From: Natronolimnobius sp. AArcel1 | Lineage (GTDB): Archaea; Halobacteriota; Halobacteria; Halobacteriales; Natrialbaceae | NCBI RefSeq assembly: GCF_011043775.1 | Contig: NZ_JAAKXY010000006.1 | Location: 248,001 to 312,000, forward strand | Direction: 5' to 3' | Length of the DNA: 64,000 nucleotides | Shown: positions 1-64,000 of the stretch, piece by piece | Numbering within the stretch: the stretch's first letter is position 1 | Layout of the letters: each line of letters opens with the position of its first letter | Notes under the pieces: model-generated | What the model was told of the DNA's origin: nothing | What the model saw: only the letters and a program-made list of their open reading frames with translations | Databases searched by the model: none | Position numbers and translations under genes: made by a program

Positions 1-43
1 TTAATAGTGAAGGTTTTTGGCGTGGCGTCGGGATGGTCCGGCC

Positions 44-1213
44 ATGGGTGCGCTATCGAACCTGCGCGTGCTAGATCTGACGCAGGTGCTGGCCGGCCCG
101 TACTGTACAATGGTGCTTGCGGACATGGGCGCAGACGTCGTCAAGATCGAACGCCCTGGCGGCGACCTCATCCGCTCGAACCCACCGTTCGTCGAGAGTG
201 ACGACGAGCCCTACGGCGGCTACTTCCAGAGCGTCAACCGCGGGAAGCGAAGCCTCGAGCTCGACTTCGGGGATGCGGCTGATCGCGAGGACTTCCTCTC
301 GCTCGTGGCCGACGCCGATGTCGTCGTCGAGAACTATCGTGCTGGAACGATGGAAAAGTACGACCTCGAGTACGAAACCCTGCGCGAGCACAACCCGCAG
401 CTGATCTACTCCTCGATTCGGGGCTTTGGCGATCCCCGCACGGGCGAGACGGCTCGACAGGGCCAGCCCTCCTTCGACCTCATCGCGCAGGCACTCGGCG
501 GCGTCATGGAGATTACAGGGGAAGAGGATGGGGCGCCGACCAAGGTGGGACCGGGTATCGGCGATCTGTTCACCGCAACGCTAAATTGTATTGGGATTTT
601 GGCCGCGGTGAACCACCGCGCACAGACGGGCGAGGGCCAGTACGTCGACACCGGCATGTACGACGCCATGCTCAGCATGACCGAGCGCGCGATCTACCAG
701 CAGTCGTATACTGGTACCGCGCCGACTCGGCAGGGAAACTCCCATCCCACGCTCTTTCCCTACGATGCGTTCGAAACCACCGACGGCTACGCCGTCATCG
801 CCGCCTTCGGGACGAACCACTGGCAAGAACTCTGTACTGCGATGGATCGTCCGAATCTGGCTTCGGCGTATCCCACCGCTGCGGACCGCCTCGAGAATCG
901 AGAGACGCTTCGGGACGACATTTCGACGTGGGCCAGCGGGCTCGAGACTGCGGAACTTGTGGACCGACTCGAGGGTCGTGTCCCCGCTGCGCCGGTCCAG
1001 AGTACTGAGGAGATTTTCGACGATCCGCATGTGCATGCGCGGGAGATGCTGATTCCGGTCGAACAGCCCGGCTCCGGGGCGGACGTGGAGATTGCTGGGA
1101 ATCCGATCAAGATGACCGAGACGCCGCCGGAGCCACGGGGCCGAGCGCCGCTGTTGGATGAGCACCGCGAGGAGGTGTTGGGCGAAGAGTGTGAGGTGGC
1201 AGCGGACGATTGA
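44..1213 (+). CDS. CoA-transferase family III (CaiB/BaiF)
   Basis: Moves CoA between organic acids (formyl-CoA, carnitine-CoA or dicarboxylate type). The protein of about 389 residues has the family length. It opens with a typical N-terminus (LRVLDLTQVLAGPYCTMVLAD) giving the Rossmann-like start, followed by ADVVKIERPGGD. The catalytic aspartate of the family fits the GMYDAML segment after GQYVDT. The ATG at 44 is preferred over an in-frame TTG at 17 because family homology begins right after it. The gene is whole, but its upstream neighbour lies outside the window, so operon context and substrate cannot be judged. Family assignment is firm; the substrate is not. Confidence 0.9.
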   Translation: MGALSNLRVLDLTQVLAGPYCTMVLADMGADVVKIERPGGDLIRSNPPFVESDDEPYGGYFQSVNRGKRSLELDFGDAADREDFLSLVADADVVVENYRAGTMEKYDLEYETLREHNPQLIYSSIRGFGDPRTGETARQGQPSFDLIAQALGGVMEITGEEDGAPTKVGPGIGDLFTATLNCIGILAAVNHRAQTGEGQYVDTGMYDAMLSMTERAIYQQSYTGTAPTRQGNSHPTLFPYDAFETTDGYAVIAAFGTNHWQELCTAMDRPNLASAYPTAADRLENRETLRDDISTWASGLETAELVDRLEGRVPAAPVQSTEEIFDDPHVHAREMLIPVEQPGSGADVEIAGNPIKMTETPPEPRGRAPLLDEHREEVLGEECEVAADD

Positions 1214-1248
1214 TTTTGGTCCGTTACCGGATGAACTGGGCCGCTTCG

Positions 1249-1818
1249 TTATCGTACTTGCTCGAGGATCTGCAGAAACCGAAACGCAGGCTCACCATAG
1301 GATTTCGTTTCCTCGGCTGCGAGTTCCCGAAGTTCGTCGACGCGTTCGGTGTAGGTTTCGTTGACGATGAGATCGATTTCCGTTCCGATTTCAGGATCAT
1401 CCTTGAGCTCGGCGGAAAGTTGCTCGAGGCCGTCAGTAAGATAGCCGTCCGAGAGATACGGTGCCCAGAGCTGGAGGACGTACTCGTCGGCGTCGTCGAA
1501 CACGCGCGTCACGTAGTCGTAATCGGCTCGGAACTTGGTCTCGAGTTTTTCGAGTGAGAACTGGTAGCTGTCGTTGCCGTAGTCGGCCCACTTGTCGGTC
1601 TTCGGGGTTCCCGAATACGCCGAGCCGTTCAGGTGGGTGATGACCTCACAGGCGTAGACGGTCTGGGTGCCGTTGCTCGAGTCGACCGCGACGACATCGA
1701 TCTCCATCTGTTCGCCGGCTTCCTTGGATCTCGAGTTGTAGCTGACGACCTCGGCGTCGGTGATGATTTTGTGGTACGCGCCGACGATGAGTTCGCCAGT
1801 TTGTGCAGTTGCTGTCAT
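1249..1818 (-). CDS. Small PD-(D/E)XK nuclease-like protein
   Basis: A 189-residue protein. The N-terminal third has the layout of a restriction-nuclease fold: a helix with a Glu (GELIVGAYHKI), then EIDVVAVD, then a strand with CEVITHL. The Asp in EID and the Glu in CEV would be the metal ligands; the usual Lys after the Glu is replaced, as seen in several divergent members. The C-terminal part is charged and probably helical. It is transcribed divergently from the type IIG gene at 1944, with 125 bp between the two start codons, so the two probably share a control region. Function in defence is inferred from fold and neighbour; it could equally be a nuclease-fold protein without catalysis. 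Confidence 0.5.
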   Translation of the reverse strand: MTATAQTGELIVGAYHKIITDAEVVSYNSRSKEAGEQMEIDVVAVDSSNGTQTVYACEVITHLNGSAYSGTPKTDKWADYGNDSYQFSLEKLETKFRADYDYVTRVFDDADEYVLQLWAPYLSDGYLTDGLEQLSAELKDDPEIGTEIDLIVNETYTERVDELRELAAEETKSYGEPAFRFLQILEQVR

Positions 1819-1933
1819 AGTTCGTAGTTACATTGGAGACAAATAGTAATATCAATAAAGATGGTAATTCGCTGCCGTTGTCTTATGTCACGACACACTG
1901 GCCGACCAGTGGTTTCTTAGTGTGACAATTCAA

Positions 1934-1938
1934 GGTGA
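1934..1938 (+). promoter_or_regulatory. Ribosome binding site of the type IIG gene
   Basis: GGTGA, complementary to the archaeal 16S rRNA 3' end, lies 5 nt before the ATG at 1944. This decides the start: the in-frame GTG at 1935 overlaps the GGTGA itself and is not used. Confidence 0.6.
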
Positions 1939-1943
1939 CAGCT

Positions 1944-4900
1944 ATGAGTCAGGCGACGCTGTCGGATCGGCCATATACGAATTCGAATCTGTTCTCCGGC
2001 CACTATCTCGACGAGCGCGTGCAGGAACGCGAGGAGTGGGACTGTGATGATGAGGCACGGACAGCACTGGATGAATTACAGTCGTTGTACGACCTCGAGT
2101 CCGGACTGGTGGATGGGTACAAGGAAGATGCACTGATAGACAACTGGATCGACGAAGTGCTCGACGTGCTTGGATTCGGGACGAACGTCGAGACGACACT
2201 GCCCGGTGGGGGCGGGTACGTCGATGCGCTGCTATTCGAGGATGCTACGGCGCGTCGCGACGCTGCGGAGGTCTATCTGCGAACTGAGGACACGGCTGAT
2301 CTGTTCGAACGCGGCGTCGGGCTGGTCGAAGCAAAGCAGTGGGACGCCGACTTCACGACTCGATTTAGTGAGCAGCGGCCGTATCGGAACGCCTCCCACC
2401 AGATCAAACACTATCTCGAGCGAACGCCAGAGGAAATCCAGTGGGGCGTGCTGACGAACGGGCGCAAGTGGCGACTCTACGGAACGAACGACTACGAGAC
2501 ACAGACCTACTACGAGGTGGATTTGCCGGAGTTGCTCGAGCACGGCGATCTCGAGGCGTTCAAGTATTTCTACGTCTTTTTCCGCCCCGGTGCATTCCGG
2601 GAGATTTCCGGGACGACCTTTCTGGATTCGGTCTGGTCCGAGAGCGAGACGGTTGCCCAGGAACTCGGGGAGGACTTACAGGACAACGTCTTCACCGCGT
2701 TGCGGGTGCTTGGACGTGGGTTTGCCGAAACGAACGATCTCGATATTGACCCGGACGACGACGAGGAACTTGCGGCGCTGAAAGAGCAGTCGCTGGTGTT
2801 GTTGTACCGGCTGATGTTCGTCCTCTACGCCGAATCGCGGGGGTTGATCCATCCGGAGGGTGGCGACGCCGTCACGGAGTACGAGGACAACTTCAGCCTG
2901 AACGAACTGCGACTCGAGATTCACGAGGAAATCGGCGAGGTCGACGACGGTTTCGACACCTACAGCGAGCACTCGACGACGATGTGGAGTCGGCTCGAGG
3001 ATCTGTTTCGGCTGGTCGACGAAGGCGAGGAGTCGCTGGGGATTCCGCCGTACAACGGCGGGCTGTTCAATCAGGAGAACCACGAGTTCCTGACGAACCA
3101 TCAGGTGAGCAACCGCTATCTCGCGGAAGTCATCTACCGTATTTCGACGACCGAAAACGACGAGGGGCGGTACGTGCTGGCCGACTACGCGGACCTGGAT
3201 ACACGGCATCTGGGAAGCGTCTACGAGGGACTGCTCGAGCATCAGTTCCGAATCGCGCCGGAGGACTACGCGGCGGTGTCGGACGACGGCGGACAGGTTT
3301 GGGAACCTGCAACGGAGGTGTCGGTTGCGGACGCGGTCGAAACCGTCGATGCGGGTGGGCTGTACGTTGTCAACGACGAGGGCGAGCGAAAGGCCACGGG
3401 GGCGTACTATACACCGGACTACGTGGTGACGTACATCGTCGAGGAGACGGTCGATCCGCTGATTGACGAGATTCGGGCGGACCTCCAGGAGCAGGGCTTC
3501 GAGACGGGAACGCACGAGTATCTCGGGGCGTTTTACCGCCGGGTGCTGGATCTGACGATTCTCGATCCGGCGATGGGCAGCGGGCACTTCCTGACGCGGG
3601 CGACGGAGTACCTGGCCCAGCAGGTGATGGAGGAGGTGCGCGAGATCGAGGAGGCGACGGCGTTCGACGAGCAGCGGGTTCGCCGGGACGTGGCGAAGGA
3701 GTGCATCTACGGCGTGGACTTGAACGGGATGGCGGTCGAACTCGCGAAGCTCTCGATGTGGCTCGAGACGCTCGCGGCGGATCAGCCGTTGGCGTTTCTG
3801 GACCACCACCTGAAGGCGGGCAACTCGCTGGTTGGGTCGGACGTGACGGCGGTGCTGTCGAACGGTGCGGAGGCGGACGACGACGGTGGGCAGTTGACCC
3901 TCCAGCAGTCGTTTGCCCGCGTGCGCGAGCAGACGCTGGATCACGTCATGGATCGGGTCCAGGAGTTACTCGAGATCGATAACGAGACGCTCGAGGACAT
4001 CAAGTCGATGGAGGAGTTGTACGACGAGGTGCGAAGCGATCCGTTCTACCAGCGGTTGTTCGAGTTGACGAACGTCCACACGGCGGAGCGATTCGATCTG
4101 GACGTGCCCGAGGGGGCCTACGAGCGGATGGCGGGTGCAATCGACGACGAAGACAAGTGGGCCGACGTGCGCGAAGAGGGCTGGTTCCAATCAGCGCAGG
4201 CGATGGCTGAGGGCGAGGCGTTTTTCCACTGGGAACTCGAGTTTCCGGAGGTCTTCTTTGATCAGGATGGGGAAAAGCGAGCGGATGCTGGGTTTGATGC
4301 GGTGATTGGGAATCCTCCGTATGTCCGCCAAGAGCAAATTAAAGGAGCAACTGAATTGTTCTCAGAATTTGAAGTCTATTCCCCTGCTGCAGACCTCTAT
4401 ACGTATTTCATCGAACAAGGTTACGAACTTCTGGCTGATGAGAATAATTTGGGATATATTGTATCAAATAAATTCACAAAGGCAGAATATGGAAATCCTC
4501 TTCGGAAGTTTTTAGCCAGCAATACACGGCTCAAAACCCTCTGTGACTTCCATGATTTACCTGTCTTTGGTCCTTCTGTCTCGGCATATCCGTTAATAAT
4601 GTCTTTAAAGAAGAGTGAACCCTCTTCCAGCAACGAAGTATCAATTATGAAGATAGATGATTTAGAGTTCAGGAGGTTGCGAGAAAGAGTCGATGAAAAT
4701 AGTGTTCTGATAGAACAGTCCCAATTGAGTAGTGAATCGTGGTCATTATCAAATCCAGAAGCGATTGAATTAACAAATAAAATCAATGGGATTGGCGAAG
4801 AATTAGATCAATACCTAAGTTCGGAAATTTTGAGAGGGATATTAACTGGTTTGAATGAGGCATTTATAATCGGGAAGGATAAATATGACAAGATAGTAGA

Positions 4901-6083
4901 TAATGACCTTAATTCTGAACGTTTCATTGTCCCACTCATGAAAGGACATGATGCAGACCGATATCTATCTGGATTCTCAGATCGCTATCTAATCCGAGTC
5001 CCATCCGGTTGGTCAAAGTCGGCATCTGGAAGAGAATCAGAAGAAGATGCATGGGAATGGTTCGCCTCTGAGTATCCCGGAATCGCAGACCATCTCATTG
5101 AATTTAGATCTGATGCACGCTCACGGTATGACAGGGGAGAATGTTGGTGGGAGCTTCGTCCATGTGACTATTATGACGAATTTGAGTCAGAAAAAATAGT
5201 GTACCCTGAAATTTCAGATGGACCTCGATTCAGTCTTGATATCGATGCAAAGTATACAAATAATAAATGTTTCATAATACCTGTTGAAGATTATGAATTA
5301 CTCGGTATTCTCAATTCATCTGTTGGTGAGTTTTGGGCAAGAAATAAACTTTCCAGCGTTCGTGGGGGGTATCTAGAATACCGAACAGTTCATTTGTCGG
5401 AATTCCCTGTCCCATCTGGAGATGAACCAAAACTGTCTAACGCTGTAGAAAATATAATCGATTTGATTGCAGAACGGCGTACTCTGAATCTCTCTCTTCT
5501 TGACCACTTTGGTTCCTACTCGAATGGAGAAAACCTATCCAATATTGGACTTACTCAACCACCAGAAGGCGTAGCCGACTCCATTCTTAACGATACGACT
5601 AACGAACAAGAGAATCTTCGAATTGGAACTGTTGAGGTCGTTCGTGAGACCACAACATCTCTTGAGATCCAACTCACAGCTCGTTACAAACCTGACGATG
5701 AACTCGAATATGATACTGACCAATGGGGATATACCGAAACTGAACTCTTACCAGCAGTTCATATATCTAATCTCACCAAGACTGAGGCAGATCTCATAGA
5801 GGCCTTTGTTCCTGTCGCTGTTGACGAAGCTGGAGGGTTTGCCAACTTCCGTGAGACAGCCACCAAAACTAATTCACTCATTGACCGTCTTCGGAAACTC
5901 ACACTTCCTGCTGTTGATGACATTTGTTCAGGCCTCAAAAGCTATCTTGAAACAAAAGAACGAGCTGAGGAACTCAACAAAGAAATTGAAAATACAGACC
6001 AACTAATTGATGAAATCGTCTATGAATTATACGAGTTATCAGACAAAGATATTGAGATCATTGAAGAAGCTATTATAGAATAA
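1944..6083 (+). CDS. Type IIG restriction-modification protein (Eco57I-like), mosaic
   Basis: A single 1379-residue chain likely combining endonuclease, N6-adenine methyltransferase and DNA recognition. The N-terminal nuclease shows D94 (GYVDALLF), E129-A-K131 (GLVEAKQW) and a following QIKHYL helix, the D-EXK-Q pattern. Methylase motif I is LDPAMGSGHF at 540-549 and motif IV is NPPY at 790-793, which indicates m6A. The rest is the target recognition region and a C-terminal helical tail. The gene is a mosaic: sampled 60-base lines upstream of NPPY are near 67 % GC (3721-3780), while those downstream are 30-35 % (4741-4800, 4861-4920), with AGA/AGG and A/T-ending codons. The reading frame is intact. 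No other BREX, DISARM or type I genes are nearby. A full-length paralogue lies at 18693. Confidence 0.85.
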   Translation: MSQATLSDRPYTNSNLFSGHYLDERVQEREEWDCDDEARTALDELQSLYDLESGLVDGYKEDALIDNWIDEVLDVLGFGTNVETTLPGGGGYVDALLFEDATARRDAAEVYLRTEDTADLFERGVGLVEAKQWDADFTTRFSEQRPYRNASHQIKHYLERTPEEIQWGVLTNGRKWRLYGTNDYETQTYYEVDLPELLEHGDLEAFKYFYVFFRPGAFREISGTTFLDSVWSESETVAQELGEDLQDNVFTALRVLGRGFAETNDLDIDPDDDEELAALKEQSLVLLYRLMFVLYAESRGLIHPEGGDAVTEYEDNFSLNELRLEIHEEIGEVDDGFDTYSEHSTTMWSRLEDLFRLVDEGEESLGIPPYNGGLFNQENHEFLTNHQVSNRYLAEVIYRISTTENDEGRYVLADYADLDTRHLGSVYEGLLEHQFRIAPEDYAAVSDDGGQVWEPATEVSVADAVETVDAGGLYVVNDEGERKATGAYYTPDYVVTYIVEETVDPLIDEIRADLQEQGFETGTHEYLGAFYRRVLDLTILDPAMGSGHFLTRATEYLAQQVMEEVREIEEATAFDEQRVRRDVAKECIYGVDLNGMAVELAKLSMWLETLAADQPLAFLDHHLKAGNSLVGSDVTAVLSNGAEADDDGGQLTLQQSFARVREQTLDHVMDRVQELLEIDNETLEDIKSMEELYDEVRSDPFYQRLFELTNVHTAERFDLDVPEGAYERMAGAIDDEDKWADVREEGWFQSAQAMAEGEAFFHWELEFPEVFFDQDGEKRADAGFDAVIGNPPYVRQEQIKGATELFSEFEVYSPAADLYTYFIEQGYELLADENNLGYIVSNKFTKAEYGNPLRKFLASNTRLKTLCDFHDLPVFGPSVSAYPLIMSLKKSEPSSSNEVSIMKIDDLEFRRLRERVDENSVLIEQSQLSSESWSLSNPEAIELTNKINGIGEELDQYLSSEILRGILTGLNEAFIIGKDKYDKIVDNDLNSERFIVPLMKGHDADRYLSGFSDRYLIRVPSGWSKSASGRESEEDAWEWFASEYPGIADHLIEFRSDARSRYDRGECWWELRPCDYYDEFESEKIVYPEISDGPRFSLDIDAKYTNNKCFIIPVEDYELLGILNSSVGEFWARNKLSSVRGGYLEYRTVHLSEFPVPSGDEPKLSNAVENIIDLIAERRTLNLSLLDHFGSYSNGENLSNIGLTQPPEGVADSILNDTTNEQENLRIGTVEVVRETTTSLEIQLTARYKPDDELEYDTDQWGYTETELLPAVHISNLTKTEADLIEAFVPVAVDEAGGFANFRETATKTNSLIDRLRKLTLPAVDDICSGLKSYLETKERAEELNKEIENTDQLIDEIVYELYELSDKDIEIIEEAIIE

Positions 6084-6093
6084 ATCCGGCGCT

Positions 6094-6561
6094 CTATGAA
6101 GGTTTTTCAAGGCCGAATTTTGAAATTGCATCTCTCTTTTGTCTTTCATCTGCTACACGTTGTAATCCATGTGGATGATAGATGTCTTCGTATCCAAGAA
6201 CATCATTCACCTCACTAACACTTATGTCGACTTGTTGAAGGTCAGAGATAATATATATGAGTTTGCGATTTGCGCTCTTTTCTCCCCAATAGTCTTCTGC
6301 GAATAAATCCGTCTTGCATGTCGCCTGAATTATTCCACCAGCAACATATCGGCCTTTGTCTACTCCATAGAGAAATACATAGTCTCCCTTATCAATAGAT
6401 TCAAATATGTCTCTATTTTGTTGTCCGTCATTACTACCCCACACTCGGGCAGTACTCGGTATGTCATCTGGTAGGGAAGAATGATTGGAAAGGTCAATAG
6501 GTGTAGCAACTGTCGTTTGAAAATCTTCATTTACTGTATCAAGAAAGATATCTTTCCACAT
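6094..6561 (-). CDS. EVE/PUA-like domain protein, putative modified-base reader
   Basis: A 155-residue, AT-rich gene converging on the type IIG gene with 10 bp between the stops. Residues from about 35 show the EVE/PUA-like pattern found at the N-terminus of modification-dependent restriction proteins: ARVWGSNDGQQN, then IDKGDYVFLYGVDKGRYVAGGII, then DYWGEKSANRKLIYIISDL and a final GLQRV. Such domains flip out and bind modified bases; here no nuclease or NTPase is attached. The ATG at 6561 is preferred to a TTG at 6594. It belongs to the same low-GC block as the specificity half of the type IIG gene, so it probably arrived with it. Domain family fairly likely; role is inference. Confidence 0.55.
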   Translation of the reverse strand: MWKDIFLDTVNEDFQTTVATPIDLSNHSSLPDDIPSTARVWGSNDGQQNRDIFESIDKGDYVFLYGVDKGRYVAGGIIQATCKTDLFAEDYWGEKSANRKLIYIISDLQQVDISVSEVNDVLGYEDIYHPHGLQRVADERQKRDAISKFGLEKPS

Positions 6562-6632
6562 TTTGTTTCGATTGAAAATAGGTGTGGGATCCAATAAATC
6601 CTTTGTGTCATAGTAACTCGAGCTTTTATTCT

Positions 6633-6707
6633 GCCATCTACCGGGGCGTACGAGACATCCTCGAGACCAACGCGCGAGTCGACGAACCCGAGGAAGCCGT
6701 TAGCTAG
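6633..6707 (+). pseudogene. C-terminal remnant of a truncated gene
   Basis: GC-rich sequence reads AIYRGVRDILETNARVDE and ends PEEAVS then TAG. Upstream in the same frame the composition becomes AT-rich and there is no plausible start. It looks like the 3' end of an older gene whose 5' part was replaced when the AT-rich block between about 4310 and 6630 came in. The parent family is not recognised. Confidence 0.35.
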
Positions 6708-6777
6708 TAGCCGTCTAAAAACAACCCGGACAAAAAACGAAATCGTCACCTCCCAATCCTGATTCCCCAGATCAGCC

Positions 6778-6936
6778 CTACTCGTCGAACTCGAGAGCAG
6801 GCGGAATAACCCGACAGCCACACGGGCTGGCGGTGCCAACCGCTGGCTCGGAGACGACGGTGACGACGACGGCTTCGCCACAGGAGGGACACTCGGGGAA
6901 TGAGTGGCCTGATTCCTGATCGCGTTCGGTCGTCAT
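6778..6936 (-). CDS. Small CPxCG zinc-finger protein
   Basis: A 52-residue acidic peptide starting MTTERDQESGHSFPECPSCG and ending in PALEFDE. Two cysteine pairs, CPSCG at residues 16-20 and SPCGCR in the second half, would bind one zinc ion. Such mini zinc-finger proteins are common in haloarchaea and usually act as regulators or adaptors; the partner is unknown. ATG start; GC-rich with genome-like codon use, unlike the AT-rich genes just to its left. Confidence 0.6.
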   Translation of the reverse strand: MTTERDQESGHSFPECPSCGEAVVVTVVSEPAVGTASPCGCRVIPPALEFDE

Positions 6937-6998
6937 CGCTCCTCGAGCATGATGGCGGTCGCTGGTGATTCGTGTCGATACGTCACTCGTGCGGGATG

Positions 6999-7006
6999 TT
7001 TATATC
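6999..7006 (+). promoter_or_regulatory. TATA box before the structured RNA candidate
   Basis: A TTTATATC box within GGGATGTTTATATCCCGG. By archaeal spacing the transcript would start near 7027, just before the run of hairpins and about 270 nt before the next start codon. Confidence 0.45.
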
Positions 7007-7027
7007 CCGGTAGAATGTACGGATTCA

Positions 7028-7112
7028 TGGCTTCAAGCCGTTCGGCTGGAAGCCCGTCTCGGGTGTCACACCACCCGGGGCATTTGCGTACCCCCGCGGA
7101 GACCGGCTTCCG
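7028..7112 (+). ncRNA. Candidate structured RNA with a three-way junction
   Basis: Downstream of a good TATA box the sequence folds into nested helices. A small hairpin AGCC-GTTC-GGCT spans 7036-7047. An outer stem of GGAAGCC and GTCTC (7048-7060) pairs with GAGAC and GGCTTCC (7099-7111), with only one C-C mismatch. Two inner hairpins sit inside it: GGGTG/CACCC (7061-7076) and GGGG/CCCC (7077-7094). No convincing reading frame crosses it. It matches no RNA I recognise (not tRNA, SRP, RNase P or a clear H/ACA layout). The alternative is a mobile-element end or the vapB leader. Confidence 0.4.
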
Positions 7113-7198
7113 TGTAATTTGTTGACTGGTTGTGACTTATATCTACTGGTGCGCGTGGTAATTCGGCTCCGTGTGACTGGCCTCGAGATGGGGGGCTT

Positions 7199-7222
7199 GC
7201 TCGAGTCATGCCGTACTCGAGC
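7199..7222 (+). repeat. CTCGAG palindrome with conserved spacer, copy 1
   Basis: Arms GCTCGAGT and ACTCGAGC flank the 8-nt spacer CATGCCGT. The same arms and a near-identical spacer recur at 8269-8290, and a degraded copy lies at 10191-10214. CTCGAG alone is common here, but the shared spacer suggests common descent. Confidence 0.4.
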
Positions 7223-7276
7223 CGGTGGCTGTCCGGGACTGGTTCTGCAAGTGAAATCACCAGTAAGATCTTTGCG

Positions 7277-7296
7277 TTTGTGTATGTATACACAAA
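7277..7296 (+). promoter_or_regulatory. Operator of the vapBC operon
   Basis: A perfect inverted repeat, TTTGTGTAT and ATACACAAA separated by GT, ends 2 nt before the vapB ATG. Antitoxins of this class autoregulate by binding such palindromes, so this is the likely operator; a protein sitting here would block a leaderless start. Confidence 0.6.
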
Positions 7297-7298
7297 GT

Positions 7299-7577
7299 AT
7301 GGGGACGAAAACCATCGGCATCCGAGAGGACGTCTATGAGCGGTTGAAGGCTCGAAAACGAGAGGATGAGAGCTTTACAGACCTGATGAACCGCATATTG
7401 GACGACACGACTGTCGATTGGCGTGAGGGCTTCGGAACACTCTCCGACGACGACGCTGCGGAACTCGAGCAGATCGTTGCGGACTCCCGTGACCACACGA
7501 GTGATGGGCTTTCCGGACGACAACAAGAGGCGCTGGATGAGTTCGCGGAGATAGAGGCAGACGATGAAACTGCTTGA
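7299..7577 (+). CDS. vapB: VapB-type antitoxin
   Basis: A 92-residue antitoxin. The N-terminus MGTKTIGIREDVYERLKARK followed by ESFTDLMNRIL is the ribbon-helix-helix-like DNA-binding head of archaeal VapB proteins. The rest is a glutamate-rich tail that would wrap the toxin. It overlaps the toxin gene by 14 nt, a sign of translational coupling. The start is set by the ATG directly behind the palindromic operator, although the frame is open further upstream. Neutralises the PIN ribonuclease downstream. Confidence 0.8.
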   Translation: MGTKTIGIREDVYERLKARKREDESFTDLMNRILDDTTVDWREGFGTLSDDDAAELEQIVADSRDHTSDGLSGRQQEALDEFAEIEADDETA

Positions 7578-7965
7578 TACAACGTTCCTTATCCACTATT
7601 GGGCAGGACGAGAGGCGGTTAAAGACTATCTTGAAACGCATGAAGAAGCGGAGTTTGTGACCACGACACTGAACATCAAAGAAATTGCCGTGGGACGGGA
7701 ACTACAAGGGAAACTTGATCCAGTTGAGATTCAGTCACAGTTTGAGTGGATGACTATCCTCCCGTTTCAGCTGGAACATGCCGTCATTGCTGGCGAGTTA
7801 GAAGCGGCGTTTCACCGGGATGAAACGGTGAATCAGGACAAAATAAATTCCTTCTCCGGAGATTTACTGATCGCCGCCGTTGCGAAAGCAGCAGGGGCAA
7901 CAGTTGTCACGCGAAATATGGACGACTTCGAGCAATTCGATGGCGTCTCTGTCGAGTCGTATTAG
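7564..7965 (+). CDS. vapC: VapC toxin, PIN-domain ribonuclease
   Basis: A 133-residue PIN protein likely cleaving tRNA or rRNA with Mg2+ when free of VapB. The acidic site is complete: D5 in MKLLDTTFLIHY, a Glu in NIKEIAVG, Asp in SGDLLIAAVA, and Asp in TRNMDDF near the C-terminus. It overlaps vapB by 14 nt. Its length and motif spacing are normal, so it looks active. It sits among mobile remnants, typical of toxin-antitoxin pairs in accessory DNA. The substrate cannot be told from sequence. Confidence 0.85.
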   Translation: MKLLDTTFLIHYWAGREAVKDYLETHEEAEFVTTTLNIKEIAVGRELQGKLDPVEIQSQFEWMTILPFQLEHAVIAGELEAAFHRDETVNQDKINSFSGDLLIAAVAKAAGATVVTRNMDDFEQFDGVSVESY

Positions 7966-7982
7966 GCTGATTGATACGGATT

Positions 7983-8044
7983 GTTGTCGCGTTTTACCGG
8001 TGATCGCTCGGACGGGTCGGCGATCACCGGTACCGAACGACAAC
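7983..8044 (+). repeat. Long two-step inverted repeat behind vapC
   Basis: A perfect 13-bp stem TACCGGTGATCGC (7995-8007) pairs with its complement at 8020-8032 around a 12-nt loop. An outer GTTGTCG (7983-7989) pairs with CGACAAC (8038-8044). It begins 18 nt after the vapC stop. It may terminate the vapBC message or be a mobile-element or recombination relic; there is no T-run after it. Confidence 0.55.
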
Positions 8045-8147
8045 GGACCGTATGAAGGCATACGCGACAGCCGCGACACTCGTCGGACACCGATGAGTCC
8101 CAAAAACGGAGTTCAGATGTCTGACCCCTCGAGCACAGTGGAACCAG

Positions 8148-8255
8148 TTGTATCCCACAGCACGACTGCACATCGGTGAACTCGTGAAACGCATTGATAC
8201 GACGCTGCAGCAACACCACGGACGACATCTCTCGGGCGAAATCATCGACGCCTGA
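8148..8255 (+). pseudogene. 3' gene fragment, copy 1 (intact C-terminal frame)
   Basis: Reads LYPTARLHIGELVKRIDTTL, then QQHHGRHLSGEIIDA and TGA. There is no start and no upstream coding sequence of the same gene. The same fragment appears at 9988-10082, damaged. The family is not recognised; the conserved stop and frame show it is the tail of a real gene. Confidence 0.5.
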
Positions 8256-8268
8256 ACGGTTCCCTACA

Positions 8269-8290
8269 CTCGAGTCATACCGTACTCGAG
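8269..8290 (+). repeat. CTCGAG palindrome with conserved spacer, copy 2
   Basis: CTCGAGT, spacer CATACCGT, ACTCGAG. Differs from copy 1 at one spacer base. Lies 14 nt after the gene fragment of copy 1. Confidence 0.4.
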
Positions 8291-8371
8291 GTGAGAAACG
8301 GTCACGGTCGATGTACTAAGCCTCCGGCTCGTCGGTTGTCCACTCCCATGTACCACAGCAAAATGAACCCG

Positions 8372-8632
8372 TTACTCGAGCGCCTCGAGACGCTCTTTGA
8401 CAGCCGCTTCGGAAAGTTCGCTCAACGGCGTATCGTCACTATCATCGCCAGCCTCATCCTCGTAAGTGAGACTAATCCACCCCGACTCGTGGGCGGCCTC
8501 CGCATCAGGACGCCGTAGCAGGGGTGAGTAACCCGTTGCAAGCCATCGATGACGATCCATCTCATCGCCACCCGTATTGCGGCCGTCCGAACGGGAGTGT
8601 TGGCTCATACTGTCAGTATTGCGCTGGCGCAT
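8372..8632 (-). CDS. Small acidic protein downstream of the ART-like gene
   Basis: An 86-residue protein with an N-terminal RHRWLATGYSPLLRRP stretch, then SGWISLTYEDEAGDD and an acidic helical tail EAAVKERLEALE. It starts 20 nt after the stop of the gene at 8653, on the same strand, so the two form a unit. A second ATG at 8608 is possible. It has no recognised family. An immunity or antitoxin role for the putative ADP-ribosyltransferase is only a guess from order, size and charge. Confidence 0.5.
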   Translation of the reverse strand: MRQRNTDSMSQHSRSDGRNTGGDEMDRHRWLATGYSPLLRRPDAEAAHESGWISLTYEDEAGDDSDDTPLSELSEAAVKERLEALE

Positions 8633-8652
8633 GAAAAGTCTTCGGTAGCGTA

Positions 8653-9780
8653 CTACTCTTTGGCTGTCGACTCCTCGAGCGAGTGCGCTGAGCCTGAGAC
8701 TGGGTCCGTGATTGACTCGACGAGTTGTCGCGCGAGACGTCGCTTTGTTCGACTATAGAGTGCCTGTTGGCGAAGGATTTCGACCCACCGTTCTAGCCGA
8801 CGTGCGCCCGTTTTCGTTCCCGGCTGAACATCCTTCTCGTATGCGAGATTCACAAGGCGAAATAACTGATCATGAACGCGTTCGCTCTGCTGATTCGAAT
8901 TAATCGCTTCAGCCACTAACCGAGTAAGTGGAACCCACATATCGTCATTTTGGAGCGTGTAGACCACTGACCGTTCGTCGAGTATAACCTTCCCACCACG
9001 GAGATGGTATTCGTCTGAATATGGAGTACTGCCGGTTCGAAGCTGATCAACTGCCATCATGATTTCCGTCGTCGGAATACAAAAGCTAAAGACGATGTTC
9101 GAGCCGATGTCGACCGCTGGTGCCTTTGAGGGCGTGGCGTTCAAAACAGTATCAGCATCGATCTTGAAATAGTTACGTTCAGGTTCATCGAGAGTCTGCG
9201 CGAACAGTTCAGCGGCCGTTCGATTCCGTACACCGCGATAGACAGTTATCCGACCACCGTTCTGGACACGAAGTAATCCTTGCGTCACGTGATAGAGCGA
9301 CTGGACTACTCCCATTGTCTCCGATGTGAACGGGCCAGCTGGAGGACGGGGCCCATTTGGGCGTGTCCGAATAGACGTTTCCAATCCGAACGTCGTTCGA
9401 TAGATGCGCTCGAGTTCCTGCGGCGCAGGATACGACGGATCACTTGATTTCTTCCACTGCTCGAGAAGAGAGAGCACGTACTCTACCGCTCGAGTAGATT
9501 CCCGGAGTTTGAGTGATTCGTGGAGTTCATCTCGAGCGTCGGTTGCTAATCGAACGAACGCAGCCTGTCCTGGTTCAGTGACTGACGCTGGTGGAACGTA
9601 CTTTTGCGGATCAGACTGTGTGAGATCGATATTGTATTCGTTTTCGATTACGTCTGGCTCTGCTTCCGGAATCGGTGCGAGTGGGTGACTCGAGTCAAGC
9701 GTATACTCACGCGATAGCGAGAGTGGATCGGCTGCGTTCGTGATATCCGCTATTTTGTCTCCGTCGTCCTCGTCACCCAT
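8653..9780 (-). CDS. Possible ADP-ribosyltransferase-fold protein
   Basis: A 375-residue protein. Residues 1-170 are acidic and helical without a known motif. Residues 176-270 resemble the mono-ADP-ribosyltransferase fold of phage and conflict-system enzymes: R182 in GGRITVYRGVRN (NAD-binding strand), N214-A-T-P-S218 in place of the S-T-S strand, SNIVFSFCIPTTEIM, and E257 in YSDEYHLRGGKVIL as candidate catalytic Glu. The C-terminus is basic and helical. The upstream region is filled by two palindromic elements, so its promoter may have been changed by insertion. Coupled to the small acidic gene at 8372. The ART call rests on motif order only and could be wrong; it is otherwise uncharacterised. 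Confidence 0.4.
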   Translation of the reverse strand: MGDEDDGDKIADITNAADPLSLSREYTLDSSHPLAPIPEAEPDVIENEYNIDLTQSDPQKYVPPASVTEPGQAAFVRLATDARDELHESLKLRESTRAVEYVLSLLEQWKKSSDPSYPAPQELERIYRTTFGLETSIRTRPNGPRPPAGPFTSETMGVVQSLYHVTQGLLRVQNGGRITVYRGVRNRTAAELFAQTLDEPERNYFKIDADTVLNATPSKAPAVDIGSNIVFSFCIPTTEIMMAVDQLRTGSTPYSDEYHLRGGKVILDERSVVYTLQNDDMWVPLTRLVAEAINSNQQSERVHDQLFRLVNLAYEKDVQPGTKTGARRLERWVEILRQQALYSRTKRRLARQLVESITDPVSGSAHSLEESTAKE

Positions 9781-9800
9781 GGTTGTTAGCTACGGATTTC

Positions 9801-9884
9801 TATAGTAACAACTGAAACGGTTTACACACCAATCGCGTAGCCGTCATGCGATTGGGTGTGCACTGACTTTCAGTGGCTACTATA
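9801..9884. mobile_element. MITE-like palindromic element A
   Basis: An 84-bp imperfect palindrome. The left end TATAGTAACAACTG matches the complement of the right end (TATAGTAGCCACTG) at 12 of 14 positions. The arms continue through CACACC and CAATCGC to a loop at 9837-9847. It has no coding capacity. The termini are the same as those of element B, in opposite order. It lies 20 bp before the ART-like gene's start. Confidence 0.6.
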
Positions 9885-9936
9885 GTGTTAGTATAAAGAA
9901 CCCAGCCAAACGAACAGACTGTATTGTAGTACCACC

Positions 9937-9986
9937 TATAGTAGCCACTGCAAGTGAGTGTGTACATAGTTGCAGTTGTTACTATA
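9937..9986. mobile_element. MITE-like palindromic element B
   Basis: A 50-bp palindrome. TATAGTAGCCACTGCAA at 9937-9953 pairs with TTGCAGTTGTTACTATA at 9970-9986. Its two ends are the same pair of termini as element A but inverted, so A and B face each other. The outer ends of A and B form a perfect 14-bp terminal repeat around 9801-9986, and A and B may be parts of one 186-bp unit. The right edge abuts the damaged gene fragment at 9988. Confidence 0.6.
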
Positions 9987-9987
9987 T

Positions 9988-10082
9988 TTGTATCCCACAG
10001 CACGACCGCACCATTGGCGACCTCGTGAAACGCATTGATACGACGCTGCAGCAACATCACGGTCGAAATCATCGACGCCTGA
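9988..10082 (+). pseudogene. 3' gene fragment, copy 2 (damaged)
   Basis: Closely matches 8148-8255 but with a one-base insertion near CCGCACCATTGGC and a 14-nt deletion before CGAAATCATCGACGCC and TGA. It starts directly at the edge of MITE-like element B, which may have truncated it. Together with copy 1 it flanks the ART-like gene unit. Confidence 0.5.
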
Positions 10083-10190
10083 GCGGCCACTCCTACCGAT
10101 CTGGCACCCATGGTACCGCTCGAGTCTCTCACCGGACCTGAGACACGGTTGGATCTTCTGTGAGAGGGTCAGCACTCGAGCAGCCCCCAT

Positions 10191-10214
10191 GCTCGAGTCA
10201 TGCCATACCCAAGA
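10191..10214 (+). repeat. CTCGAG palindrome, degraded copy 3
   Basis: GCTCGAGT and spacer CATGCCAT are preserved, but the right arm has decayed (ACCCAAGA). Lies about 110 nt after gene-fragment copy 2. Confidence 0.3.
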
Positions 10215-10218
10215 CGAC

Positions 10219-10502
10219 CTACTCGCGCATTTCGATCCGGAGCCGACCCGTATCGGCGATGTGGACGTGATACTCCTTGCTGGTGAACTCGATGTGACGG
10301 TCTGCTATCGGTGTTGTCCTCGAAAAGCCTGTTGTGCCTGTGGATCAATGTGGCCGTACAGCGTGAAGTCGATCTGCTGGGGAGCATCCACCGGATCTAC
10401 GTTCTCGAGGACGCAGATCGCACGGATAATAGCGAAACTGGGCTGCGTCTCATCGTCGAAGGTGTGGTCGACAACATCGGAATCCCCATTTTCGGCGGTC
10501 AT
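10219..10502 (-). pseudogene. Frameshifted HalOD1-domain gene
   Basis: The HalOD1 domain is a haloarchaeal output domain of signalling proteins. The first half reads TQPSFAIIRAICVLENVDPV, then a HIDPQAQ match to the domain's Asp-Pro helix. The second half, DRHIEFTSKEYHVHIADTG to a TAG at 10219, is in another frame. A TTTTC run near 10310 and a second point close by would each need a base change to restore it. Compare the intact gene at 13682. It is therefore probably dead, consistent with decay of this accessory stretch. Confidence 0.55.
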
Positions 10503-10660
10503 CTCTCGCCTGAATCCTACTACTTGCCAGCCGTCTTAGAGTCTACTCCCCAGATGATTTGGTAACAGGTCTCGAGCGATATACGACTGCTGTGGGCGGG
10601 CGCTCCGCGACGCACTAACAGTAACTCTTTTGCAAGACCCCTGCACACGTTCGAGTAACC

Positions 10661-10987
10661 ATGAGCAACGACTGGCCGGTGGACCCGGACGGTGAGGAGG
10701 GCAGCGAGGGCGGCCGCAAGTACGACATGCGGATCATCGCGGACAAAGTCGACGAAGAAGAAGACTTCCCGCTCGAGCGCGATGCGTTTGTCGAGGAGTA
10801 CGGCGACTATCCAATTCGCGTCAACTACGAGCGCGTTGTCGCCATGAGCGAGATCTTCGAGTACATCGACGAATCGGAGTTCGAGACGATTCTCGACATG
10901 CACAAAGCCGTCGGTAACGCCATGCGCGAAGGCGACTTCTGGGACTACCACCCCAAAGGCGCAAATCCCGAGAAGAAACGCGCCTGA
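10661..10987 (+). CDS. Conserved haloarchaeal protein (DUF5785-like)
   Basis: A 108-residue acidic protein: a Gly/Glu-rich start, then KYDMRIIADKVDEEEDFPLE, IRVNYERVVAMSEIFEYID and ETILDMHKAVGNAMREGDFW. A compact alpha-beta protein seen across haloarchaea, close to DUF5785 by memory. No catalytic motif and no known role. It marks the return to core-type sequence after the accessory island. Confidence 0.6.
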   Translation: MSNDWPVDPDGEEGSEGGRKYDMRIIADKVDEEEDFPLERDAFVEEYGDYPIRVNYERVVAMSEIFEYIDESEFETILDMHKAVGNAMREGDFWDYHPKGANPEKKRA

Positions 10988-11132
10988 ACGCGGACCTAAG
11001 CCACTCACAACTCATTTCTGTACAGCCGGTCTCGAGTTCTCGTACGAACACCGAGCGTGTGGTACTTCCCCACACATCACGAATCTGGATTGCGTATCAC
11101 TTATACGACGAGCGTCGAAATGGAGAGTCACA

Positions 11133-11900
11133 GTGACGAACACGCAGGTTACGCTCGTTCAGATCGACAACTACGGGCCGTGGACGGTGACGCCAGAACC
11201 GCGCCGTGAAGCCGACCTGCAGACGCTGCAGTCCCGGCTCTATGCCGATATCTCTCAGTTTGTCGGCAACCGCAACGGCTACACCTTCTTTACGCGCTTT
11301 GATAACATGATTGCCGTGACGAACGGCCTCTCGCTCGAGGATCACGCACTCCTTCAGGAGTCCGTCGGCAATCGGTATCCCGTTTCGCTCAGCCTCGGCG
11401 TTGCAACCGGCACGACGCCCGCACAGGCTCTTTCCGATGCGACAGCACTTGTCCAAGACGCCGGCAGCGCGCAGGACAAAGACCGCCGCGAGTGCCTCGA
11501 GGGGCGCACCATCGACGACGGCCATCGTACACCGGACGATGTCCAGATCGCTCACTTCGACGTGATAAACGCGACGGGCAACTATACGGACGAACTCAAC
11601 GCCTTCGATAGCTTCATCGAGATCGAGCAGGGCTACGCCGAACTCATGCGCCACATGCGCCGAACTCACGACAGCCTCTCGTTTTTCGTCGGCGGTGACA
11701 ACATCATCGTCACCTGTCCCGACCTCGAGCGCGCTGAGTACGAGGAAGCAATTACCCACGTCGAAGAAGCCGTCGACGTCCGCCTGCAGGTCGGCGTCGG
11801 CCGCGGCAAACACGCACACGACGCTGGATTCGCCGCCAAACACGCCCTCGAGACCTGCCGGGCTGACGGAACGCGAGTCGAACTCGAGTGGGAGCACTGA
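11133..11900 (+). CDS. gch3: GTP cyclohydrolase III (IIa type)
   Basis: Converts GTP to 2-amino-5-formylamino-6-ribosylamino-4(3H)-pyrimidinone 5'-phosphate, the first step of archaeal riboflavin and F420-chromophore synthesis. The 255-residue length is normal. The start TNTQVTLVQIDNYGPWTVTP and GNRNGYTFFTRFDNMIAVTN are family signatures. Two related halves carry the nucleotide-cyclase-like fold: the second, from HFDVINATGNYTDEL, repeats the pattern with FFVGGDNIIV. GTG start at 11133. Single gene; no riboflavin genes adjoin it. Confidence 0.9.
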   Translation: MTNTQVTLVQIDNYGPWTVTPEPRREADLQTLQSRLYADISQFVGNRNGYTFFTRFDNMIAVTNGLSLEDHALLQESVGNRYPVSLSLGVATGTTPAQALSDATALVQDAGSAQDKDRRECLEGRTIDDGHRTPDDVQIAHFDVINATGNYTDELNAFDSFIEIEQGYAELMRHMRRTHDSLSFFVGGDNIIVTCPDLERAEYEEAITHVEEAVDVRLQVGVGRGKHAHDAGFAAKHALETCRADGTRVELEWEH

Positions 11901-12063
11901 CGCCACAAATACAGATTGGTTTCACACCGGTCGGTGCTCACCACAGACAAGACGGGGTGACGCCACAACAGGGCCGCCTGCTGTCGATTCCTCAATCTTC
12001 GACAGCGACTCGCTTAAATGTAGTGGAGGTAGCTTTTAGCCATCGTGTGCGTATTGTTCACAC

Positions 12064-12678
12064 ATGGAATCAGAACTGTCGGTGACTGACATTCTGACGA
12101 ACGAGTTCGTCGGCGTGAGCGAGTCTGATACGGTGGTCGGCGCAGTGCAACTCATGCGCGACGAACGCGTGAGTTGCGTGCTCGTCGTCCGCGGTGCAGA
12201 CCCCGTCGGGATCGTGACCGAGTGGGACATCCTCGAGATCGTCGCAGAGGAGCGCGATCCCGCTGAGACGACAGTCGGAGATGTGATGACTGCACCCGTG
12301 ATCACGCTCGAGCCGGATCGATCGCTCGCTGATGCAGCGACACTGATGGGACGCGAAGATATCCGAAACGTCGTCATCCAGGGTGAGGGCGACGACGATA
12401 TTCGTGGTATCGTCACCCAGCGCGACGTCATCGCGGCGGCAGGCTCGTTCCAAGCCGCCGTCACGCCCGGCCGCTCGAGTACCGGTTCGGATGCGATCAA
12501 CCCCGAACAGCCACTTGAGGAGTCTGTCCAACAGGTCGCCGACGACCGGGCGGAAGTGGTCGCAAACGGCGGCGACGAGTACACAACGCAGGGCGTCTGT
12601 GAAACCTGCGGGTCGCTGGCTGATTCGCTCTGGGAGGCAAATGGCCAACTCGTCTGTCCAGACTGTCGAACGGTGTGA
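12064..12678 (+). CDS. Two-CBS protein with C-terminal zinc ribbon
   Basis: A 204-residue protein with a CBS pair at about 8-60 and 72-130 (VGIVTEWDILEIV and IRGIVTQRDVIAA end the two motifs), which would bind adenosyl nucleotides. An acidic linker leads to a zinc ribbon, CETCG and CPDCRTV. Haloarchaeal proteins of this shape are thought to sense energy state and act on an unknown partner. A whole, free-standing gene with ATG start. Confidence 0.85.
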   Translation: MESELSVTDILTNEFVGVSESDTVVGAVQLMRDERVSCVLVVRGADPVGIVTEWDILEIVAEERDPAETTVGDVMTAPVITLEPDRSLADAATLMGREDIRNVVIQGEGDDDIRGIVTQRDVIAAAGSFQAAVTPGRSSTGSDAINPEQPLEESVQQVADDRAEVVANGGDEYTTQGVCETCGSLADSLWEANGQLVCPDCRTV

Positions 12679-12834
12679 GCCACACCTGTCTGACCGACGC
12701 GTGGCGGCTCGAGGCGTCGATAGAAAGGCCTTTCGTGGCCGATTGGTGACTGGCCGATACTGTGTATCCACCCCGTTTCCAGCAGATGGTACCATACGAT
12801 CTCCCCGATCGAACTGCTCGCTCGAGCGGGACCA

Positions 12835-13338
12835 ATGACTGAGCCAACAATTACCCACGCGACGAGTGACGACCTCGAGACGGTTACTGACCGGTGGGTA
12901 GACCTCGCGCGCGACCAGCGAGCCTACGGCTCATCGATCCGCGCCGAGGCCAATCGCGAGACCATGCGCGAGACGCTCGCAGCCCACCAGTTTACGAACA
13001 GTTTGCTCGTCGCCCGGCTCGAGGGAGATCTCGTCGGCTTCGCCTCGTTTTCGCTCGAGCAGGGTGCGCTCTCGCTCGCGACGACACGTGGGCTGTTGTC
13101 GAACCTCTACGTCGATCCGTCGTATCGAGGCCGCGGCATTGGCACGGCGCTACTCGAGGCGGTCGAAGCCGAACTCCGCGACCGCGGGGCCGAGGTCGTC
13201 CGCCTCGAGGTGGTAGCGCCAAACGAGGATGCGCGCCGATTCTACCGGGAGCGGGGCTATGAGCCGGTTCGAGTGACGATGGACCACCACCTTGAGGGCT
13301 CATCGGAAAACGATACACACTCAAAGGAGGACGCATAA
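12835..13338 (+). CDS. GNAT family N-acetyltransferase
   Basis: Transfers acetyl from acetyl-CoA to an amine. The 167-residue protein shows the acetyl-CoA pyrophosphate loop YRGRGIGTALLEAVE after the strand LSNLYVDPS, then VVRLEVVAPNEDARRFYRER, the C-terminal GNAT motif. The substrate is unknown. Its stop lies 13 nt before tRNA-Thr, on the same strand, so it may be cotranscribed with the tRNA. Confidence 0.85.
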   Translation: MTEPTITHATSDDLETVTDRWVDLARDQRAYGSSIRAEANRETMRETLAAHQFTNSLLVARLEGDLVGFASFSLEQGALSLATTRGLLSNLYVDPSYRGRGIGTALLEAVEAELRDRGAEVVRLEVVAPNEDARRFYRERGYEPVRVTMDHHLEGSSENDTHSKEDA

Positions 13339-13350
13339 CCAACGTACTGC

Positions 13351-13424
13351 GCCAGGGGAGCATGGGGGGTTCATGCACTCGACTTGTAATCGAGACTCCC
13401 GGGGTTCAAATCCCCGCCCTGGCT
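13351..13424 (+). tRNA. tRNA-Thr (anticodon TGT)
   Basis: Acceptor stem GCCAGGG pairs with CCCTGGC at the end. D-arm GCAT/ATGC. Anticodon stem CTCGA/TCGAG around loop CTTGTAA gives TGT, reading ACA. T-arm CGGGG-TTCAAAT-CCCCG is standard. There is no intron and no encoded CCA. Confidence 0.95.
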
Positions 13425-13681
13425 CGTTCCTATTCTGTGCAACTCGGTTGAATTCGATTTCAGTCACACCTCTCTGCGGAAACTCGGCGTTCAATCTGTC
13501 CTTGGATAGTGAAAATCAGGGATTTAAACTATTCAATAAACAGCATCGTCCTAAGATTAGTATCGTTTCAGTACCCAAAATGATCGTCAATGCGGTATTG
13601 CACTCATTGAAGCACACATCCATACGTTTCGATTTCGAGTCGGACAGCAGATTTATATCGCATCACAAAAAGAGTCGGCCA
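13425..13681 (+). other. AT-richer spacer after tRNA-Thr
   Basis: About 250 bp of lower GC than its surroundings, with no reading frame I can support, between the tRNA and the HalOD1 gene. It could be residue of an old insertion at the tRNA, but no copy of the tRNA 3' end is visible here. Confidence 0.3.
13652..13658 (+). promoter_or_regulatory. TATA box of the HalOD1 gene
   Basis: TTTATAT lies 23 nt before the ATG at 13682, the spacing expected for a leaderless haloarchaeal message. Confidence 0.5.
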
Positions 13682-13963
13682 ATGCTACTCTCAGTGGATG
13701 GGTCAGAAACTGCGGAATCCCAGTCAGTAAGCTATCGCGTTATTACGGAAATTGCGGCCAAAGAAGGGATCGACCCAATGGATCTCGAACCACCTGAATA
13801 TGAAGCGCTCTACGATGCAATCAATCCAGAAGCCCTGGATTCACTGTTTGCCCCGCGAGCGGACGGTGATGAACGAACCACCGGCCGCGTCGAATTTACG
13901 TTCTGTGAGTACCATGTCGTTGTCTCGAGTGACGGCACTGTTGACGTCCGGAACGAACCCTGA
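13682..13963 (+). CDS. HalOD1 output domain protein
   Basis: A 93-residue stand-alone HalOD1 domain: QSVSYRVITEIAAKEGIDPM, LEPPEYEALYDAINPEALDS and RVEFTFCEYHVVVSSDG. The domain is the output module of many haloarchaeal two-component proteins; free-standing copies are common and without assigned role. The ATG at 13682 is chosen because of the TATA box upstream. This is the intact counterpart of the frameshifted copy at 10219. Confidence 0.8.
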   Translation: MLLSVDGSETAESQSVSYRVITEIAAKEGIDPMDLEPPEYEALYDAINPEALDSLFAPRADGDERTTGRVEFTFCEYHVVVSSDGTVDVRNEP

Positions 13964-14042
13964 CGGCGCAACTGCCCTCGCGTGTTGCTGTCCGGCGACG
14001 GCTTAGCGCCGTCGCCAACTACCCCGTATCGGTTCGAACAGA

Positions 14043-14441
14043 TCAATCAGCGGTGACGTCAATTCGCTCGCGCCACTGCTCGGGAAGCGGTTTCGATGAG
14101 TCAGTTGTCTCGTCGACTAGTACCTGTACCGTTTTTGCCGTGGCCGCTTGCTCGTCGTTGGTCCGGATTTCGTACTCAATCGGGATACTCGAGGTTCCAA
14201 GTTCCGGCACACCGAGCGCGACGGTGACGGCCGCGTCGGCGTCGATTGGGCGAGTATAATCAATCTCGAGGCGAGCCAGTACAGTGCCGACCTCGGTCAG
14301 GGAGACACCGAGGACATCCCGAAAGTAGGCCTCTCTGGCCTGCTCGAGATAGGTCGCATACGTTGCGTTGTTGACGTGGCCCATAAAATCGATGTCGCGG
14401 AGCCGAACGTCAATATCGACTTCGTAAGGGTACTCGTCCAT
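14043..14441 (-). CDS. Acyl-CoA thioesterase (hotdog, 4HBT family)
   Basis: Hydrolyses acyl-CoA thioesters. In 132 residues it shows the family core: VRLRDIDFMGHVNNATYATY with the catalytic Asp (residue 17), then LEQAREAYF and LARLEIDYTRPI. The start is placed at the ATG before DEYPYEVDIDVRLRD, just ahead of family homology. It lies 58 nt after the exonuclease gene on the same strand. A paralogue lies at 48087. Confidence 0.85.
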   Translation of the reverse strand: MDEYPYEVDIDVRLRDIDFMGHVNNATYATYLEQAREAYFRDVLGVSLTEVGTVLARLEIDYTRPIDADAAVTVALGVPELGTSSIPIEYEIRTNDEQAATAKTVQVLVDETTDSSKPLPEQWRERIDVTAD

Positions 14442-14499
14442 ACGCAACCTGACGGGCGCATGTACTGTATGTGTGCCGCTCTCGGGATCCCCAGCGAGA

Positions 14500-15258
14500 C
14501 TACGGCGTCTGTGTGCCACAGGCTGCTTCGAAGACTTCCTGGTGAAGCCGGTCAGTGACAGTCTCGAGCAGTGGCTGCATGTTTTTCGTGTCGGCACGAT
14601 TGTACTCGATGAGCGTCTCGAGGGCAGCGTCGTCGCCGCGTTCGTACTCGTGCCAGAGACGGACGGCGTCACGGCCGCTGATATCGGGCATGTCCCGGTC
14701 GATGCCGAGGTCGCGCTCGATGGACTTCAGCCCGCCTTCGAGGCCGACTTTCTTGCACGCGTACATGAGATCAACGTGTGGAACGGTTACGTCGACATCG
14801 TAGCAGGTCTCGAGGAAGGGAACGTCAAAGCGCGCGCCGTTGAAGGTGACCAACAGCGACGACGACTCAAGTTCGCGCTCTAAGCGGTCGCGCGTCAAAT
14901 CGCGGCCGTTGACGAATGTTTTCGTCTCGCCAGCCTGGTGGAGACTGACCGTTGTCACGTCGTTACAGGTCGCATCGAGGCCGGTCGTCTCAATGTCCAA
15001 AAAGCACGTCTGCTCGCGGACGTTCTCGTAGAGACGCCAGCGACTCGCGACCGGGAGTTGCTCTGCAAAGGGAGACACGTCGCCGCGCTCGAGGTGGGTT
15101 CGCCCCTCGTCGATGAAGCGCTCGATCCGGTCTGCGAGAGTGTCGCCGACGACGCTGCCGTCGAACTCGTCCCAGTGGGTGATGCCGTTTTTCCACAGTC
15201 GACGCTCGGTCGCGTCACCGACGCCCTCTACGGGAATGAAACTATTCTCGATTCGCAC
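14500..15258 (-). CDS. RNase H-like exonuclease (DEDD, YprB type)
   Basis: 252 residues. The N-terminal part has a helix-hairpin-helix-like segment, VEGVGDATERRLWKNGITHW, and the C-terminal part is the DEDD exonuclease fold: FLDIETTGLD (exo I), LLVTFNGARFDVPFL (exo II), and YNRADTKNM (exo III with the last Asp). All acidic residues are present, so a 3'-5' exonuclease on DNA or RNA is likely. The substrate is unknown. Probably cotranscribed with the thioesterase downstream. Confidence 0.8.
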   Translation of the reverse strand: MRIENSFIPVEGVGDATERRLWKNGITHWDEFDGSVVGDTLADRIERFIDEGRTHLERGDVSPFAEQLPVASRWRLYENVREQTCFLDIETTGLDATCNDVTTVSLHQAGETKTFVNGRDLTRDRLERELESSSLLVTFNGARFDVPFLETCYDVDVTVPHVDLMYACKKVGLEGGLKSIERDLGIDRDMPDISGRDAVRLWHEYERGDDAALETLIEYNRADTKNMQPLLETVTDRLHQEVFEAACGTQTP

Positions 15259-15315
15259 TACCAGTGTCAGCGTCCCCAGTGAGTAAAAGCGCTTGGATCG
15301 CGAGTCGAACCCGTT

Positions 15316-16005
15316 CTATAGCGGAATCCAGGCTGTCGAACCCTGCTCGCGGAGGTGCCATCGCTGCTCGTACGCTCCGCCGCTGGTCCGAACCTCGACG
15401 ACGGCATCGAACAACGGCTCGAGGAGGCTCACGGCTTCGTGATCGCGGTTGAGCGCCAGATGGTAGTGTCCCATCCCGTTGACGTGGTCGACGCCCGAGG
15501 TCGTGATGTGGAGGAGTCGAAACACCGTCTCTGCGTCGTGGTCCTGAAAGAGTGTGACCAGCGAGTCGACACAGACGCGCAGTTCTGCCGGCTCGAAGCC
15601 ATCCGCATCCGCCTCGAGGTCGCCTATCGTATCGATAATCTCACTGCCAAGCGTTTCGATTGGGACATCGTCATCGCCTGCGGCGTCTGCGAACTCGATT
15701 GATCTGACGGCTGCTGGTGGCTCGCTGCCCTCATCGGCGCCCTCGGCGGCGGTGGTTCGCGCCCGCTCTTTGCTCGCAGTCACGAACAGATGGTACCCCT
15801 CGCTGTGGTCCCCGCTGTAGCCGTAATCGTGGTCGTGGGCACTCGAGTCGCCGCCCGACCCACAGAGTCGATCACAGAGCGCGCCGTGAGCGTCTGCCGG
15901 TGTTGCACCGACGACTAAGACGTTGCTTCCCTCCCGTTTGAGTGTCTCGAGCGCGCGTGCAAAGGCTGCACCCTCAACCGCGACACTCCCGCGATCACGT
16001 TCCAT
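15316..16005 (-). CDS. DUF7504-like protein, degenerate RecA/KaiC fold
   Basis: A 229-residue protein. SNVLVVGATPADAHGALCDR resembles a Walker-type loop that lacks the GKT signature. LRVCVDSLVTLFQDHDAETV and DHVNGMGHYHLAL follow the order of KaiC-like strands. The C-terminus VEVRTSGGAYEQRWHLRE is typical of the haloarchaeal family. It is likely a regulatory or scaffold protein without ATPase activity. The ATG at 16005 faces the divergent gene at 16132, and an AT-rich stretch (AAATAAATATT) between them could hold both promoters. Confidence 0.65.
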   Translation of the reverse strand: MERDRGSVAVEGAAFARALETLKREGSNVLVVGATPADAHGALCDRLCGSGGDSSAHDHDYGYSGDHSEGYHLFVTASKERARTTAAEGADEGSEPPAAVRSIEFADAAGDDDVPIETLGSEIIDTIGDLEADADGFEPAELRVCVDSLVTLFQDHDAETVFRLLHITTSGVDHVNGMGHYHLALNRDHEAVSLLEPLFDAVVEVRTSGGAYEQRWHLREQGSTAWIPL

Positions 16006-16131
16006 CCATTGTAATGGATATTGGTCGGCGAAATAAATATTGTGGACGCGCGCGGACGGACGAACAGACAATCGTGGGTGTGGTTCGCATCCAATCGGCC
16101 GACTTTTCATCCTGGCAACCGTATGCCGACT

Positions 16132-16971
16132 ATGGCCGACTCCGACGACGACGAACTCGCCGACGCCATCCGCGAGTTAACCCAGACGCTCGAGGCGCTT
16201 CGAACGGAACTCGAGGGCTCGCATCGACGGCGTGGCCCCTCACTTCGCCCACCGACGCCGCGAGACGTGCTCAACTTTGCAGACACCGTTGCCATTCCAA
16301 CTGCACTTACCGTTCTCAAATCGAGTATTCGCGCGCTCGAGGCCTTCCAGCGCGGGATCGATCTCGTCCGAACGGAACAGGAGGTCCGTGACAAGACCTC
16401 GGAAGCGAGTGCAGTCGCCACTGACCGCGCAGACGAGGTCCGCAAAACGACGCTTTCGCGTCTCGATACCGTCCTCTCAGAACTCCAGCGTGCGGCCTCG
16501 AGCGGTGCCTTGCCGGCCGACGAGGAAGCACGCGATTTGCTCACGGAAGCGCGGACGCTCCGCGATGATGTCGATGCGCGACTCCGAGAGGCGACGAGCC
16601 AGACCGAACCGGACGACCTGTCCGAGACGGAATCCACTGAATCCGACCCCCACGACAGCACACCCGTCGAAATCGATATTGACGACGGGACGCCTGAGAG
16701 TGAGGACAGCAGCAAAGAGGACGAAGAACGCAATCCCGGCTCGGCTGTCGACGTCGATGCCGAACTCGAGACCCTCAAAGATCAGTACAGCGAGGACGAA
16801 TCAGACGAAAGTACGGGTGCCGACACGACCGACACGACAGACAGCGACGACACGGACGCCGACAACGAGACTGCAGATGGCGACGAGTCTCCCGAGGGGT
16901 CAGATACTATGGACTCGGACTCGAGTACTGATAGCGATGACGCAGACGAAAACGGCGACGACGAGAGTTAA
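16132..16971 (+). CDS. DUF7547-like protein with acidic tail
   Basis: 279 residues. The N-terminus DELADAIRELTQTLEALRTE is helical, and RPPTPRDVLNFADTVAIPTA is the conserved block of a haloarchaeal family, followed by a long helical stretch ending near residue 150. The last 120 residues are almost entirely Asp, Glu, Ser and Thr, a disordered acidic tail. An ATG 9 nt upstream (16123) is also possible. The stop overlaps the end of the convergent DUF35 gene by 4 nt. Function unknown. Confidence 0.7.
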   Translation: MADSDDDELADAIRELTQTLEALRTELEGSHRRRGPSLRPPTPRDVLNFADTVAIPTALTVLKSSIRALEAFQRGIDLVRTEQEVRDKTSEASAVATDRADEVRKTTLSRLDTVLSELQRAASSGALPADEEARDLLTEARTLRDDVDARLREATSQTEPDDLSETESTESDPHDSTPVEIDIDDGTPESEDSSKEDEERNPGSAVDVDAELETLKDQYSEDESDESTGADTTDTTDSDDTDADNETADGDESPEGSDTMDSDSSTDSDDADENGDDES

Positions 16972-17327
16972 ACGGGTTCGAATCGGTAGCCGTCCCACTC
17001 CTGACTGTCGGATTCGCGGATGCCGGCACCGGGTTCGCGCAGTTCCTCGACGTAGACCGGACGGACCTCGTCGCCGGTTTCGATCTCGTCAGTCGTCGCC
17101 TGCCCGATTGCCCGGACTGACTCACCGTCGACATCGAACTCGACGATTGCGAGCGTGTTCGGCTCACGGACGCCGGGTGGCGTTGCCGTCGAGGTCGTCC
17201 AGGTGACGACTTCGGCGGTGTACTCGCTCAGATCGATCGTTTCTGCAGGTTCTGCTCCGCCCGGTCCGCGCGGATGGCCGGGGTAGCTAATCGAGCCGTC
17301 TTCGTATCGGATCGCTTCCATCGTCAT
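16968..17327 (-). CDS. DUF35 OB-fold acyl-CoA-associated protein
   Basis: A 119-residue OB-fold protein (AEVVTWTTSTATPPGVREPN, LAIVEFDVDGESVRAIGQ, ETGDEVRPVYVEELREPGAG), the partner that tethers to archaeal thiolases and channels acyl-CoA between thiolase and HMG-CoA synthase-like enzymes. The zinc-ribbon cysteines found in many members are missing here. The start ATG overlaps the thiolase stop (ATGA-type), which fixes the start and shows coupling. Confidence 0.8.
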   Translation of the reverse strand: MTMEAIRYEDGSISYPGHPRGPGGAEPAETIDLSEYTAEVVTWTTSTATPPGVREPNTLAIVEFDVDGESVRAIGQATTDEIETGDEVRPVYVEELREPGAGIRESDSQEWDGYRFEPV

Positions 17328-18481
17328 TGTGCTGCCTCCATGATGGTCGTGATGACACAGTTACCGAAGCCGCCGACGTTACACGTGAGACCGACGTCCG
17401 CTTCGACCTGTCGCGGTCCAGCCTCGCCGACGAGCTGTTCGTAGATTTCGACGCCCTGGGCGACGCCGCTCGCGCCGAGTGGGTGGCCCTTGGACTTGAG
17501 GCCGCCGGAGGTGTTGACCGGCAACTCGCCCTTATCGCGTTCCGTGTAGCCCTCCTCGATTAGTTTCCAGGCCTCGCCCTGGTCTGCGAAACCAAGTCCC
17601 TCCATCTGGAGGAACTCGAGAATAGTGAACATATCGTGGAGTTCAGCGACGTCGATGTCGTCGGGACCGTAGCCGCTCATCTCGTAGGCACCCTTGCCGC
17701 TCTCGACGACGCCGCCCATGATCGTTGGGTCTTCGCGCTCGTGGACGACGTGAGTGTCGGTCGCGCCGTCGATGCCAGCGATAACGGCGTAGTTGTCCGT
17801 GTACTCCTTCGCGACGGATTCAGGACAGAGCATGAGTGCGGCCGAGCCGTCGGTGATCGGACAGAAGTCATACAGCCGCAGCGGGTCCGCAACGATCGGC
17901 GACTCGAGGACAGTCTCGAGGTCGACTTCCTTCTGGAACTGCGCGTGGGGGTTGTCGACGCCGTTTTTGTGATTCTTGACAGCGACTTTGCCAAGGCTCT
18001 CTCGAGGGGCATCGAAGCGCTCGAGGTAGTGTCGCGCCGTCAGGCCAGCAAACGAGGGGAGCGTGACGCCGGTTTTGTACTCGGCGGGATGAGTCAGCGA
18101 GGCGATCACGTCGGTTGCCTCGCCGGTCGTCTTGTGGGTCATCTTCTCGCCGCCGACGAGGAGCGTCATGTCGCTTGCGCCGCTTGCGACCGACTGCCAG
18201 GCGGCGTAGATACCCGCGCCGCCGCTGGAACTGGTCTGGTCGACACGCTGGGTGTACGCCGGCACCGCATCGATGTCGTGTGCGAGTGCGTTCACGACGC
18301 CACTTTGGCCCTCGAACTCGCCGCTTGCCATGTTCGAGACGTACAGGTGCTCGACGTCCGCTGCATCGACGCCTGCATCCTCGAGACAGTCGATCCCGGC
18401 CTCCGCGAGGAGGTCAAGAACCCACTCCTCGCGCTGCCCGAACTGGGTCATCGACGAGCCAATGATTGCAACACGTTCCAT
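17324..18481 (-). CDS. Thiolase family protein (acetyl-CoA C-acetyltransferase)
   Basis: Condenses or cleaves acyl-CoAs in acetyl-CoA, isoprenoid-precursor or fatty-acid metabolism. 385 residues, family length. QTSSSGGAGIYAAWQSVASG is the usual active-site region, but a Ser stands where bacterial thiolases have the nucleophilic Cys, as in the SCP-x-like archaeal group. VAELHDMFTI holds the catalytic His, and NTSGGLKSKGHPLGASGV plus LTCNVGGFGNC follow near the C-terminus. The ATG at 18481 is preferred over a GTG 6 nt upstream. Pairs with the DUF35 gene. Confidence 0.88.
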   Translation of the reverse strand: MERVAIIGSSMTQFGQREEWVLDLLAEAGIDCLEDAGVDAADVEHLYVSNMASGEFEGQSGVVNALAHDIDAVPAYTQRVDQTSSSGGAGIYAAWQSVASGASDMTLLVGGEKMTHKTTGEATDVIASLTHPAEYKTGVTLPSFAGLTARHYLERFDAPRESLGKVAVKNHKNGVDNPHAQFQKEVDLETVLESPIVADPLRLYDFCPITDGSAALMLCPESVAKEYTDNYAVIAGIDGATDTHVVHEREDPTIMGGVVESGKGAYEMSGYGPDDIDVAELHDMFTILEFLQMEGLGFADQGEAWKLIEEGYTERDKGELPVNTSGGLKSKGHPLGASGVAQGVEIYEQLVGEAGPRQVEADVGLTCNVGGFGNCVITTIMEAAQ

Positions 18482-18692
18482 ATCCACCTACACACAGGTC
18501 TGTGCTTTATATGATTGGGATCTGCGGCGCACCTGCTGATGCGTGTCGTTTAGTACCAACTGCAGCGGTCGCCCTCGAGATAGTATAAAAGGATTTTACT
18601 CTCGGATTGAAAGAGTGGTCCTACGAACGACGAGTCTGCGCCTAGTCACCCGTGACTGGCTCACTGGCGATCACTCCTCACCCCGACAACGC

Positions 18693-21600
18693 ATGCAGAC
18701 ATCACACGACTTTCGTACGAATCGCGAGCTGTTCTCAAATCACTATCTCGAGGCCCACCTGCCGGAGACGACGGCCTGGAACGCAGTCAGCGATGCGACA
18801 CTCGAGGCGGCCTACGAGGGCCTCAACGCGCTCTGGGGGGACGCAAACGAAACCGCACCGAAGCGAAACGAAGCCCAACTCGAGGAGCGGTTCATCCGGC
18901 CGGTGTTTCGCCACCTCGGGATTCCGTTCGAAGTCGAAGAAAGCACGGAGCGAACGCAGCGCCGGCCCGACTACGGCTTCTTCGAGTCCGAAGCGAGCGC
19001 CCGCGAGGCGTTCGAGCGCCGGGAGGATGGTGGAGACTTCTACGCGAATGCGGTCGCAATCGCGGACGCCAAACGCTGGGATCGCCCACTCGATACCCGT
19101 GGCTCTGGCGAGCACACACGGGACTTCGAAAACCCAAGCTACCAGATTCACGTCTATTTGCAGGAAACGCCCGCCGAGTGGGCCGTCCTCACGAACGGCC
19201 GCACATGGCGACTCTACTACGCGCCGATGAGTCACCGCCTCGATTCGTACTACGAGATTGATCTCCCCGAACTCCTCGAGACCGGCGACCTCGAGGCGTT
19301 CAAGTACTTTTATCTCTTCTTTCGCCACGAGGCATTGCTTGCGGACGGCGAGCGCTGTTTTCTCGATGCTGTCTATCACGAGTCGACAGTCTTTGCGGCG
19401 GAACTCGGCGCAGACGTTCAAGAGAACGTCTACGAGGCGATTACGGTGCTGGCCGAGGGCTTTCTCCAGTATCCGGAAAACGACCTCGAGGCGAGCGATC
19501 TCGAGCGGATTCACGATAGTTCGCTCATCTACCTCTATCGGCTCATTTTTGTACTCTATGCGGAAAGCGAGGGGCGAGAACTGCTGCCGACAGACAACGA
19601 GATCTATCGCCAATCGTACAGCCTGAACGCGCTCAAACAGGAAGTTGCGACGGAACTGGACGGGCCACAGCAGGCCTATCACGCCTGGCAGGACACGCTT
19701 CACGCCCGACTCGAGGAACTGTTCCAACTCATTGACCAGGGAAGCGAGGCTTGCGGGATTCCGCCAGAAACGCTCGCGGTGCCGGCGTACAACGGCGGCC
19801 TCTTTCGAACCGACCCCGACGAGAATGATAGCCCGGAAGCGCAGTTTCTCGCGACACACACCGTCGGTGACCACGCGCTCGCGCGGGTGATCGAACTATT
19901 GGCGCGACGCGAGGCAGACGACGGCAGCAAGCGCTTCGTTGATTACTCCTCGCTCGAGGTGCGCCATCTGGGAAGCATCTACGAAGGGCTGCTCGAGTAT
20001 CGACTCAACGTGGCCGACGAGCCGGTAGCGCTCGAGGGTGGCGAGTACGTTCCCGTCGACGCCGACGCTGACGCCAGCGACGAGACGGTCGTCACCGAGG
20101 GAGAGGTCTATCTGACGACAGACAGCGGAGAGCGGGCTGCAACTGGCTCGTACTACACACCCGAGTACATCGTCGAGTACATCGTCGAGGAAACGCTCGG
20201 TCCGCTGGTCGCAGAGATCCAGGCTGACCTCGAGGATGACGCCAGCGACGAGTATGCTGACCGATTTGCCGAGCGTATCTTCGAATTACGCATCCTCGAT
20301 CCCGCGATGGGAAGTGGGCACTTCCTGACGAGCGCAGTCGACTATCTCGCACGAGCGATCATCGATGCACAAGAGACCCAGGCCGCCCAGCACGGCCTCG
20401 AGACGGTGGATCCGGCCCGAGACATCAACTGGGCGCGACGGCGGGTCGCCCAGCGCTGTCTCTACGGCGTCGATCACAATCCGCTCGCAGTCGAACTCGC
20501 GAAGGTATCGCTGTGGCTTCGCACCCTGGCTGCCGAACAGCCACTGGCGTTTCTCGACCATCACCTCAAAACTGGCAACTCGCTCATCGGCAGCGACATC
20601 GAGGACGTACTCGATGGAGACACCGACGCGACCGAGGGCGGCCAACTCACCCTCGAGCAGTCGTTCGAACACACACGAACGCGCGCGCTCGAGCACGTCA
20701 TGGACCGATTTCAGGAACTGCTTGCGATCGATAACGAAACGCTTGCAGACGCCAAGGCGATGGAAGACGCCTACGGCGAGGTACAGGCGGATCCGCTCTA
20801 TCAGCACCTGCTGGCGATGGCGAACGTGCACACGGCAGCGGCGTTTGGGCTAGCCGTTCCCGATGACGCCCAACGACGCATGGCCGAGGCACTGCGAGAT
20901 GACTCTTGGGAGACAATCGAACGCCAAGAGTGGTTCCGCGCTGCCCAGCAACTGGCTTCCGAGGAACGCGTTTTCCACTGGGAACTCGAGTTCCCGGTCG
21001 CGTTTTACGATACAGATGGCACTCGCCGCGCGGATGCCGGCTTCGACGCCGTGATCGGGAATCCGCCGTACATCAACATCGTTCGCGTTCCCGACGACCA
21101 CGTCGACTATCTCAAAGCCGAATACGAGACAGCGTTCCGCCGATTCGATCTGTATGTGCTGTTCTCAGAACTCGCCTACGAAATCAGCGCTGCAGACGCC
21201 TATCACGCCTATATCGTCCCGGACAAACTCCTCACGGAATCGTACGCGACGAACTGGCGACGGCTGACGCTCGAGGAGCATGGGCTCGAAACACTCCTTG
21301 ACGTGCGCGAGGCGAACGTCTTCGACGATGCGACGAACGCACCAATCGCGTTCGTGGTCCGCTGTGGAGGGTCATCCGAGTCAGTTGTGATCGACGAGCG
21401 AGTCGGTACCGACTCGGAGCCAGTGTTCGCACCCCGCACCGAACTCCCGACCAGTGGCTTTCTCGAGACGCCTGACGCACAGATACGACTCGACTGGACC
21501 GACCATACGCAGGCACTCCTCGAGACGATTCGTGCGGACACCATCCCGCTCTCGAGGGTTGCCTACGCGAGTTGGGGCGCACAGCCGGGCAATGCGAGCC

Positions 21601-22823
21601 GGTTCGTCTTCGACGAGCGCCCGGACGATCTAGATCAAGCGGAGATCAAACCGTTGCTCAAGGGCAGCGACCTCGAGAGGTTCGCAGTTTCTGACCGGGA
21701 GCGGTTCCTCTGGTACGAGCCGGATGAACTCCACCGACCGGCGTTTCCCGAACTGTTCGAGAGCGAGAAGCTGTGTTTCCGGAAAGTGGCTGGCCAGCGC
21801 GGCCTCGTTGGCACGTTCGACGCTGAAGGCTTTTACACCGAAGATTCCGTCATCAACGTGATCCGCAAGGCCGACTTGCTCGAGACAGACGAGGATACCC
21901 TGCGTGCCCGCGGGATCGACGTCGTCGACGAGTCACGTCCTACGAGCGACGACGGCGACGACGACGGAACGGCACAGACACACACCTACGACAGAGATAC
22001 GATCATCTACACGGACGACCTCGAGCGTTCGCGCGACCTCTCCTTGCAGGCTCTGCTCGGCATCGCCAACTCGAAACTGTTGCACTACTACTACGCGACG
22101 GCAATCAGCGGCCAGTTGAACGTCTTCCCTGAGCACGTTCGGTCGCTCCCGATCGATATGGGGGCTGCGACCGACGACGAAATAGCCAGTGCGGCAGCCC
22201 GAATCAGCGAGTTACAGACACAGAGAGACGCGCTAAACGGCGACGTGCTTGCGTATCTCCCATCCGAGCCTGACGGGCCAGCCCTTCCAGATATTGGCCT
22301 GTACCAGCCCGCCGACTCGTCGATTCTCGAGGCCACAGCCGACGAGTACGACGGGCTTCGCATCGGCACCGTTCGAGCCAAACGCGATGGGGAGACGGTC
22401 ACGATCACGGCGACGGCGCGGTACAAGCCCGATGACGAGGACGACCACGAAACCGACCGATGGGGCTACACGGAAACCGGATTTCACGACGCATTTTCAC
22501 TCGCGGCGCTCGATGAAACAGAGGCCACGCTCGTTGCAGCGTTCGTCCCTGCCGCAGCCGCCAGGGCTGGCGGATTCGCCGGCTTCCGTGAAACGGCGAC
22601 GAAGACCAACTCGCTTCTTGACCGGCTCACAGCCATGGTCATCCCTGAACCCGACAGCGTTGCTGCCGACCTCGAGCGCTATAGCGAGACGACCGCCAGA
22701 ATTGCCGACCTCGAGGCCGAACGCGAACGCCTCGAGGACCAAATCGATCGCCATGTCTATGAACACTACGGGCTCTCCGAGACAGAAATTGAACGGGTTG
22801 AATCGGCGATTCGCGACGAATAA
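18693..22823 (+). CDS. Type IIG restriction-modification protein (Eco57I-like), second copy
   Basis: A 1376-residue paralogue of the protein at 1944, nearly equal in length. The N-terminal nuclease has RRPDYGFFES and VAIADAKRW (D-DXK form), then SYQIHVYL. Methylase motif I LDPAMGSGHF is at 535-544 and NPPY at residue 790, the same number as in the first copy. The recognition region after NPPY differs completely from copy 1, so the target sequence should differ. The C-terminal ETATKTNSLLDRL is shared with copy 1. Unlike copy 1 it is GC-rich throughout. The ATG at 18693 is chosen because the open frame upstream shows no family match and the MQTSHDFRTNRELFSNHYLE start parallels copy 1. Confidence 0.85.
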   Translation: MQTSHDFRTNRELFSNHYLEAHLPETTAWNAVSDATLEAAYEGLNALWGDANETAPKRNEAQLEERFIRPVFRHLGIPFEVEESTERTQRRPDYGFFESEASAREAFERREDGGDFYANAVAIADAKRWDRPLDTRGSGEHTRDFENPSYQIHVYLQETPAEWAVLTNGRTWRLYYAPMSHRLDSYYEIDLPELLETGDLEAFKYFYLFFRHEALLADGERCFLDAVYHESTVFAAELGADVQENVYEAITVLAEGFLQYPENDLEASDLERIHDSSLIYLYRLIFVLYAESEGRELLPTDNEIYRQSYSLNALKQEVATELDGPQQAYHAWQDTLHARLEELFQLIDQGSEACGIPPETLAVPAYNGGLFRTDPDENDSPEAQFLATHTVGDHALARVIELLARREADDGSKRFVDYSSLEVRHLGSIYEGLLEYRLNVADEPVALEGGEYVPVDADADASDETVVTEGEVYLTTDSGERAATGSYYTPEYIVEYIVEETLGPLVAEIQADLEDDASDEYADRFAERIFELRILDPAMGSGHFLTSAVDYLARAIIDAQETQAAQHGLETVDPARDINWARRRVAQRCLYGVDHNPLAVELAKVSLWLRTLAAEQPLAFLDHHLKTGNSLIGSDIEDVLDGDTDATEGGQLTLEQSFEHTRTRALEHVMDRFQELLAIDNETLADAKAMEDAYGEVQADPLYQHLLAMANVHTAAAFGLAVPDDAQRRMAEALRDDSWETIERQEWFRAAQQLASEERVFHWELEFPVAFYDTDGTRRADAGFDAVIGNPPYINIVRVPDDHVDYLKAEYETAFRRFDLYVLFSELAYEISAADAYHAYIVPDKLLTESYATNWRRLTLEEHGLETLLDVREANVFDDATNAPIAFVVRCGGSSESVVIDERVGTDSEPVFAPRTELPTSGFLETPDAQIRLDWTDHTQALLETIRADTIPLSRVAYASWGAQPGNASRFVFDERPDDLDQAEIKPLLKGSDLERFAVSDRERFLWYEPDELHRPAFPELFESEKLCFRKVAGQRGLVGTFDAEGFYTEDSVINVIRKADLLETDEDTLRARGIDVVDESRPTSDDGDDDGTAQTHTYDRDTIIYTDDLERSRDLSLQALLGIANSKLLHYYYATAISGQLNVFPEHVRSLPIDMGAATDDEIASAAARISELQTQRDALNGDVLAYLPSEPDGPALPDIGLYQPADSSILEATADEYDGLRIGTVRAKRDGETVTITATARYKPDDEDDHETDRWGYTETGFHDAFSLAALDETEATLVAAFVPAAAARAGGFAGFRETATKTNSLLDRLTAMVIPEPDSVAADLERYSETTARIADLEAERERLEDQIDRHVYEHYGLSETEIERVESAIRDE

Positions 22824-22847
22824 CAGAGAGACGGGACGACGTTGACG

Positions 22848-24149
22848 CTACGCTGACTCGGCCGCTGTCGCCTGTAACTCACTCGCGCGCGAGCGTGCCT
22901 GTGAGATGACGGCGGGTCGGGCTTCGAACGAGACCACTACGTCCTCATCGCCGTAGCTCACGTCATCGACGTTTGCATTATCGTGAATCCACGAAACGAG
23001 ACTCATCGTCTCGTCGGTCATCGGCAGCATGAGCCGTTCTTCTTCCCACTCGGGCAGTTCGTGGTCGATGCGCTCGAGCATCGTATCGACGTTCGTTCCC
23101 GTCTTTGCGCTGACGGTGACTGGGGCTGGCGCGAGCGAGGAGAGTGCGGCTTTTTTCTCCTCAAGTTCCTCGTCATCGACCTGATCGATCTTGTTCAACA
23201 CTGTCACGATCGGCGCTTCGTTGCGCTCGTAGAGGGTGTCGTGGCAGGTGACGAGTTTCTCGTGAATCTCGTCGATTTCCTCGCTGACGTCGACGACGAG
23301 TAAGACCAGATCCGCTCGGTAGACCGAATCGAGCGTCGACTTGAACGATTCGACAAGCCAGTGGGGTAGGTCGCTGACGAACCCAACGGTGTCCGTGACG
23401 AGGACATTTCGTGGCTCAATGGCCGCGCGGCGAGTAGTGGTTCCGAGCGTGGTAAAGAGTTTGTCCTGGGACTCGGCTGTCGGGTCCAGATCCCGATGCA
23501 GATCCTTGTTTTCGTCCACCGAGAGATCGTCGGCGAGTTGGCGCAACAGCGTCGACTTCCCGGCGTTAGTGTAGCCCGCCAATGCGACCAGATCGAAGCC
23601 CGAATCACGTCGCCGTTCCCGGCGGTGCTCTTCAGTTTGCTCGATCTGCTCGAGTTCGTCATTGATCCGGCTGATCTGGTCTTTGATGTCGCGTTCGCGA
23701 CTCTCATCGTACTCACCAAGCCCCATGAAGCCGGGGTGCTCATCGCGTTTGGCGAGACTGGTTTTGGCCTCCGCGCGAGGGAGTTCATATCGTAGTTCAG
23801 CGAGTTCGACCTGTAACTGGGCTTTGCGTGTTTGGGCGCGCTGGCCGAAAATCTCGAGGATGAGCGTAAACCGGTCGATGACCTCGACACCTTTGGGCAG
23901 GAGTTGGCCGAGGTTGTACGTCTGATAGGGGCCGAGTCGGTTGTCGAAGATGACGGTCGTCGCGTCGGTATCGACGACGCGCTCGGCGAGTTCTTCGGCT
24001 TTCCCTTCCCCAAGTTGGAGGGCAGAGTCAGCCCGTCGAGACTGGGTGACCGCTCCAACGACGGTGTAGCCGGCCGCTTCGGCAAGGTCACGAATTTCGG
24101 TCGTATCTGGCGTTCCGGAGTCGACGCGTTTAGCAATGATCGCGTTCAT
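22848..24149 (-). CDS. hflX: GTPase HflX
   Basis: A ribosome-binding GTPase that splits stalled 70S ribosomes. 433 residues: an N-terminal nucleotide-binding domain (VIFDNRLGPYQTYNLGQLL), a coiled-coil linker (AQTRKAQLQVELAELRYELP to REKRRD-like), then the G domain with GYTNAGKSTLLRQL (G1), TLGTTTRRA, DTVGFVSDLPHWLV (G3), and LNKIDQVDDEE (G4). All G motifs are present. The ATG at 24149 (MNAIIAKRVDSG) fits the family start. Converges with the type IIG gene 24 bp away. Confidence 0.9.
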   Translation of the reverse strand: MNAIIAKRVDSGTPDTTEIRDLAEAAGYTVVGAVTQSRRADSALQLGEGKAEELAERVVDTDATTVIFDNRLGPYQTYNLGQLLPKGVEVIDRFTLILEIFGQRAQTRKAQLQVELAELRYELPRAEAKTSLAKRDEHPGFMGLGEYDESRERDIKDQISRINDELEQIEQTEEHRRERRRDSGFDLVALAGYTNAGKSTLLRQLADDLSVDENKDLHRDLDPTAESQDKLFTTLGTTTRRAAIEPRNVLVTDTVGFVSDLPHWLVESFKSTLDSVYRADLVLLVVDVSEEIDEIHEKLVTCHDTLYERNEAPIVTVLNKIDQVDDEELEEKKAALSSLAPAPVTVSAKTGTNVDTMLERIDHELPEWEEERLMLPMTDETMSLVSWIHDNANVDDVSYGDEDVVVSFEARPAVISQARSRASELQATAAESA

Positions 24150-24536
24150 GCGAATGTTCTCGTGCGCTGTCGGTGCGTGGACGCTGTGACGTGTCCGCGA
24201 ATCGATACGGCGCGCTGGCTGTGGGTGGGTGGTCGGCTGGCACGTCGCCAACGGAATCGCATACGCTCACTCGAGTCGTCAGGTATGTCCAGCCAGGTGT
24301 GACCCGAGCGACGCGGCTGTTGGCATGACCGCTGACACGACAGCGTCTCGCTGCTCATACGAACGATGCCAGCAGTTCACCTCGGTTCAGGTCGCGAATT
24401 GACAGCGTCATAGACTCCTGTAAGCGGCCGATGGTCTTGAATCCCGTGCTCGGTACTGTCTGGCGAGCGGTCTGCAGAACATATGACAGACACCAAGAGA
24501 GTCAGATAATCACAACAGTCATTGAACCCGACTCGA
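24150..24536. other. 387-bp spacer without a supported gene
   Basis: Between the divergent hflX and FUN14 genes. No convincing reading frame, repeat or RNA was seen; both promoters must lie here. Confidence 0.4.
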
Positions 24537-24869
24537 ATGCTCACTGTGATGATCGACGTCGATCCAACGACGCTCGCCCTCGAGTTTCTCGCCGCTGCAG
24601 TCCTCGGGGCACTGGTCGGGTTTGGGGCGAAACGAGTTGCAAAACTTCTCGCGATAATTATTGGCGTCCAGTTGATGGTCGTTCGCTATCTCGAGTCACA
24701 GGAGATTCTCATTATCGACTACGAACGCCTCACGGCTGGTCTTGTCGCCTCGCAAGAACAGGTAGCAACCGCTGGTGCCGAGATACACTGGGCTGAATCA
24801 CTGCTCGCGACTGTGCCGGTCGGTGTCGGCTTCCTCAGTGGCTTTCTGATCGGCTACCATCGCGGCTGA
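24537..24869 (+). CDS. FUN14-like membrane protein
   Basis: A small FUN14-type protein of about 110 residues: FLAAAVLGALVGFGAKRVAK (glycine-rich first membrane helix), LLAIIIGVQLMVVRYLESQ (second), ILIIDYERLTAGL, and a final VPVGVGFLSGFLIGYHRG helix. Archaeal members are of unknown role. A start at 24549 is an alternative. Convergent with SBDS, 23 bp away. Confidence 0.75.
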   Translation: MLTVMIDVDPTTLALEFLAAAVLGALVGFGAKRVAKLLAIIIGVQLMVVRYLESQEILIIDYERLTAGLVASQEQVATAGAEIHWAESLLATVPVGVGFLSGFLIGYHRG

Positions 24870-24892
24870 ATCGGGTTTCCGTTACTACCAGC

Positions 24893-25618
24893 CTACCGCG
24901 TTTTCAGATCGTCTTTGTCTTTGACTATTTCCGTCTCTGCCTTGCCGCTCGAGTGTTCGTTGACAACGTCATAGAAGTCATTTTGCATCCCTGCGGGGAA
25001 CGTAACGGCACCGATCCACGAGCCATCTGGTTGCCACTCCTCTCGCTCTAAGTCGCCGAACTGGCGAACCTGTGCCTGTGCACTGCCAGCATACTCTGCT
25101 GGAATTTGGACGGCAACGGTCACTTCCTCAAAACGGATCGGAATAATCGGCCGTAGTTCATCGAGTGCGTCGTCGACCTGTGACTCGACCGTCTCCATCG
25201 GATCGACAGTAAAGCCCGCCTCCTCGAGGGCGTTCTCGATGCGCTCTGGTGGGTGGGGCGCATTATCCATCTGCGGATTGATCGCGTTGCGCGCGATCGT
25301 GGTGATCAACTGCTTGCGTTTTTGCTCTTGCATCTCACGGCGCTGGTCGGCCGTGATCTGAATCTCTCCCTCTTTGATAACTTCGGGGATGATCTCGAGT
25401 GGCTCCGTTGTCTCGAAGACTTTCTCGAGATCCTCTTCGGCCGGTCGATCACCGCGCGAGGCATCCTCAAAGACGTCTTCGGCGGCGATTACCTCCTCTA
25501 AGTCGCCGTTGAACTCATCGCGTTTGATCGCGAGTGCCGCATCCGGGTCGACAAGCACCTCGAAGCGCGCTCCGTGTGACTCGAGTCGCGCCGTCACTGC
25601 CTCGTCGAGTGATATCAT
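24893..25618 (-). CDS. Ribosome maturation factor SBDS
   Basis: Archaeal SBDS (Sdo1), which with EF-2 helps late large-subunit maturation. 241 residues in three domains: N-terminal FYSH-like ([20 protein letters not shown] through [15 protein letters not shown]), a central helical domain ([20 protein letters not shown]), and a C-terminal ferredoxin-like domain ([19 protein letters not shown]). The ATG at 25618 precedes [15 protein letters not shown]. It follows psmA after about 200 bp in the conserved archaeal RNA-processing and proteasome cluster. Confidence 0.93.
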
Positions 25619-25820
25619 ACCGGAGCATACCCTCGGGCAGGTAAAAGAGCTTTTCCTGCTGGTCGGCGCGAACGGGTCGTTGGTAGTCGGACAGTCAGTG
25701 GTAGAATCGAATCGCAAGCGGGGTCAGCGCCGGTCGCAAAGAGACGGTGACAGCAACCGACGACCCCGAGCGCACCACCGCGGTGCGGTCAGTTCGCGTT
25801 CGGGTCTCGATTACGGGTCG

Positions 25821-26582
25821 TTACTCGTCGTCGGCTTCTTCGTCCTCATCGCTGCTGAGGAGGTCGTTCTCGTCGAGGTGGGTTTCGATCGTGTCGTGGT
25901 CGAACTGGTCGAACTTCTCGGTCTCAACATCGATCGTTGCGAGGCCGACCTCGCTCGGGAGCAAGGAGCCGTCGTTGACCGACGCAAGCGCGTCGAGGGC
26001 GAGCGCGATGCCGCCGTCGAGGTCTGCTTCCTCGTCGTAGTTCTCCTCGAGGTACTCCTGAAGGTCGGCGCGTTCGGCACCGACGGCCAGGGCCTTCCAC
26101 TCGTATGGCGTCCCCGAGGGGTCGGTCTCGAACAGGCGAGGTTCGCCGTTGTCGACGCCGCCGACAATCAGTGCAACGCCGAACGGTCGTGCGCCACCGA
26201 CCTGCGTGTACTGCTGAATGTGGTCAGTGACTTCTTTCGTCAGCGTCTCGACGCCGATTGGCTCGCCGTAGCGCAGCTGGTTAACCTGCGTCTGTCGGCG
26301 CGCGAAGTCGATCAGCTGGCGGGCGTCGGCGACGTGGCCGGCGCTTGCGATACCGATGTGGTTGTCCGCACGATGGATCTTCTCGACGCTCGAGTCCTCG
26401 AGCAGCGGCGATGGGACTCGTTTGTCGACGGCGAGTACGACGCCGTCTTGGGTCCGCACACCGATGCTGGCTGTTCCTCGTTTGACCGCCTCACGGGCGT
26501 ACTCGACCTGGTAGAGTCGACCATCCGGTGAGAAGATCGTGATGCCGCGGTCGTAGGCCTGCTGTTGGGCTTGTCCCTGCAT
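25821..26582 (-). CDS. psmA: Proteasome subunit alpha
   Basis: Outer-ring subunit of the archaeal 20S proteasome, which gates the chamber. 253 residues. The N-terminal YDRGITIFSPDGRLYQVEYA is the alpha-subunit signature, followed by DGVVLAVDKRVPSPLLE and the acidic C-terminus typical of halophiles. It lacks the catalytic N-terminal Thr of beta subunits. Third in a tight operon behind rnp2 (9 nt gap), with the C-terminal tail rich in Asp and Glu where ATPase docking residues are expected. Confidence 0.95.
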   Translation of the reverse strand: MQGQAQQQAYDRGITIFSPDGRLYQVEYAREAVKRGTASIGVRTQDGVVLAVDKRVPSPLLEDSSVEKIHRADNHIGIASAGHVADARQLIDFARRQTQVNQLRYGEPIGVETLTKEVTDHIQQYTQVGGARPFGVALIVGGVDNGEPRLFETDPSGTPYEWKALAVGAERADLQEYLEENYDEEADLDGGIALALDALASVNDGSLLPSEVGLATIDVETEKFDQFDHDTIETHLDENDLLSSDEDEEADDE

Positions 26583-26591
26583 AGTATCACG

Positions 26592-27077
26592 CTAAATTGA
26601 ATCGTAATCGAGGTCTGTCGCACCCGTGAACGCCTCATCGAGTCGCACGTCCGCGAGATCATCTCGCACAATCGCGACTCGCTCTTCGTTCCCGAACACG
26701 ACGTTTCTCTGTCCAGAAAGTTGCCGGCGGCGTCCTAAATACTTTTCTTCAGCGGCACGGATCGTGCCACTGATACCGCAAACCCGGATACCGACGGCGT
26801 CACCGTCGATCTCGTCGATACAGGCGATCGCCGCTCGAGCCGAGTCTGTCTCGCCGTGTCTGACTTTGATAATGGCTTCGCCGACGCCGTCTGCGAATTC
26901 GAAGTTCACAACTTGCAACAACGCATCGGCACTGCCTGGGTCGCCAAGCAGGTTCTGGCCGGCATACCACACCTCGCGCTGAAACGACCGCCGATCGAGG
27001 TCGGCATCAGGCCAGGATTCGAGGGCGACAGCCAGATACCGCCAGCGCGGGCGGAGGTGTTTGGGGAGGTGTTTCAT
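26592..27077 (-). CDS. rnp2: RNase P protein component 2 (Pop5)
   Basis: One of the archaeal RNase P proteins that process the 5' end of pre-tRNA. 161 residues. KHLPKHLRPRWRYLAVALES is the conserved start; VVNFEFADGVGEAIIKVRHG and GDAVGIRVCGISGTIRAAEE form the RRM-like core. The ATG at 27077 fits the homologous start. Operon with rnp3 upstream (4-nt gap to the methyltransferase between them). Confidence 0.92.
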   Translation of the reverse strand: MKHLPKHLRPRWRYLAVALESWPDADLDRRSFQREVWYAGQNLLGDPGSADALLQVVNFEFADGVGEAIIKVRHGETDSARAAIACIDEIDGDAVGIRVCGISGTIRAAEEKYLGRRRQLSGQRNVVFGNEERVAIVRDDLADVRLDEAFTGATDLDYDSI

Positions 27078-27081
27078 TGGC

Positions 27082-27780
27082 TCACTCGTCCGTTTCCAGC
27101 CCCGTCTCAGCGGTGGCTGGCGACGTTGGCATCCGTTCGGCGACGAGGACGCCAACCTGCTCGTGGACGCGTTCGACTGCCGTCAGCGAGAACCCAGCGT
27201 CAGTAAAGGCATCCGCAAGCTCACCGACCGTCGCCGGATCGTCAACCTCGGGCGAATAAAACACTGCATCGGGGTCTGGCTCGCCGAAGAACATCACATC
27301 GCCGAGGACGAATTTCTGTGGCTCGAGCGCGGCGATGACGTCGATTGCCTCGCGTTTTTCGTCGTCCGAGAGATGGTGCATCGCGAAGTTCGAGGTGACG
27401 ACGTCCACGCGAGCGGAGCGAGTGTGGGCTCGAGGCGTCTCCGACGACTCGGTGTCGACCGCGCCGTCGTACTCGGGTTCGCGGAACGTGCCGTAGTCGA
27501 ACTCGAGGTTCTCGAGGCCCTGTTCGTCGGCTTTCGCTCGCGCTTCGTCCATCATCCCCTCGCTGATGTCGCGGCCGACAACTCGCTTCGCGTCGGGTGC
27601 GAGCGCAAGTGCAATCGCGCCGGTTCCGGTTCCAAGATCGAGAACGATGTCGTCTGCTTCGGGCGCGGCGTGTTCGATCACGAGGTTCGCACAGGCGCGA
27701 TACTCGTCAGACTTCGACTCGTCGTATTCCGTCGCCTGTTCGTCGAAACGTGCGGCATGGTCCTCAAGGCTCTTCTTCAT
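27082..27780 (-). CDS. SAM-dependent methyltransferase in the RNase P operon
   Basis: A class I methyltransferase of 232 residues. Motif I is DIVLDLGTGTGAIALAL, motif II VVGRDISEGMMDEAR, and the later VTSNFAMHHLSDDEK is the post-II/IV region. The substrate is unknown. Its place between rnp3 (17-nt overlap) and rnp2 is conserved in haloarchaea and suggests a role in RNA or translation, which is inference. Confidence 0.85.
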   Translation of the reverse strand: MKKSLEDHAARFDEQATEYDESKSDEYRACANLVIEHAAPEADDIVLDLGTGTGAIALALAPDAKRVVGRDISEGMMDEARAKADEQGLENLEFDYGTFREPEYDGAVDTESSETPRAHTRSARVDVVTSNFAMHHLSDDEKREAIDVIAALEPQKFVLGDVMFFGEPDPDAVFYSPEVDDPATVGELADAFTDAGFSLTAVERVHEQVGVLVAERMPTSPATAETGLETDE

Positions 27781-28468
27781 ATCTCCCTCGTTCGACCCCT
27801 GGCTCAATGAACGACTCGGACTGAATCCGCCGATTGCGCTCGGCGAGGCGTTTCCATTCAGCAAGTCCATCCTCGATGAACCCACTCGAGAAGCCAAGTT
27901 CCTCGCCAAGCGCGTCCAGTTCCCGCGGCGCGCGTATCTCGAGGTGTGAACTCGGCCGCGCGCTGACCACGTAGGGGGCGTCGTAGTGATCGACGATTTC
28001 GCGGAGTTTGCGAAGCGATTGCAGCGCTCGCACGCGCCGACCGCCATGGGTCCGAAGTACCGGCGAGAGATCGAACTCGAGACGGACACCGTTCTCGAGG
28101 GCTGCTTTCACGATGACGTGATTCACGTCGCCATCGCCAGCGAACGGCTGAGCGAGCACGTCGACTTTTTCATTTTCAACGGCGAAGCGATTCAGGGCCG
28201 GCGAGCCGCCGGCAACTGCGACGATCGTCTTGTCGGTCCGGTAGTTCCCCACTGCACCGCTTGCCTGCTCGGGCGTGTCCGCGTGAATTTCGATCCCCGA
28301 GACGACATCGACGCCGTAACGCTCGCGGATCTCATCGGCGTCGTACGTCGCTCGAGCACCGGCGCGATTGCGGACGACCACACCCTCGAGGCCGTAGTCG
28401 GCGGCCGTCGCCGCAACTCTGGCGACCGTACTGTCTCCGTCTGGATCGGCGTGGACGGCCTCGTACAT
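27764..28468 (-). CDS. rnp3: RNase P protein component 3 (Rpp30)
   Basis: TIM-barrel protein of RNase P, which stabilises the catalytic RNA with Pop5. 234 residues: YEAVHADPDGDSTVARVAA, VVVRNRAGARATYDADEIRE, VVSGIEIHADTPEQASG, and VRLEFDLSPVLRTHGGRRVR. The ATG at 28468 gives the MYEAVHA start. First gene of the four-gene operon with methyltransferase, rnp2 and psmA; it overlaps the next gene by 17 nt. Confidence 0.93.
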   Translation of the reverse strand: MYEAVHADPDGDSTVARVAATAADYGLEGVVVRNRAGARATYDADEIRERYGVDVVSGIEIHADTPEQASGAVGNYRTDKTIVAVAGGSPALNRFAVENEKVDVLAQPFAGDGDVNHVIVKAALENGVRLEFDLSPVLRTHGGRRVRALQSLRKLREIVDHYDAPYVVSARPSSHLEIRAPRELDALGEELGFSSGFIEDGLAEWKRLAERNRRIQSESFIEPGVERGRYEEEP

Positions 28469-28553
28469 ATCCAGACTCTCTCGAGGCGGCGACTTGGGGT
28501 TTGCGTCATGTGTTGGTGATTGCACCCGAAATCGAGAAATTGAATGGCCGGGA

Positions 28554-28582
28554 GTGCGCCTCGAGCAACGCGAGAGGCGCAC
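28554..28582. repeat. Inverted repeat between tbsP and rnp3
   Basis: GTGCGCCTC pairs perfectly with GAGGCGCAC around an 11-nt loop. It lies about 90 nt before the rnp3 start and could be a terminator relic or a control site of the RNase P operon. Confidence 0.35.
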
Positions 28583-28705
28583 GACTCGGGGAAGGGCAGG
28601 CTGCCACACGTAACTCACCGCAAGCAGCCTTCGACTGCGAGCGGGCCGACGACTAACCCGAAGGGGAAGGAGGAATGTTCTCGTGAGTGAATGCGAACGA
28701 GAACT

Positions 28706-28728
28706 CGGAAGACGCAAAGCGTCTTTCG
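28706..28728 (-). terminator. Hairpin behind tbsP
   Basis: AAGACGC and GCGTCTT pair around AAA, extended to 10 bp with one mismatch. Starts about 24 nt after the tbsP stop. No long T-run follows, so termination is only suggested. Confidence 0.35.
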
Positions 28729-28751
28729 AACGACAGCGCAAAAGTTCGGTT

Positions 28752-29570
28752 CTAGTTCAGGATGGACTGTGCGACGGTCGCGAGCTGGCCGTTGTCGGCT
28801 TCCTGCAGGCGCTCGTCGCCGATTTTGAGGCGCAGGCGCGGACGACCAACGTCGATTGGGACCTTCTCGGTGTCGATCAGGCCCATATCCTCGAGTTTGG
28901 TCTTCGTGCGGCTGAACGTTGCCTTGGAGGCGATGCCGACGTCTTCGCCCCACTTGCTGATGTCGTACAGCAGCGCGTCGTTTTTGGCTGCGACGAGCAG
29001 CGAGATGGTGACCTCATCGAGGCCGTCGCCGTCGCCACGGGCGGTCTCGAGCGAACTCAGGATGGAACTGAAGTCGTCTTCGGCGTCGGGGCTGATTTCC
29101 TCGGAGAGGGTTTCGCGAACGGCCGTAATCGGTGGCGTTCGGAGGTTGTATTCGGTGGCGTCTGCCCAGCGGTTTGCATAGGTGTCGTAGGTGTCCTCGA
29201 CGAAGCTCTCGTCGTCGGTGACGAGGCCGCCGACGCGGTCGCCAGCGTGGACGATAGCGATGACTTCGTCTTCAGTAATCAGCAGCGAGTTCTCGGGTGC
29301 CTCTGCGAGCGTACGCAGGGCAAGGGCGTCCTCGCTGATCAGGTCGGCTGCATTCGAGGCGACGATGAAGTCGTCCATGACCTCTTTGAGCGTTCGCTCG
29401 TCTGCGAGCATGTGGACTGTGGGGAGTTCGCCCTCGAGGTCGCTTGCAACGCCGATGAACTCTTCGATGGCGTCCCAGGATGGGTTGACCATGTACACGT
29501 CTCCGGTGGTGTCCTCGAGCACAGAGCCGAGGATATCATCAATCTGATGGTTGAGTAAATTCGAAGTCAT
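28752..29570 (-). CDS. tbsP: Transcriptional regulator TbsP
   Basis: 272 residues; a haloarchaeal factor known to work beside TrmB in controlling central carbon genes (glycolysis and gluconeogenesis). N-terminal domain of about 190 residues (DVYMVNPSWDAIEEFIGVAS, VIAIVHAGDRVGGLVTDDES), then a winged helix (DALLYDISKWGEDVGIASKA, TFSRTKTKLEDMGLIDTEKV). The ATG at 29570 gives MTSNLLNHQIDDILG. The name rests on memory of the family (formerly DUF5821). Alone on its strand. Confidence 0.75.
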   Translation of the reverse strand: MTSNLLNHQIDDILGSVLEDTTGDVYMVNPSWDAIEEFIGVASDLEGELPTVHMLADERTLKEVMDDFIVASNAADLISEDALALRTLAEAPENSLLITEDEVIAIVHAGDRVGGLVTDDESFVEDTYDTYANRWADATEYNLRTPPITAVRETLSEEISPDAEDDFSSILSSLETARGDGDGLDEVTISLLVAAKNDALLYDISKWGEDVGIASKATFSRTKTKLEDMGLIDTEKVPIDVGRPRLRLKIGDERLQEADNGQLATVAQSILN

Positions 29571-30066
29571 CTTTCTACAGAAGTAAACGAACACCGGCTA
29601 CTTAATTTTGGCGGCCATTTGCACGCCATAACTTCTCGTCTCGTGAATGAATTGGTAATTTTTGATCCTAACATCGCTACCAGATGACAATGTTGTTGTC
29701 TAATTAATACATCTCAAGTGTGAAGCAACCGCTGTGGAGGGGGGTGGAGCCCATGCTGGAACAAATTGGTGTTGGTGAGTCAAAACTAATCGTCGTGGTA
29801 GTAGCCACGAAATGTGGACAGTGTTTCTCTGCCGTCATTGAAGCATAGTAACTATTATGTGGTCCGTGATTCACGATAGCACGTATGGTTGGGAGCCACT
29901 CTCACTGTCGACGGACCGATCAACCGATCGCACACCTACTGACAGCGATTCGGACGCGTCTCGAGACCAACCTCACCTGTCGCGCAAAACGCGTGAGCAC
30001 CTACAGCGGACCGTAACAGGTGTTAGAGCCACACGAAACGAGCCGGATTAATAGTTTAGGAAACGC
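29571..30066. other. 496-bp spacer between tbsP and the CHAT gene
   Basis: Holds the tbsP promoter and moderately AT-rich DNA. A small open frame at 29857-30051 on the plus strand (64 codons, rich in Asp, Arg and Thr) is not supported by composition or family. A degraded relative of the TATAGTA-RCMACTG termini may be present near 29795-29860 but is not convincing. Confidence 0.3.
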
Positions 30067-32271
30067 TCACTGAAACTGCCTCGAGAGCGCTCGAGACCAG
30101 TAGATATCGCCATTGTAGATTACTGCTGCATCACAGTCTGCAAGCAGTGAGGCAACCTCGTCGCGCTCGAGTAAGAAGTTCGATTCGTTGCCACAGAGCG
30201 TTGCGAGTTCGTTTTCGTCGGTGTGAGGGACGTAGTAGGTCCCAGTCGTCTGTGTCGAGTAGCAGTCGAACGTGACGAGATACTGGTTGGGCACGGCTGT
30301 CTCACTGTCGTCGTCGGGAACTGCCTCGAGGGTTATCGTCGTGGGTTGTTGATGCTCGCCGTCGGTCAGTGAGTGCGTGCCGTCGCCGACAACGGCGTAG
30401 TCTTTGCCCATCATGATTCGGCTGCGCGCGAGGCTCATGGCACGTTCGATGCTAAAGCCGTTCGCGAGGAAGGTCGCAAACGAGGAGCCAACCTTGAGCG
30501 CGTGGTCGTTGAGCACTTTCGTGAACGTGACTGCTCCCGCAACGCTGCCTTTCTCGATGAGCGTCTGGCCCTCGTAAAAGGAGCCACAGGCATTGAGGAA
30601 GAACGTCTGTGTACGACAGCGATCGAGACTCGAGGCCGCGAGATTGCCGTCGGGACAGCGCAAGCCGTCGGTTTCGCAGTGGCCGATGTAGTGGACGAAG
30701 TCATGGCGACTCTCGAGGATGCGAGCGAGGTCTGCCGTTCGAAGTGATTCATCGACCGTGACGTCGATCGACCGGTCCTCGGCACGGCGGCGATACGTTT
30801 CGGCGACGGCTTCGTGTTCGCCTGCCATCTCGGCGTCGTTGAGGATGACGCGAATCGACATGGGACCACTCGAGTCATCTCCGTTTGCGAGGTACTCGAG
30901 TCGGTTGCGGTAGGCAGCGGGATCGGATTTGAAGACGTCGATCGGGACGCCATCGGCGAGCCAGCCGTGTGTGCGTCCGTGGTGGAGTTCGGGTTTGACG
31001 ACATCGACCGAAGCGACCTGCCCGGTACTTGCACGAGTTCGTGTGCTGGTCTGTGACTGTGAGCGCAAACTCGAGTGTGTCATATCAGTGTGATTGCTCG
31101 AGCCAGCGAGCGTCTCGGTCCGGCCCGGTTGCTCACGATCGGTCGGCGGGGTGACTCGGTAGAAATCGTCGAGTGAGCGCTCGACGAGTTCCTGGCCTTC
31201 GAGTTCGGTGGTCCGTGGCTGGTAGATGAGGCTCATCCGATCGAGCAAGAACGGCAGCGTCTCGAGGCGGTCGTAGGTGGGGGTGACGTACGTCGCGAGG
31301 TGCCACTCGGGGAGTCGGTGTTCGATCGCTTCGAATGGGATTTCGAGGTAGGCAGCCAATCGGTCCTGTGGGCTCGCCTCGTAGAGGTACTCGCTGTTGA
31401 GTCCGAGGGCGTCGATCAGTTTGAGCTCCGAGAGCGACGTACCGTAGGGGCCGACGTTTCGGACCAAACAGTCCAGAAAGAACGTTTTGCGGAGCAACTG
31501 GGCGATATCGTCCTCGAGCGCTGGAAGGGGTTCGAGTTCGGTTTCGACACCGCGGTCAGCCAGCCGAATGCGTGCGTAATCGAACCGGTTGTCGGTCGTG
31601 ACCGTCGCTTGCAGATAGTACGCAAGCGGCGCGATACTGTACAGTGCCTCGTAGTTCGGCGGAACGATGAGTTCGATGCCGGTGTCTGGACACTCGCGCT
31701 CGAGGTGGGTCGGAATCTCGAGGGTGTCACCGGACTCGAGCAGCGGTGGGTGACCCCGAAGGGTGGGGTAGGTTCGGTCCGGCCCGTCCGTTTTGTGGGC
31801 GACACTGAGATGTGAGAGAGCCTCAGCAATGGCATCGGGCTGGTCGGGGACGGTAATTGTATCGACTGGCAACTCGTTCCGGCTTCGGAATCCGAGGATG
31901 ACGCGGGTTTGCTCGGGCAAAGAGAGAGTGACCGATTCGAACCCATCCGTCTGCGTGAGCGTTGCACGCCCGCTCAGGCGAACGTACGTCTTGATCTCTG
32001 CATCGATGTCGATTACGTAGTCGTCTGCCGGCAACGATAGCGACTCGTCGGTTGGGGTGAGTTCGTACCGCGTGTCTGTCTCGAGTGAAAATGCATAGAC
32101 AACGGCGTGGGGAACGGTCAGCTCGCTCGTCGAGACAGCGAGTGTTTCGTCGACCGGTCGTGGAAACGTTGTCGTGCATGCAGCGACACGGTCGACGCCG
32201 TCGACGGCAAGCTCCGCGCTCGCGCGGTCTGTCACACGAAGCGTTGATCCGATACGTTCCCACTCGATCAT
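30067..32271 (-). CDS. CHAT-domain (caspase-like) protease
   Basis: A 734-residue protein. The C-terminal third carries the CHAT dyad: His in FVHYIGHCETDG (about residue 530) and Cys in FFLNACGSFYEG (about 560), then GSVAGAVTFTKVLNDHALKV and FATFLANGFSIERAMSLARS. The first 400 residues have no known motif and are rich in beta strands, perhaps sensing or substrate domains; a low-complexity Ser/Thr linker (about 395-430) divides them. Related CHAT proteins act as separases or as defence proteases cutting gasdermins; no gasdermin or NTPase partner is adjacent, so the role is open. ATG at 32271. Confidence 0.75.
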   Translation of the reverse strand: MIEWERIGSTLRVTDRASAELAVDGVDRVAACTTTFPRPVDETLAVSTSELTVPHAVVYAFSLETDTRYELTPTDESLSLPADDYVIDIDAEIKTYVRLSGRATLTQTDGFESVTLSLPEQTRVILGFRSRNELPVDTITVPDQPDAIAEALSHLSVAHKTDGPDRTYPTLRGHPPLLESGDTLEIPTHLERECPDTGIELIVPPNYEALYSIAPLAYYLQATVTTDNRFDYARIRLADRGVETELEPLPALEDDIAQLLRKTFFLDCLVRNVGPYGTSLSELKLIDALGLNSEYLYEASPQDRLAAYLEIPFEAIEHRLPEWHLATYVTPTYDRLETLPFLLDRMSLIYQPRTTELEGQELVERSLDDFYRVTPPTDREQPGRTETLAGSSNHTDMTHSSLRSQSQTSTRTRASTGQVASVDVVKPELHHGRTHGWLADGVPIDVFKSDPAAYRNRLEYLANGDDSSGPMSIRVILNDAEMAGEHEAVAETYRRRAEDRSIDVTVDESLRTADLARILESRHDFVHYIGHCETDGLRCPDGNLAASSLDRCRTQTFFLNACGSFYEGQTLIEKGSVAGAVTFTKVLNDHALKVGSSFATFLANGFSIERAMSLARSRIMMGKDYAVVGDGTHSLTDGEHQQPTTITLEAVPDDDSETAVPNQYLVTFDCYSTQTTGTYYVPHTDENELATLCGNESNFLLERDEVASLLADCDAAVIYNGDIYWSRALSRQFQ

Positions 32272-32554
32272 TGGCTCTTCTGAATGGTCCGTGGTTTAGT
32301 TAATTGTTCTGAACGTTACCATCACTTATGGCTACCGGTCGGGTTACCAGTCGACTCGAGTCCACGGTGTCTCGTGATCGGACACCCACTGTTTACGTAC
32401 CGCTGCAGTGACGGTCAGTCGTGTCTATCTTTGAGTGGCTTACTGCGCTGTAATTAGTCTGGTGTTCTCGTGGTGAGTCTCCACTGTGTACGAATCCGAT
32501 CAACTCTGGCGGTGGAAAGGTACACTTATACAGCCGCCAGTCCGCACATCGGAT
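32272..32554. promoter_or_regulatory. Divergent promoter region with TATA box of glyA
   Basis: CTTATA at 32525-32530, 24 nt before the glyA ATG, is a leaderless TATA placement. The rest of the 283 bp serves the divergent CHAT gene; no other feature seen. Confidence 0.4.
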
Positions 32555-33802
32555 ATGGAACACGATCAGGTTCGGGAGGTCGATCCCGACGTTGCCGACG
32601 CACTCGAGAACGAGGTCGATCGCCAGCGCTCGTCGCTGCAGATGATCGCCAGCGAAAACCACGTGAGCGAGGCCGTCCTCGACGCCCAGGGCAGCGCCCT
32701 GACGAACAAGTACGCCGAGGGCTACCCCGGCGAGCGCTACTACGGTGGCTGTGAGTTCGCCGACGAGATCGAACAGCTCGCTATCGACCGAGCAACGGAA
32801 CTGTTCGGTCCCGAACACGTCAACGTTCAGCCCCACTCGGGCACGCAGGCCAATCAGGCCGTTTACTTCTCCATACTCGAGCCCGGCGATAAGATCCTCT
32901 CGCTGGATCTGACCCACGGCGGCCACCTGAGCCACGGTCACCCGGCGAACTTCGTCGGCCAACTGTACGACGTCGAGCAGTACGAAGTCGACGCTGAGAC
33001 GGGTTACGTCGACTACGACGGCCTCGCAGAACAGGCTGCCGAGTTCGAGCCGGACATCATCGTCTCGGGTTACTCAGCGTACCCACGCGAAATCGAATGG
33101 GAGCGCATTCAGGACGTCGCCGACGACGTCGACGCCTACCACCTCGCGGACATCGCCCACATCACCGGCCTCGTCGCCGCGGGCGTCCACGACTCGCCCG
33201 TCGGCATCGCCGACTTCGTCACCGGCAGCACGCACAAGACCATCCGCGCCGGCCGCGGTGGCATCGTCATGTGCGACGAAGAGTACGCAGACGGCATCGA
33301 TTCGGCTGTCTTCCCCGGCGGTCAGGGCGGCCCCCTGATGCACAACATCGCTGGCAAGGCCGTCGGCTTCAAGGAAGCTCTCGAGCCCGAGTTCGAAGAC
33401 TACGCCGAACAGACCGTCGCCAACGCAAAAGCACTCGGTGAGCAACTCGCCGAGAACGGCTTCTCGCTTGTCTCCGAGGGCACCGACAACCACCTCGTGC
33501 TCGTTGACCTGCGCGAGAGCCACCCCGACACCTCCGGCGGCGACGCCGAAGACGCCCTCGAGGCGGCCGGCATCGTCCTGAACGGCAACACGGTGCCCGG
33601 CGAGACGCGCTCGGCGTTTAACCCCTCGGGTATCCGCGCGGGCACGCCCGGTCTGACCACTCGCGGCTTCGATGAGGACGACTGTCGCACAGTTGCCGAC
33701 CTGATCACCCGCGTCATCGACAACCCAACGGACGAAGACGTTCGCGAGGAGGTCCGCGAAGAGGTCGACCGACTCTGCGACGAGAACCCACTCTACGAGT
33801 AG
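32555..33802 (+). CDS. glyA: Serine hydroxymethyltransferase
   Basis: PLP enzyme that makes glycine and a C1-tetrahydrofolate unit from serine. 415 residues. SSLQMIASENHVSEAVLDAQ is the N-terminal signature; QPHSGTQANQAVYFSILEPG, HLADIAHITGLVAAGVHDSP and TGSTHKTIRAGRGG (PLP Lys) follow. Feeds the folD dehydrogenase/cyclohydrolase 3.7 kb downstream. The leaderless ATG is set by the TATA box. Confidence 0.96.
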   Translation: MEHDQVREVDPDVADALENEVDRQRSSLQMIASENHVSEAVLDAQGSALTNKYAEGYPGERYYGGCEFADEIEQLAIDRATELFGPEHVNVQPHSGTQANQAVYFSILEPGDKILSLDLTHGGHLSHGHPANFVGQLYDVEQYEVDAETGYVDYDGLAEQAAEFEPDIIVSGYSAYPREIEWERIQDVADDVDAYHLADIAHITGLVAAGVHDSPVGIADFVTGSTHKTIRAGRGGIVMCDEEYADGIDSAVFPGGQGGPLMHNIAGKAVGFKEALEPEFEDYAEQTVANAKALGEQLAENGFSLVSEGTDNHLVLVDLRESHPDTSGGDAEDALEAAGIVLNGNTVPGETRSAFNPSGIRAGTPGLTTRGFDEDDCRTVADLITRVIDNPTDEDVREEVREEVDRLCDENPLYE

Positions 33803-33807
33803 GTCTT

Positions 33808-34509
33808 CTACTCTTTCTCGAGGACTGCGCGCCACTGCACGTCGCTGTAGCGATGCTCGCAGACCTCCCATGGCGTTCCGATAGTCGCTTCCCGAAGCCG
33901 GTCGATGCTGAACAGCCGAAAGAGTAGCGTTCGGCTCACGTCGCCCTTGTACGCGAGGTGGTACACCCGGTAGGCAAAGCCGGGCGCGGAGTCCTCGCGG
34001 TAGCCAAATGCTTCTGCCGTCGCCTCGAGTTCGGGCGCGTAGTTGTCGAGAACTGCGGTTGCGTCGGGCGTCGTGACGGACGCCAGATCCGCCAGAAACT
34101 CGCGGACGCCTGCCATTGAGCCAGCGAGTCCGACCTGCGTCCCGATGGCATGGGCTGACCGAAACCGATCGTGTTCGAAGTACTCACGAAGCGCGAACAT
34201 ATCCGCAAGCCGTGCGTCGCGAACGCCGCGGTCGTCCATCGTCTCGACGAGGTGCTCGCTGACCTCGATGGCGACCGTTTTGAACTGGTCCTGATAGTAC
34301 AGGGCGTCCCGGCCGACACCCGCGCCCATCTCGAGCAGCGGCCCCTCGAGCCACTGGTCGCGCCAGGCGTTGTCCGTGTGCTCGCCGAAGTACCACTCCT
34401 CGATTCGGTGTTCACGCACGTCGTCGCCGTCGCGGTCGTACAGTGGCTCGTCCCGCTCGCCGAGATAGTGGTCGCGAATCGCGCGACCGAACGGGTCCGT
34501 GTCCGTCAT
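33808..34509 (-). CDS. SAM-dependent methyltransferase
   Basis: 233 residues. GPLLEMGAGVGRDALYYQDQ is motif I; TVAIEVSEHLVETMDDRGV is motif II. The N-terminal DHYLGERDEPLYDRDGDDV and C-terminal FRLFSIDRLREATIGTPWEV are conserved in haloarchaeal relatives. The substrate is unknown. It ends 5 nt after the glyA stop, convergent, and starts in a region overlapping the leader of the next gene. Confidence 0.8.
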   Translation of the reverse strand: MTDTDPFGRAIRDHYLGERDEPLYDRDGDDVREHRIEEWYFGEHTDNAWRDQWLEGPLLEMGAGVGRDALYYQDQFKTVAIEVSEHLVETMDDRGVRDARLADMFALREYFEHDRFRSAHAIGTQVGLAGSMAGVREFLADLASVTTPDATAVLDNYAPELEATAEAFGYREDSAPGFAYRVYHLAYKGDVSRTLLFRLFSIDRLREATIGTPWEVCEHRYSDVQWRAVLEKE

Positions 34510-34652
34510 ACTGTGTGACACACCAGCGAGGACAATATGTGCTCTTGAACTTCGGTACCGGTTCACGCTTTTTGCCAAAGGCAGCGAACGCAACGCACAC
34601 AACCAGAATACGCGCGCACCAGCTTTGCCCTGCTCCGCCATGTTCGTGCCCC

Positions 34653-35951
34653 ATGTCGAACGATTACACGGCCAGTCGGCGAGCGGTGCTTTCGTCGGTG
34701 GGTACCGCCGGAGTAGCCGCACTCGTTGGGTCGACAAGATCGGCCAGCGCCTCTCGAGCGAGTCTGACGAACTCGGTCGATGACGACCCCGAGACGATCC
34801 CACGTGGCCTCGAGCGCATCGAACGCCAGTTTCAGTCCCAACTCGAGGATGGACTCCACCACGGGGCCCAACTCGCGGTCTATCAGGGCGAAGAGCTTGT
34901 GGTCGACCTTGCGGGCGGGATCACGGGCACTGAGGATGGCGACGACATGCCGATGGATGAGAGCGAACCCGATGGGATTGAAACGGAACCCGACTCGAGA
35001 TTCGTCCTCTTTTCGAACACCAAGCCGCTTGCGGCGGCCTGCGTGCACGTCCTCGCTGATACAGGCGACCTCGCGTTCGCCGATCCAATCGTCGAGCACT
35101 GGCCCGACTTTGCGGATGCGGGGTCAGAGAAGGCTGAAGTGACGGTTCGCCACGTTCTGACGCATCAATCCGGACTGTCGGAGACGCCGGTCGATCAGGC
35201 CTACGAGGACTGGACCGATCCCGACGCGCTGGCCGAAGGAGTCGAAGAGGCCGAACTCGAGTTCTCGCCGGGCGAGGACACCTCCTACCAGTTCTATAGC
35301 TTCGGCTGGATCGTCGGCGAGTTGGTACGACAGGTCACGGGCGAACGAATTGATGACTTCGCGCGTGAGCACGTCTTCGAGCCGCTCGAGATGGACCGCA
35401 CCCACATTGGTCGCCCCGCGGACGAGGACATCGATGTGGCGACGCTCGCGGGATTTGAACCCTACGACCGGGTTGGCGAACCGGGGCTGATGGCCGGCTA
35501 TACGACTGCGGAGGCCGCAGAGACGTACAACCAGGAAGAGGCACAGGAAGGGCTCAACCCCGCCTGGACGGGAATCGGCCCAACGCGGGAACTCGCGCGC
35601 TTTTACGCCTGCTACCTGAACGGCGGCGAGTTCGACGGGACGCGCATTCTGAGCGAGGAGGTTGTCGAGGAAGCACTCGAGGTCCACGTAGAGGAACCAC
35701 CAGAGGCGGGGATTGGCACCGCGGACCGGTACGGACTCGGCTTTCAACATGGCGGCGCGCTCCCCGACCGCCGCGGGGTTCCCTCACCCGAAGGGACGTT
35801 CGGTCACGGCGGCCTCGGCAGCAGCATGACGTGGGCCGAACCGGAGACGGACCTCGCGTTCGCCTACGTCGTCAATGGAATCCGGGACGGCTACGAGCAC
35901 GACATGCGCTCGGCGATCCTCTCTGAGACTGTCCGGTTGGAACTCTCCTAA
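34653..35951 (+). CDS. Secreted serine beta-lactamase-like hydrolase (class C fold)
   Basis: 432 residues. A twin-arginine start, ASRRAVLSSVGTAGVAALVG, implies folded export. The beta-lactamase/DD-peptidase fold has the SxxK motif in RFVLFSNTKPLAAACVH, a Tyr in the SYQFYSFGWIVGELVRQ segment, and HGGLGSS in place of KTG near the end, matching the esterase-like EstB/LACTB group. Likely an extracellular esterase or peptidase rather than a penicillin target. ATG at 34653; an upstream open frame lacks family features. Convergent with the P450 gene, 30 bp apart. Confidence 0.85.
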   Translation: MSNDYTASRRAVLSSVGTAGVAALVGSTRSASASRASLTNSVDDDPETIPRGLERIERQFQSQLEDGLHHGAQLAVYQGEELVVDLAGGITGTEDGDDMPMDESEPDGIETEPDSRFVLFSNTKPLAAACVHVLADTGDLAFADPIVEHWPDFADAGSEKAEVTVRHVLTHQSGLSETPVDQAYEDWTDPDALAEGVEEAELEFSPGEDTSYQFYSFGWIVGELVRQVTGERIDDFAREHVFEPLEMDRTHIGRPADEDIDVATLAGFEPYDRVGEPGLMAGYTTAEAAETYNQEEAQEGLNPAWTGIGPTRELARFYACYLNGGEFDGTRILSEEVVEEALEVHVEEPPEAGIGTADRYGLGFQHGGALPDRRGVPSPEGTFGHGGLGSSMTWAEPETDLAFAYVVNGIRDGYEHDMRSAILSETVRLELS

Positions 35952-35981
35952 TGATCTCCATTCCAGTGTCGTTGAATCCTC

Positions 35982-37349
35982 TCAGTGCCGCCGTACGGTC
36001 GCCGTGATCTCGGGCTCCGGCCGGAGCGCAATCGTCGGTGCGAACGTCAGTGGCTCCTCGAGCGACACCTCGAGTGCGACGCGGTCGACCATCGTCGCCA
36101 GCGCGAGGTGCAGTTCCAGTCGGGCGAAGTGCATGCCGATGCAGTGGCGCGGCCCGCCACTGAAGGGGAAGTAGGCGTATTGCGGCCGCTCTTTTTCGTG
36201 ATTCCACCGCGACGGTTGAAACGCCGTTGGCGAGTCCCAGAACCGCTCGTCTCGATGCAACACCCACTGCGGGAGCAGGAGTTCCGCGCCGGCTGGCAAC
36301 TGATAGCCGCCGAGTGTCACCGGCTCGGTCGCCTTCCGCATCGTGTTCCACGCCGGCGGATATAGCCGCAGCGTCTCAGCAACGACGTTTTGGTGGGTCT
36401 CGAGGCGCTCGAGTGACTCGATATCTGGCCGTCCGTCACCGACGTGCTCGTCGTGCTCCGCGACGAGCGACCGGCGAACGTCGGGGTGTTCGCTGAGGAG
36501 GTACCAGCCGTAGGTCAGTCCCAGCGCGGAGGTGTCGGAGCCGGCGAGCAGCAGGGCGACGAGGTTGTGGCGGACCTCCTCGAGAGTCAGTTCGCCGCGG
36601 TCGTGGGCCTCAAGCAACACCGAGCAGGCGTCGGTCCGGTTTCTGTCCCTGTTTTCGGCCTCGGTCTCCTTCCCATCTCTGTCAGCACTCTCACGATCTG
36701 CGTCTCGCCGCGCCTCGAGACATCGATCAATGTAGTCGTCGAGTTCGGTTACAGCCCGTCGGAACCGACGGTCGGTCAGGGTCGGGACCCAGCCCGGGAC
36801 CAGTTGACCAGGGCGTCGCGGATCACTTCGGTCGATGAGGGCGTCCGTCGCGTTCAGGACGACGTCTTCGTCGCCACGGATATCCACGCTCAGGAGCGTC
36901 TCGGTGAGGACATCGAGTGTGAGCAGTCGCATCTCCCGATGGAGATCGATTTCCTCACCGTCGTCCCACATGTCGATTCGGCGAATCGTCTGCTCAACGA
37001 TCGCGTCCGCGTAGCGATCGATGGTGTCTCGAGTGAACGCCGGCTGGAGCGCCCGTCGAAGCTGCTGCCATCGATTGCCGGCGGTAGTCGTGACGGCGTG
37101 ATCCTCGATACCCGCGAACGCCCGTTGTTGCTGTGCAGCGATTGTGAACCGCCCGTCGCCGTCGTGGAGAACCTCCTCGACGATTTCCGGGTTAGAGACC
37201 AGATAGAACGTCTCACCCGGAAACTCGAGGTGGACGATATCGCCGCGTTCGGCCCACCGCTGCAGTGCGCCGAACGGATCGCGCGAGAACTCGAGGGCGT
37301 GACCGAGCAATGGCGCGCCGTCTGGTTTTGGGGGCGTCGACTGGCTCAT
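35982..37349 (-). CDS. Cytochrome P450
   Basis: 455 residues, complete. The I-helix is LLAGSDTSALGLTYGW (about residue 265), ExxR is ETLRLYPPAW, and the heme loop FPFSGGPRHCIGMHFARLEL carries the axial Cys near 400. Closest in style to the CYP102/CYP4-like class of halophilic archaea. It oxidises an unknown hydrophobic substrate and needs a ferredoxin and reductase that are not nearby. ATG at 37349; an ATG 9 nt upstream (MFCM) is possible. Confidence 0.93.
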   Translation of the reverse strand: MSQSTPPKPDGAPLLGHALEFSRDPFGALQRWAERGDIVHLEFPGETFYLVSNPEIVEEVLHDGDGRFTIAAQQQRAFAGIEDHAVTTTAGNRWQQLRRALQPAFTRDTIDRYADAIVEQTIRRIDMWDDGEEIDLHREMRLLTLDVLTETLLSVDIRGDEDVVLNATDALIDRSDPRRPGQLVPGWVPTLTDRRFRRAVTELDDYIDRCLEARRDADRESADRDGKETEAENRDRNRTDACSVLLEAHDRGELTLEEVRHNLVALLLAGSDTSALGLTYGWYLLSEHPDVRRSLVAEHDEHVGDGRPDIESLERLETHQNVVAETLRLYPPAWNTMRKATEPVTLGGYQLPAGAELLLPQWVLHRDERFWDSPTAFQPSRWNHEKERPQYAYFPFSGGPRHCIGMHFARLELHLALATMVDRVALEVSLEEPLTFAPTIALRPEPEITATVRRH

Positions 37350-37536
37350 ACAGAACATTCTGTTCGATCTCCAATAATTCTAGGCCACGAATCTCTCGTC
37401 GGCAGAGTCGACCCAACACTGTTTGATCCGTCTCACCACAATTTCTATGCACAACCATGTGTAACAAGCACGGATACCGGGCCGAAAGTGAGCACGAATC
37501 CGAGAGTTAATTATCCTCGCGGTTGCCCACTCGAGT

Positions 37537-38430
37537 ATGACCGAGATTATCGACGGCAACGCTGTCGCGAGCGAGATCCGTGACGATCTGACCGACGCCA
37601 TCGAGACGCTCGCCGACGCGGGCGCACGACCGGGCCTGGCGACAGTGTTGATGGGCGACGATCCCGCCAGCGAGACGTATGTCAATATGAAACAGCGCGA
37701 TTGCGAGGAGGTCGGCATCGAGAGCTATCACGTCGATGTCGACGGTGACGCCTCGCCCGAGACGCTGTACGACGAAATCGCTGCGCTCAACGACAACGAC
37801 GATGTCCACGGCTACATCGTGCAGGCACCCGTTCCGGACCACGTCGACTACCGCGAGGTCATCCGCCGCGTCGACCCCGCCAAAGACGTCGACGGCTTCC
37901 ACCCAGAGAACGTCGGTCGCCTCGTCGCTGGCGACGCCCGCTTCCGACCCTGCACGCCCCACGGCGTCCAGAAACTGCTCGAGTCAGCAGGCGTCGAAAC
38001 CGAGGGTAAAGACGTGACAATCGTCGGCCGCTCGGACATCGTCGGCAAGCCCCTCGCCAATCTGTTGATCCAGAAGGCCGAGGACGGCAACGCAACGGTG
38101 ACGGTCTGTCACTCCCGAACCGAAGACCTCGCGGAGAAAACGCGAAGCGCGGATATCGTCGTCGCCGCCGCTGGCGCACCGGAACTTGTCGACGGCTCGA
38201 TGATTGGCGACGGTGCTGTCGTGATCGACGTGGGTGTCAACCGTGTCGACGCCGATACTGAGAAGGGCTATGAACTCGTCGGCGATGTCGAGTTCGAGAG
38301 CGCAAAGGAGAATGCAAGTGCGATCACGCCAGTCCCCGGCGGCGTCGGCCCGATGACGCGCGCGTTGTTACTGTATAACACCGTCAAAGCCGCAAGTCTG
38401 CAGGAAGGCATCGACGTCGACCTCCCGTAA
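37537..38430 (+). CDS. folD: Methylenetetrahydrofolate dehydrogenase/cyclohydrolase
   Basis: Bifunctional NADP enzyme of folate one-carbon metabolism, working with glyA in the same window. 297 residues. YVNMKQRDCEEVGI holds the catalytic Lys; YIVQAPVPDHVDY and PCTPHGVQKLL follow; VTIVGRSDIVGKPLANLL is the Rossmann segment and SAITPVPGGVGPMTRALL the C-terminal signature. ATG at 37537 with no family match upstream. Confidence 0.96.
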   Translation: MTEIIDGNAVASEIRDDLTDAIETLADAGARPGLATVLMGDDPASETYVNMKQRDCEEVGIESYHVDVDGDASPETLYDEIAALNDNDDVHGYIVQAPVPDHVDYREVIRRVDPAKDVDGFHPENVGRLVAGDARFRPCTPHGVQKLLESAGVETEGKDVTIVGRSDIVGKPLANLLIQKAEDGNATVTVCHSRTEDLAEKTRSADIVVAAAGAPELVDGSMIGDGAVVIDVGVNRVDADTEKGYELVGDVEFESAKENASAITPVPGGVGPMTRALLLYNTVKAASLQEGIDVDLP

Positions 38431-38451
38431 CCGCGCTCGGTTCGTCTCTTT

Positions 38452-39171
38452 CTACCCTGTGAACTCGAGGGCCTCGAGTCGGTCCTGTGCCTGCGTAAGC
38501 GCCAGTTCGTCACCACGCAGCCCGTTCGCCAGGGCTCGCGTTGCTTCGACGAGTCGCTCTGCAGTCTGTGGGTCGATATCGCCGTCGAGCATCCGGATTC
38601 GAGTCACGTGTTCGCCGAGCGTCTCGAGTGCGCTGCGTTCGCTCGCAGTGGTGTCGCGTTCCTCGAGCCACGTGCGGATGTCGCGTCGGTACTCGCGGAC
38701 GGCGTTTGCGTAGGCAAGGCCGCGGGCCGACTGGAGTGAGGGCGGGACATCTGCAGTCGGTGGCCGTTCGCCGAGATCTGCATCACGAAGTAACGAGAGA
38801 AAGTACAGTTCGTCGCGATCTGCGAGGCGGATTTCGCGGGCGACGATATCGGAGACGTGCAGCAGTTCGGTCGCGCCGAGATAGGTGTCATCGAGGTCGC
38901 GCAACTGGCCAGCGTTGATGAAGCCGCGACGGCGAACGTACTCGCGGCAGTGGGTGTGTGCGCGGTCGGCGAGTTCACTCGTTTTTACGTCGTCGATATC
39001 GCTTCGAATCGGCGTGAGATCGAACTCGATTGGCAGATCGGTGTGTTCGGTTCGCTCATCGATGCCGACGCTCTGGATGCTTCCACAGGCCGGACAGCCG
39101 ATGCTTCCGGTTTCGTAGTACGACCAGCGCGTCCCACATTCGCTACACTCGCGCTCGCCCCGGATTTTCAT
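38452..39171 (-). CDS. Zinc-ribbon protein (DUF7117-like)
   Basis: 239 residues. A TFIIB-type zinc ribbon at the N-terminus (RECSECGTRWSYYETGSIGC, then CPACG) is followed by an all-helical acidic region (REYVRRRGFINAGQLRDLDD and ELLHVSDIVAREI) conserved in haloarchaea. The role is unknown; a nucleic-acid or protein adaptor is suggested by the ribbon. Convergent with folD. Confidence 0.7.
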   Translation of the reverse strand: MKIRGERECSECGTRWSYYETGSIGCPACGSIQSVGIDERTEHTDLPIEFDLTPIRSDIDDVKTSELADRAHTHCREYVRRRGFINAGQLRDLDDTYLGATELLHVSDIVAREIRLADRDELYFLSLLRDADLGERPPTADVPPSLQSARGLAYANAVREYRRDIRTWLEERDTTASERSALETLGEHVTRIRMLDGDIDPQTAERLVEATRALANGLRGDELALTQAQDRLEALEFTG

Positions 39172-39257
39172 ACGCGGACGTACGAGCGGGTAACCAAAAG
39201 TCCCACCGGAGTTGTCGTACCTGATCGCGTTCGATTACCAGAATTGAGGCGAGAATG

Positions 39258-39300
39258 CCCCTTCCTCAAGGGGCGAGTATTGCGAGCGAGTAGGGAGGGG
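39258..39300 (+). repeat. Hairpin and GAGTAGGGAGGGG motif before tnpB
   Basis: CCCCTT-CCTC-AAGGGG (39258-39273) is followed by GAGTAGGGAGGGG at 39288-39300. Nearly the same motif, GAGTAGGGTGGGG, lies at 40718-40730 beyond the tnpB remnant. The first copy may be the left end of this element or the right end of an earlier one. Confidence 0.4.
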
Positions 39301-39361
39301 ATGAATCGCCGCACGGTAGTACAAACCATTAAGCGAACACATCTCTAATCGAGAGATAGCG

Positions 39362-40672
39362 ATGGAGTACAGTCACCGCTACCCTGCATACCCGACACAA
39401 GAGGTAGCGGTTGAACTGCAACGTCACATCGACGTTCATCGCCAAGCGTACAATTATACTCTCTACGAGTACGAGAACGTAGACGCCGACGATATCGGTT
39501 CCACGTACAAACACCACTACCGACTTCCCGACTGGAAAGACGAGTTCCCCGTCTTCTCGGAAGTTAACTCAAAAGCTCTGCAACGAACTGTCACCCGATT
39601 CTACCAGAACCTTGACGGACTCTCCGAGCAGAAACAAAACGGTCGAAAGGTCGGGAAACTCAAGTGGAAGTCCCCAAAGGAGTTCCAGAGTATGACGTAC
39701 TCGCAGTCCGGCTTCGAACTCAAAAACACGAGTGGCCGACGTGCGACGCTCTGACTCTCCAAAATCGGCAACATCCCGATCCGCTACCACCGCGAGATCC
39801 CAGACGAAGCAGCCATCAAAGAAGTCACAGTCAAGAAGGAGACAACTGGTGAGTGGTTCGTCTCCTTCGGCCTCGAAACCGATGAAGCCAATCTACCCGC
39901 GAAACCGGACGCAAATTCGCTCGACACGAGCAACAGCGTCGGCGTTGATCTCGGCATTCTGAACTACATCCACACTAGTGACGGCAAGATTGTAGATTGG
40001 CTCGACCTCAAAGACGAATACGCCCGCCTCCGCCGTGAACAACGCAAGTTGTCGCGGAAAGAAGAAGGGGCGAACAACTACGAGAAGCAACGCCGAGAAG
40101 TGGCGAAGGTCAAGCGTCACATCCGTCGGAAGGTGCTGGACTACCAGCACAAGTTGACGACGTGGCTCGTCTGCGAATACGATGCCGTGTTCGTCGAGGA
40201 CTTGGATGTGAAGGGGATGTTGGAACAGTCGCACAACGCTCGGAACAAACAGGATGCAGCGTGGCGACAGTTCATCTCCCTCCTCGAATATAAGGCTGAT
40301 TTGTACGGCTGTCACGTCGTTGAGGTGGAAGCCGCTGGGACGACGAAGGAGTGCGCGTCGTGCGGTGTCGAAACAGCGAAACCGATCTGGGTCAGAGAAC
40401 ACTCGTGTCCGTCGTGTGGGTTCGAGTGTGGCCGGGACGCGAATGCGGTCGTCAGACTACGTCTGACGGGCAGCAAAATCGCACGCGATTTTGCGACGGC
40501 GATGAACGTCTTGCAGCGCGGCTTTTCTGAGTTAGGGCTGGGATGGCCCGAAGATACGCCTGTGGAGACTGCGCTCCCTACGGACACCCATTCGGTGTCT
40601 GCAAAGTGCGTCATAGAAACAGGAAGCCCCATCTGCTCACGGGCGCGAAGCGCCCGTTCGCATGGTCCGTGA
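39362..40672 (+). pseudogene. tnpB: TnpB (IS200/IS605 family), broken by a TGA codon
   Basis: An RNA-guided nuclease gene of an IS1341-type element. The frame is continuous from 39362 to 40672 except for TGA at 39752-39754, where family members have Trp (LWLSKIG), so a G-to-A change is likely. The RuvC acids are present in the second part: GVDLGILNY, FVEDLDVKGM and GRDANAVVRL. A zinc finger, CASCG and CPSCG, sits before the last. The stop falls in the N-terminal third, so the product is truncated. No TnpA accompanies it. It lies 62 nt before the stop of the convergent membrane gene. Confidence 0.8.
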
Positions 40673-40730
40673 GACCGTCGGTCTCACGCTACCCTCAACG
40701 AAACCGCACCGGCGGCTGAGTAGGGTGGGG
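40639..40730 (+). ncRNA. Candidate omega-RNA 3' scaffold of the tnpB unit
   Basis: Overlapping the last codons of tnpB are two perfect hairpins: ACGGGCGC-GAA-GCGCCCGT (40639-40657) and GTGAGACC with GGTCTCAC (40669-40687). A GAGTAGGGTGGGG motif (40718-40730) follows at the likely right end. TnpB guide RNAs arise from exactly this 3' overlap. The RNA end and guide start cannot be fixed here. Confidence 0.4.
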
Positions 40731-40734
40731 TAGG

Positions 40735-41748
40735 TCACGCAGTCTGGCGAACCAGCACAAAAATACTGGTGATGCCGCCAAGCGACACCGTGAGCCAGTA
40801 CGTGCTGAGGCGATAGATGAGCGCGATCGTTAACGCGGCTGCTGGCTCGAGACCGGCAAGCGCGGTTAGTCCGGCGGTGATCATGGCCTCGACGCCGCCG
40901 GTGCCCCCAGGTGCGGGGACGACTGAGCCGAGTTTGCCAAGCGCAACGACGAGTGCGACGATTGGGAGGGCGAGTTCGTAGCCAATCGCGAGTCCGCCAA
41001 AATACACTGGCAGCATGAGAAAGGCCATCCCGAGATGGGCAGCAAGGACTGCGACCAGCAGCGTCGGTCGATCGGTTGTGATCTGCTCGAGTGACTCATA
41101 GAATCCATCGAGTCGAGCACGGACCGCAGTGGCCTTCAGGTGGTCGTCAAACCGAGTCGTGAACCGACTGGTCAGACGATGCAGCGCGTTTGTGAGTGTG
41201 AGAACGAGTCGATAGACGATTTTCGGTCGCCGAATCGCGACGGCAACGATCGCAACGAGAGCCAGGAAGACGCCACTGAATGCGATCAGTTGGGTGCCCA
41301 GTCCATCACCGAGTGTGCCCTCTATTGTGATGGCACCAAGTGCGAGAAAGCCGAACGTGTAGTACGGGACGTAGTTGAGCAAGTCGGCTGAAAGAACGCC
41401 AGCGAGGCCGTCTTCAAACGCAATTGACTCTCCTCGAGCGACCAGGTAGGCGACGAACGGCTCGGTTGCGAGTTGGCCGTAGGGCGTGACGTACTTGATG
41501 AACATTGCGGTCAGAAAGACGGCGGCGATGCGTCTGCGGGTAATCGACCTGTCGACGACTGCGAGAAATCGTTCCCAGACGATGCCACGAAACGTGAGAG
41601 CGAGCAGGCCTGAACAGACCCCAAGCGCGAGAAATCGGCGGTCTGCGCGCTGGAACTGAGCGAGCACGTCGTGGCCACCGATGACGAACAATAGCACAGC
41701 CAACACACAGAGGGCGAGTACAAACCCAAGCGCGATCCGACGTTTCAC
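40735..41748 (-). CDS. Lysylphosphatidylglycerol synthase-like (UPF0104) membrane protein
   Basis: 337 residues with about eight membrane helices (FVLALCVLAVLLFVIGG, FLALGVCSGLLALTFRGIVW, LLVAVLAAHLGMAFLMLP). VGKLGSVVPAPGGTGGVEAM is the conserved glycine-rich loop of the family, which includes flippases and AglD-like partners of glycosyltransferases. The ligand is unknown and no glycosyltransferase adjoins. The mobile tnpB unit inserted directly behind its stop. Confidence 0.8.
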   Translation of the reverse strand: MKRRIALGFVLALCVLAVLLFVIGGHDVLAQFQRADRRFLALGVCSGLLALTFRGIVWERFLAVVDRSITRRRIAAVFLTAMFIKYVTPYGQLATEPFVAYLVARGESIAFEDGLAGVLSADLLNYVPYYTFGFLALGAITIEGTLGDGLGTQLIAFSGVFLALVAIVAVAIRRPKIVYRLVLTLTNALHRLTSRFTTRFDDHLKATAVRARLDGFYESLEQITTDRPTLLVAVLAAHLGMAFLMLPVYFGGLAIGYELALPIVALVVALGKLGSVVPAPGGTGGVEAMITAGLTALAGLEPAAALTIALIYRLSTYWLTVSLGGITSIFVLVRQTA

Positions 41749-41989
41749 ATCCCGACCGTCTCAGCGTGCCTACAATTACGTTGCGACTCGCCGTACTCGG
41801 GCACGTTCATCGTGTGGCTTTTGGGTATGACGATCTGCTCGAGACGGTCTTCAGTCGGCAGAATTGTACGGAAAAGTGAGTGTAACGGGTCGAAAACCAT
41901 CATCAGTTTTCGGATGCTGTTCAATACGTCATTAACATACGGCATCTGCAGGCCGCACCGAAACCAAGTGGAACGTCCTATCCAGAGAT

Positions 41990-42691
41990 ATGTCCCATCA
42001 AAGACTGAACCGACGCAAGTTCGTCGCAGCAGTAGGTACGACCAGTGCGCTCGTCCTGGCCGGCTGTGCAGATGACGGCAATGGTGATGACCCAGACGAA
42101 GAAGAACCAGAAGACGATGACGCTGCAGTTGACGACGAAAATGACGACGATCCACTCGATGACGAAGAGGACGATGACGAGATGGATGACGAAGAGGATG
42201 ATGACGAGATGGACGACGATGAGGATGGTTACACGCTAACCGTCACCGTCGAAGACGCTAACGGCAACGCTGTCGAAGGTGCAACCGTCGAACTCGAGGA
42301 GGCTGACGAAGACGACGAGGACGACGATGAGATGGACGACGACGATGAAGAGTTGGATGATGACGAGGACGAAAACGACGAAAACGACGAAGACGATGAG
42401 GACGACGAGGACGACGATGACGACCTGATGGACGATGACGAAGACGACGAAGACTGGGAAGACGAAACCGACGACAACGGTGAAGTCGAATTCGAGGATC
42501 TCGAGGATGGCGAGTACACGGCCCACGCCGAATACGAGGGCGACGAGGCCGAGGAAGATGTCGAAATCGACGGCGACGACGAGGACGTCACCCTGACGCT
42601 CGAGGATACTGAGGTTGACGACGAGGATGACGAAGACGATGATGACATGATGGACGACGATGACGAAGATGACGACAACGACGACGCCTAA
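41990..42691 (+). CDS. Hyperacidic Tat lipoprotein
   Basis: 233 residues. RRKFVAAVGTTSALVLAGC is a twin-arginine signal with lipobox; the Cys at 25 would be lipidated. The mature part is mostly Asp and Glu in DDEDDDEM-like repeats. Two short ordered pieces, TLTVTVEDANGNAVEGATVE and FEDLEDGEYTAHAEYEGDEA, look like the two halves of a single Cna_B/carboxypeptidase-regulatory beta sandwich split by an acidic insert. Probably a surface-anchored cation- or water-binding protein. The direct repeats suggest replication-slippage growth. Stand-alone; ATG at 41990. Confidence 0.75.
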   Translation: MSHQRLNRRKFVAAVGTTSALVLAGCADDGNGDDPDEEEPEDDDAAVDDENDDDPLDDEEDDDEMDDEEDDDEMDDDEDGYTLTVTVEDANGNAVEGATVELEEADEDDEDDDEMDDDDEELDDDEDENDENDEDDEDDEDDDDDLMDDDEDDEDWEDETDDNGEVEFEDLEDGEYTAHAEYEGDEAEEDVEIDGDDEDVTLTLEDTEVDDEDDEDDDDMMDDDDEDDDNDDA

Positions 42692-42851
42692 TCGATCTCC
42701 GTAGCCGTTCGACTGCGTCTCGGCTCATCCGCTCCTGGCCGCTTTTTTTCGACGACACAACTGCGACCGAGAGTGATAACTGGCCAGTTCCGCTCACTCG
42801 AGAGGCGCCTTCCCCAAAGCGGTCTTGGTCGTTCATCCCATAGTATCGCCT

Positions 42852-42998
42852 ATGCGCGATGAATCGGAGATTCGCGAGCAGTATGAGTTCCTCACTGAAC
42901 AACTCGAGAGCGACGAGATGCGCCACGATGGCGTCGAAGAGATGTTTACCTATTACAAGCGTGCACTCGGCTGGGTGCTCGAGGAGGAACACATCTAG
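42852..42998 (+). CDS. Small 48-residue protein
   Basis: Reads MRDESEIREQYEFLTEQLES through DEMRHDGVEEMFTYYKRALG to a VLEEEHI end. Helical, strongly acidic, codon use as in core genes, so very likely translated. No family recognised. It follows the lipoprotein by 160 bp and precedes a pair of hairpins. Confidence 0.6.
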   Translation: MRDESEIREQYEFLTEQLESDEMRHDGVEEMFTYYKRALGWVLEEEHI

Positions 42999-43364
42999 AA
43001 ACTCCAACCTATCATCATCCGAGCCTGTGTCGGAACAGTTAAGTACACCCAGCGAATTTTTTCACGTGACGCTTCGCTTGGAGGGCCGAAGCGTCAGCGG
43101 GGACCAATTCAGGGCGGCAAGCAATCGCGTGGCCTTTTTCCGCCACGCGATTTGCTTTCCTGTTTACGAACACTAACTCGCGAGCGATTGCTCGGAGCAG
43201 TTTTGCATTCAGAGCACTCGATGACACCAATCGGTCTCGCTACCAACCCAGATCCGATAGCCCTGCGCTTCTACACACTGCATCCGCCACGCTCTGAATC
43301 TGCCACACCGCATCAGTCACGCCCCACATCCGCCACATACCACTCTCAGACAGTCTCTTTCAGC
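42999..43364 (+). repeat. Spacer with two strong hairpins
   Basis: TGACGCTTCG (43067-43076) pairs with CGAAGCGTCA (43087-43096). ATCGCGTGG (43124-43132) pairs with CCACGCGAT (43143-43151), lengthened by AAGCA and TGCTT with one bulge; a CCTTTTTCCG loop joins them. No gene seen in the 366 bp. The pair may end the 48-residue gene's message or be remains of a mobile element. Confidence 0.45.
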
Positions 43365-44702
43365 ATGTCGTTTATATACGTTCCCGGTGAACGCTCGGGA
43401 GTGAACGAGGTTCCGTTGCAACTCGTCGAGGCGCCGCTCGAGGAGCCAGTCGTTCGAATTGCGCTCGCTGGGGCGCTGGGGATGTTCCTCGGCCTCGAGC
43501 GCGAGTGGTCACAGAAGGCGGCCGGTATTCGGACGTTTTCGCTGATCAGCCTGCTCGCAGCGGTGTTTACGATTCTTGTCGTCGAGTCCGATATCGGGGA
43601 GAGTCTCCTGATTCTGGGTGGCCTGCTCGTCATCGTCCAGGGTGTGTTGCTAGCCGTCAAGGGCTTGCTCGGCGAACCGGACGCCAGCGAGGCCGGACTG
43701 TCACTGACCACCTCTGTCTCGATGCTCGTCGCCTACGGCGTCGGCGCGCTCGTCGCGGCCGAGTTTATTGTCGAGGGCGTCACCGTCGCCGTCCTCTCAT
43801 CGTTACTGCTCGTCTTAAAGCGGGAACTGCACGAGTTCGCCTGGGGGCTCTCGCGCGAGGAGATGCGCTCGACGACCGAATTCGCGATTCTTGCATTCGT
43901 CATCTACCCCCTGTTGCCGCCCGAGTACCCACTCGATCTCGGTGCGACGACGATTGATCTCGAGCCACAGGTGATCTGGCTCATGGTCGTCGCCGTCGCC
44001 GGCATCGGCATCGTCAACTACGCTATCGTCTCGAGTTACGGCGGTCGGGGAATTGCCGTGACTGGGTTTTTCGGCGGACTCGCGTCCTCAACAGCCGTCG
44101 TCGGGACGATGCTGGATCACGTCCGCCAGCGCCCCGGTGCCGCCTCCTACGCTGTGGCCGCAATTTTACTTGCGAACGCGGCGATGGCGGCTCGCAACCT
44201 CGCGATTGCAGTCGGCTTTACGATCGGCAGTGGCAGTCCAGTCCTCATCGAAGCGGTCGTCCCACTCGGTGCTGTCATCATCCTCGCGTTTGCCATCGCT
44301 GGCCTCACCGCCGACTGGCGTCAATCCGGCGAGATGGAACTCGAGAGTCCGTTTTCGCTGAAAAACGCACTCGGCTTCGGCGCGGTCTTTTTTGGCGTGC
44401 TCGTCTTCGGCTCGCTCGCTGAAACCTGGTTCGGCACCCTTGGGTTCTACGCCACGGCTGTCGCAAGTGGGTTCGTCTCGAGTGCGGGTGCAACGACCTC
44501 TGCAGTCGTGCTCTACCGCGGCGGTGAACTCGCAGCCGCCGAGGCGACGATTGCAATCTTGCTCGCGACGGTCTCGAGTATCATCGTGAAAGCGATGCTG
44601 GCCGCAACGTCGTCGAACCAGCGGTTTCGCCGCCAGATCGCCATCTACAGCGTCGTGCTGTTAGTCGGCGGTGCGGTTGCCTCGGTGGTTTTCGTCATCT
44701 AG
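43365..44702 (+). CDS. MgtC/SapB-DUF4010 membrane protein
   Basis: 445 residues with about twelve membrane helices. The first half is MgtC-like: RIALAGALGMFLGLEREWSQ and KAAGIRTFSLISLLAAVFTI are the family start. The second half matches the DUF4010 region: GFFGGLASSTAVVGTMLDHV and SGFVSSAGATTSAVVLYRGG. Proposed roles involve Mg2+ or membrane-potential homeostasis; unproven here. ATG at 43365 lies just before family homology; an open frame upstream lacks it. Confidence 0.82.
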   Translation: MSFIYVPGERSGVNEVPLQLVEAPLEEPVVRIALAGALGMFLGLEREWSQKAAGIRTFSLISLLAAVFTILVVESDIGESLLILGGLLVIVQGVLLAVKGLLGEPDASEAGLSLTTSVSMLVAYGVGALVAAEFIVEGVTVAVLSSLLLVLKRELHEFAWGLSREEMRSTTEFAILAFVIYPLLPPEYPLDLGATTIDLEPQVIWLMVVAVAGIGIVNYAIVSSYGGRGIAVTGFFGGLASSTAVVGTMLDHVRQRPGAASYAVAAILLANAAMAARNLAIAVGFTIGSGSPVLIEAVVPLGAVIILAFAIAGLTADWRQSGEMELESPFSLKNALGFGAVFFGVLVFGSLAETWFGTLGFYATAVASGFVSSAGATTSAVVLYRGGELAAAEATIAILLATVSSIIVKAMLAATSSNQRFRRQIAIYSVVLLVGGAVASVVFVI

Positions 44703-44818
44703 TGACCAGTATTTCACTATTGTCACTCGAGGTCCGGTTTACGCGGGAAAACGTGAACAAATACTCAGAATCGCAGACCGTTCGGATGAGTTTTAGTCCA
44801 TCCCGTTCTATCATGTGT

Positions 44819-46165
44819 ATGGATCGCGACACGGTCGAGCCCTCGGTCGAGACCCTCCCCGGTGAGCGGGCGGCACAGTGGGCCACGTACCACCATACGG
44901 TTGCCGCACCGAGTACGTACGTCTACGAGTTTGTCTGGGATACGAGCGCACCGGCTGTCGGCCCGTTCTGTACCGACGTCGATGGCAACGTCTTGCTGGA
45001 TTTTACGAGTCACGTCGCTGCCGCCCCACTTGGGTACAACAATCCGGCTCTCCGGGAGCGACTCGAGGCGTTCGACCTCGTCGACCCGCTGAAAATCGCC
45101 GGACAGGATTTCTACGTGAGTCTCGACGGCGCAGCACCCGACGAGACCGAGTTCCCTGGCCCAACCCAACTCATGGACCGCCTCGTTGCCACAACGGAGC
45201 AGTACGACATGGATCGCGTCTTTCTCTCGAACTCGGGCGCTGAAGCCGTCGAGAACGCGATTAAGATCTGTTACACGTCGGGTGGTCACCGCGGCGCAAC
45301 TTTCGAGGGCGCGTTTCATGGGCGTACGCTCGGCGCGCTCTCGCTCAACCGCTCGAAGACTGTTCACCGCCAAGGCTATCCCGAGATCCCAGGCATAATC
45401 GCCCTTCCGTACCCAGATAGCCGAGAGACCTACGAAACCCGGTGGCTGACCGATGGTCCCGGCGGGAACGTCCTCGCAGACAAACTCCATCCCGACACCG
45501 GCGTTATCGACCCCGACGAACTCGCCTACGTCATCCTCGAGCCGATTCAGGGCGAAGGCGGCTATCGCGTTGGCCACCCCGAGTTCGCCCGCGACCTCGA
45601 GGCGCTGCGCGAACGCTACGACCTGAAAATCGTCGTCGACGAAATCCAGTCCGGCGTGGGCCGAACTGGGGAACTGTGGGCCGTCGACCACCTCGAGTTG
45701 ACGCCGGATGTCATCGCCGCGGGCAAGGGCCTGCGCGTCGGCGCGACGATTTCACGCTCGGACGTCTTCCCTGAGGAAACGGGACGACTCTCTTCGACGT
45801 GGGGCGCAGGCGACATCCTCGCCTCGCTACAGGGCGCGTTGACACTCGACGTGATCCACGACCAGAACCTGCTCGCGAACGTGCGCACACGTGGTGAGCA
45901 CCTCCGAACCCGCCTCGAGGAACTGGCCGACGAACACGAGTGCCTCATCGACGTTCGCGGCCGCGGCCTCATGCTTGCCGTCGAGTTCGATACCAAAGCC
46001 CGACGCGAAACCGTCCTCGAGGCGGCGTTCGAGCGCGGCCTCCTGTTGCTTGGTTGTGGGTACAAAACGCTGCGATTGCTCCCGCCGCTGGACGTGACCG
46101 AACGCGAGATTGACCTTGCGATGGGGCTGCTCGAGGAGGCTATTGACGTGACCGCGGAGATCTGA
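44819..46165 (+). CDS. Class III aminotransferase (PLP)
   Basis: 448 residues. FLSNSGAEAVENAIKICYTS and FHGRTLGALSLNRSK bind PLP phosphate, VVDEIQSGVGRTGELWAVD carries the ring Asp, and AAGKGLRVGATISR the Schiff-base Lys. Related to 4-aminobutyrate and lysine-epsilon aminotransferases; the substrate cannot be fixed. An ATG 6 nt upstream (44813) also fits. The preceding 116 bp after the MgtC gene hold its promoter. Confidence 0.88.
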   Translation: MDRDTVEPSVETLPGERAAQWATYHHTVAAPSTYVYEFVWDTSAPAVGPFCTDVDGNVLLDFTSHVAAAPLGYNNPALRERLEAFDLVDPLKIAGQDFYVSLDGAAPDETEFPGPTQLMDRLVATTEQYDMDRVFLSNSGAEAVENAIKICYTSGGHRGATFEGAFHGRTLGALSLNRSKTVHRQGYPEIPGIIALPYPDSRETYETRWLTDGPGGNVLADKLHPDTGVIDPDELAYVILEPIQGEGGYRVGHPEFARDLEALRERYDLKIVVDEIQSGVGRTGELWAVDHLELTPDVIAAGKGLRVGATISRSDVFPEETGRLSSTWGAGDILASLQGALTLDVIHDQNLLANVRTRGEHLRTRLEELADEHECLIDVRGRGLMLAVEFDTKARRETVLEAAFERGLLLLGCGYKTLRLLPPLDVTEREIDLAMGLLEEAIDVTAEI

Positions 46166-46208
46166 GTCGGAGACATGAGAAGGGGCGATGAGCGCTCTCG
46201 AGTGCCCC

Positions 46209-46216
46209 AATATATA
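46209..46216 (+). promoter_or_regulatory. Possible TATA box of thi4
   Basis: AATATATA, 74 nt before the thi4 ATG. By archaeal spacing the message would carry a leader of roughly 50 nt, unusual for a leaderless-prone genome and a plausible site for ThiR control. Confidence 0.35.
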
Positions 46217-46290
46217 GTCTCACATCATTATTTCCTCGAGAACGACTGTTACGACATCTTTTTCACCACCGACTGCTACCACCTAGTTGT

Positions 46291-47223
46291 ATGAGCGACT
46301 TCGACAAGTTCAGCGACGTTGGCGAGGCGGACGTAACACGTGCAATCGGGCAGGAGTGGACCCAGGAGTTCATGGACTTCTCCGACTCTGACGTCATCAT
46401 CGTCGGCGGCGGTCCCTCGGGACTGACCGCGGCGAAAGAACTCGCAGAGCGCGGTGTCAAAGTGATGGTCGTCGAGAAGAACAACTATCTCGGCGGCGGC
46501 TTCTGGCTCGGTGGCTTCCTCATGAACAAAGTCACCGTTCGCGACCCAGCCCAGCAGATTCTCGACGAACTCGAGGTCTCCCACAAGCAGTCCGAAGACA
46601 GCGAGGGACTCTACGTCGCGAACGGTCCAGAGGCCTGTTCCGGCCTGATTAAAGCCGCCTGCGACGCGGGCGCAAAGATGCAGAACATGACCGAGTTCAC
46701 GGACATCGTCATCCGTGAGGATCACAAGGTCTCGGGAATCGTCATGAACTGGACACCGGTCCACGCGCTGCCACGCGAGATCACCTGTGTCGATCCGATT
46801 GCGGTCGAAGCAGATCTGGTCATCGACGCGACGGGTCACGACGCGATGGCGATTACGAAACTCGACGAGCGCGGCGTGCTCGACGCACCCGGCATTCAGG
46901 ATGCCAAAGAGCGCGGGAAGGTCATGGACCAGACGGATGACGACACCTACGGCGCACCCGGCCACGACTCGCCCGGCCACGACTCGATGTGGGTCGGCAA
47001 GTCCGAAGACGCCGTCGTCGAACACACCGGCCTCGTCCACGAGGGCCTGATCGCGACCGGTATGGCCACCGCGACGACCTACGGCCTGCCACGCATGGGC
47101 CCAACCTTCGGTGCCATGCTCGTCTCCGGTAAACGCGCTGCCCAGGTCGCACTCGATGAACTCGAGGTCGACGCCGAACCCGTCGACATCACCTCGCGTG
47201 CGGCAACGCCGGCCGACGACTGA
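46291..47223 (+). CDS. thi4: Thiamine thiazole synthase
   Basis: Makes the adenylated thiazole of thiamine from NAD and glycine with sulfur from its own Cys or sulfide. 310 residues. [20 protein letters not shown] is the dinucleotide fold; [19 protein letters not shown] and [20 protein letters not shown] are family blocks. C166 in [12 protein letters not shown] aligns with the sulfur-donor Cys of the yeast enzyme, which suggests the single-turnover type known in haloarchaea. Followed after 24 nt by the gene at 47248. Confidence 0.93.
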
Positions 47224-47247
47224 ACACGAACGGAGACGAGTCATCTC

Positions 47248-48015
47248 ATGGTCGAGCGAGTGATCTGCTATCGAGCGCCGACAACTGTCGTTGATGTCGA
47301 GCTGATCGCGGACTGGATAGCCGAGCGCATTCCCGCGACGGTAACTGTCCGTGACCGATATCTCGACGTTCACCGGGGCGACGACGCCCAATTAGCCGAG
47401 CGATTCGCCGAAGCGCGAGTCCCGTCACCGTACGAGCGCGACACTGGCAATACGATGCTGGGAACGATTCGCTACGAAGAACGCGCCCTCGAGCATCCCG
47501 AGCGAAGCGGTGGCGTCCTGTACGACGGTGTGCAGGTCCAGCGTGCGCTCAACGCAGCGTTGCCCGCTGACGAGCGTGGCCTCGAGACCGCACATATCGC
47601 CTTTCTCGATCGTGCAATCGGCACCTGGGGTGACCACGACGGGCGCTGGCACAAGCGCGTGAACGTGCTTGGCCAGCCAGCGCTCATCTCGGTTCCGGGC
47701 CTCTACGAGGCCCCAGCCAAACCGGAGGAGTACTACAAGGAACAGCAGCGCCACGCCCTGCTGTCGGGTGACACCCCGCCGCGAGAGGTCCTCGAGAATC
47801 AGGTCGACGGCGAGTTCCTGATCGAGGATGATCCGCGGAGTACGGATGCCTTGCGGGGCTACGCCCTGCAGGCGTACCACTATCTCAAACACGGCGAGGC
47901 GTTTTGTGACGACGAACACTGCCAGTTGTTCAACGCCCACTATCACGAGGAGCTACTCGAGGCACAGCTACGCGAACCGCTGTTCTGTGCGGACCACGAG
48001 CAACTGTACGGGTGA
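47248..48015 (+). CDS. Conserved haloarchaeal protein with Cys/His motif
   Basis: 255 residues in the same direction as thi4, 24 nt behind it. A first part ends about residue 100. LETAHIAFLDRAIGTWGDHD and LGQPALISVPGLYEAPAKPE lie in the middle; FCDDEHCQLFNAHYHEELLE near the C-terminus gathers two Cys and three His that could bind metal. The family resembles a putative metallopeptidase group, but no HExxH is present. Function unknown; position behind thi4 may only reflect cotranscription. Confidence 0.55.
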   Translation: MVERVICYRAPTTVVDVELIADWIAERIPATVTVRDRYLDVHRGDDAQLAERFAEARVPSPYERDTGNTMLGTIRYEERALEHPERSGGVLYDGVQVQRALNAALPADERGLETAHIAFLDRAIGTWGDHDGRWHKRVNVLGQPALISVPGLYEAPAKPEEYYKEQQRHALLSGDTPPREVLENQVDGEFLIEDDPRSTDALRGYALQAYHYLKHGEAFCDDEHCQLFNAHYHEELLEAQLREPLFCADHEQLYG

Positions 48016-48086
48016 GTGATTCGCCGGTAAGACCTCAACCCTCCAACCACAGCGTACTTTTGTCTCGCTCGCGTGAGAAACGAACA

Positions 48087-48488
48087 ATGAGTGAGAAGTT
48101 TACAGTCGAGATGCCCGTTCGCTTTCGTGATCTCGATCCGCTGAATCACGTCAATAACGCAGTCTACGTGAGCTACCTCGAGTCGGCCCGTGTTGCCTAC
48201 GTCGAGGAGGTGTTCGAATCGAGTCTCTCGGATGTTTCGTTCGTCGTCGCCAATCTCGAGATTTCCTACGAGCGCCCGATTACGATGGATGACGACCCCG
48301 TTATCGTGCTCTGGACGACTGATCTGGGGACGAGCAGTTGTACGATGGCCTACGAAATCCGCGTCGACGGCGACGTGGTGTCGACAGCCGAGACGGTCAT
48401 GGTCTGTACCGACCTCGAGACGGGGACGCCAACGCCGATTCCGGACTCGGTTCGCGAGCGGGTACAGGCGTACGACGACCTCGAGTAG
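48087..48488 (+). CDS. Acyl-CoA thioesterase (4HBT family), second copy
   Basis: 133 residues, paralogue of the gene at 14043. VRFRDLDPLNHVNNAVYVSY has the catalytic Asp and the HVNNAVY loop; YLESARVAYVEEV and VVANLEISYERPI follow. Acts on unidentified acyl-CoA. The ATG at 48087 is 72 nt behind the previous stop. Confidence 0.85.
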   Translation: MSEKFTVEMPVRFRDLDPLNHVNNAVYVSYLESARVAYVEEVFESSLSDVSFVVANLEISYERPITMDDDPVIVLWTTDLGTSSCTMAYEIRVDGDVVSTAETVMVCTDLETGTPTPIPDSVRERVQAYDDLE

Positions 48489-48493
48489 CCTCC

Positions 48494-49210
48494 TTATCGA
48501 GACGCAATTTGGCCGCCCGTCAGGCGAACAACGCCGAAGACGTGGCTTTCGTCGGCAATCGCGGCGGCGCGTTCGCGAAGCCGTCTGTGGGCCGCGTCGA
48601 TTTTGCGGTCGAGTCGCAGGTGTGGCTCGTCCTCGTAGCGCAGTTTCATCGTCGGCGGCGTCGAGAGCACGACAATCGCCCGGAAGACAGCGTTGACCGG
48701 CGGCGCGTACCACTCCTCACTGCGGGCAGCGTTCGCGAGGACGACGTGGCCATCCGGACCGACGAGGTCACACCAGTCATCGACCGCGCCTGCAGGGTCC
48801 TCGAGCATGCCGACGACGAACGTCGCGAGCACGGCGTCCACGCCGGCGCTTGTGTCTGTATCGCCCACTTCCTCGAGCACGCCCAACGGCGGAGAAGTTG
48901 CATCGCCACGGACAACGTGAACGTTGTCGTACTCGCTCGTCAGGTCGCGGGCGCGCTCGAGAACGGGGCGCGTGAAATCGACGCCGATGACCGTTCCGTC
49001 GGGACCGACGCGTTCCCGCAAGTAGGGGAGGTTTGCGCCCGTCCCACAGCCCATCTCGACGACGGTATCGCCTGGCTCGAGGCGACAGGCGGCGGCCGCT
49101 CGGCCGCGGAGGCGCGGAATACCGGGCGTTCGACGTGCGATCAAGTCATAGAGGCGTGCCCAGCGCCCGTAGAACTCTTGGGCAGATTCCGAACTCGTAC
49201 TCGCGCTCAT
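48494..49210 (-). CDS. UbiE-like SAM methyltransferase
   Basis: 238 residues. AQEFYGRWARLYDLIARRTP is the N-terminal lid seen in UbiE/PmtA-like enzymes; TVVEMGCGTGANLPYLRERV is motif I, TVIGVDFTRPVLERARDL motif II, and ATFVVGMLEDPAGAVDDWCD motif IV. May methylate a lipid or quinone; inference only. Ends 5 nt from the thioesterase stop, convergent. Confidence 0.82.
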   Translation of the reverse strand: MSASTSSESAQEFYGRWARLYDLIARRTPGIPRLRGRAAAACRLEPGDTVVEMGCGTGANLPYLRERVGPDGTVIGVDFTRPVLERARDLTSEYDNVHVVRGDATSPPLGVLEEVGDTDTSAGVDAVLATFVVGMLEDPAGAVDDWCDLVGPDGHVVLANAARSEEWYAPPVNAVFRAIVVLSTPPTMKLRYEDEPHLRLDRKIDAAHRRLRERAAAIADESHVFGVVRLTGGQIASR

Positions 49211-49275
49211 ACTGCTGTTTGACCCTGCGTTAACATAATCGGATGGCCACCGCTTCACACAGCGATGAGACGAGG

Positions 49276-50175
49276 TCAGATGAGCGCTCGAGCAACGTCT
49301 GCGACCGACTCCGCGTCCGCCCCAAGCACGTAGATCAGTGGCTCAATTCCCATCCCGCCAGTCTGGTACAGTACCGTTGCCTCGGGGTTGTCGTCGATAG
49401 CTGCACCGACGCTCGAGGCGATGTCGTCCGATTCATCGAACTCAGCGGTGACGTGACTCTGCTCCTCGAGTGCGGCGAGCGTTGACTCGTCGTAGGCGAT
49501 GTTAAGTGCGGCTGAGACGTCTGCGCCGTGGCGACGCGCTGCGAGAAGTACCGTCGCAACATGTTCAGAGACGCCGAACTCAGGGTCCGCTGGCACTGTG
49601 GCCTTCCCTTTGACATCGAAAATCCGGCCGGGGACGCCGGCCACGTCCTCAACGTCTGTGGCGTCCGGTGTGCAGGCGACCAGATTCGAGCCGACGGCGG
49701 GGATCAACGACGTGAAGCCACTGGTGTTCTCGAGCAGGCGGAGACCGCCCCGAAGCGAGGAGAGGACGCGCTCGCTGGTCCGAAGCGCGCTTTCGGGATC
49801 GTGGACCCGAAAGCTCGCGCCGTAGTCGGCGAGTTCGGGGACGGCTTCCTCATGGAGGGCTGCAAGCAGGTCGCTTCCGGCCTCGAGATCGCGGATGAGG
49901 ACCTCGATTTCGATGAGTGCCTGGACGGGCGTGACGTCGCCGGCAGCGAGTCCGTCGGCGAGTTCTTCGACGACAGAGACAACGCGGTCGTCGCGCTCGA
50001 TTCGGTCGTTCGTTGCCACATCGCCGTGGGCGTACTTCGAGACGGCGCTTTGGCTGATGCCGAGTACCTCGGCGACGTCGCTCTGTGTGAGTCCTTGCTT
50101 GCGGAGTTCGCCGGCCAGCATCGACCGAACCGTCGGCAGGAACTCGTCGACAACAATCTCTTCGACGAATTGCAT
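49276..50175 (-). CDS. thiR: ThiR-type regulator (HTH fused to ThiN-like domain)
   Basis: 299 residues. An N-terminal helix-turn-helix (LRKQGLTQSDVAEVLGISQS, AVSKYAHGD) is fused to a thiamine-phosphate synthase ThiN-like domain (VGSNLVACTPDATDVEDVAG, FDVKGKATVPADPEFGVSEH, NIAYDESTLAALEE). Archaeal ThiR proteins of this build repress thiamine genes when thiamine phosphate binds. It lies 2.1 kb from thi4, its expected target. Whether the ThiN part keeps catalysis is not clear. Confidence 0.85.
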   Translation of the reverse strand: MQFVEEIVVDEFLPTVRSMLAGELRKQGLTQSDVAEVLGISQSAVSKYAHGDVATNDRIERDDRVVSVVEELADGLAAGDVTPVQALIEIEVLIRDLEAGSDLLAALHEEAVPELADYGASFRVHDPESALRTSERVLSSLRGGLRLLENTSGFTSLIPAVGSNLVACTPDATDVEDVAGVPGRIFDVKGKATVPADPEFGVSEHVATVLLAARRHGADVSAALNIAYDESTLAALEEQSHVTAEFDESDDIASSVGAAIDDNPEATVLYQTGGMGIEPLIYVLGADAESVADVARALI

Positions 50176-50307
50176 TTGTCGACGCTACGCACGCCGCCGG
50201 CATAACTCATTGGACCTGTCGCCAGTCGCTGTCTATGCCCGACTCGTGCTCGCTCGAGTGTCTGCAGGTGGACACGCTTATTTCCGGCCCGCGACAACAC
50301 TCGAGCA

Positions 50308-50718
50308 ATGTCCGCCAAAACTGGCGTGTTCGCGCTCATCGCGGGGTTGGGAACATTCTTCGGCGTCGGGATGACTGTTGCCGGCCTGACCGAACACTGG
50401 GTCAACTATTCGCTGTTGCTCGGCCTGTTTGCAGGCACGGCTGCCAGTCTCGCCGTGACTGCGAGTGTCTCGGTCGCACTCGCTGATGATGTACCAGCAC
50501 AGAAACGCCGAATTGCGGGCATCATTGCCGGCTTCGGCGGCGGACTCGTCGTTGGACTCCTCGGAGCCGCCTGGCTCGAGGGAATCGGTCCGGTTGCCTC
50601 GATGGGAATCGGCTTCGTAACTGGCTGTCTCGTCGCTGTGGGCGTCGGCATGGTCGGCCCGTTCAGCAGTGACACACCGCAGGAATCGACCGATGACGAC
50701 CGCGACGCTCGAGACTAA
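50308..50718 (+). CDS. Small integral membrane protein
   Basis: 136 residues with four predicted membrane helices (GVFALIAGLGTFFGVGMTV, YSLLLGLFAGTAASLAVTA, RIAGIIAGFGGGLVVGLLGA and GPVASMGIGFVTGCLVAVGV) and an acidic cytoplasmic tail. Glycine-rich helices, no family recognised, no motif. Convergent with dcd, 9 bp between stops. Confidence 0.6.
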   Translation: MSAKTGVFALIAGLGTFFGVGMTVAGLTEHWVNYSLLLGLFAGTAASLAVTASVSVALADDVPAQKRRIAGIIAGFGGGLVVGLLGAAWLEGIGPVASMGIGFVTGCLVAVGVGMVGPFSSDTPQESTDDDRDARD

Positions 50719-50727
50719 ACTGTCGCG

Positions 50728-51333
50728 TTACTCGTCCGTCCGCTCGAGTTGGTCGCCGCCGAACTCGTCGTCGCTCTGGATACGCGAGGCCTGCGGGCCA
50801 TCTTGATCCTGATACTTCGAGCCGCGGTCACTGCCGTAGGGACGTTCGGCTTCGGTTTTGAGTTCCGTAAACGTCAACTGCGAGATACGCATGCCCGGCG
50901 TGAGCGCGACGGGTGCGCTGCCGAGATTCGACAACTCGAGCGTGATCTGGCCACGGTAGCCGGGATCACAGAGGCCAGCTGTTGCGTGGACGACGACGGC
51001 AAGACGGCCAAGCGAGGAGCGGCCCTCGACGTGGGCGATCAGATCCGCCGGGATCTCGACGCGCTCGTAGGTGGTTCCGAGGACGAAATCGCCGGGGTGA
51101 AGGATGAAATCATCATCGTCCTCAACGACGGTTTCGGTGACGTACTCGTCGACTTCGTTCTCGGAGTTCGGGTGAATACAGGGGATGTTCGTCCGCTGGA
51201 ACTCGAGGAACTCCCGTCCCAGTCGCAGGTCGACACTCGCTGGCTGAATCTGCAGTTCTGGGTCGTCGAGTGGCTCGACGACGAGGGAGCCGTCCTCGAG
51301 GCGCTCGAGAATGTCCGCATCGGAGAGGATCAT
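50728..51333 (-). CDS. dcd: dCTP deaminase
   Basis: Deaminates dCTP to dUTP for thymidylate synthesis. 201 residues, normal. [19 protein letters not shown] starts it; [40 protein letters not shown] (active site) and [20 protein letters not shown] are signatures. The last 35 residues are an acidic halophilic extension. ATG at 51333. Confidence 0.93.
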
Positions 51334-51383
51334 ATGTCTGCTCTCGAGTGGCCCATTCTAAAAAGAATCCGAATCGATTTGAG

Positions 51384-51935
51384 CTATACGAGCCACGGCC
51401 AGAAAAACCACACCGCACAGAGACAGACGCCGAGCGCCGCAGCGGGTGTCGCGACGGCTCGCTCGAGGCCGAAGGCGTGGCGAAAGCCATCGCGCCAGCA
51501 GTAGCCGATCCAGATGCAGGCGATGGCACCAGCGGTGATGACGACTGCGATGTTCGTTGCGGGCGTTGCCTCCGTCCCACCGACTGGACCAAACTCAAGG
51601 ACAAGAAATCCACTGCGGGCGACGAGTGCGGGAACGAGCCCCCACGCGGCGAGGACGAGTGCATCCATCGGCTCGCCGTCGCCGCCGGTCGCTTGCCCGA
51701 GGACATAGACGATGAGTGTAAAGATGAGTAGCGTGAGCACTGTCGACTGGAGGGTCTGATACAGGAGCCAGCCGTACTCGTTGGCCCAGTCGGACGCAAA
51801 CGTGTACCGCATGACCATGCTGATGGCGATACTCGCCAACCAGTACACGATAATCGGACCGACCGCTTTCCACGGGGAAAATGCGTCCGAGCGGGCGAAG
51901 TAGTCGTTGGGAAAGACAAGCGGCGTTCGGACCAT
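51384..51935 (-). CDS. Membrane protein, Yip1-like
   Basis: 183 residues, five predicted helices: [79 protein letters not shown] and [20 protein letters not shown]. The N-terminal [20 protein letters not shown] resembles haloarchaeal Yip1-family proteins. Role unknown. The ATG at 51935 opens a short divergent region with pth2. Confidence 0.6.
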
Positions 51936-52042
51936 ACAGCAACATGACACGAGGTTCCGATAAGTGTTGTGTGAGTGACTTCATGACGAGAAACGCGTCG
52001 ACAATCGCCGCGGCTATGGGTGTCGGCGTCGTCTGCGGGCGT

Positions 52043-52381
52043 ATGAAACAGGCCATCGTCGCCCGAACCGACATCGGCATGGGACAGGGAAAACTTGCCG
52101 CACAGGTTGCACACGCATCCCTCTCTGCATACGAGAAGGCAGATAGCCAGCTTCGAAGCCAGTGGAAACAAGGCGGCCAGAAGAAGGTTGTTCTCAAAGG
52201 AACCAGCGAACGCCAACTGCACGAACTCTCCGAAATCGCCGATAGCAAGGGCGTCCCGAACGCTCTAATCCGTGACGCCGGCCACACCCAACTCGAGCCC
52301 GGCACTGTCACGGCACTGGCCGTCGGCCCCGCGTCGGACGACCGCGTCGACAGTATCACGGGCGAACTGTCCCTCTTTTGA
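52043..52381 (+). CDS. pth2: Peptidyl-tRNA hydrolase 2
   Basis: Releases tRNA from drop-off peptidyl-tRNA. 112 residues, the family length. [20 protein letters not shown] and [14 protein letters not shown] form the core; [40 protein letters not shown] and VGPA complete the Pth2 fold. The ATG at 52043 fits; the open frame upstream lacks homology. Confidence 0.95.
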
Positions 52382-52534
52382 ATTCGGCGGTCGACTCTCT
52401 GTAGTCGTGATACTGGGACAGACTCTCAGCTCGAGCGACGCCTCTCGAGTCGCAGTTCGACAAAAAGGCATGCGTCCCTCTCAGGTGCTGCGGCGGCGGG
52501 GAGTGCATTTGTCATTGCCCGGCGGAGGTGGGCT

Positions 52535-53038
52535 ATGGCGAACCCCCCTCCACAGACTCGCCGCGCACTTCTTGCAGCAACTGGCACGACTCTCGTCGGG
52601 GTCACAGGAGCCACTGCAATTGCTGGCGCATCCGGCGCCGAGGGCGAGGAATCGACAGTCGATGTCGAGCAATCAACATCGTCGACATCGTCTCCGTCCG
52701 TCCGCGTTCCGTCGACCTCCACGAATAACGGCATCGTGATCCAGTTCCGAGACTGCTCTCGCGTCCGGATTTTCGGTAATCCGTTTGCAGCCGATCTCGT
52801 AAGCGTGTTTGGCGGCTACTACGATGCAGACGGCGACTGGCAAGATATTGTCTATGACGCTGAAGCCGACCTCCCGATGCGGATCGACCTCAACGAGGAG
52901 TTCGGCGAACACGCAGCAAGCGACGTGGTCACCGGCGGTGTCGATGTCTTCGAACAGGACGACGACGGGCCGAGTCAACTCCATTCGGCACAGCCGCCCG
53001 AAGACTGGGACTGTATCGACTCCCTCGAGCAGCCGTAA
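52535..53038 (+). CDS. Secreted Tat-signal protein of unknown role
   Basis: 167 residues. TRRALLAATGTTLVGVTGAT is a twin-arginine signal. A Ser/Thr-rich linker leads to IVIQFRDCSRVRIFGNPFAA and VFGGYYDADGDWQDIVYDAE, a small beta-rich domain with two Cys (DCSR and DWDCID). No family recognised. No neighbour in common strand closer than 100 bp. Confidence 0.6.
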   Translation: MANPPPQTRRALLAATGTTLVGVTGATAIAGASGAEGEESTVDVEQSTSSTSSPSVRVPSTSTNNGIVIQFRDCSRVRIFGNPFAADLVSVFGGYYDADGDWQDIVYDAEADLPMRIDLNEEFGEHAASDVVTGGVDVFEQDDDGPSQLHSAQPPEDWDCIDSLEQP

Positions 53039-53145
53039 CCTGCCTCGAGCGCTCGAGCATTGGTCCGTCGACCGGCTATCGTTCGCGGCGACAGTGACCG
53101 CGAGAACGAACCGATTTATCCCCGGCAGTCAAAGCCACGCCCAGT

Positions 53146-54498
53146 ATGCGCCCGGCCCACCCCACAGAGCAGGCTGTCGGCATGGAGTATTACGTCAGCG
53201 ACACCGACGGCGTCGGCGGTCATCTCCGCGAGGACGACGAGGAGTTTCGTGTTCGCGAACTCGAGCGCTTCGACACTGAGCCGGTCGATGCGCCGACGGA
53301 CGCCTATCCGTATCTCGTGTTCCGAGCGACGCTGCGAGGCTGGGATACGAACGACTTCGCCTCGCGAATCTCCGACGCGTTAGGAATCTCCCGCGAGCGG
53401 GTCAACTGGGCTGGCACAAAAGACAAGTACGCCGTAACGACGCAGCTATTTTCGGTCTACGGCGCTGACCTGTCGGACCTGCCCGATGTCAACGGCGCGG
53501 AGTTAGAGGTCCTCGGCCGAGCAGGGCGAAATCTCGAGTTCGGTGACCTCGCGGGCAACGCGTTCACGCTCGTGGTTAGCGATCCCGAAACTCCGGACAA
53601 CGCGCCGGCGATCACCGAGGAACTCCAGGACTTCGGCGGGCTCGAGACTGCAGATGATGACGAGCCGACGCCGATCGGTGTTCCTAACTTCTTCGGCCAG
53701 CAGCGATTCGGGAGCCGCCGACCGATCACCCACGAGGTCGGTCTCGAGATCGTCCGCGGCGACTGGAAGGGCGCGGTCATGGCGTATCTTGGGCGGCCGA
53801 CGGATGCCGAACCCGAGAGCACACAGGACGCCCGAACGTTCGTCGAGGTAACCGAAGACTGGCAGGAAGCTCTCGAGCGATTCCCGAATCGGCTGCGCTA
53901 CGAGCGGTCGATGCTCCACGGCCTCGCCGAGTGCGATGGCGAGCCCGAACCCGATGACTTCCGGGCTGCCCTCGAGCGTGTTCCCTCGAACCTGCAGCGG
54001 CTGTTCGTCCACGCCGCCCAGTCGTACGCGTTCAACCAGATGCTCAGCACACGCCTCGAGCGCGGGCTTCCGTTCAACCGCCCGGTCGCAGGCGATGTCG
54101 TCTGTTTTGCAGATAGTAATGCGCCTGACGAACTCGAGCTTCCTGACCCCGACCGACTGCAGCGTGTCGACGACCGGCGCGTCGACTCGGTGACGCGCCA
54201 CTGCGAGCGCGGGCGGGCGTTCGTCACCGCGCCGCTGGTTGGGACCGACACGGAGCTCGCAGACGGCGAACAGGGCGAGATCGAACGAGAGGTACTTGCG
54301 GATCTCGACCTCGAGCCAGGCGACTTCGACCTGCCGGGAGAGTTCTACTCGAGCGGGACGCGACGGGCGATTCTCGTTCGGACGGACCTCGAGGTTGGCC
54401 TCGAGCCGCTGTCGCTGTCGTTTGCGCTGCCGAAGGGGTCCTACGCAACGGTGGTCGCGCGGGAGTTCCTGAAAGTCGATCCGGTTGATCTGGGTTGA
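53146..54498 (+). CDS. truD: tRNA pseudouridine(13) synthase
   Basis: Converts U13 of tRNA to pseudouridine. 450 residues, archaeal length. [20 protein letters not shown] holds the catalytic Asp; [20 protein letters not shown] is the NxxxxQRFG signature; [16 protein letters not shown] and [17 protein letters not shown] follow. ATG at 53146. Confidence 0.94.
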
Positions 54499-54553
54499 GT
54501 CGGCCGTCAGTACCGTCTCCCACTCGCGTCTCGAACAGCAATTTCCACAAGAC

Positions 54554-54559
54554 ATATAT
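54554..54559 (+). promoter_or_regulatory. TATA box of the gene at 54583
   Basis: ATATAT, 23 nt before the ATG, the leaderless spacing. Confidence 0.45.
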
Positions 54560-54582
54560 CAGCAGACTAAACACATCGGGTG

Positions 54583-55299
54583 ATGGACTCGAGACTGCTG
54601 CTCGTTGTCGCGCTTCTTGTCGCCGTGCTCTTACCGGGGAGTCTCTTCATCGGGGATTTCTACCTCCAACCGGGGGCGACGGAGTCGTATGCGGTCACGC
54701 ACGAATCGAGCGATGCCTTCGACCAGGTGTTCATCGATACCGACCTCGAGCAAGCGGATGCGACCCCGGCGAGTGAGTTACCGTCCGACACCGAAGCGGC
54801 GTTCAATGAGTTAGCGGCTGCAACCGGCCCTGACGAGGAGGGGTGGGTAGAAACCAGTATTACAGTCTGTCCCGAGACGTACGTCGTTTGTAACGCGTAC
54901 GGGGAGACTGATTTCCCACCGGATGCAGCCGAAGACTTCGCTGGGGCTACGAGCAATAGGTACTCCCTGATCGAAACGGCTGACGACGAACAGTACATCG
55001 TGGAACGACAGTACGGCGGCGGCATCGGCTTTTTCGGGCTGTTCATCTGGCCCCCCATCTTCGTGACGTTCCTCTTCTACGGCATCGCCCTCGCGAACAT
55101 GGCGATTCGCTATCGCAGGAAACACCCCGTCACCGTCCAGGCTACGACCGCAATCGGACTGCTCGTCCTCCTCGCCCCTCATCTGCTCTTACTGGTCGGG
55201 CGCAGTCCAGACGGGCTCTTTTTCTTCGCGGTCCCGACTCTCCTGATCGGACTGGCCGGCGCTGTGGTGGGTATCACGACCAACCGTCCCGTTGCCTGA
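54583..55299 (+). CDS. Membrane protein with extracellular domain
   Basis: 238 residues. LLLVVALLVAVLLPGSLFIG is an N-terminal anchor or signal. A 115-residue acidic outside domain follows, with a Cys pair in TVCPETYVVC, then IGFFGLFIWPPIFVTFLFYG, ATTAIGLLVLLAPHLLLLVG and FAVPTLLIGLAGAVVGITTN as membrane helices. No family recognised. The ATG directly follows a GTG at 54580; the TATA spacing favours the ATG. Confidence 0.6.
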   Translation: MDSRLLLVVALLVAVLLPGSLFIGDFYLQPGATESYAVTHESSDAFDQVFIDTDLEQADATPASELPSDTEAAFNELAAATGPDEEGWVETSITVCPETYVVCNAYGETDFPPDAAEDFAGATSNRYSLIETADDEQYIVERQYGGGIGFFGLFIWPPIFVTFLFYGIALANMAIRYRRKHPVTVQATTAIGLLVLLAPHLLLLVGRSPDGLFFFAVPTLLIGLAGAVVGITTNRPVA

Positions 55300-55343
55300 C
55301 TCGTATCGAGAAAACGGTTCGTAACTCGAGGCGCTCCGACTGT

Positions 55344-56828
55344 TCACCGGTTGGCTGCAGTGGGTGCCCGTGGCAGATAGAGGGTTATCTCGTTCCCGCG
55401 ATTTGCGTCCTCAGATCGCGAAAAGTCGACCCAGCCGTTCGAGAGGTCGACGACCCAGTAGACGAGCCACAGTCCCAGTCCCGAAGTGTGATAGACGTCG
55501 GTCATCTCCCACTCGCCAGTGAGGACACGGAACTCGAGTTCAGGAATCGGTGGGCAGTCGTCTTGGACAGTGATCGCGACGGTGTCGTCCCCGGTTGGCT
55601 CAATGGCTACTGTCACCTCGGGGTCGTCGCTCGGGGCATGTTCGACCGCGTTCTCGAGGAGTTCACGGATCGCTGCCTTGAGTTCGGTGATGGTTATCGC
55701 AAGCGCGGACTCTGGCAACTCGGTCTCGATCGATGCCGTGTACGACGCCCGCGTCTGCTCGATTGCATCGCTGACGATAGACACGGTATCCGCGGCTGAC
55801 CGGACGGGTGCATGTGCCAGTAAATCGATGATCTGGCGTTGCTTGCTTGCGCTCTCGAGCAGTTGCTCACCATGTTCGCAGATGACGTCTGTGTATTGTG
55901 AGACAGTTTCCGGCTCGAGTGTTGGAACGGATGCATCAGCGTCGTCCGTCGTTGCACGCGTGAGTTGTTCAGCCATTCCAAGAATCACGCACATATCGTT
56001 GCGGAGGTTGTGGCGCAAGAGCGTATCCATCACGACGAGTTGGCGTTTGCGCCGGCGTCGGTCGGTAATGTCGCGGGTGAAACCAACGATTCGCGTGACT
56101 TCCCCATCCGAGAGAATCGGCTCGGCACGGACCCAGACCCAGCGGTCGTAATCATGATCGGGGTTCACGCGGTACTCAACGCCCGCCGGCTTCCCCGTCG
56201 AGAGCCGTCGCATCGTCTCTCTGACGGCCGCACGATCGTCCGGGTGAATCGCGTCTATAAACGACGACGGATCCGCCTCAAGTGCAGCAATTGACTGGCC
56301 GTAAATCTCCTCGTAGGCAGGATTGACAAAGAGGAGCTCCTCCCAATCGCCAGTAAACAGCCACAGCACATCGCCAGTCGTCTGTGTAATCGCCTCGAGG
56401 CGCTCGCGGGCTTGCTGGCGATCCTGTTCGGCAACAACCTGCGCAGAGATATCCCGCGAACTTACCACGTAGTGCCCACCGGACGCGTCAGTCTCGAGAT
56501 CAGAATCGAACTGCGGAGTCATATCGACGCTCGAGACACGACTCTCGAGCCACGTCCACTCGCCGGTCGCGGTTCGGTGGCGATACCGAATTGGATTTGG
56601 CTGCTCCGGCTCCGTCTCGACGATGCGCTCGAATCGCTGCCTGGCCGTCACAACGTCGTCATCGTGGATGTACTCGAAGACGTTCTCGCCGATGAGCGCC
56701 GTTGGCTCGATGCCAAGTATATCTGTACTCGCCTCGTTGACGTAAACGTATCTCCCAGTCTCGTCGATTACCGCGATCTTGTCCTGGGCGTACTCGAGTA
56801 AGGTTTGTGCCCACTCGTCATCGGCCAT
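55344..56828 (-). CDS. PAS-domain sensor histidine kinase
   Basis: 494 residues, soluble. PAS 1 at 1-130 (DKIAVIDETGRYVYVNEAST, LGIEPTALIGENVFEYIHDD), PAS 2 at about 140-260 (GDVLWLFTGDWEELLFVNPA), then HisKA with the phospho-His in DTLLRHNLRNDMCVILGMAE, and HATPase with ELLENAVEHAPSDD (N box) and HTSGLGLWLVYWVVD (G2 box). A haloarchaeal cytosolic sensor; ligand and response regulator are unknown and not adjacent. Confidence 0.88.
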   Translation of the reverse strand: MADDEWAQTLLEYAQDKIAVIDETGRYVYVNEASTDILGIEPTALIGENVFEYIHDDDVVTARQRFERIVETEPEQPNPIRYRHRTATGEWTWLESRVSSVDMTPQFDSDLETDASGGHYVVSSRDISAQVVAEQDRQQARERLEAITQTTGDVLWLFTGDWEELLFVNPAYEEIYGQSIAALEADPSSFIDAIHPDDRAAVRETMRRLSTGKPAGVEYRVNPDHDYDRWVWVRAEPILSDGEVTRIVGFTRDITDRRRRKRQLVVMDTLLRHNLRNDMCVILGMAEQLTRATTDDADASVPTLEPETVSQYTDVICEHGEQLLESASKQRQIIDLLAHAPVRSAADTVSIVSDAIEQTRASYTASIETELPESALAITITELKAAIRELLENAVEHAPSDDPEVTVAIEPTGDDTVAITVQDDCPPIPELEFRVLTGEWEMTDVYHTSGLGLWLVYWVVDLSNGWVDFSRSEDANRGNEITLYLPRAPTAANR

Positions 56829-57003
56829 CGGTTGAACACATCATTCTTCGTGTATAATGGTTATAAATATGCTGCCGTCAGTGCTCGCTGTGGGTTCAGT
56901 ATAGTCACGACTGATGAGAGAACCCCATCGATAAAAGAACCGCTAGTTTGGTGTCATCGCCCTCTCACAGCCACCCGGGCTGGGAACTGGCGAGTCGGGT
57001 ATG

Positions 57004-57642
57004 TTACTCTGTCGCGACGTCTTCTTCGTCGACGTCGACGGCAGTCGCTTCCTCTTCGGCGACTTCCTCGGGGTGTGCCTCGAGGGTCGTCTTCTGAATC
57101 TCGACGCGGCGAAGCGGGTAGATCGTCTTGGCTTCGCCGTAGATGCCCGAGGAGAGGCGGCCTTCGACGACGCTGTCGATCAGCTCTTCGAAGGTGCGGT
57201 CGGCTGCAGCCTCTTCGATCATCTCGACCATCTGGTTGCGGATGGCTTTCTCCTGGCTCGCGTCTGCCTTTTTCGTCGTGAAGGCGACGGGCTGGATCTG
57301 GACGCGGTAGTCATCCGTTGTGAGGACGGTAACGTAGGCCTCGATCTTCGAGGCACCGCGTCGGACCAGCGAACGCAGGTAGTCACGGGTCAGGGAGTGT
57401 TCCTTGAACTCCGTGTACGCCGAGTCGCTGCCGACGTCGTTGATCTTGAAAGTCAGCTTGGTATTGTTCTCGCTGGCGTTGTTGTTGAGTTCGCCAAGCG
57501 TGGTCTCGATGGTTCGACCGTAGACTTTCTCCGGTTCGTCAGCGGGGGTCTCGCCAAGCTCCTGCCGGTCGAACTGCTCCGGTGCGAGCACGGTGTACCA
57601 CCGCTTCTCCTGTTTTGCGCGTGAAACTGAACGTTCACTCAT
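57004..57642 (-). CDS. rps3ae: Ribosomal protein eS1
   Basis: Small-subunit protein S1e. 212 residues. KRWYTVLAPEQFDRQELGET is the conserved start; GRTIETTLGELNNNASENNT, LVRRGASKIEAYVTVLTTDD and LIDSVVEGRLSSGIYGEAKT follow. Last gene of the uS15-RecJ-like-Pcc1-eS1 operon; its start overlaps the end of pcc1 by 8 nt. Confidence 0.95.
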   Translation of the reverse strand: MSERSVSRAKQEKRWYTVLAPEQFDRQELGETPADEPEKVYGRTIETTLGELNNNASENNTKLTFKINDVGSDSAYTEFKEHSLTRDYLRSLVRRGASKIEAYVTVLTTDDYRVQIQPVAFTTKKADASQEKAIRNQMVEMIEEAAADRTFEELIDSVVEGRLSSGIYGEAKTIYPLRRVEIQKTTLEAHPEEVAEEEATAVDVDEEDVATE

Positions 57643-57937
57643 TGGTTGTAGTGTTAGTGTTGTAATCTGCATCGGACGCTCGCCCGCGTCCGTCGGTTGA
57701 ATCAACTGTCCCACTTACTCCTCGGTCGAGTACCTCGAGGGCAACCTCGAGGTTGACCACGTAGTCGTCGGCCGTCGCCTGGAGTCCGCTGGTCGAGTCG
57801 CGTTGGATGGTTGTGGCGAGCGTATCGCCGTCGACAACCGTCTCCATCTCGTCCGTATTGTCCGGACGCAGCGCTCGTGCGAGTCGTTCCGGGGTGTCGT
57901 GTACCGTCCGAATCGTCGCGCTTGCTCGTCGACTCAT
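57635..57937 (-). CDS. pcc1: KEOPS complex subunit Pcc1
   Basis: Dimer-forming subunit of KEOPS, which makes the universal t6A37 of ANN-decoding tRNAs. 100 residues. RASATIRTVHDTPERLARAL, RPDNTDEMETVV and ATTIQRDSTSGLQATADDYV with VNLEVALEVLD are the family. It overlaps the RecJ-like stop by 4 nt and the eS1 start by 8 nt, a tight operon. Confidence 0.88.
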   Translation of the reverse strand: MSRRASATIRTVHDTPERLARALRPDNTDEMETVVDGDTLATTIQRDSTSGLQATADDYVVNLEVALEVLDRGVSGTVDSTDGRGRASDADYNTNTTTNE

Positions 57938-59139
57938 TGGTACTCCCTCACTGTCTCGATGATCGTCGCCTCATCTACGCTGGAGTCGTACTGCAGGTAG
58001 CCACGCCGCCCATCGGCGCGTCCGTCGTACGCGACAGACACGCCAGTGGCATCCTCGAGATCGCGTGCAATGCCCTCGAGCGGGACCATTGCGTCGCCTC
58101 GAGCCGAAAGCGCGGCCTCCCCAGTCGCGAGACTGAGGACGAGTGGCTCCGGCGAGCGATAGGCTGTCGCCACCTCGGCGACTGCCTCGACAGGGCCGTC
58201 GTCGGTGTCGATGACGACTAATCCGTCGTATCGCCCGGTACTGGCCGTCTCGAGTGCCTCGTGGGTGGCGTTGCCGTACTCGCGCCAGGCGTCGAGCGCC
58301 GGCGCGCGGGCCTCGTGACCCATCGCAAGCGCCGCGCCAGTTCCCGGCTCCGTTCGGGCCGTTGCCTGGAGAACGTCGGCGTAGCCGCCAACGGTCTCGA
58401 AGGGACCCTCGGGTGTCGCGTACGGCTTCAGCACGCGTTGGACAGACTCGGCTGCGACGTCAGTCGCTTCCTCGGTGCTGACTGCATCGAGTGCTACGAT
58501 CGAGCCGATTGCTCGGTGATCGTCCGCCTCGAGGCCGCCATCAGTGTCGACAGCCTCGAGAGTGGATTGTCCAATCGCCTCCGAAAGCGTCTCACGCGTC
58601 GCTTCGGCGTTGCCAGACCACGGGGCAGCCACTCGTGTCGAGTGTGCCAGCCCGTCAACGGGGTCTGCGGTCGGCACCGCAACACCCGGTCGGCGCTCGA
58701 GAAGTCCGCGTTCTCGAGCCGTCTCGACGAGCCACTCGCTTTCTCCGGCTCCTGGCTCAACGCCAGCAGCAACGAGACCTGCGAGTGCGAGGACCAGATC
58801 CGGCGTCTCGCCGAGTTCACGAACGTGATCGACAGCGGCCAGCGTGGCCGCCCGATTGTCGGCATCGAGACGCACCGCTTCGGAAGCGTCGGTCGAGCCG
58901 ATGGCAATCGTCAGATCACCGTCGGCACCGGATGCTGCCTGGACTCGCTCCGTGCGTGTCGCGATCGTGCGGCCGACTGTCACCTGAAACGGCGTTCCGC
59001 GCACAGCCAGCGCTCGAGCAATGAGCCCGCTCGCTGCGAGCCCGTCACCGTCCGCTCGCGTGACGAGGCGAACGAAGCTCGCGCTCTCGAGTGCGCTGGC
59101 GGTCGTCGAATCGGACGCGGAACGGCCGTCGGTGGACAT
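57934..59139 (-). CDS. RecJ-like phosphoesterase, probably diverged
   Basis: 401 residues. VTRADGDGLAASGLIARALA is DHH motif I with DxD; the DHH triad expected near residue 90-110 is not visible (LAAVDHVRELG instead). The C-terminal GISVAYDGRADGR-like DHHA1 end is present. In archaea a RecJ-like gene often sits between uS15 and Pcc1; such paralogues bind GINS or have lost catalysis. Nuclease activity is therefore doubtful. 7 nt behind uS15. Confidence 0.7.
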   Translation of the reverse strand: MSTDGRSASDSTTASALESASFVRLVTRADGDGLAASGLIARALAVRGTPFQVTVGRTIATRTERVQAASGADGDLTIAIGSTDASEAVRLDADNRAATLAAVDHVRELGETPDLVLALAGLVAAGVEPGAGESEWLVETARERGLLERRPGVAVPTADPVDGLAHSTRVAAPWSGNAEATRETLSEAIGQSTLEAVDTDGGLEADDHRAIGSIVALDAVSTEEATDVAAESVQRVLKPYATPEGPFETVGGYADVLQATARTEPGTGAALAMGHEARAPALDAWREYGNATHEALETASTGRYDGLVVIDTDDGPVEAVAEVATAYRSPEPLVLSLATGEAALSARGDAMVPLEGIARDLEDATGVSVAYDGRADGRRGYLQYDSSVDEATIIETVREYQ

Positions 59140-59146
59140 CGGTCAG

Positions 59147-59617
59147 TTAGTTCTCTTCGAGGAGTTCGACTGCGACGTCGTAGGAGTACTGGAAGTCAGC
59201 CTCGAGTTCGTCGCCACGGTAGTAGGCAACGAGTCGGCGAACCTTCGACTCCGTGTTCTGCAGCGAGCGCTTGTTCTGGTAGTCCTGTGGGTTCTGCTGG
59301 ACGTGCTCGCGTAGACGCACGGCGCGCTCCATCAGACTCCGCAGGTCCTCAGGAATCTCCGACTGTGCGTCGTTTTCCTCGAGGATCTCGGTGATTTTCT
59401 TGCCGGTCGCCAACTTGACGTCCGGGACGGGCGTGCCCGTGACACCTTCGTCACGCAGCTTGATCCCAATCTGGCTGGGTTCGTAGCCCTGCTCTGCCAG
59501 TTCGACGACGCGGTCTTCGATCTCGTCGGCGTCGACGTCGCTCCACTCCGGTGGTTCGTCTGCCGTGGGCTTGTCCGAACCGGACGAGCCGCGACGGCGG
59601 GTATGCATTCGTGCCAT
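59147..59617 (-). CDS. rps15: Ribosomal protein uS15
   Basis: Binds the central 16S rRNA junction. 156 residues. ARMHTRRRGSSGSDKPTADE is the archaeal basic start; VVELAEQGYEPSQIGIKLRD, VTGTPVPDVKLATGKKITEI and KSKVRRLVAYYRGDELEADF-like end (ESKVRRLVAYY) fit. First gene of its operon. Confidence 0.95.
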   Translation of the reverse strand: MARMHTRRRGSSGSDKPTADEPPEWSDVDADEIEDRVVELAEQGYEPSQIGIKLRDEGVTGTPVPDVKLATGKKITEILEENDAQSEIPEDLRSLMERAVRLREHVQQNPQDYQNKRSLQNTESKVRRLVAYYRGDELEADFQYSYDVAVELLEEN

Positions 59618-59900
59618 TGGTTGAGGATAGGAATCGCACTGACCGCTGAGTCATACAACAGCCCGCTCTCAACTCGAGGCCGGGCTGCCGGTGCACTTCC
59701 GCAATCCCAAGCCACCCAGAATAGCGGGTGACGAAGTCAGATTTGCGGCCGTGCGCTTCCCACCAGCGCTTTCTCCCTGACAGACTAAAGCGTTTCTAGT
59801 CACTCGAATCGCTGTCAGGCCGTGTGAGTCACTGACACCGCCGCCTCGAGAGTTTCGAGGGGTTTATCTATCCGCCCGAAAAAGAGAGCAATGCGAACGA
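59618..59900 (-). other. Spacer between uS15 and tRNA-Ala
   Basis: 283 bp holding the operon promoter of uS15 on the minus strand and that of the tRNA on the plus strand; no reading frame or repeat of note. Confidence 0.35.
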
Positions 59901-59972
59901 GGGCTCGTAGATCAGTGGTAGATCACTCCCTTGGCATGGGAGAGGCCCCGGGTTCAAATCCCGGCGAGTCCA
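59901..59972 (+). tRNA. tRNA-Ala (anticodon GGC)
   Basis: Acceptor GGGCTCG pairs with CGAGTCC at the end (one G-U). Anticodon stem CTCCC/GGGAG around loop TTGGCAT gives GGC, reading GCC. T-arm CCGGG-TTCAAAT-CCCGG is standard. No intron, CCA not encoded. Its 3' end recurs twice just downstream, marking an integration site. Confidence 0.95.
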
Positions 59973-60076
59973 CTATTTTGCGGCGCGAACAAACTCATGA
60001 GCGCCGCAGATAGTCGTCGAAGACTGGATTTGAAGCCCTACCAGTCGCGCGCAGCGAAAGCGAGCACGTCTGGTTT

Positions 60077-60102
60077 CGGGTTCAAATCCCGGCGAGTCCA
60101 CT
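60077..60102 (+). repeat. Repeat of the tRNA-Ala 3' end (att-like)
   Basis: 26 nt identical to 59949-59974, covering the T-loop TTCAAATCCC and acceptor end. No D or anticodon arm precedes it, so it is not a tRNA. Consistent with att sites left by tRNA-targeting integrases. Confidence 0.65.
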
Positions 60103-60171
60103 TCTTTCGGTTCGTTTCACTCACCTCGTTCAGTGCACTCGCCGAACATCGCAAACGCGTCGCGTTTGCTC

Positions 60172-60186
60172 AATCCCGGCGAGTCC
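60172..60186 (+). repeat. Partial repeat of the tRNA-Ala 3' end (second att-like copy)
   Basis: AATCCCGGCGAGTCC, 15 nt. The 70 bp behind it (CGACCAAACTCGTGAGGCCG onward) is clearly related to the sequence behind the true tRNA (CGAACAAACTCATGAGCGCC onward), so a block of roughly 220 bp was duplicated and has diverged. Confidence 0.5.
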
Positions 60187-60554
60187 CGGTGGTGCGACCA
60201 AACTCGTGAGGCCGCAAATCGTCGTTGAAGATCGAGAGTAACGCACTTCCAGTCGCACACGGGAAACTCGAGTCTGTCTCCCGGCTCCGTTTGTCTGACA
60301 ACCGATATCGAGAGTCTCACGTGCGACGAACCGACAGTTGCACGCTCGTGCCAGTCAGATGGACCGCCACCGGAGACAGTTGGTGTCCCCAGACTGCTTT
60401 GCCTCGAGTGTCGCCATACCTGACCGCCGACGACCGCTCGAGCGTCGGACCCACAGCTATCGGCCCCAGCGAACGACCGCAGTGGAGTGGTTGACCGCCC
60501 GTCACTCGAGTGCGGAGACCGCTCTCGAGGGGACAATCGGGCGCGTGGACACCC
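60187..60554. other. Spacer after the att-like repeats, no supported gene
   Basis: About 370 bp of genome-like GC. Open frames in both strands show no family and cross the repeat. It may be degraded DNA of an inserted element. Confidence 0.3.
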
Positions 60555-61493
60555 CTAGCCGTGGACGTCAGTTGTCCCTGGGTCGGAATCTGTGTCTGCT
60601 GATGGCTCCTGTGCTGTCTGTCTCGAGGTACCGGGGATTGCTGCGTCATCTGGGAGGACCACGCGGCGTTCGGTGTACTCGAGGCCGTTCGTTCGCTGCG
60701 TCGTCCGTCGGACAGCGAGTCGGTTCCGCGAGAGATCGAGGATCGCGTCGATGGTGCGGGAGACGAGTTTCTTCGCGTAGCTCTCGCTGATGCCGGATTC
60801 CTGTCTGCGGATCCAGTGTTTGAGATCGCTCGCGGTGACGTACTCGGCGGTGTTCTTACAGCCGTGTTTCCAGGGATTGTCACCGACGCTCGGATCGGTG
60901 CGGGCTTGCCAGAGTTTGGCGGCCAATCGCGTCGGAAGGGAGTTTGCTGCCGACCGGCGCATATCGTCGTCCATCTGCGCAAGCTGTTGGATCGGCAGGA
61001 GGTCGCCGTAGGCGAGGGAGATGTCACCGCCGCGCTCGAGCGGGTCGGTACTCTCGGGAAGCCGGTAATAGGCGTTTCCGTCGTCCTTCTCGATGCGCTC
61101 GAGGCAGCCGTCCGCGACGGAAATCGCGTGTTCATCGACTGAGTCTACACGGAGATGTGCCCCTTTCTCGAGTTCGCGTGACTGGAGTTCGGCGATGCGT
61201 TCCTTGTTAGCGGTGGCTTTCTTACATGCCGCATCGGCGAGGCTCTCGAGACGGTCGGTGGTGGTTTCCAGACGCGACGTTTTGGTCTCGAGATCCGCGA
61301 CGCGTTGGTGGAGGTCATCGACAGTGTCGGTGAGTCGGTCGCGGTCAGCCTCGAGCCGGTCGCGGTCGTCCTCGAGTCGGTCCGTTTTGCGCTCGAGTCG
61401 CTGGATGCGCTCGTCTTTGTGCTCGAGTTTGGTTTCGAGTTGCTCGAGGCGTTCGTGAAGCTGCTCGAGGTCGCTGTCACTACGGTCCGGCAT
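60555..61493 (-). CDS. Coiled-coil DNA-binding-like protein
   Basis: 312 residues. A long heptad coiled coil (about residues 8-105: LEQLHERLEQLETKLEHKDE, RIQRLERKTDRLEDDRDRLE) leads to a winged-helix-like end (ASDLKHWIRRQESGISESYA, KKLVSRTIDAILDLSRNRLA). Typical of haloarchaeal plasmids and integrated elements; the function is unknown. The ATG at 61493 overlaps the zinc-finger gene by 14 nt, so the two form an operon. Confidence 0.7.
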   Translation of the reverse strand: MPDRSDSDLEQLHERLEQLETKLEHKDERIQRLERKTDRLEDDRDRLEADRDRLTDTVDDLHQRVADLETKTSRLETTTDRLESLADAACKKATANKERIAELQSRELEKGAHLRVDSVDEHAISVADGCLERIEKDDGNAYYRLPESTDPLERGGDISLAYGDLLPIQQLAQMDDDMRRSAANSLPTRLAAKLWQARTDPSVGDNPWKHGCKNTAEYVTASDLKHWIRRQESGISESYAKKLVSRTIDAILDLSRNRLAVRRTTQRTNGLEYTERRVVLPDDAAIPGTSRQTAQEPSADTDSDPGTTDVHG

Positions 61494-62034
61494 AGGTCCC
61501 TCCGGTTCGCCCGGGCTGGTTGTCCAGGTGGACAGCGAGGTTCGAAATGGGTTGCCTGCTGGTTTCTCGCCACCCACCATCGTGACGTTCGTTGGTGATC
61601 CGGCGCGCGTCGTCACCGTCGGCTGCGTTCGCGTTCGTCGCCGGAAGGTACGTCACGCGCTGACGACGGCCATCCATCGTCGTATACGTGATTATGAGTT
61701 CGAACGCGCGGGCGGCACGTGTGTCCCGGCCGCCGTCAGTCGCCAGCCGCGGATCGGCAGCGACGCGCTCGAGGGTGGCGACACAGGGTCGGCAGTAGTA
61801 GCCAGCGGGCGTGACGACTGCCTTCCAGTTTGGACAGCCCGGCGTGTCGCAGGAATAGAGTCGGTGGGTTCGGGTGGGACGTGCTCGAGCGCTCGCATTC
61901 GAGCGACAGGCGGGCTGGGTGCGGTGGGCGTCGTCACGGGTTGCGCCGCACGCGCAGCGAGCGTCAGAGCTTTTGGATGGCGATGCCTCGTGGCGTGTGT
62001 GGGGTGTACTCCCCACGGGAGCTTCGAAGTTCAT
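61480..62034 (-). CDS. Zinc-finger protein paired with the coiled-coil gene
   Basis: 184 residues. Cys pairs in RCACG, a SCDTPGCPNW segment and YYCRPCVATLERV suggest one or two zinc sites around residues 27-84; IITYTTMDGRRQRVTYLPAT follows and the tail is disordered. Overlaps the coiled-coil gene downstream by 14 nt. The pair recurs in haloarchaeal accessory DNA. Role unknown; a replication or packaging part of an element is one option. Confidence 0.6.
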   Translation of the reverse strand: MNFEAPVGSTPHTRHEASPSKSSDARCACGATRDDAHRTQPACRSNASARARPTRTHRLYSCDTPGCPNWKAVVTPAGYYCRPCVATLERVAADPRLATDGGRDTRAARAFELIITYTTMDGRRQRVTYLPATNANAADGDDARRITNERHDGGWRETSRQPISNLAVHLDNQPGRTGGTYAGP

Positions 62035-62150
62035 TCTTGATCACCGGAGCTACCTTCTGGGCGGCGTGCCAGCGCCGCCCGGTCTCACAGACCGACGCGA
62101 GTTATCTTCACTCGAGTTGATAGCTCCTTAGTACCATAATCACCCAAGTA

Positions 62151-62164
62151 TTGCATAAATGCAA
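62151..62164. promoter_or_regulatory. Possible operator between divergent genes
   Basis: TTGCAT-AA-ATGCAA, a perfect 6-bp inverted repeat in the 210-bp space between the zinc-finger gene and the PhiH1-like repressor. A plausible binding site of that repressor. Confidence 0.35.
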
Positions 62165-62244
62165 CGGTTAGGTACAACTAACTGATTTAGTCTTGGACAA
62201 CAGATTCCGTGGCATTACGAACGTCTATGCTGAGATAGGATACA

Positions 62245-62520
62245 ATGCGACTGTCTGGGACGTGGATGACGATCTGGGATGATCGAATTCTCGAGATCAT
62301 TCGAGCTGAAGATGCAGGTCGGGTTGGCGATCTCGCTGAACGAGATGCGATTCGTATTTCTCAGTCCTCGGTTTCCCGTCGCTGCAAGAAATTAGCTGAA
62401 AACAGCCTGCTTCGCCCTCTTGGGAACGGGGTTTACACGATTAGCGACAAAGGAGAAGCGTATCTTGACGGAGAGTACGATGCTGAGAACGACGTCTACT
62501 TGAAAAGGAGTAGTTCATGA
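62245..62520 (+). CDS. PhiH1-like winged-helix repressor
   Basis: 91 residues. RLSGTWMTIWDDRILEIIRA starts the domain, SQSSVSRRCKKLAENSLLRP is the recognition helix region, and GNGVYTISDKGEAYLDGEYD the wing and end. This is the family of the repressor of haloarchaeal virus PhiH1, common in proviruses and plasmids. It sits at the front of the AT-rich segment. Confidence 0.8.
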   Translation: MRLSGTWMTIWDDRILEIIRAEDAGRVGDLAERDAIRISQSSVSRRCKKLAENSLLRPLGNGVYTISDKGEAYLDGEYDAENDVYLKRSSS

Positions 62521-62557
62521 GACAGTCCAATTGAGACTGAAATCTATGAGTCGTAAA

Positions 62558-63382
62558 TCATTGAATATTGTCTATCTTTGTCTTTTTATATTTTCCTTTC
62601 ATAATCTTGTCGCCGGTTGGGGTTAATCTGTAGGCAAAGTATCGATCACGGGTGACAAGTCCATGCTGACAGAGAATTTCACATCGGTTTCCGATTCGCT
62701 TGTTAGTTGTTGATAAACCAATCTCATTCGGTAATTTAGCTTCCTCACTCTCAGAGAGAGATTTTAAAATTCGATAATCAATTGGTTCCATCCAACCTAC
62801 GTGATGATGTATGGATTTTGGGTTGATAGCGATTATATAAATAATAGTATTTATGATGAATCTAATCGAAGTATTAATAAAAACCAGTATATTCACTAGG
62901 GCTTCTGCTATGATCCCTACTGAATAGACAACAAGAAGTGCTGCCATCATTAGAATTGGGAGCAAAAGAGCAGGTACAGACTCTCTAGATGGGTTCCCAT
63001 AGACTTGAATTAGCGCATCAAGAAAGCCAGCTACTAAAGCCATAGAAGTTCCTACTAAAAGGATAACTGACAATTTCCAAATTCTTATCAATAATTTATC
63101 ATTAAAAGAAATAATATCTGGCGAATCTCTAGAATTCCCTCTTGGTTTAGAAATTAGAACACCAAATGATACACAAAGTAATATCGAAAACCAGCCAACG
63201 AGTCCCCATCCTATGAATTGACTATTCGTTATTTCTGTGAAAATAGAATTGTCTACATCTACACCAATAAGCAAAACAAGTAACGAGACAAAACCAGACA
63301 CAAGTATAAGTGATAGTCGATAAACACGCATCAACTGTTCCTGATAATACTCATGGGTACTGTTCTTTTCGCTCACAGACAT
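62558..63382 (-). CDS. Membrane protein with a C-terminal winged helix
   Basis: 274 residues. Five predicted membrane helices: LSLILVSGFVSLLVLLIGVD, FIGWGLVGWFSILLCVSFGV, IWKLSVILLVGTSMALVAGF, ALLLPILMMAALLVVYSVGI and FIINTIIYIIAI. From about 190 a winged helix follows: WMEPIDYRILKSLSESEEAK, STTNKRIGNRCEILCQHGLV, then RDRYFAYRLTPTGDKIMKGK, similar to PhiH1-like repressors. So a DNA-binding domain is tethered to the membrane. Very AT-rich with matching codons, a sign of recent transfer. ATG at 63382; convergent with the repressor gene, 37 bp apart. Confidence 0.65.
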   Translation of the reverse strand: MSVSEKNSTHEYYQEQLMRVYRLSLILVSGFVSLLVLLIGVDVDNSIFTEITNSQFIGWGLVGWFSILLCVSFGVLISKPRGNSRDSPDIISFNDKLLIRIWKLSVILLVGTSMALVAGFLDALIQVYGNPSRESVPALLLPILMMAALLVVYSVGIIAEALVNILVFINTSIRFIINTIIYIIAINPKSIHHHVGWMEPIDYRILKSLSESEEAKLPNEIGLSTTNKRIGNRCEILCQHGLVTRDRYFAYRLTPTGDKIMKGKYKKTKIDNIQ

Positions 63383-63542
63383 AATCACAAATAGAGATAT
63401 ATTAAATACTCTGGTAATTGACTGGTATGCTCTGAAAAATGAATTGTATATTAGATAAATATATGTTGTGTTGGGGTGGGGTTTATAGAGAACGATTTCT
63501 TACTCATTGGTTGTTGAGTTACCTATATACTTATCTCCCTGA
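63383..63542. other. AT-rich upstream region of the membrane winged-helix gene
   Basis: Low-GC spacer that should carry its promoter; nothing else seen. Confidence 0.3.
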
Positions 63543-63737
63543 GTAACTCGAATAGTTGATTTGCACCCATATGTTGAGAAACCAACTAGAAAATCCAAAA
63601 TTTGCTCTTTGACAGGTAATCTCACAGGAATAGGCAGGAAATCTGTGTTGACACATTCACTACCTAAAAGCCAGGAACGTAAAGCCGGTCTCGAGGATAT
63701 CCTTGAACACTTGTTAGGAACACAACCTACTGAATAA
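63543..63737 (+). pseudogene. Possible 3' gene remnant without start codon
   Basis: Sixty-four codons open after a TGA, with no ATG and only weak GTG or TTG choices: TRIVDLHPYVEKPTRKSKIC, SLTGNLTGIGRKSVLTHSLP, KSQERKAGLEDILEHLLGTQ, then PTE and TAA. The amino-acid make-up looks protein-like and the GAGGATATCCTTGAACAC stretch uses normal codons. It may be a gene tail whose beginning was lost, but the family is not recognised. Confidence 0.25.
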
Positions 63738-64000
63738 CGACAATCACAATCAAATACCGAAGAATTTCCAACTCACTCGAGACACTCCTGAAAGCAACGC
63801 ACTGTCCTACTGTCGTAGTTTGCACTCGGCTACTGTGTTCTGCGCGACAGGCCTTCCGTAGATTTGGAAGATAATTCTACCACTGAAGTGTTGGTATAGA
63901 AAATTAAATTACAGACACAAAAGTCAAATGAACAACCAAAAATACTCGTTCTTCTCAAACAGATTTATTCCTCATAGGTGATATGCTGTGCATCATGACT
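63738..64000. other. AT-rich end of the window, no gene seen
   Basis: About 260 bp without a supported reading frame; the accessory segment continues past the window edge. Confidence 0.3.

What the first reader, a model, noticed from the sequence alone, without database searches (positions are those of the whole stretch)
8372..9780. Two-gene unit with a possible ADP-ribosyltransferase, flanked by duplicated fragments
Seen: VYRG, NATPSK and DEYHLRGG in ART order within a 375-residue protein, followed 20 nt later by an 86-residue acidic protein; the unit lies between two copies of one gene fragment. Known: ART enzymes are frequent toxins in conflict systems and are often paired with small protectors. 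Inference: an undescribed haloarchaeal toxin-protector or anti-virus pair.
Basis: inference. Interest (0 to 1): 0.6.

Follow-up and report, generated by a model that had tools for sequence, protein, structure and literature searches.

The report
Haloarchaeal ADP-ribosyltransferase toxin–partner pair
Two neighbouring genes in a salt-loving archaeon look like a toxin that attaches part of NAD to a cell target, plus its dedicated neutraliser; the same uncharacterised toxin domain also occurs beside a "reverser" enzyme, on a conjugation-type protein and in the head-gene clusters of viruses of these archaea.

Summary
The 375-aa protein (9780-8653, minus strand) has an ADP-ribosyltransferase (ART) fold: of the 50 best solved-structure rows for a relative's model, 49 are annotated ARTs. 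R182 and E257 are invariant in all 17 aligned relatives, at about 20% overall identity. The family is unnamed in Pfam, NCBIfam, PADLOC and PHROGs. It is patchy in haloarchaea (8-9 of 391 class genomes). In all 14 free-standing loci the next gene downstream is a small partner: 79-106 aa, or about 190 aa in one clade. Partner type follows the ART tree with the fewest possible changes. In two loci a third gene is an intact ADP-ribosylglycohydrolase, the enzyme that reverses arginine ADP-ribosylation. Elsewhere the ART ends a large membrane protein downstream of a VirB4-like ATPase, again followed by such a hydrolase. HCTV-1, HCTV-5 and HCTV-16 carry it in head-gene clusters. Best reading: a toxin-antitoxin or immunity pair, an R-S-E-class ART held off by a small acidic partner. 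Not shown: activity, toxicity, target, partner action. The window copy lacks the usual E/Q two residues before E257, so NAD hydrolysis is possible; its partner is the most divergent one.

The parts
8653..9780 (-). ART-fold toxin gene, 375 aa (ART core about residues 70-285, plus a C-terminal helical part)
   Evidence: family profile E 3e-53 with the window left out
9235..9237 (-). codon of R182, predicted NAD-binding Arg on strand beta1 (VYRG)
   Evidence: invariant in 17/17 aligned members
9124..9141 (-). NATPSK (residues 214-219), counterpart of the S-T-S element of R-S-E ARTs
   Evidence: alignment column N-[FHYA]-[ST]-x-[S] in most members; inference
9010..9012 (-). codon of E257, predicted catalytic Glu at the start of strand beta5; two residues earlier is S255 where most relatives have E or D
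   Evidence: invariant in 17/17 aligned members
8372..8632 (-). small acidic partner, 86 aa, predicted antitoxin or immunity protein; 20 nt downstream of the ART gene
   Evidence: position conserved in all 14 free-standing loci; leave-out profile E 0.048, above every unrelated ORF of 1254
9800..9885 (.). 86-bp palindromic element with TATAGTA ends (MITE-like), about 20 nt upstream of the ART start codon; a second, partial copy lies at 9936-9986
   Evidence: about 42 copies of about 80 bp or more in the genome; neighbour, not part of the conserved unit
8148..8258 (+). copy A of a duplicated 35-aa gene tail
   Evidence: incidental
9988..10086 (+). copy B of the duplicated gene tail, frame disrupted
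   Evidence: incidental

Best explanation
A two-gene toxin-antitoxin or immunity module. Shown by computation: the large gene encodes an ART-fold protein with the Arg and Glu of R-S-E-class ARTs, and a dedicated small partner gene follows it in every free-standing homologue. Inferred: the free enzyme uses NAD+ to ADP-ribosylate an essential cell component and stops growth. An arginine target is suggested because most relatives have ExE (or DxE) and some sit beside an ADP-ribosylglycohydrolase of the type that removes ADP-ribose from arginine. The partner, encoded directly downstream, binds the enzyme and holds it inactive; in some relatives the hydrolase adds a second layer by undoing the modification, as Tri1 does in one protein against Tre1. 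Loss of the partner (infection, plasmid loss) or delivery into a partner-free cell would release the activity.
For: ART fold: window model pLDDT 81, pTM 0.80, best rows nearly all ARTs, Z up to 6.2 over about 160 residues, including the Listeria ART-ARH pair 8za7 (Z 6.1) and Tre1-Tri1 6dre (Z 5.0); relative L050 modelled at pLDDT about 95 over the ART, 49 of 50 rows annotated ARTs. R and E invariant. Same-strand downstream partner in 14/14 free-standing loci, gap 20-188 nt. Held-out partners recovered at E 3e-9 to 6e-4 against 1254 background ORFs. Partner type fits the ART tree with 4 changes, the minimum; 0 of 200 shuffles as low. Purifying selection on toxin and partner: dN/dS 0.11-0.21 and 0.17-0.29. 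Third gene is an ADP-ribosylglycohydrolase with TDDT and DADT motifs in L013 and L014; the 2007-aa fusion in L027/L051 is followed by one too. In HCTV-1 ORF107 a family ART shares its N-terminal module (61% identity, E 5e-19) and place before gpF with HCTV-5 ORF109, which carries a Pfam-recognised ART (PF03496, E 5e-10).
Against: No experiment. Foldseek itself gives no significant PDB match (best E 0.19-0.27) and Z stays near 6. The window copy has S255, not E/Q, at position 6 of the ARTT loop, so transferase specificity is uncertain. The window partner is the weakest family match (E 0.048). An artificial read-through model of L050 ART plus partner gave the partner pLDDT 30-70, so no interface is predicted (partner rows were few). 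The window locus has no hydrolase gene.
Confidence: 0.7

Rival explanations
1. ART-fold NADase toxin: the enzyme mainly hydrolyses NAD+ (cofactor depletion, abortive infection) and does not transfer ADP-ribose; the partner blocks the NAD pocket.
For: [quoted passage not shown] Tne5 is an ART-fold toxin that is an NAD(P) glycohydrolase and whose immunity protein is modelled plugging the cleft (PMC13285283).
Against: Most relatives keep ExE or DxE, and three kinds of loci pair the ART with an ADP-ribosylglycohydrolase, which would be pointless against a pure NADase.
Confidence: 0.2
2. Reversible regulatory ADP-ribosylation (like DraT-DraG): the ART modifies a host enzyme as a metabolic switch and the small gene is a regulator, not an antitoxin.
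For: Some loci have a DraG-type hydrolase (TIGR02662, E 4e-42), and one relative matches DRAT weakly (E 0.17).
Against: Patchy spread, plasmid and mobile surroundings, strong divergence, virion and membrane-protein fusions fit conflict genes, not housekeeping control; no other member matched DRAT.
Confidence: 0.07
3. A captured or decayed delivered effector: a remnant of a virus- or plasmid-borne ART cargo with its immunity gene, kept for immunity against such attacks rather than as a working toxin.
For: Homologous ARTs lie in the head-gene clusters of HCTV-1 and HCTV-5 and on a conjugation-like protein; unrelated repeats and a MITE surround the window unit.
Against: The window gene is full length with catalytic R and E intact; close relatives of other subtypes are under purifying selection; virion and membrane-fused ARTs form a separate branch (93/88) from the free-standing ones.
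Confidence: 0.15

Closest known systems
Tre1-Tri1 (type VI effector ART and ADP-ribosylglycohydrolase immunity protein; PDB 6dre, 6drh)
   Same: R-S-E ART fold (VIA Z 5.0-5.4); in part of the family a hydrolase matching the Tri1 model NF041672 (E 4e-36 to 6e-41) is the neighbour
   Different: Hydrolase scores stay far below the NF041672 cut-off; blocking and reversal would be separate genes in L013/L014, and the window has only the small partner; no secretion signature at free-standing loci; no sequence-level match
ART plus Imm-ARG pairs of polymorphic toxins (PMC3482391), Listeria ART-ARH pair (PDB 8za7), ART-ARG pair of Aeromonas phages (PMC9503650)
   Same: R-S-E ART next to an ADP-ribosylglycohydrolase
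   Different: Archaeal; extra small partner family; several partner types for one ART family
Alt/VIP2-type ARTs packaged in tailed-phage heads or fused to MuF (PMC9503650)
   Same: Homologous ART domains sit in the head-gene cluster of haloarchaeal tailed viruses HCTV-1 and HCTV-5; BFVD hits include MuF and minor capsid proteins
   Different: The window copy is free-standing with a partner; the family is not matched by PF03496, unlike HCTV-5 ORF109
DraT-DraG
   Same: ART and ADP-ribosylglycohydrolase in one system
   Different: No significant DRAT match; no nitrogen-fixation context seen; extra small partner
Tne5-Tni5 (ART-fold NAD(P) glycohydrolase toxin and immunity protein, PMC13285283)
   Same: ART-fold toxin with a downstream neutraliser
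   Different: Tne5 uses a Lys and does not need its Glu; here Arg and Glu are invariant

Membership tests
R-S-E-class ADP-ribosyltransferases | ART split beta-sheet fold | tested here: met
   nearly all best solved-structure rows are ARTs, Z 5-6 over about 160 residues
R-S-E-class ADP-ribosyltransferases | Arg on beta1 and catalytic Glu before beta5 | tested here: met
   R182 and E257 in 17/17 aligned members
R-S-E-class ADP-ribosyltransferases | S-T-S-like element on beta2 | tested here: inconclusive
   [ST]-x-[S] in most members, NATPSK in the window; not strictly conserved
R-S-E-class ADP-ribosyltransferases | E or Q at position 6 of the ARTT loop (E/Q-x-E; PMC7827354) | tested here: not met
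   S255 in the window copy by alignment; E in most relatives, D in two lineages
[quoted passage not shown]
   needs a biochemical assay
Type II toxin-antitoxin or toxin-immunity pair | conserved adjacent small partner gene | tested here: met
   14/14 free-standing loci; leave-out profiles
Type II toxin-antitoxin or toxin-immunity pair | toxicity of one protein, neutralisation by the other | not testable with these tools
   the artificial read-through model predicted no confident contact, which is uninformative
Tre1-Tri1 / ART-ARG pairs | ADP-ribosylglycohydrolase immunity gene beside the ART | tested here: not met
   absent in the window; present in L013, L014, L027 and L051
DraT-DraG | DRAT family ART (PF07357) | tested here: not met
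   no match for the window protein; best relative E 0.17
DarT-DarG | macrodomain antitoxin | tested here: not met
   the 86-aa partner matches no Pfam family

The most novel reading that the evidence does not exclude
One haloarchaeal ART family works as a shared warhead with interchangeable delivery and interchangeable protection: free-standing with a small or about 190-aa partner, with a partner plus a reversing hydrolase, on a conjugation-channel-like protein, and as virion cargo of tailed viruses. Host pairs such as the window's would then be domesticated or counter versions of virus- and plasmid-borne weapons, the partners acting as immunity against incoming ARTs, with an undescribed antitoxin family recognised by a short VDL...W motif.
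Probability: 0.3. Interest if true: 0.75.

Novelty: new variant of a known kind. Interest (0 to 1): 0.58.

Why it matters
ART toxins with immunity proteins are well known in bacteria, whereas most immunity-protein superfamilies were reported as absent from archaea (PMC3482391). Here one unnamed family links haloarchaeal genomes, a plasmid, a conjugation-like system and virus head-gene clusters, and partner type changes with the toxin lineage. That gives a clean set for testing how blocking and reversal of ADP-ribosylation are divided between genes, and whether archaea use such pairs against viruses that carry the same enzyme. Haloferax and Haloarcula genetics and the HCTV virus isolates make it testable.

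Tried and rejected
Sequence searches of the window protein against Pfam, PADLOC, PHROGs, NCBIfam and the PDB: nothing significant; a profile of the aligned family against PDB sequences: nothing. Pattern scans of genome contigs (window protein) and viral contigs (free-standing relatives and the window protein): no relatives; tblastn of the window protein against phages: none. The G362/L016 match (E 6e-4) was rejected: it covers only 63 C-terminal residues of a different, HsdR_N-like protein and was not found by the family profile. The likeness I saw between the N-terminal extension of the L027 hydrolase and the small-partner motif was not significant. A single profile of all small partners including the window's scored the about 190-aa partners no better than background; their link to the small ones rests on weak but repeatedly top-ranked hits (E 0.013-0.14). 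Modelling an ART-partner complex by reading through the in-frame stop of L050 (a modelling device only) gave no confident interface. DarT-DarG and DraT-DraG membership rejected. The parent gene of the repeat fragment was not found. HCTV-5 ORF109, annotated ADP-ribosyltransferase, is not a sequence member of the family but carries PF03496.

Full report
What is there. VYRG, NATPSK and DEYHLRGG are at residues 180-183, 214-219 and 256-263. The duplicated fragment is real: copies at 8148-8258 and 9988-10086, only these two in the genome, each a 35-aa gene tail of unknown parent. Its copies lie outside the pair and nothing comparable was noted at relatives, so I treat it as incidental.

Family. No curated library names either protein. 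Whole-genome searches found relatives at E 5e-20 to 5e-6 with the window protein and 1e-141 to 1e-21 with a family profile. The spread is patchy: 8 (protein query, one of them later rejected) or 9 (profile) of 391 class genomes, 4 of 125 in the window's own family, 4 of 170, 1 of 26 and 5 of 28 in three other families. A phylum sample of 295 genomes added none outside these. The annotated example is Halorubrum sp. BOL3-1 plasmid p163, where it is called hypothetical protein.

ART identity. Across 17 aligned members (about 20% identity to the window copy) R182 and E257 never change. A profile made without the window copy recovers it at E 3e-53. AlphaFold2 on nine sequences gave pLDDT 81, pTM 0.80. 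Foldseek alone was not significant, but VIA-align's best rows were almost all ARTs: CDTa, VIP2, Iota, C3, the Listeria ART-ARH pair, Tre1 (Z up to 6.2, about 160 residues, model 70-285). A second model, of relative L050 with 22 rows, had ART pLDDT about 95, and 49 of its 50 rows are annotated ARTs; the remaining row is anthrax lethal factor, which from my own knowledge contains an ART-like domain. Single Z values of 5-6 are modest; the weight lies in how uniform the lists are, together with the two invariant catalytic residues.

The partner. In all 14 free-standing loci the next same-strand gene is a small protein: 79-106 aa in seven (window, L010, L011, L049, L050, L013, L014) and 166-220 aa in seven (L012, L045-L048, L015, L026), with gaps of 20-188 nt. 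Profiles built with one subgroup left out recover it far above 1254 background ORFs (E 3e-9 to 6e-4); the window's own partner comes at E 0.048, above every unrelated ORF but weak. The best background hits in several of these runs were the about 190-aa partners, which suggests a shared short segment (VDL...W); that link is tentative. Toxin and partner in close pairs are under purifying selection (dN/dS 0.11-0.29). On a maximum-likelihood tree of the ARTs, partner type needs only 4 changes, the minimum (0 of 200 shuffles as low); the about 190-aa class is one clade (90/90). The window ART is on a long branch and its place is unsure.

The reversing enzyme. In L013 and L014 the operon is ART, small partner, ADP-ribosylglycohydrolase (PF03747, E 7e-66 and 6e-61) with TDDT and DADT motifs intact. 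In L027/L051 a 2007-aa membrane protein downstream of a VirB4-like ATPase (AAA_10) ends in the ART and is followed by a 476-aa hydrolase protein (PF03747, E 3e-76). Such hydrolases match DraG and Tri1 models. Tri1 protects against Tre1 by sequestration and by ADP-ribose cleavage (PMC7827354). Here the two jobs may be split between genes, and in the window only the first is present. This is inference.

Viruses. PHROG 24083, HCTV-1 ORF109, was hit by seven of ten relatives (E to 2e-9). The family profile finds HCTV-1 ORF109 (93 bits), HCTV-5 ORF114 (93 bits) and HCTV-1 ORF107 (70 bits) among 916 viral ORFs, next best 7 bits. These genes lie between portal or gpF and major capsid. HCTV-16 carries a 99% identical copy. 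ORF109 also has a Zeta-toxin domain. HCTV-1 ORF107 shares its N-terminal module (61%, E 5e-19) and place before gpF with HCTV-5 ORF109, whose C-terminus is a Pfam-recognised ART (PF03496, E 5e-10). Two sequence-unlike ART domains thus replace each other on the same carrier, which supports the ART reading independently. Packaging into heads is inferred from position, as argued for phages in PMC9503650. An ADP-ribosyltransferase in HVTV-1 and HCTV-5 was already listed in PMC8651126.

Mechanism and limits. I take it to be a toxin-antitoxin or immunity pair (0.7). Shown: fold, catalytic residues, conserved partner, hydrolase in some relatives. Inferred: toxicity, arginine target, blocking by the partner. 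The window copy has Ser where ARTs have E/Q two residues before the catalytic Glu, so an NADase action (0.2) stays open. An artificial fused model of L050 toxin and partner gave no confident interface; with few partner rows that is uninformative. No antiviral function was tested. Genome searches sampled species and used a limited first look, so frequencies are lower bounds.

Surroundings. The unit stands among a type IIG restriction-methylase, an EVE-like protein and a VapBC pair, that is, in a defence-rich stretch. An 86-bp palindromic MITE-like element, about 42 copies in the genome, ends about 20 nt before the toxin start codon.

Noticed in passing
window 9800-9885 (partial copy 9936-9986): 86-bp palindromic MITE-like element with TATAGTA ends, about 42 copies of about 80 bp or more across the genome; here it sits directly upstream of the toxin gene and may carry or change its promoter.
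   Followed up: partly
window 1935-7965: Defence-type neighbourhood: type IIG restriction-methylase (Eco57I, TaqI_C), EVE-like 166-aa protein matching phrog_14240 (E 3e-12), VapB/VapC pair.
   Followed up: partly
L027 57-7448 and L051 6404-16852: A 2007-aa membrane protein downstream of a VirB4-like ATPase carries a C-terminal ART and is followed by an ADP-ribosylglycohydrolase protein: looks like a conjugation-linked polymorphic toxin in haloarchaea. The stretch before the ART looked kinase-like to me by eye (untested).
   Followed up: partly
L053 17967-19994 and L073 2223-3191: HCTV-1 ORF107 and HCTV-5 ORF109 share an N-terminal module (...DPT.EAPNRWTN.ETGEHRYQE.KPGSSE) but end in different ART types; the module also recurs in HCTV-1 ORF109. 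It may be a head-packaging tag.
   Followed up: partly
L012 4279-4857, L045-L048, L015, L026: Partner class of 166-220 aa, unmatched in Pfam where tested (L012, L015), next to one ART clade; most cases in one genus (g45), which carries the ART in several species.
   Followed up: partly
window 8148-8258 and 9988-10086: Duplicated 35-aa gene tail (LYPTARLHIGELVKRIDTTLQQHHGRHLSGEIIDA) of unknown parent gene; no plasmid match.
   Followed up: partly
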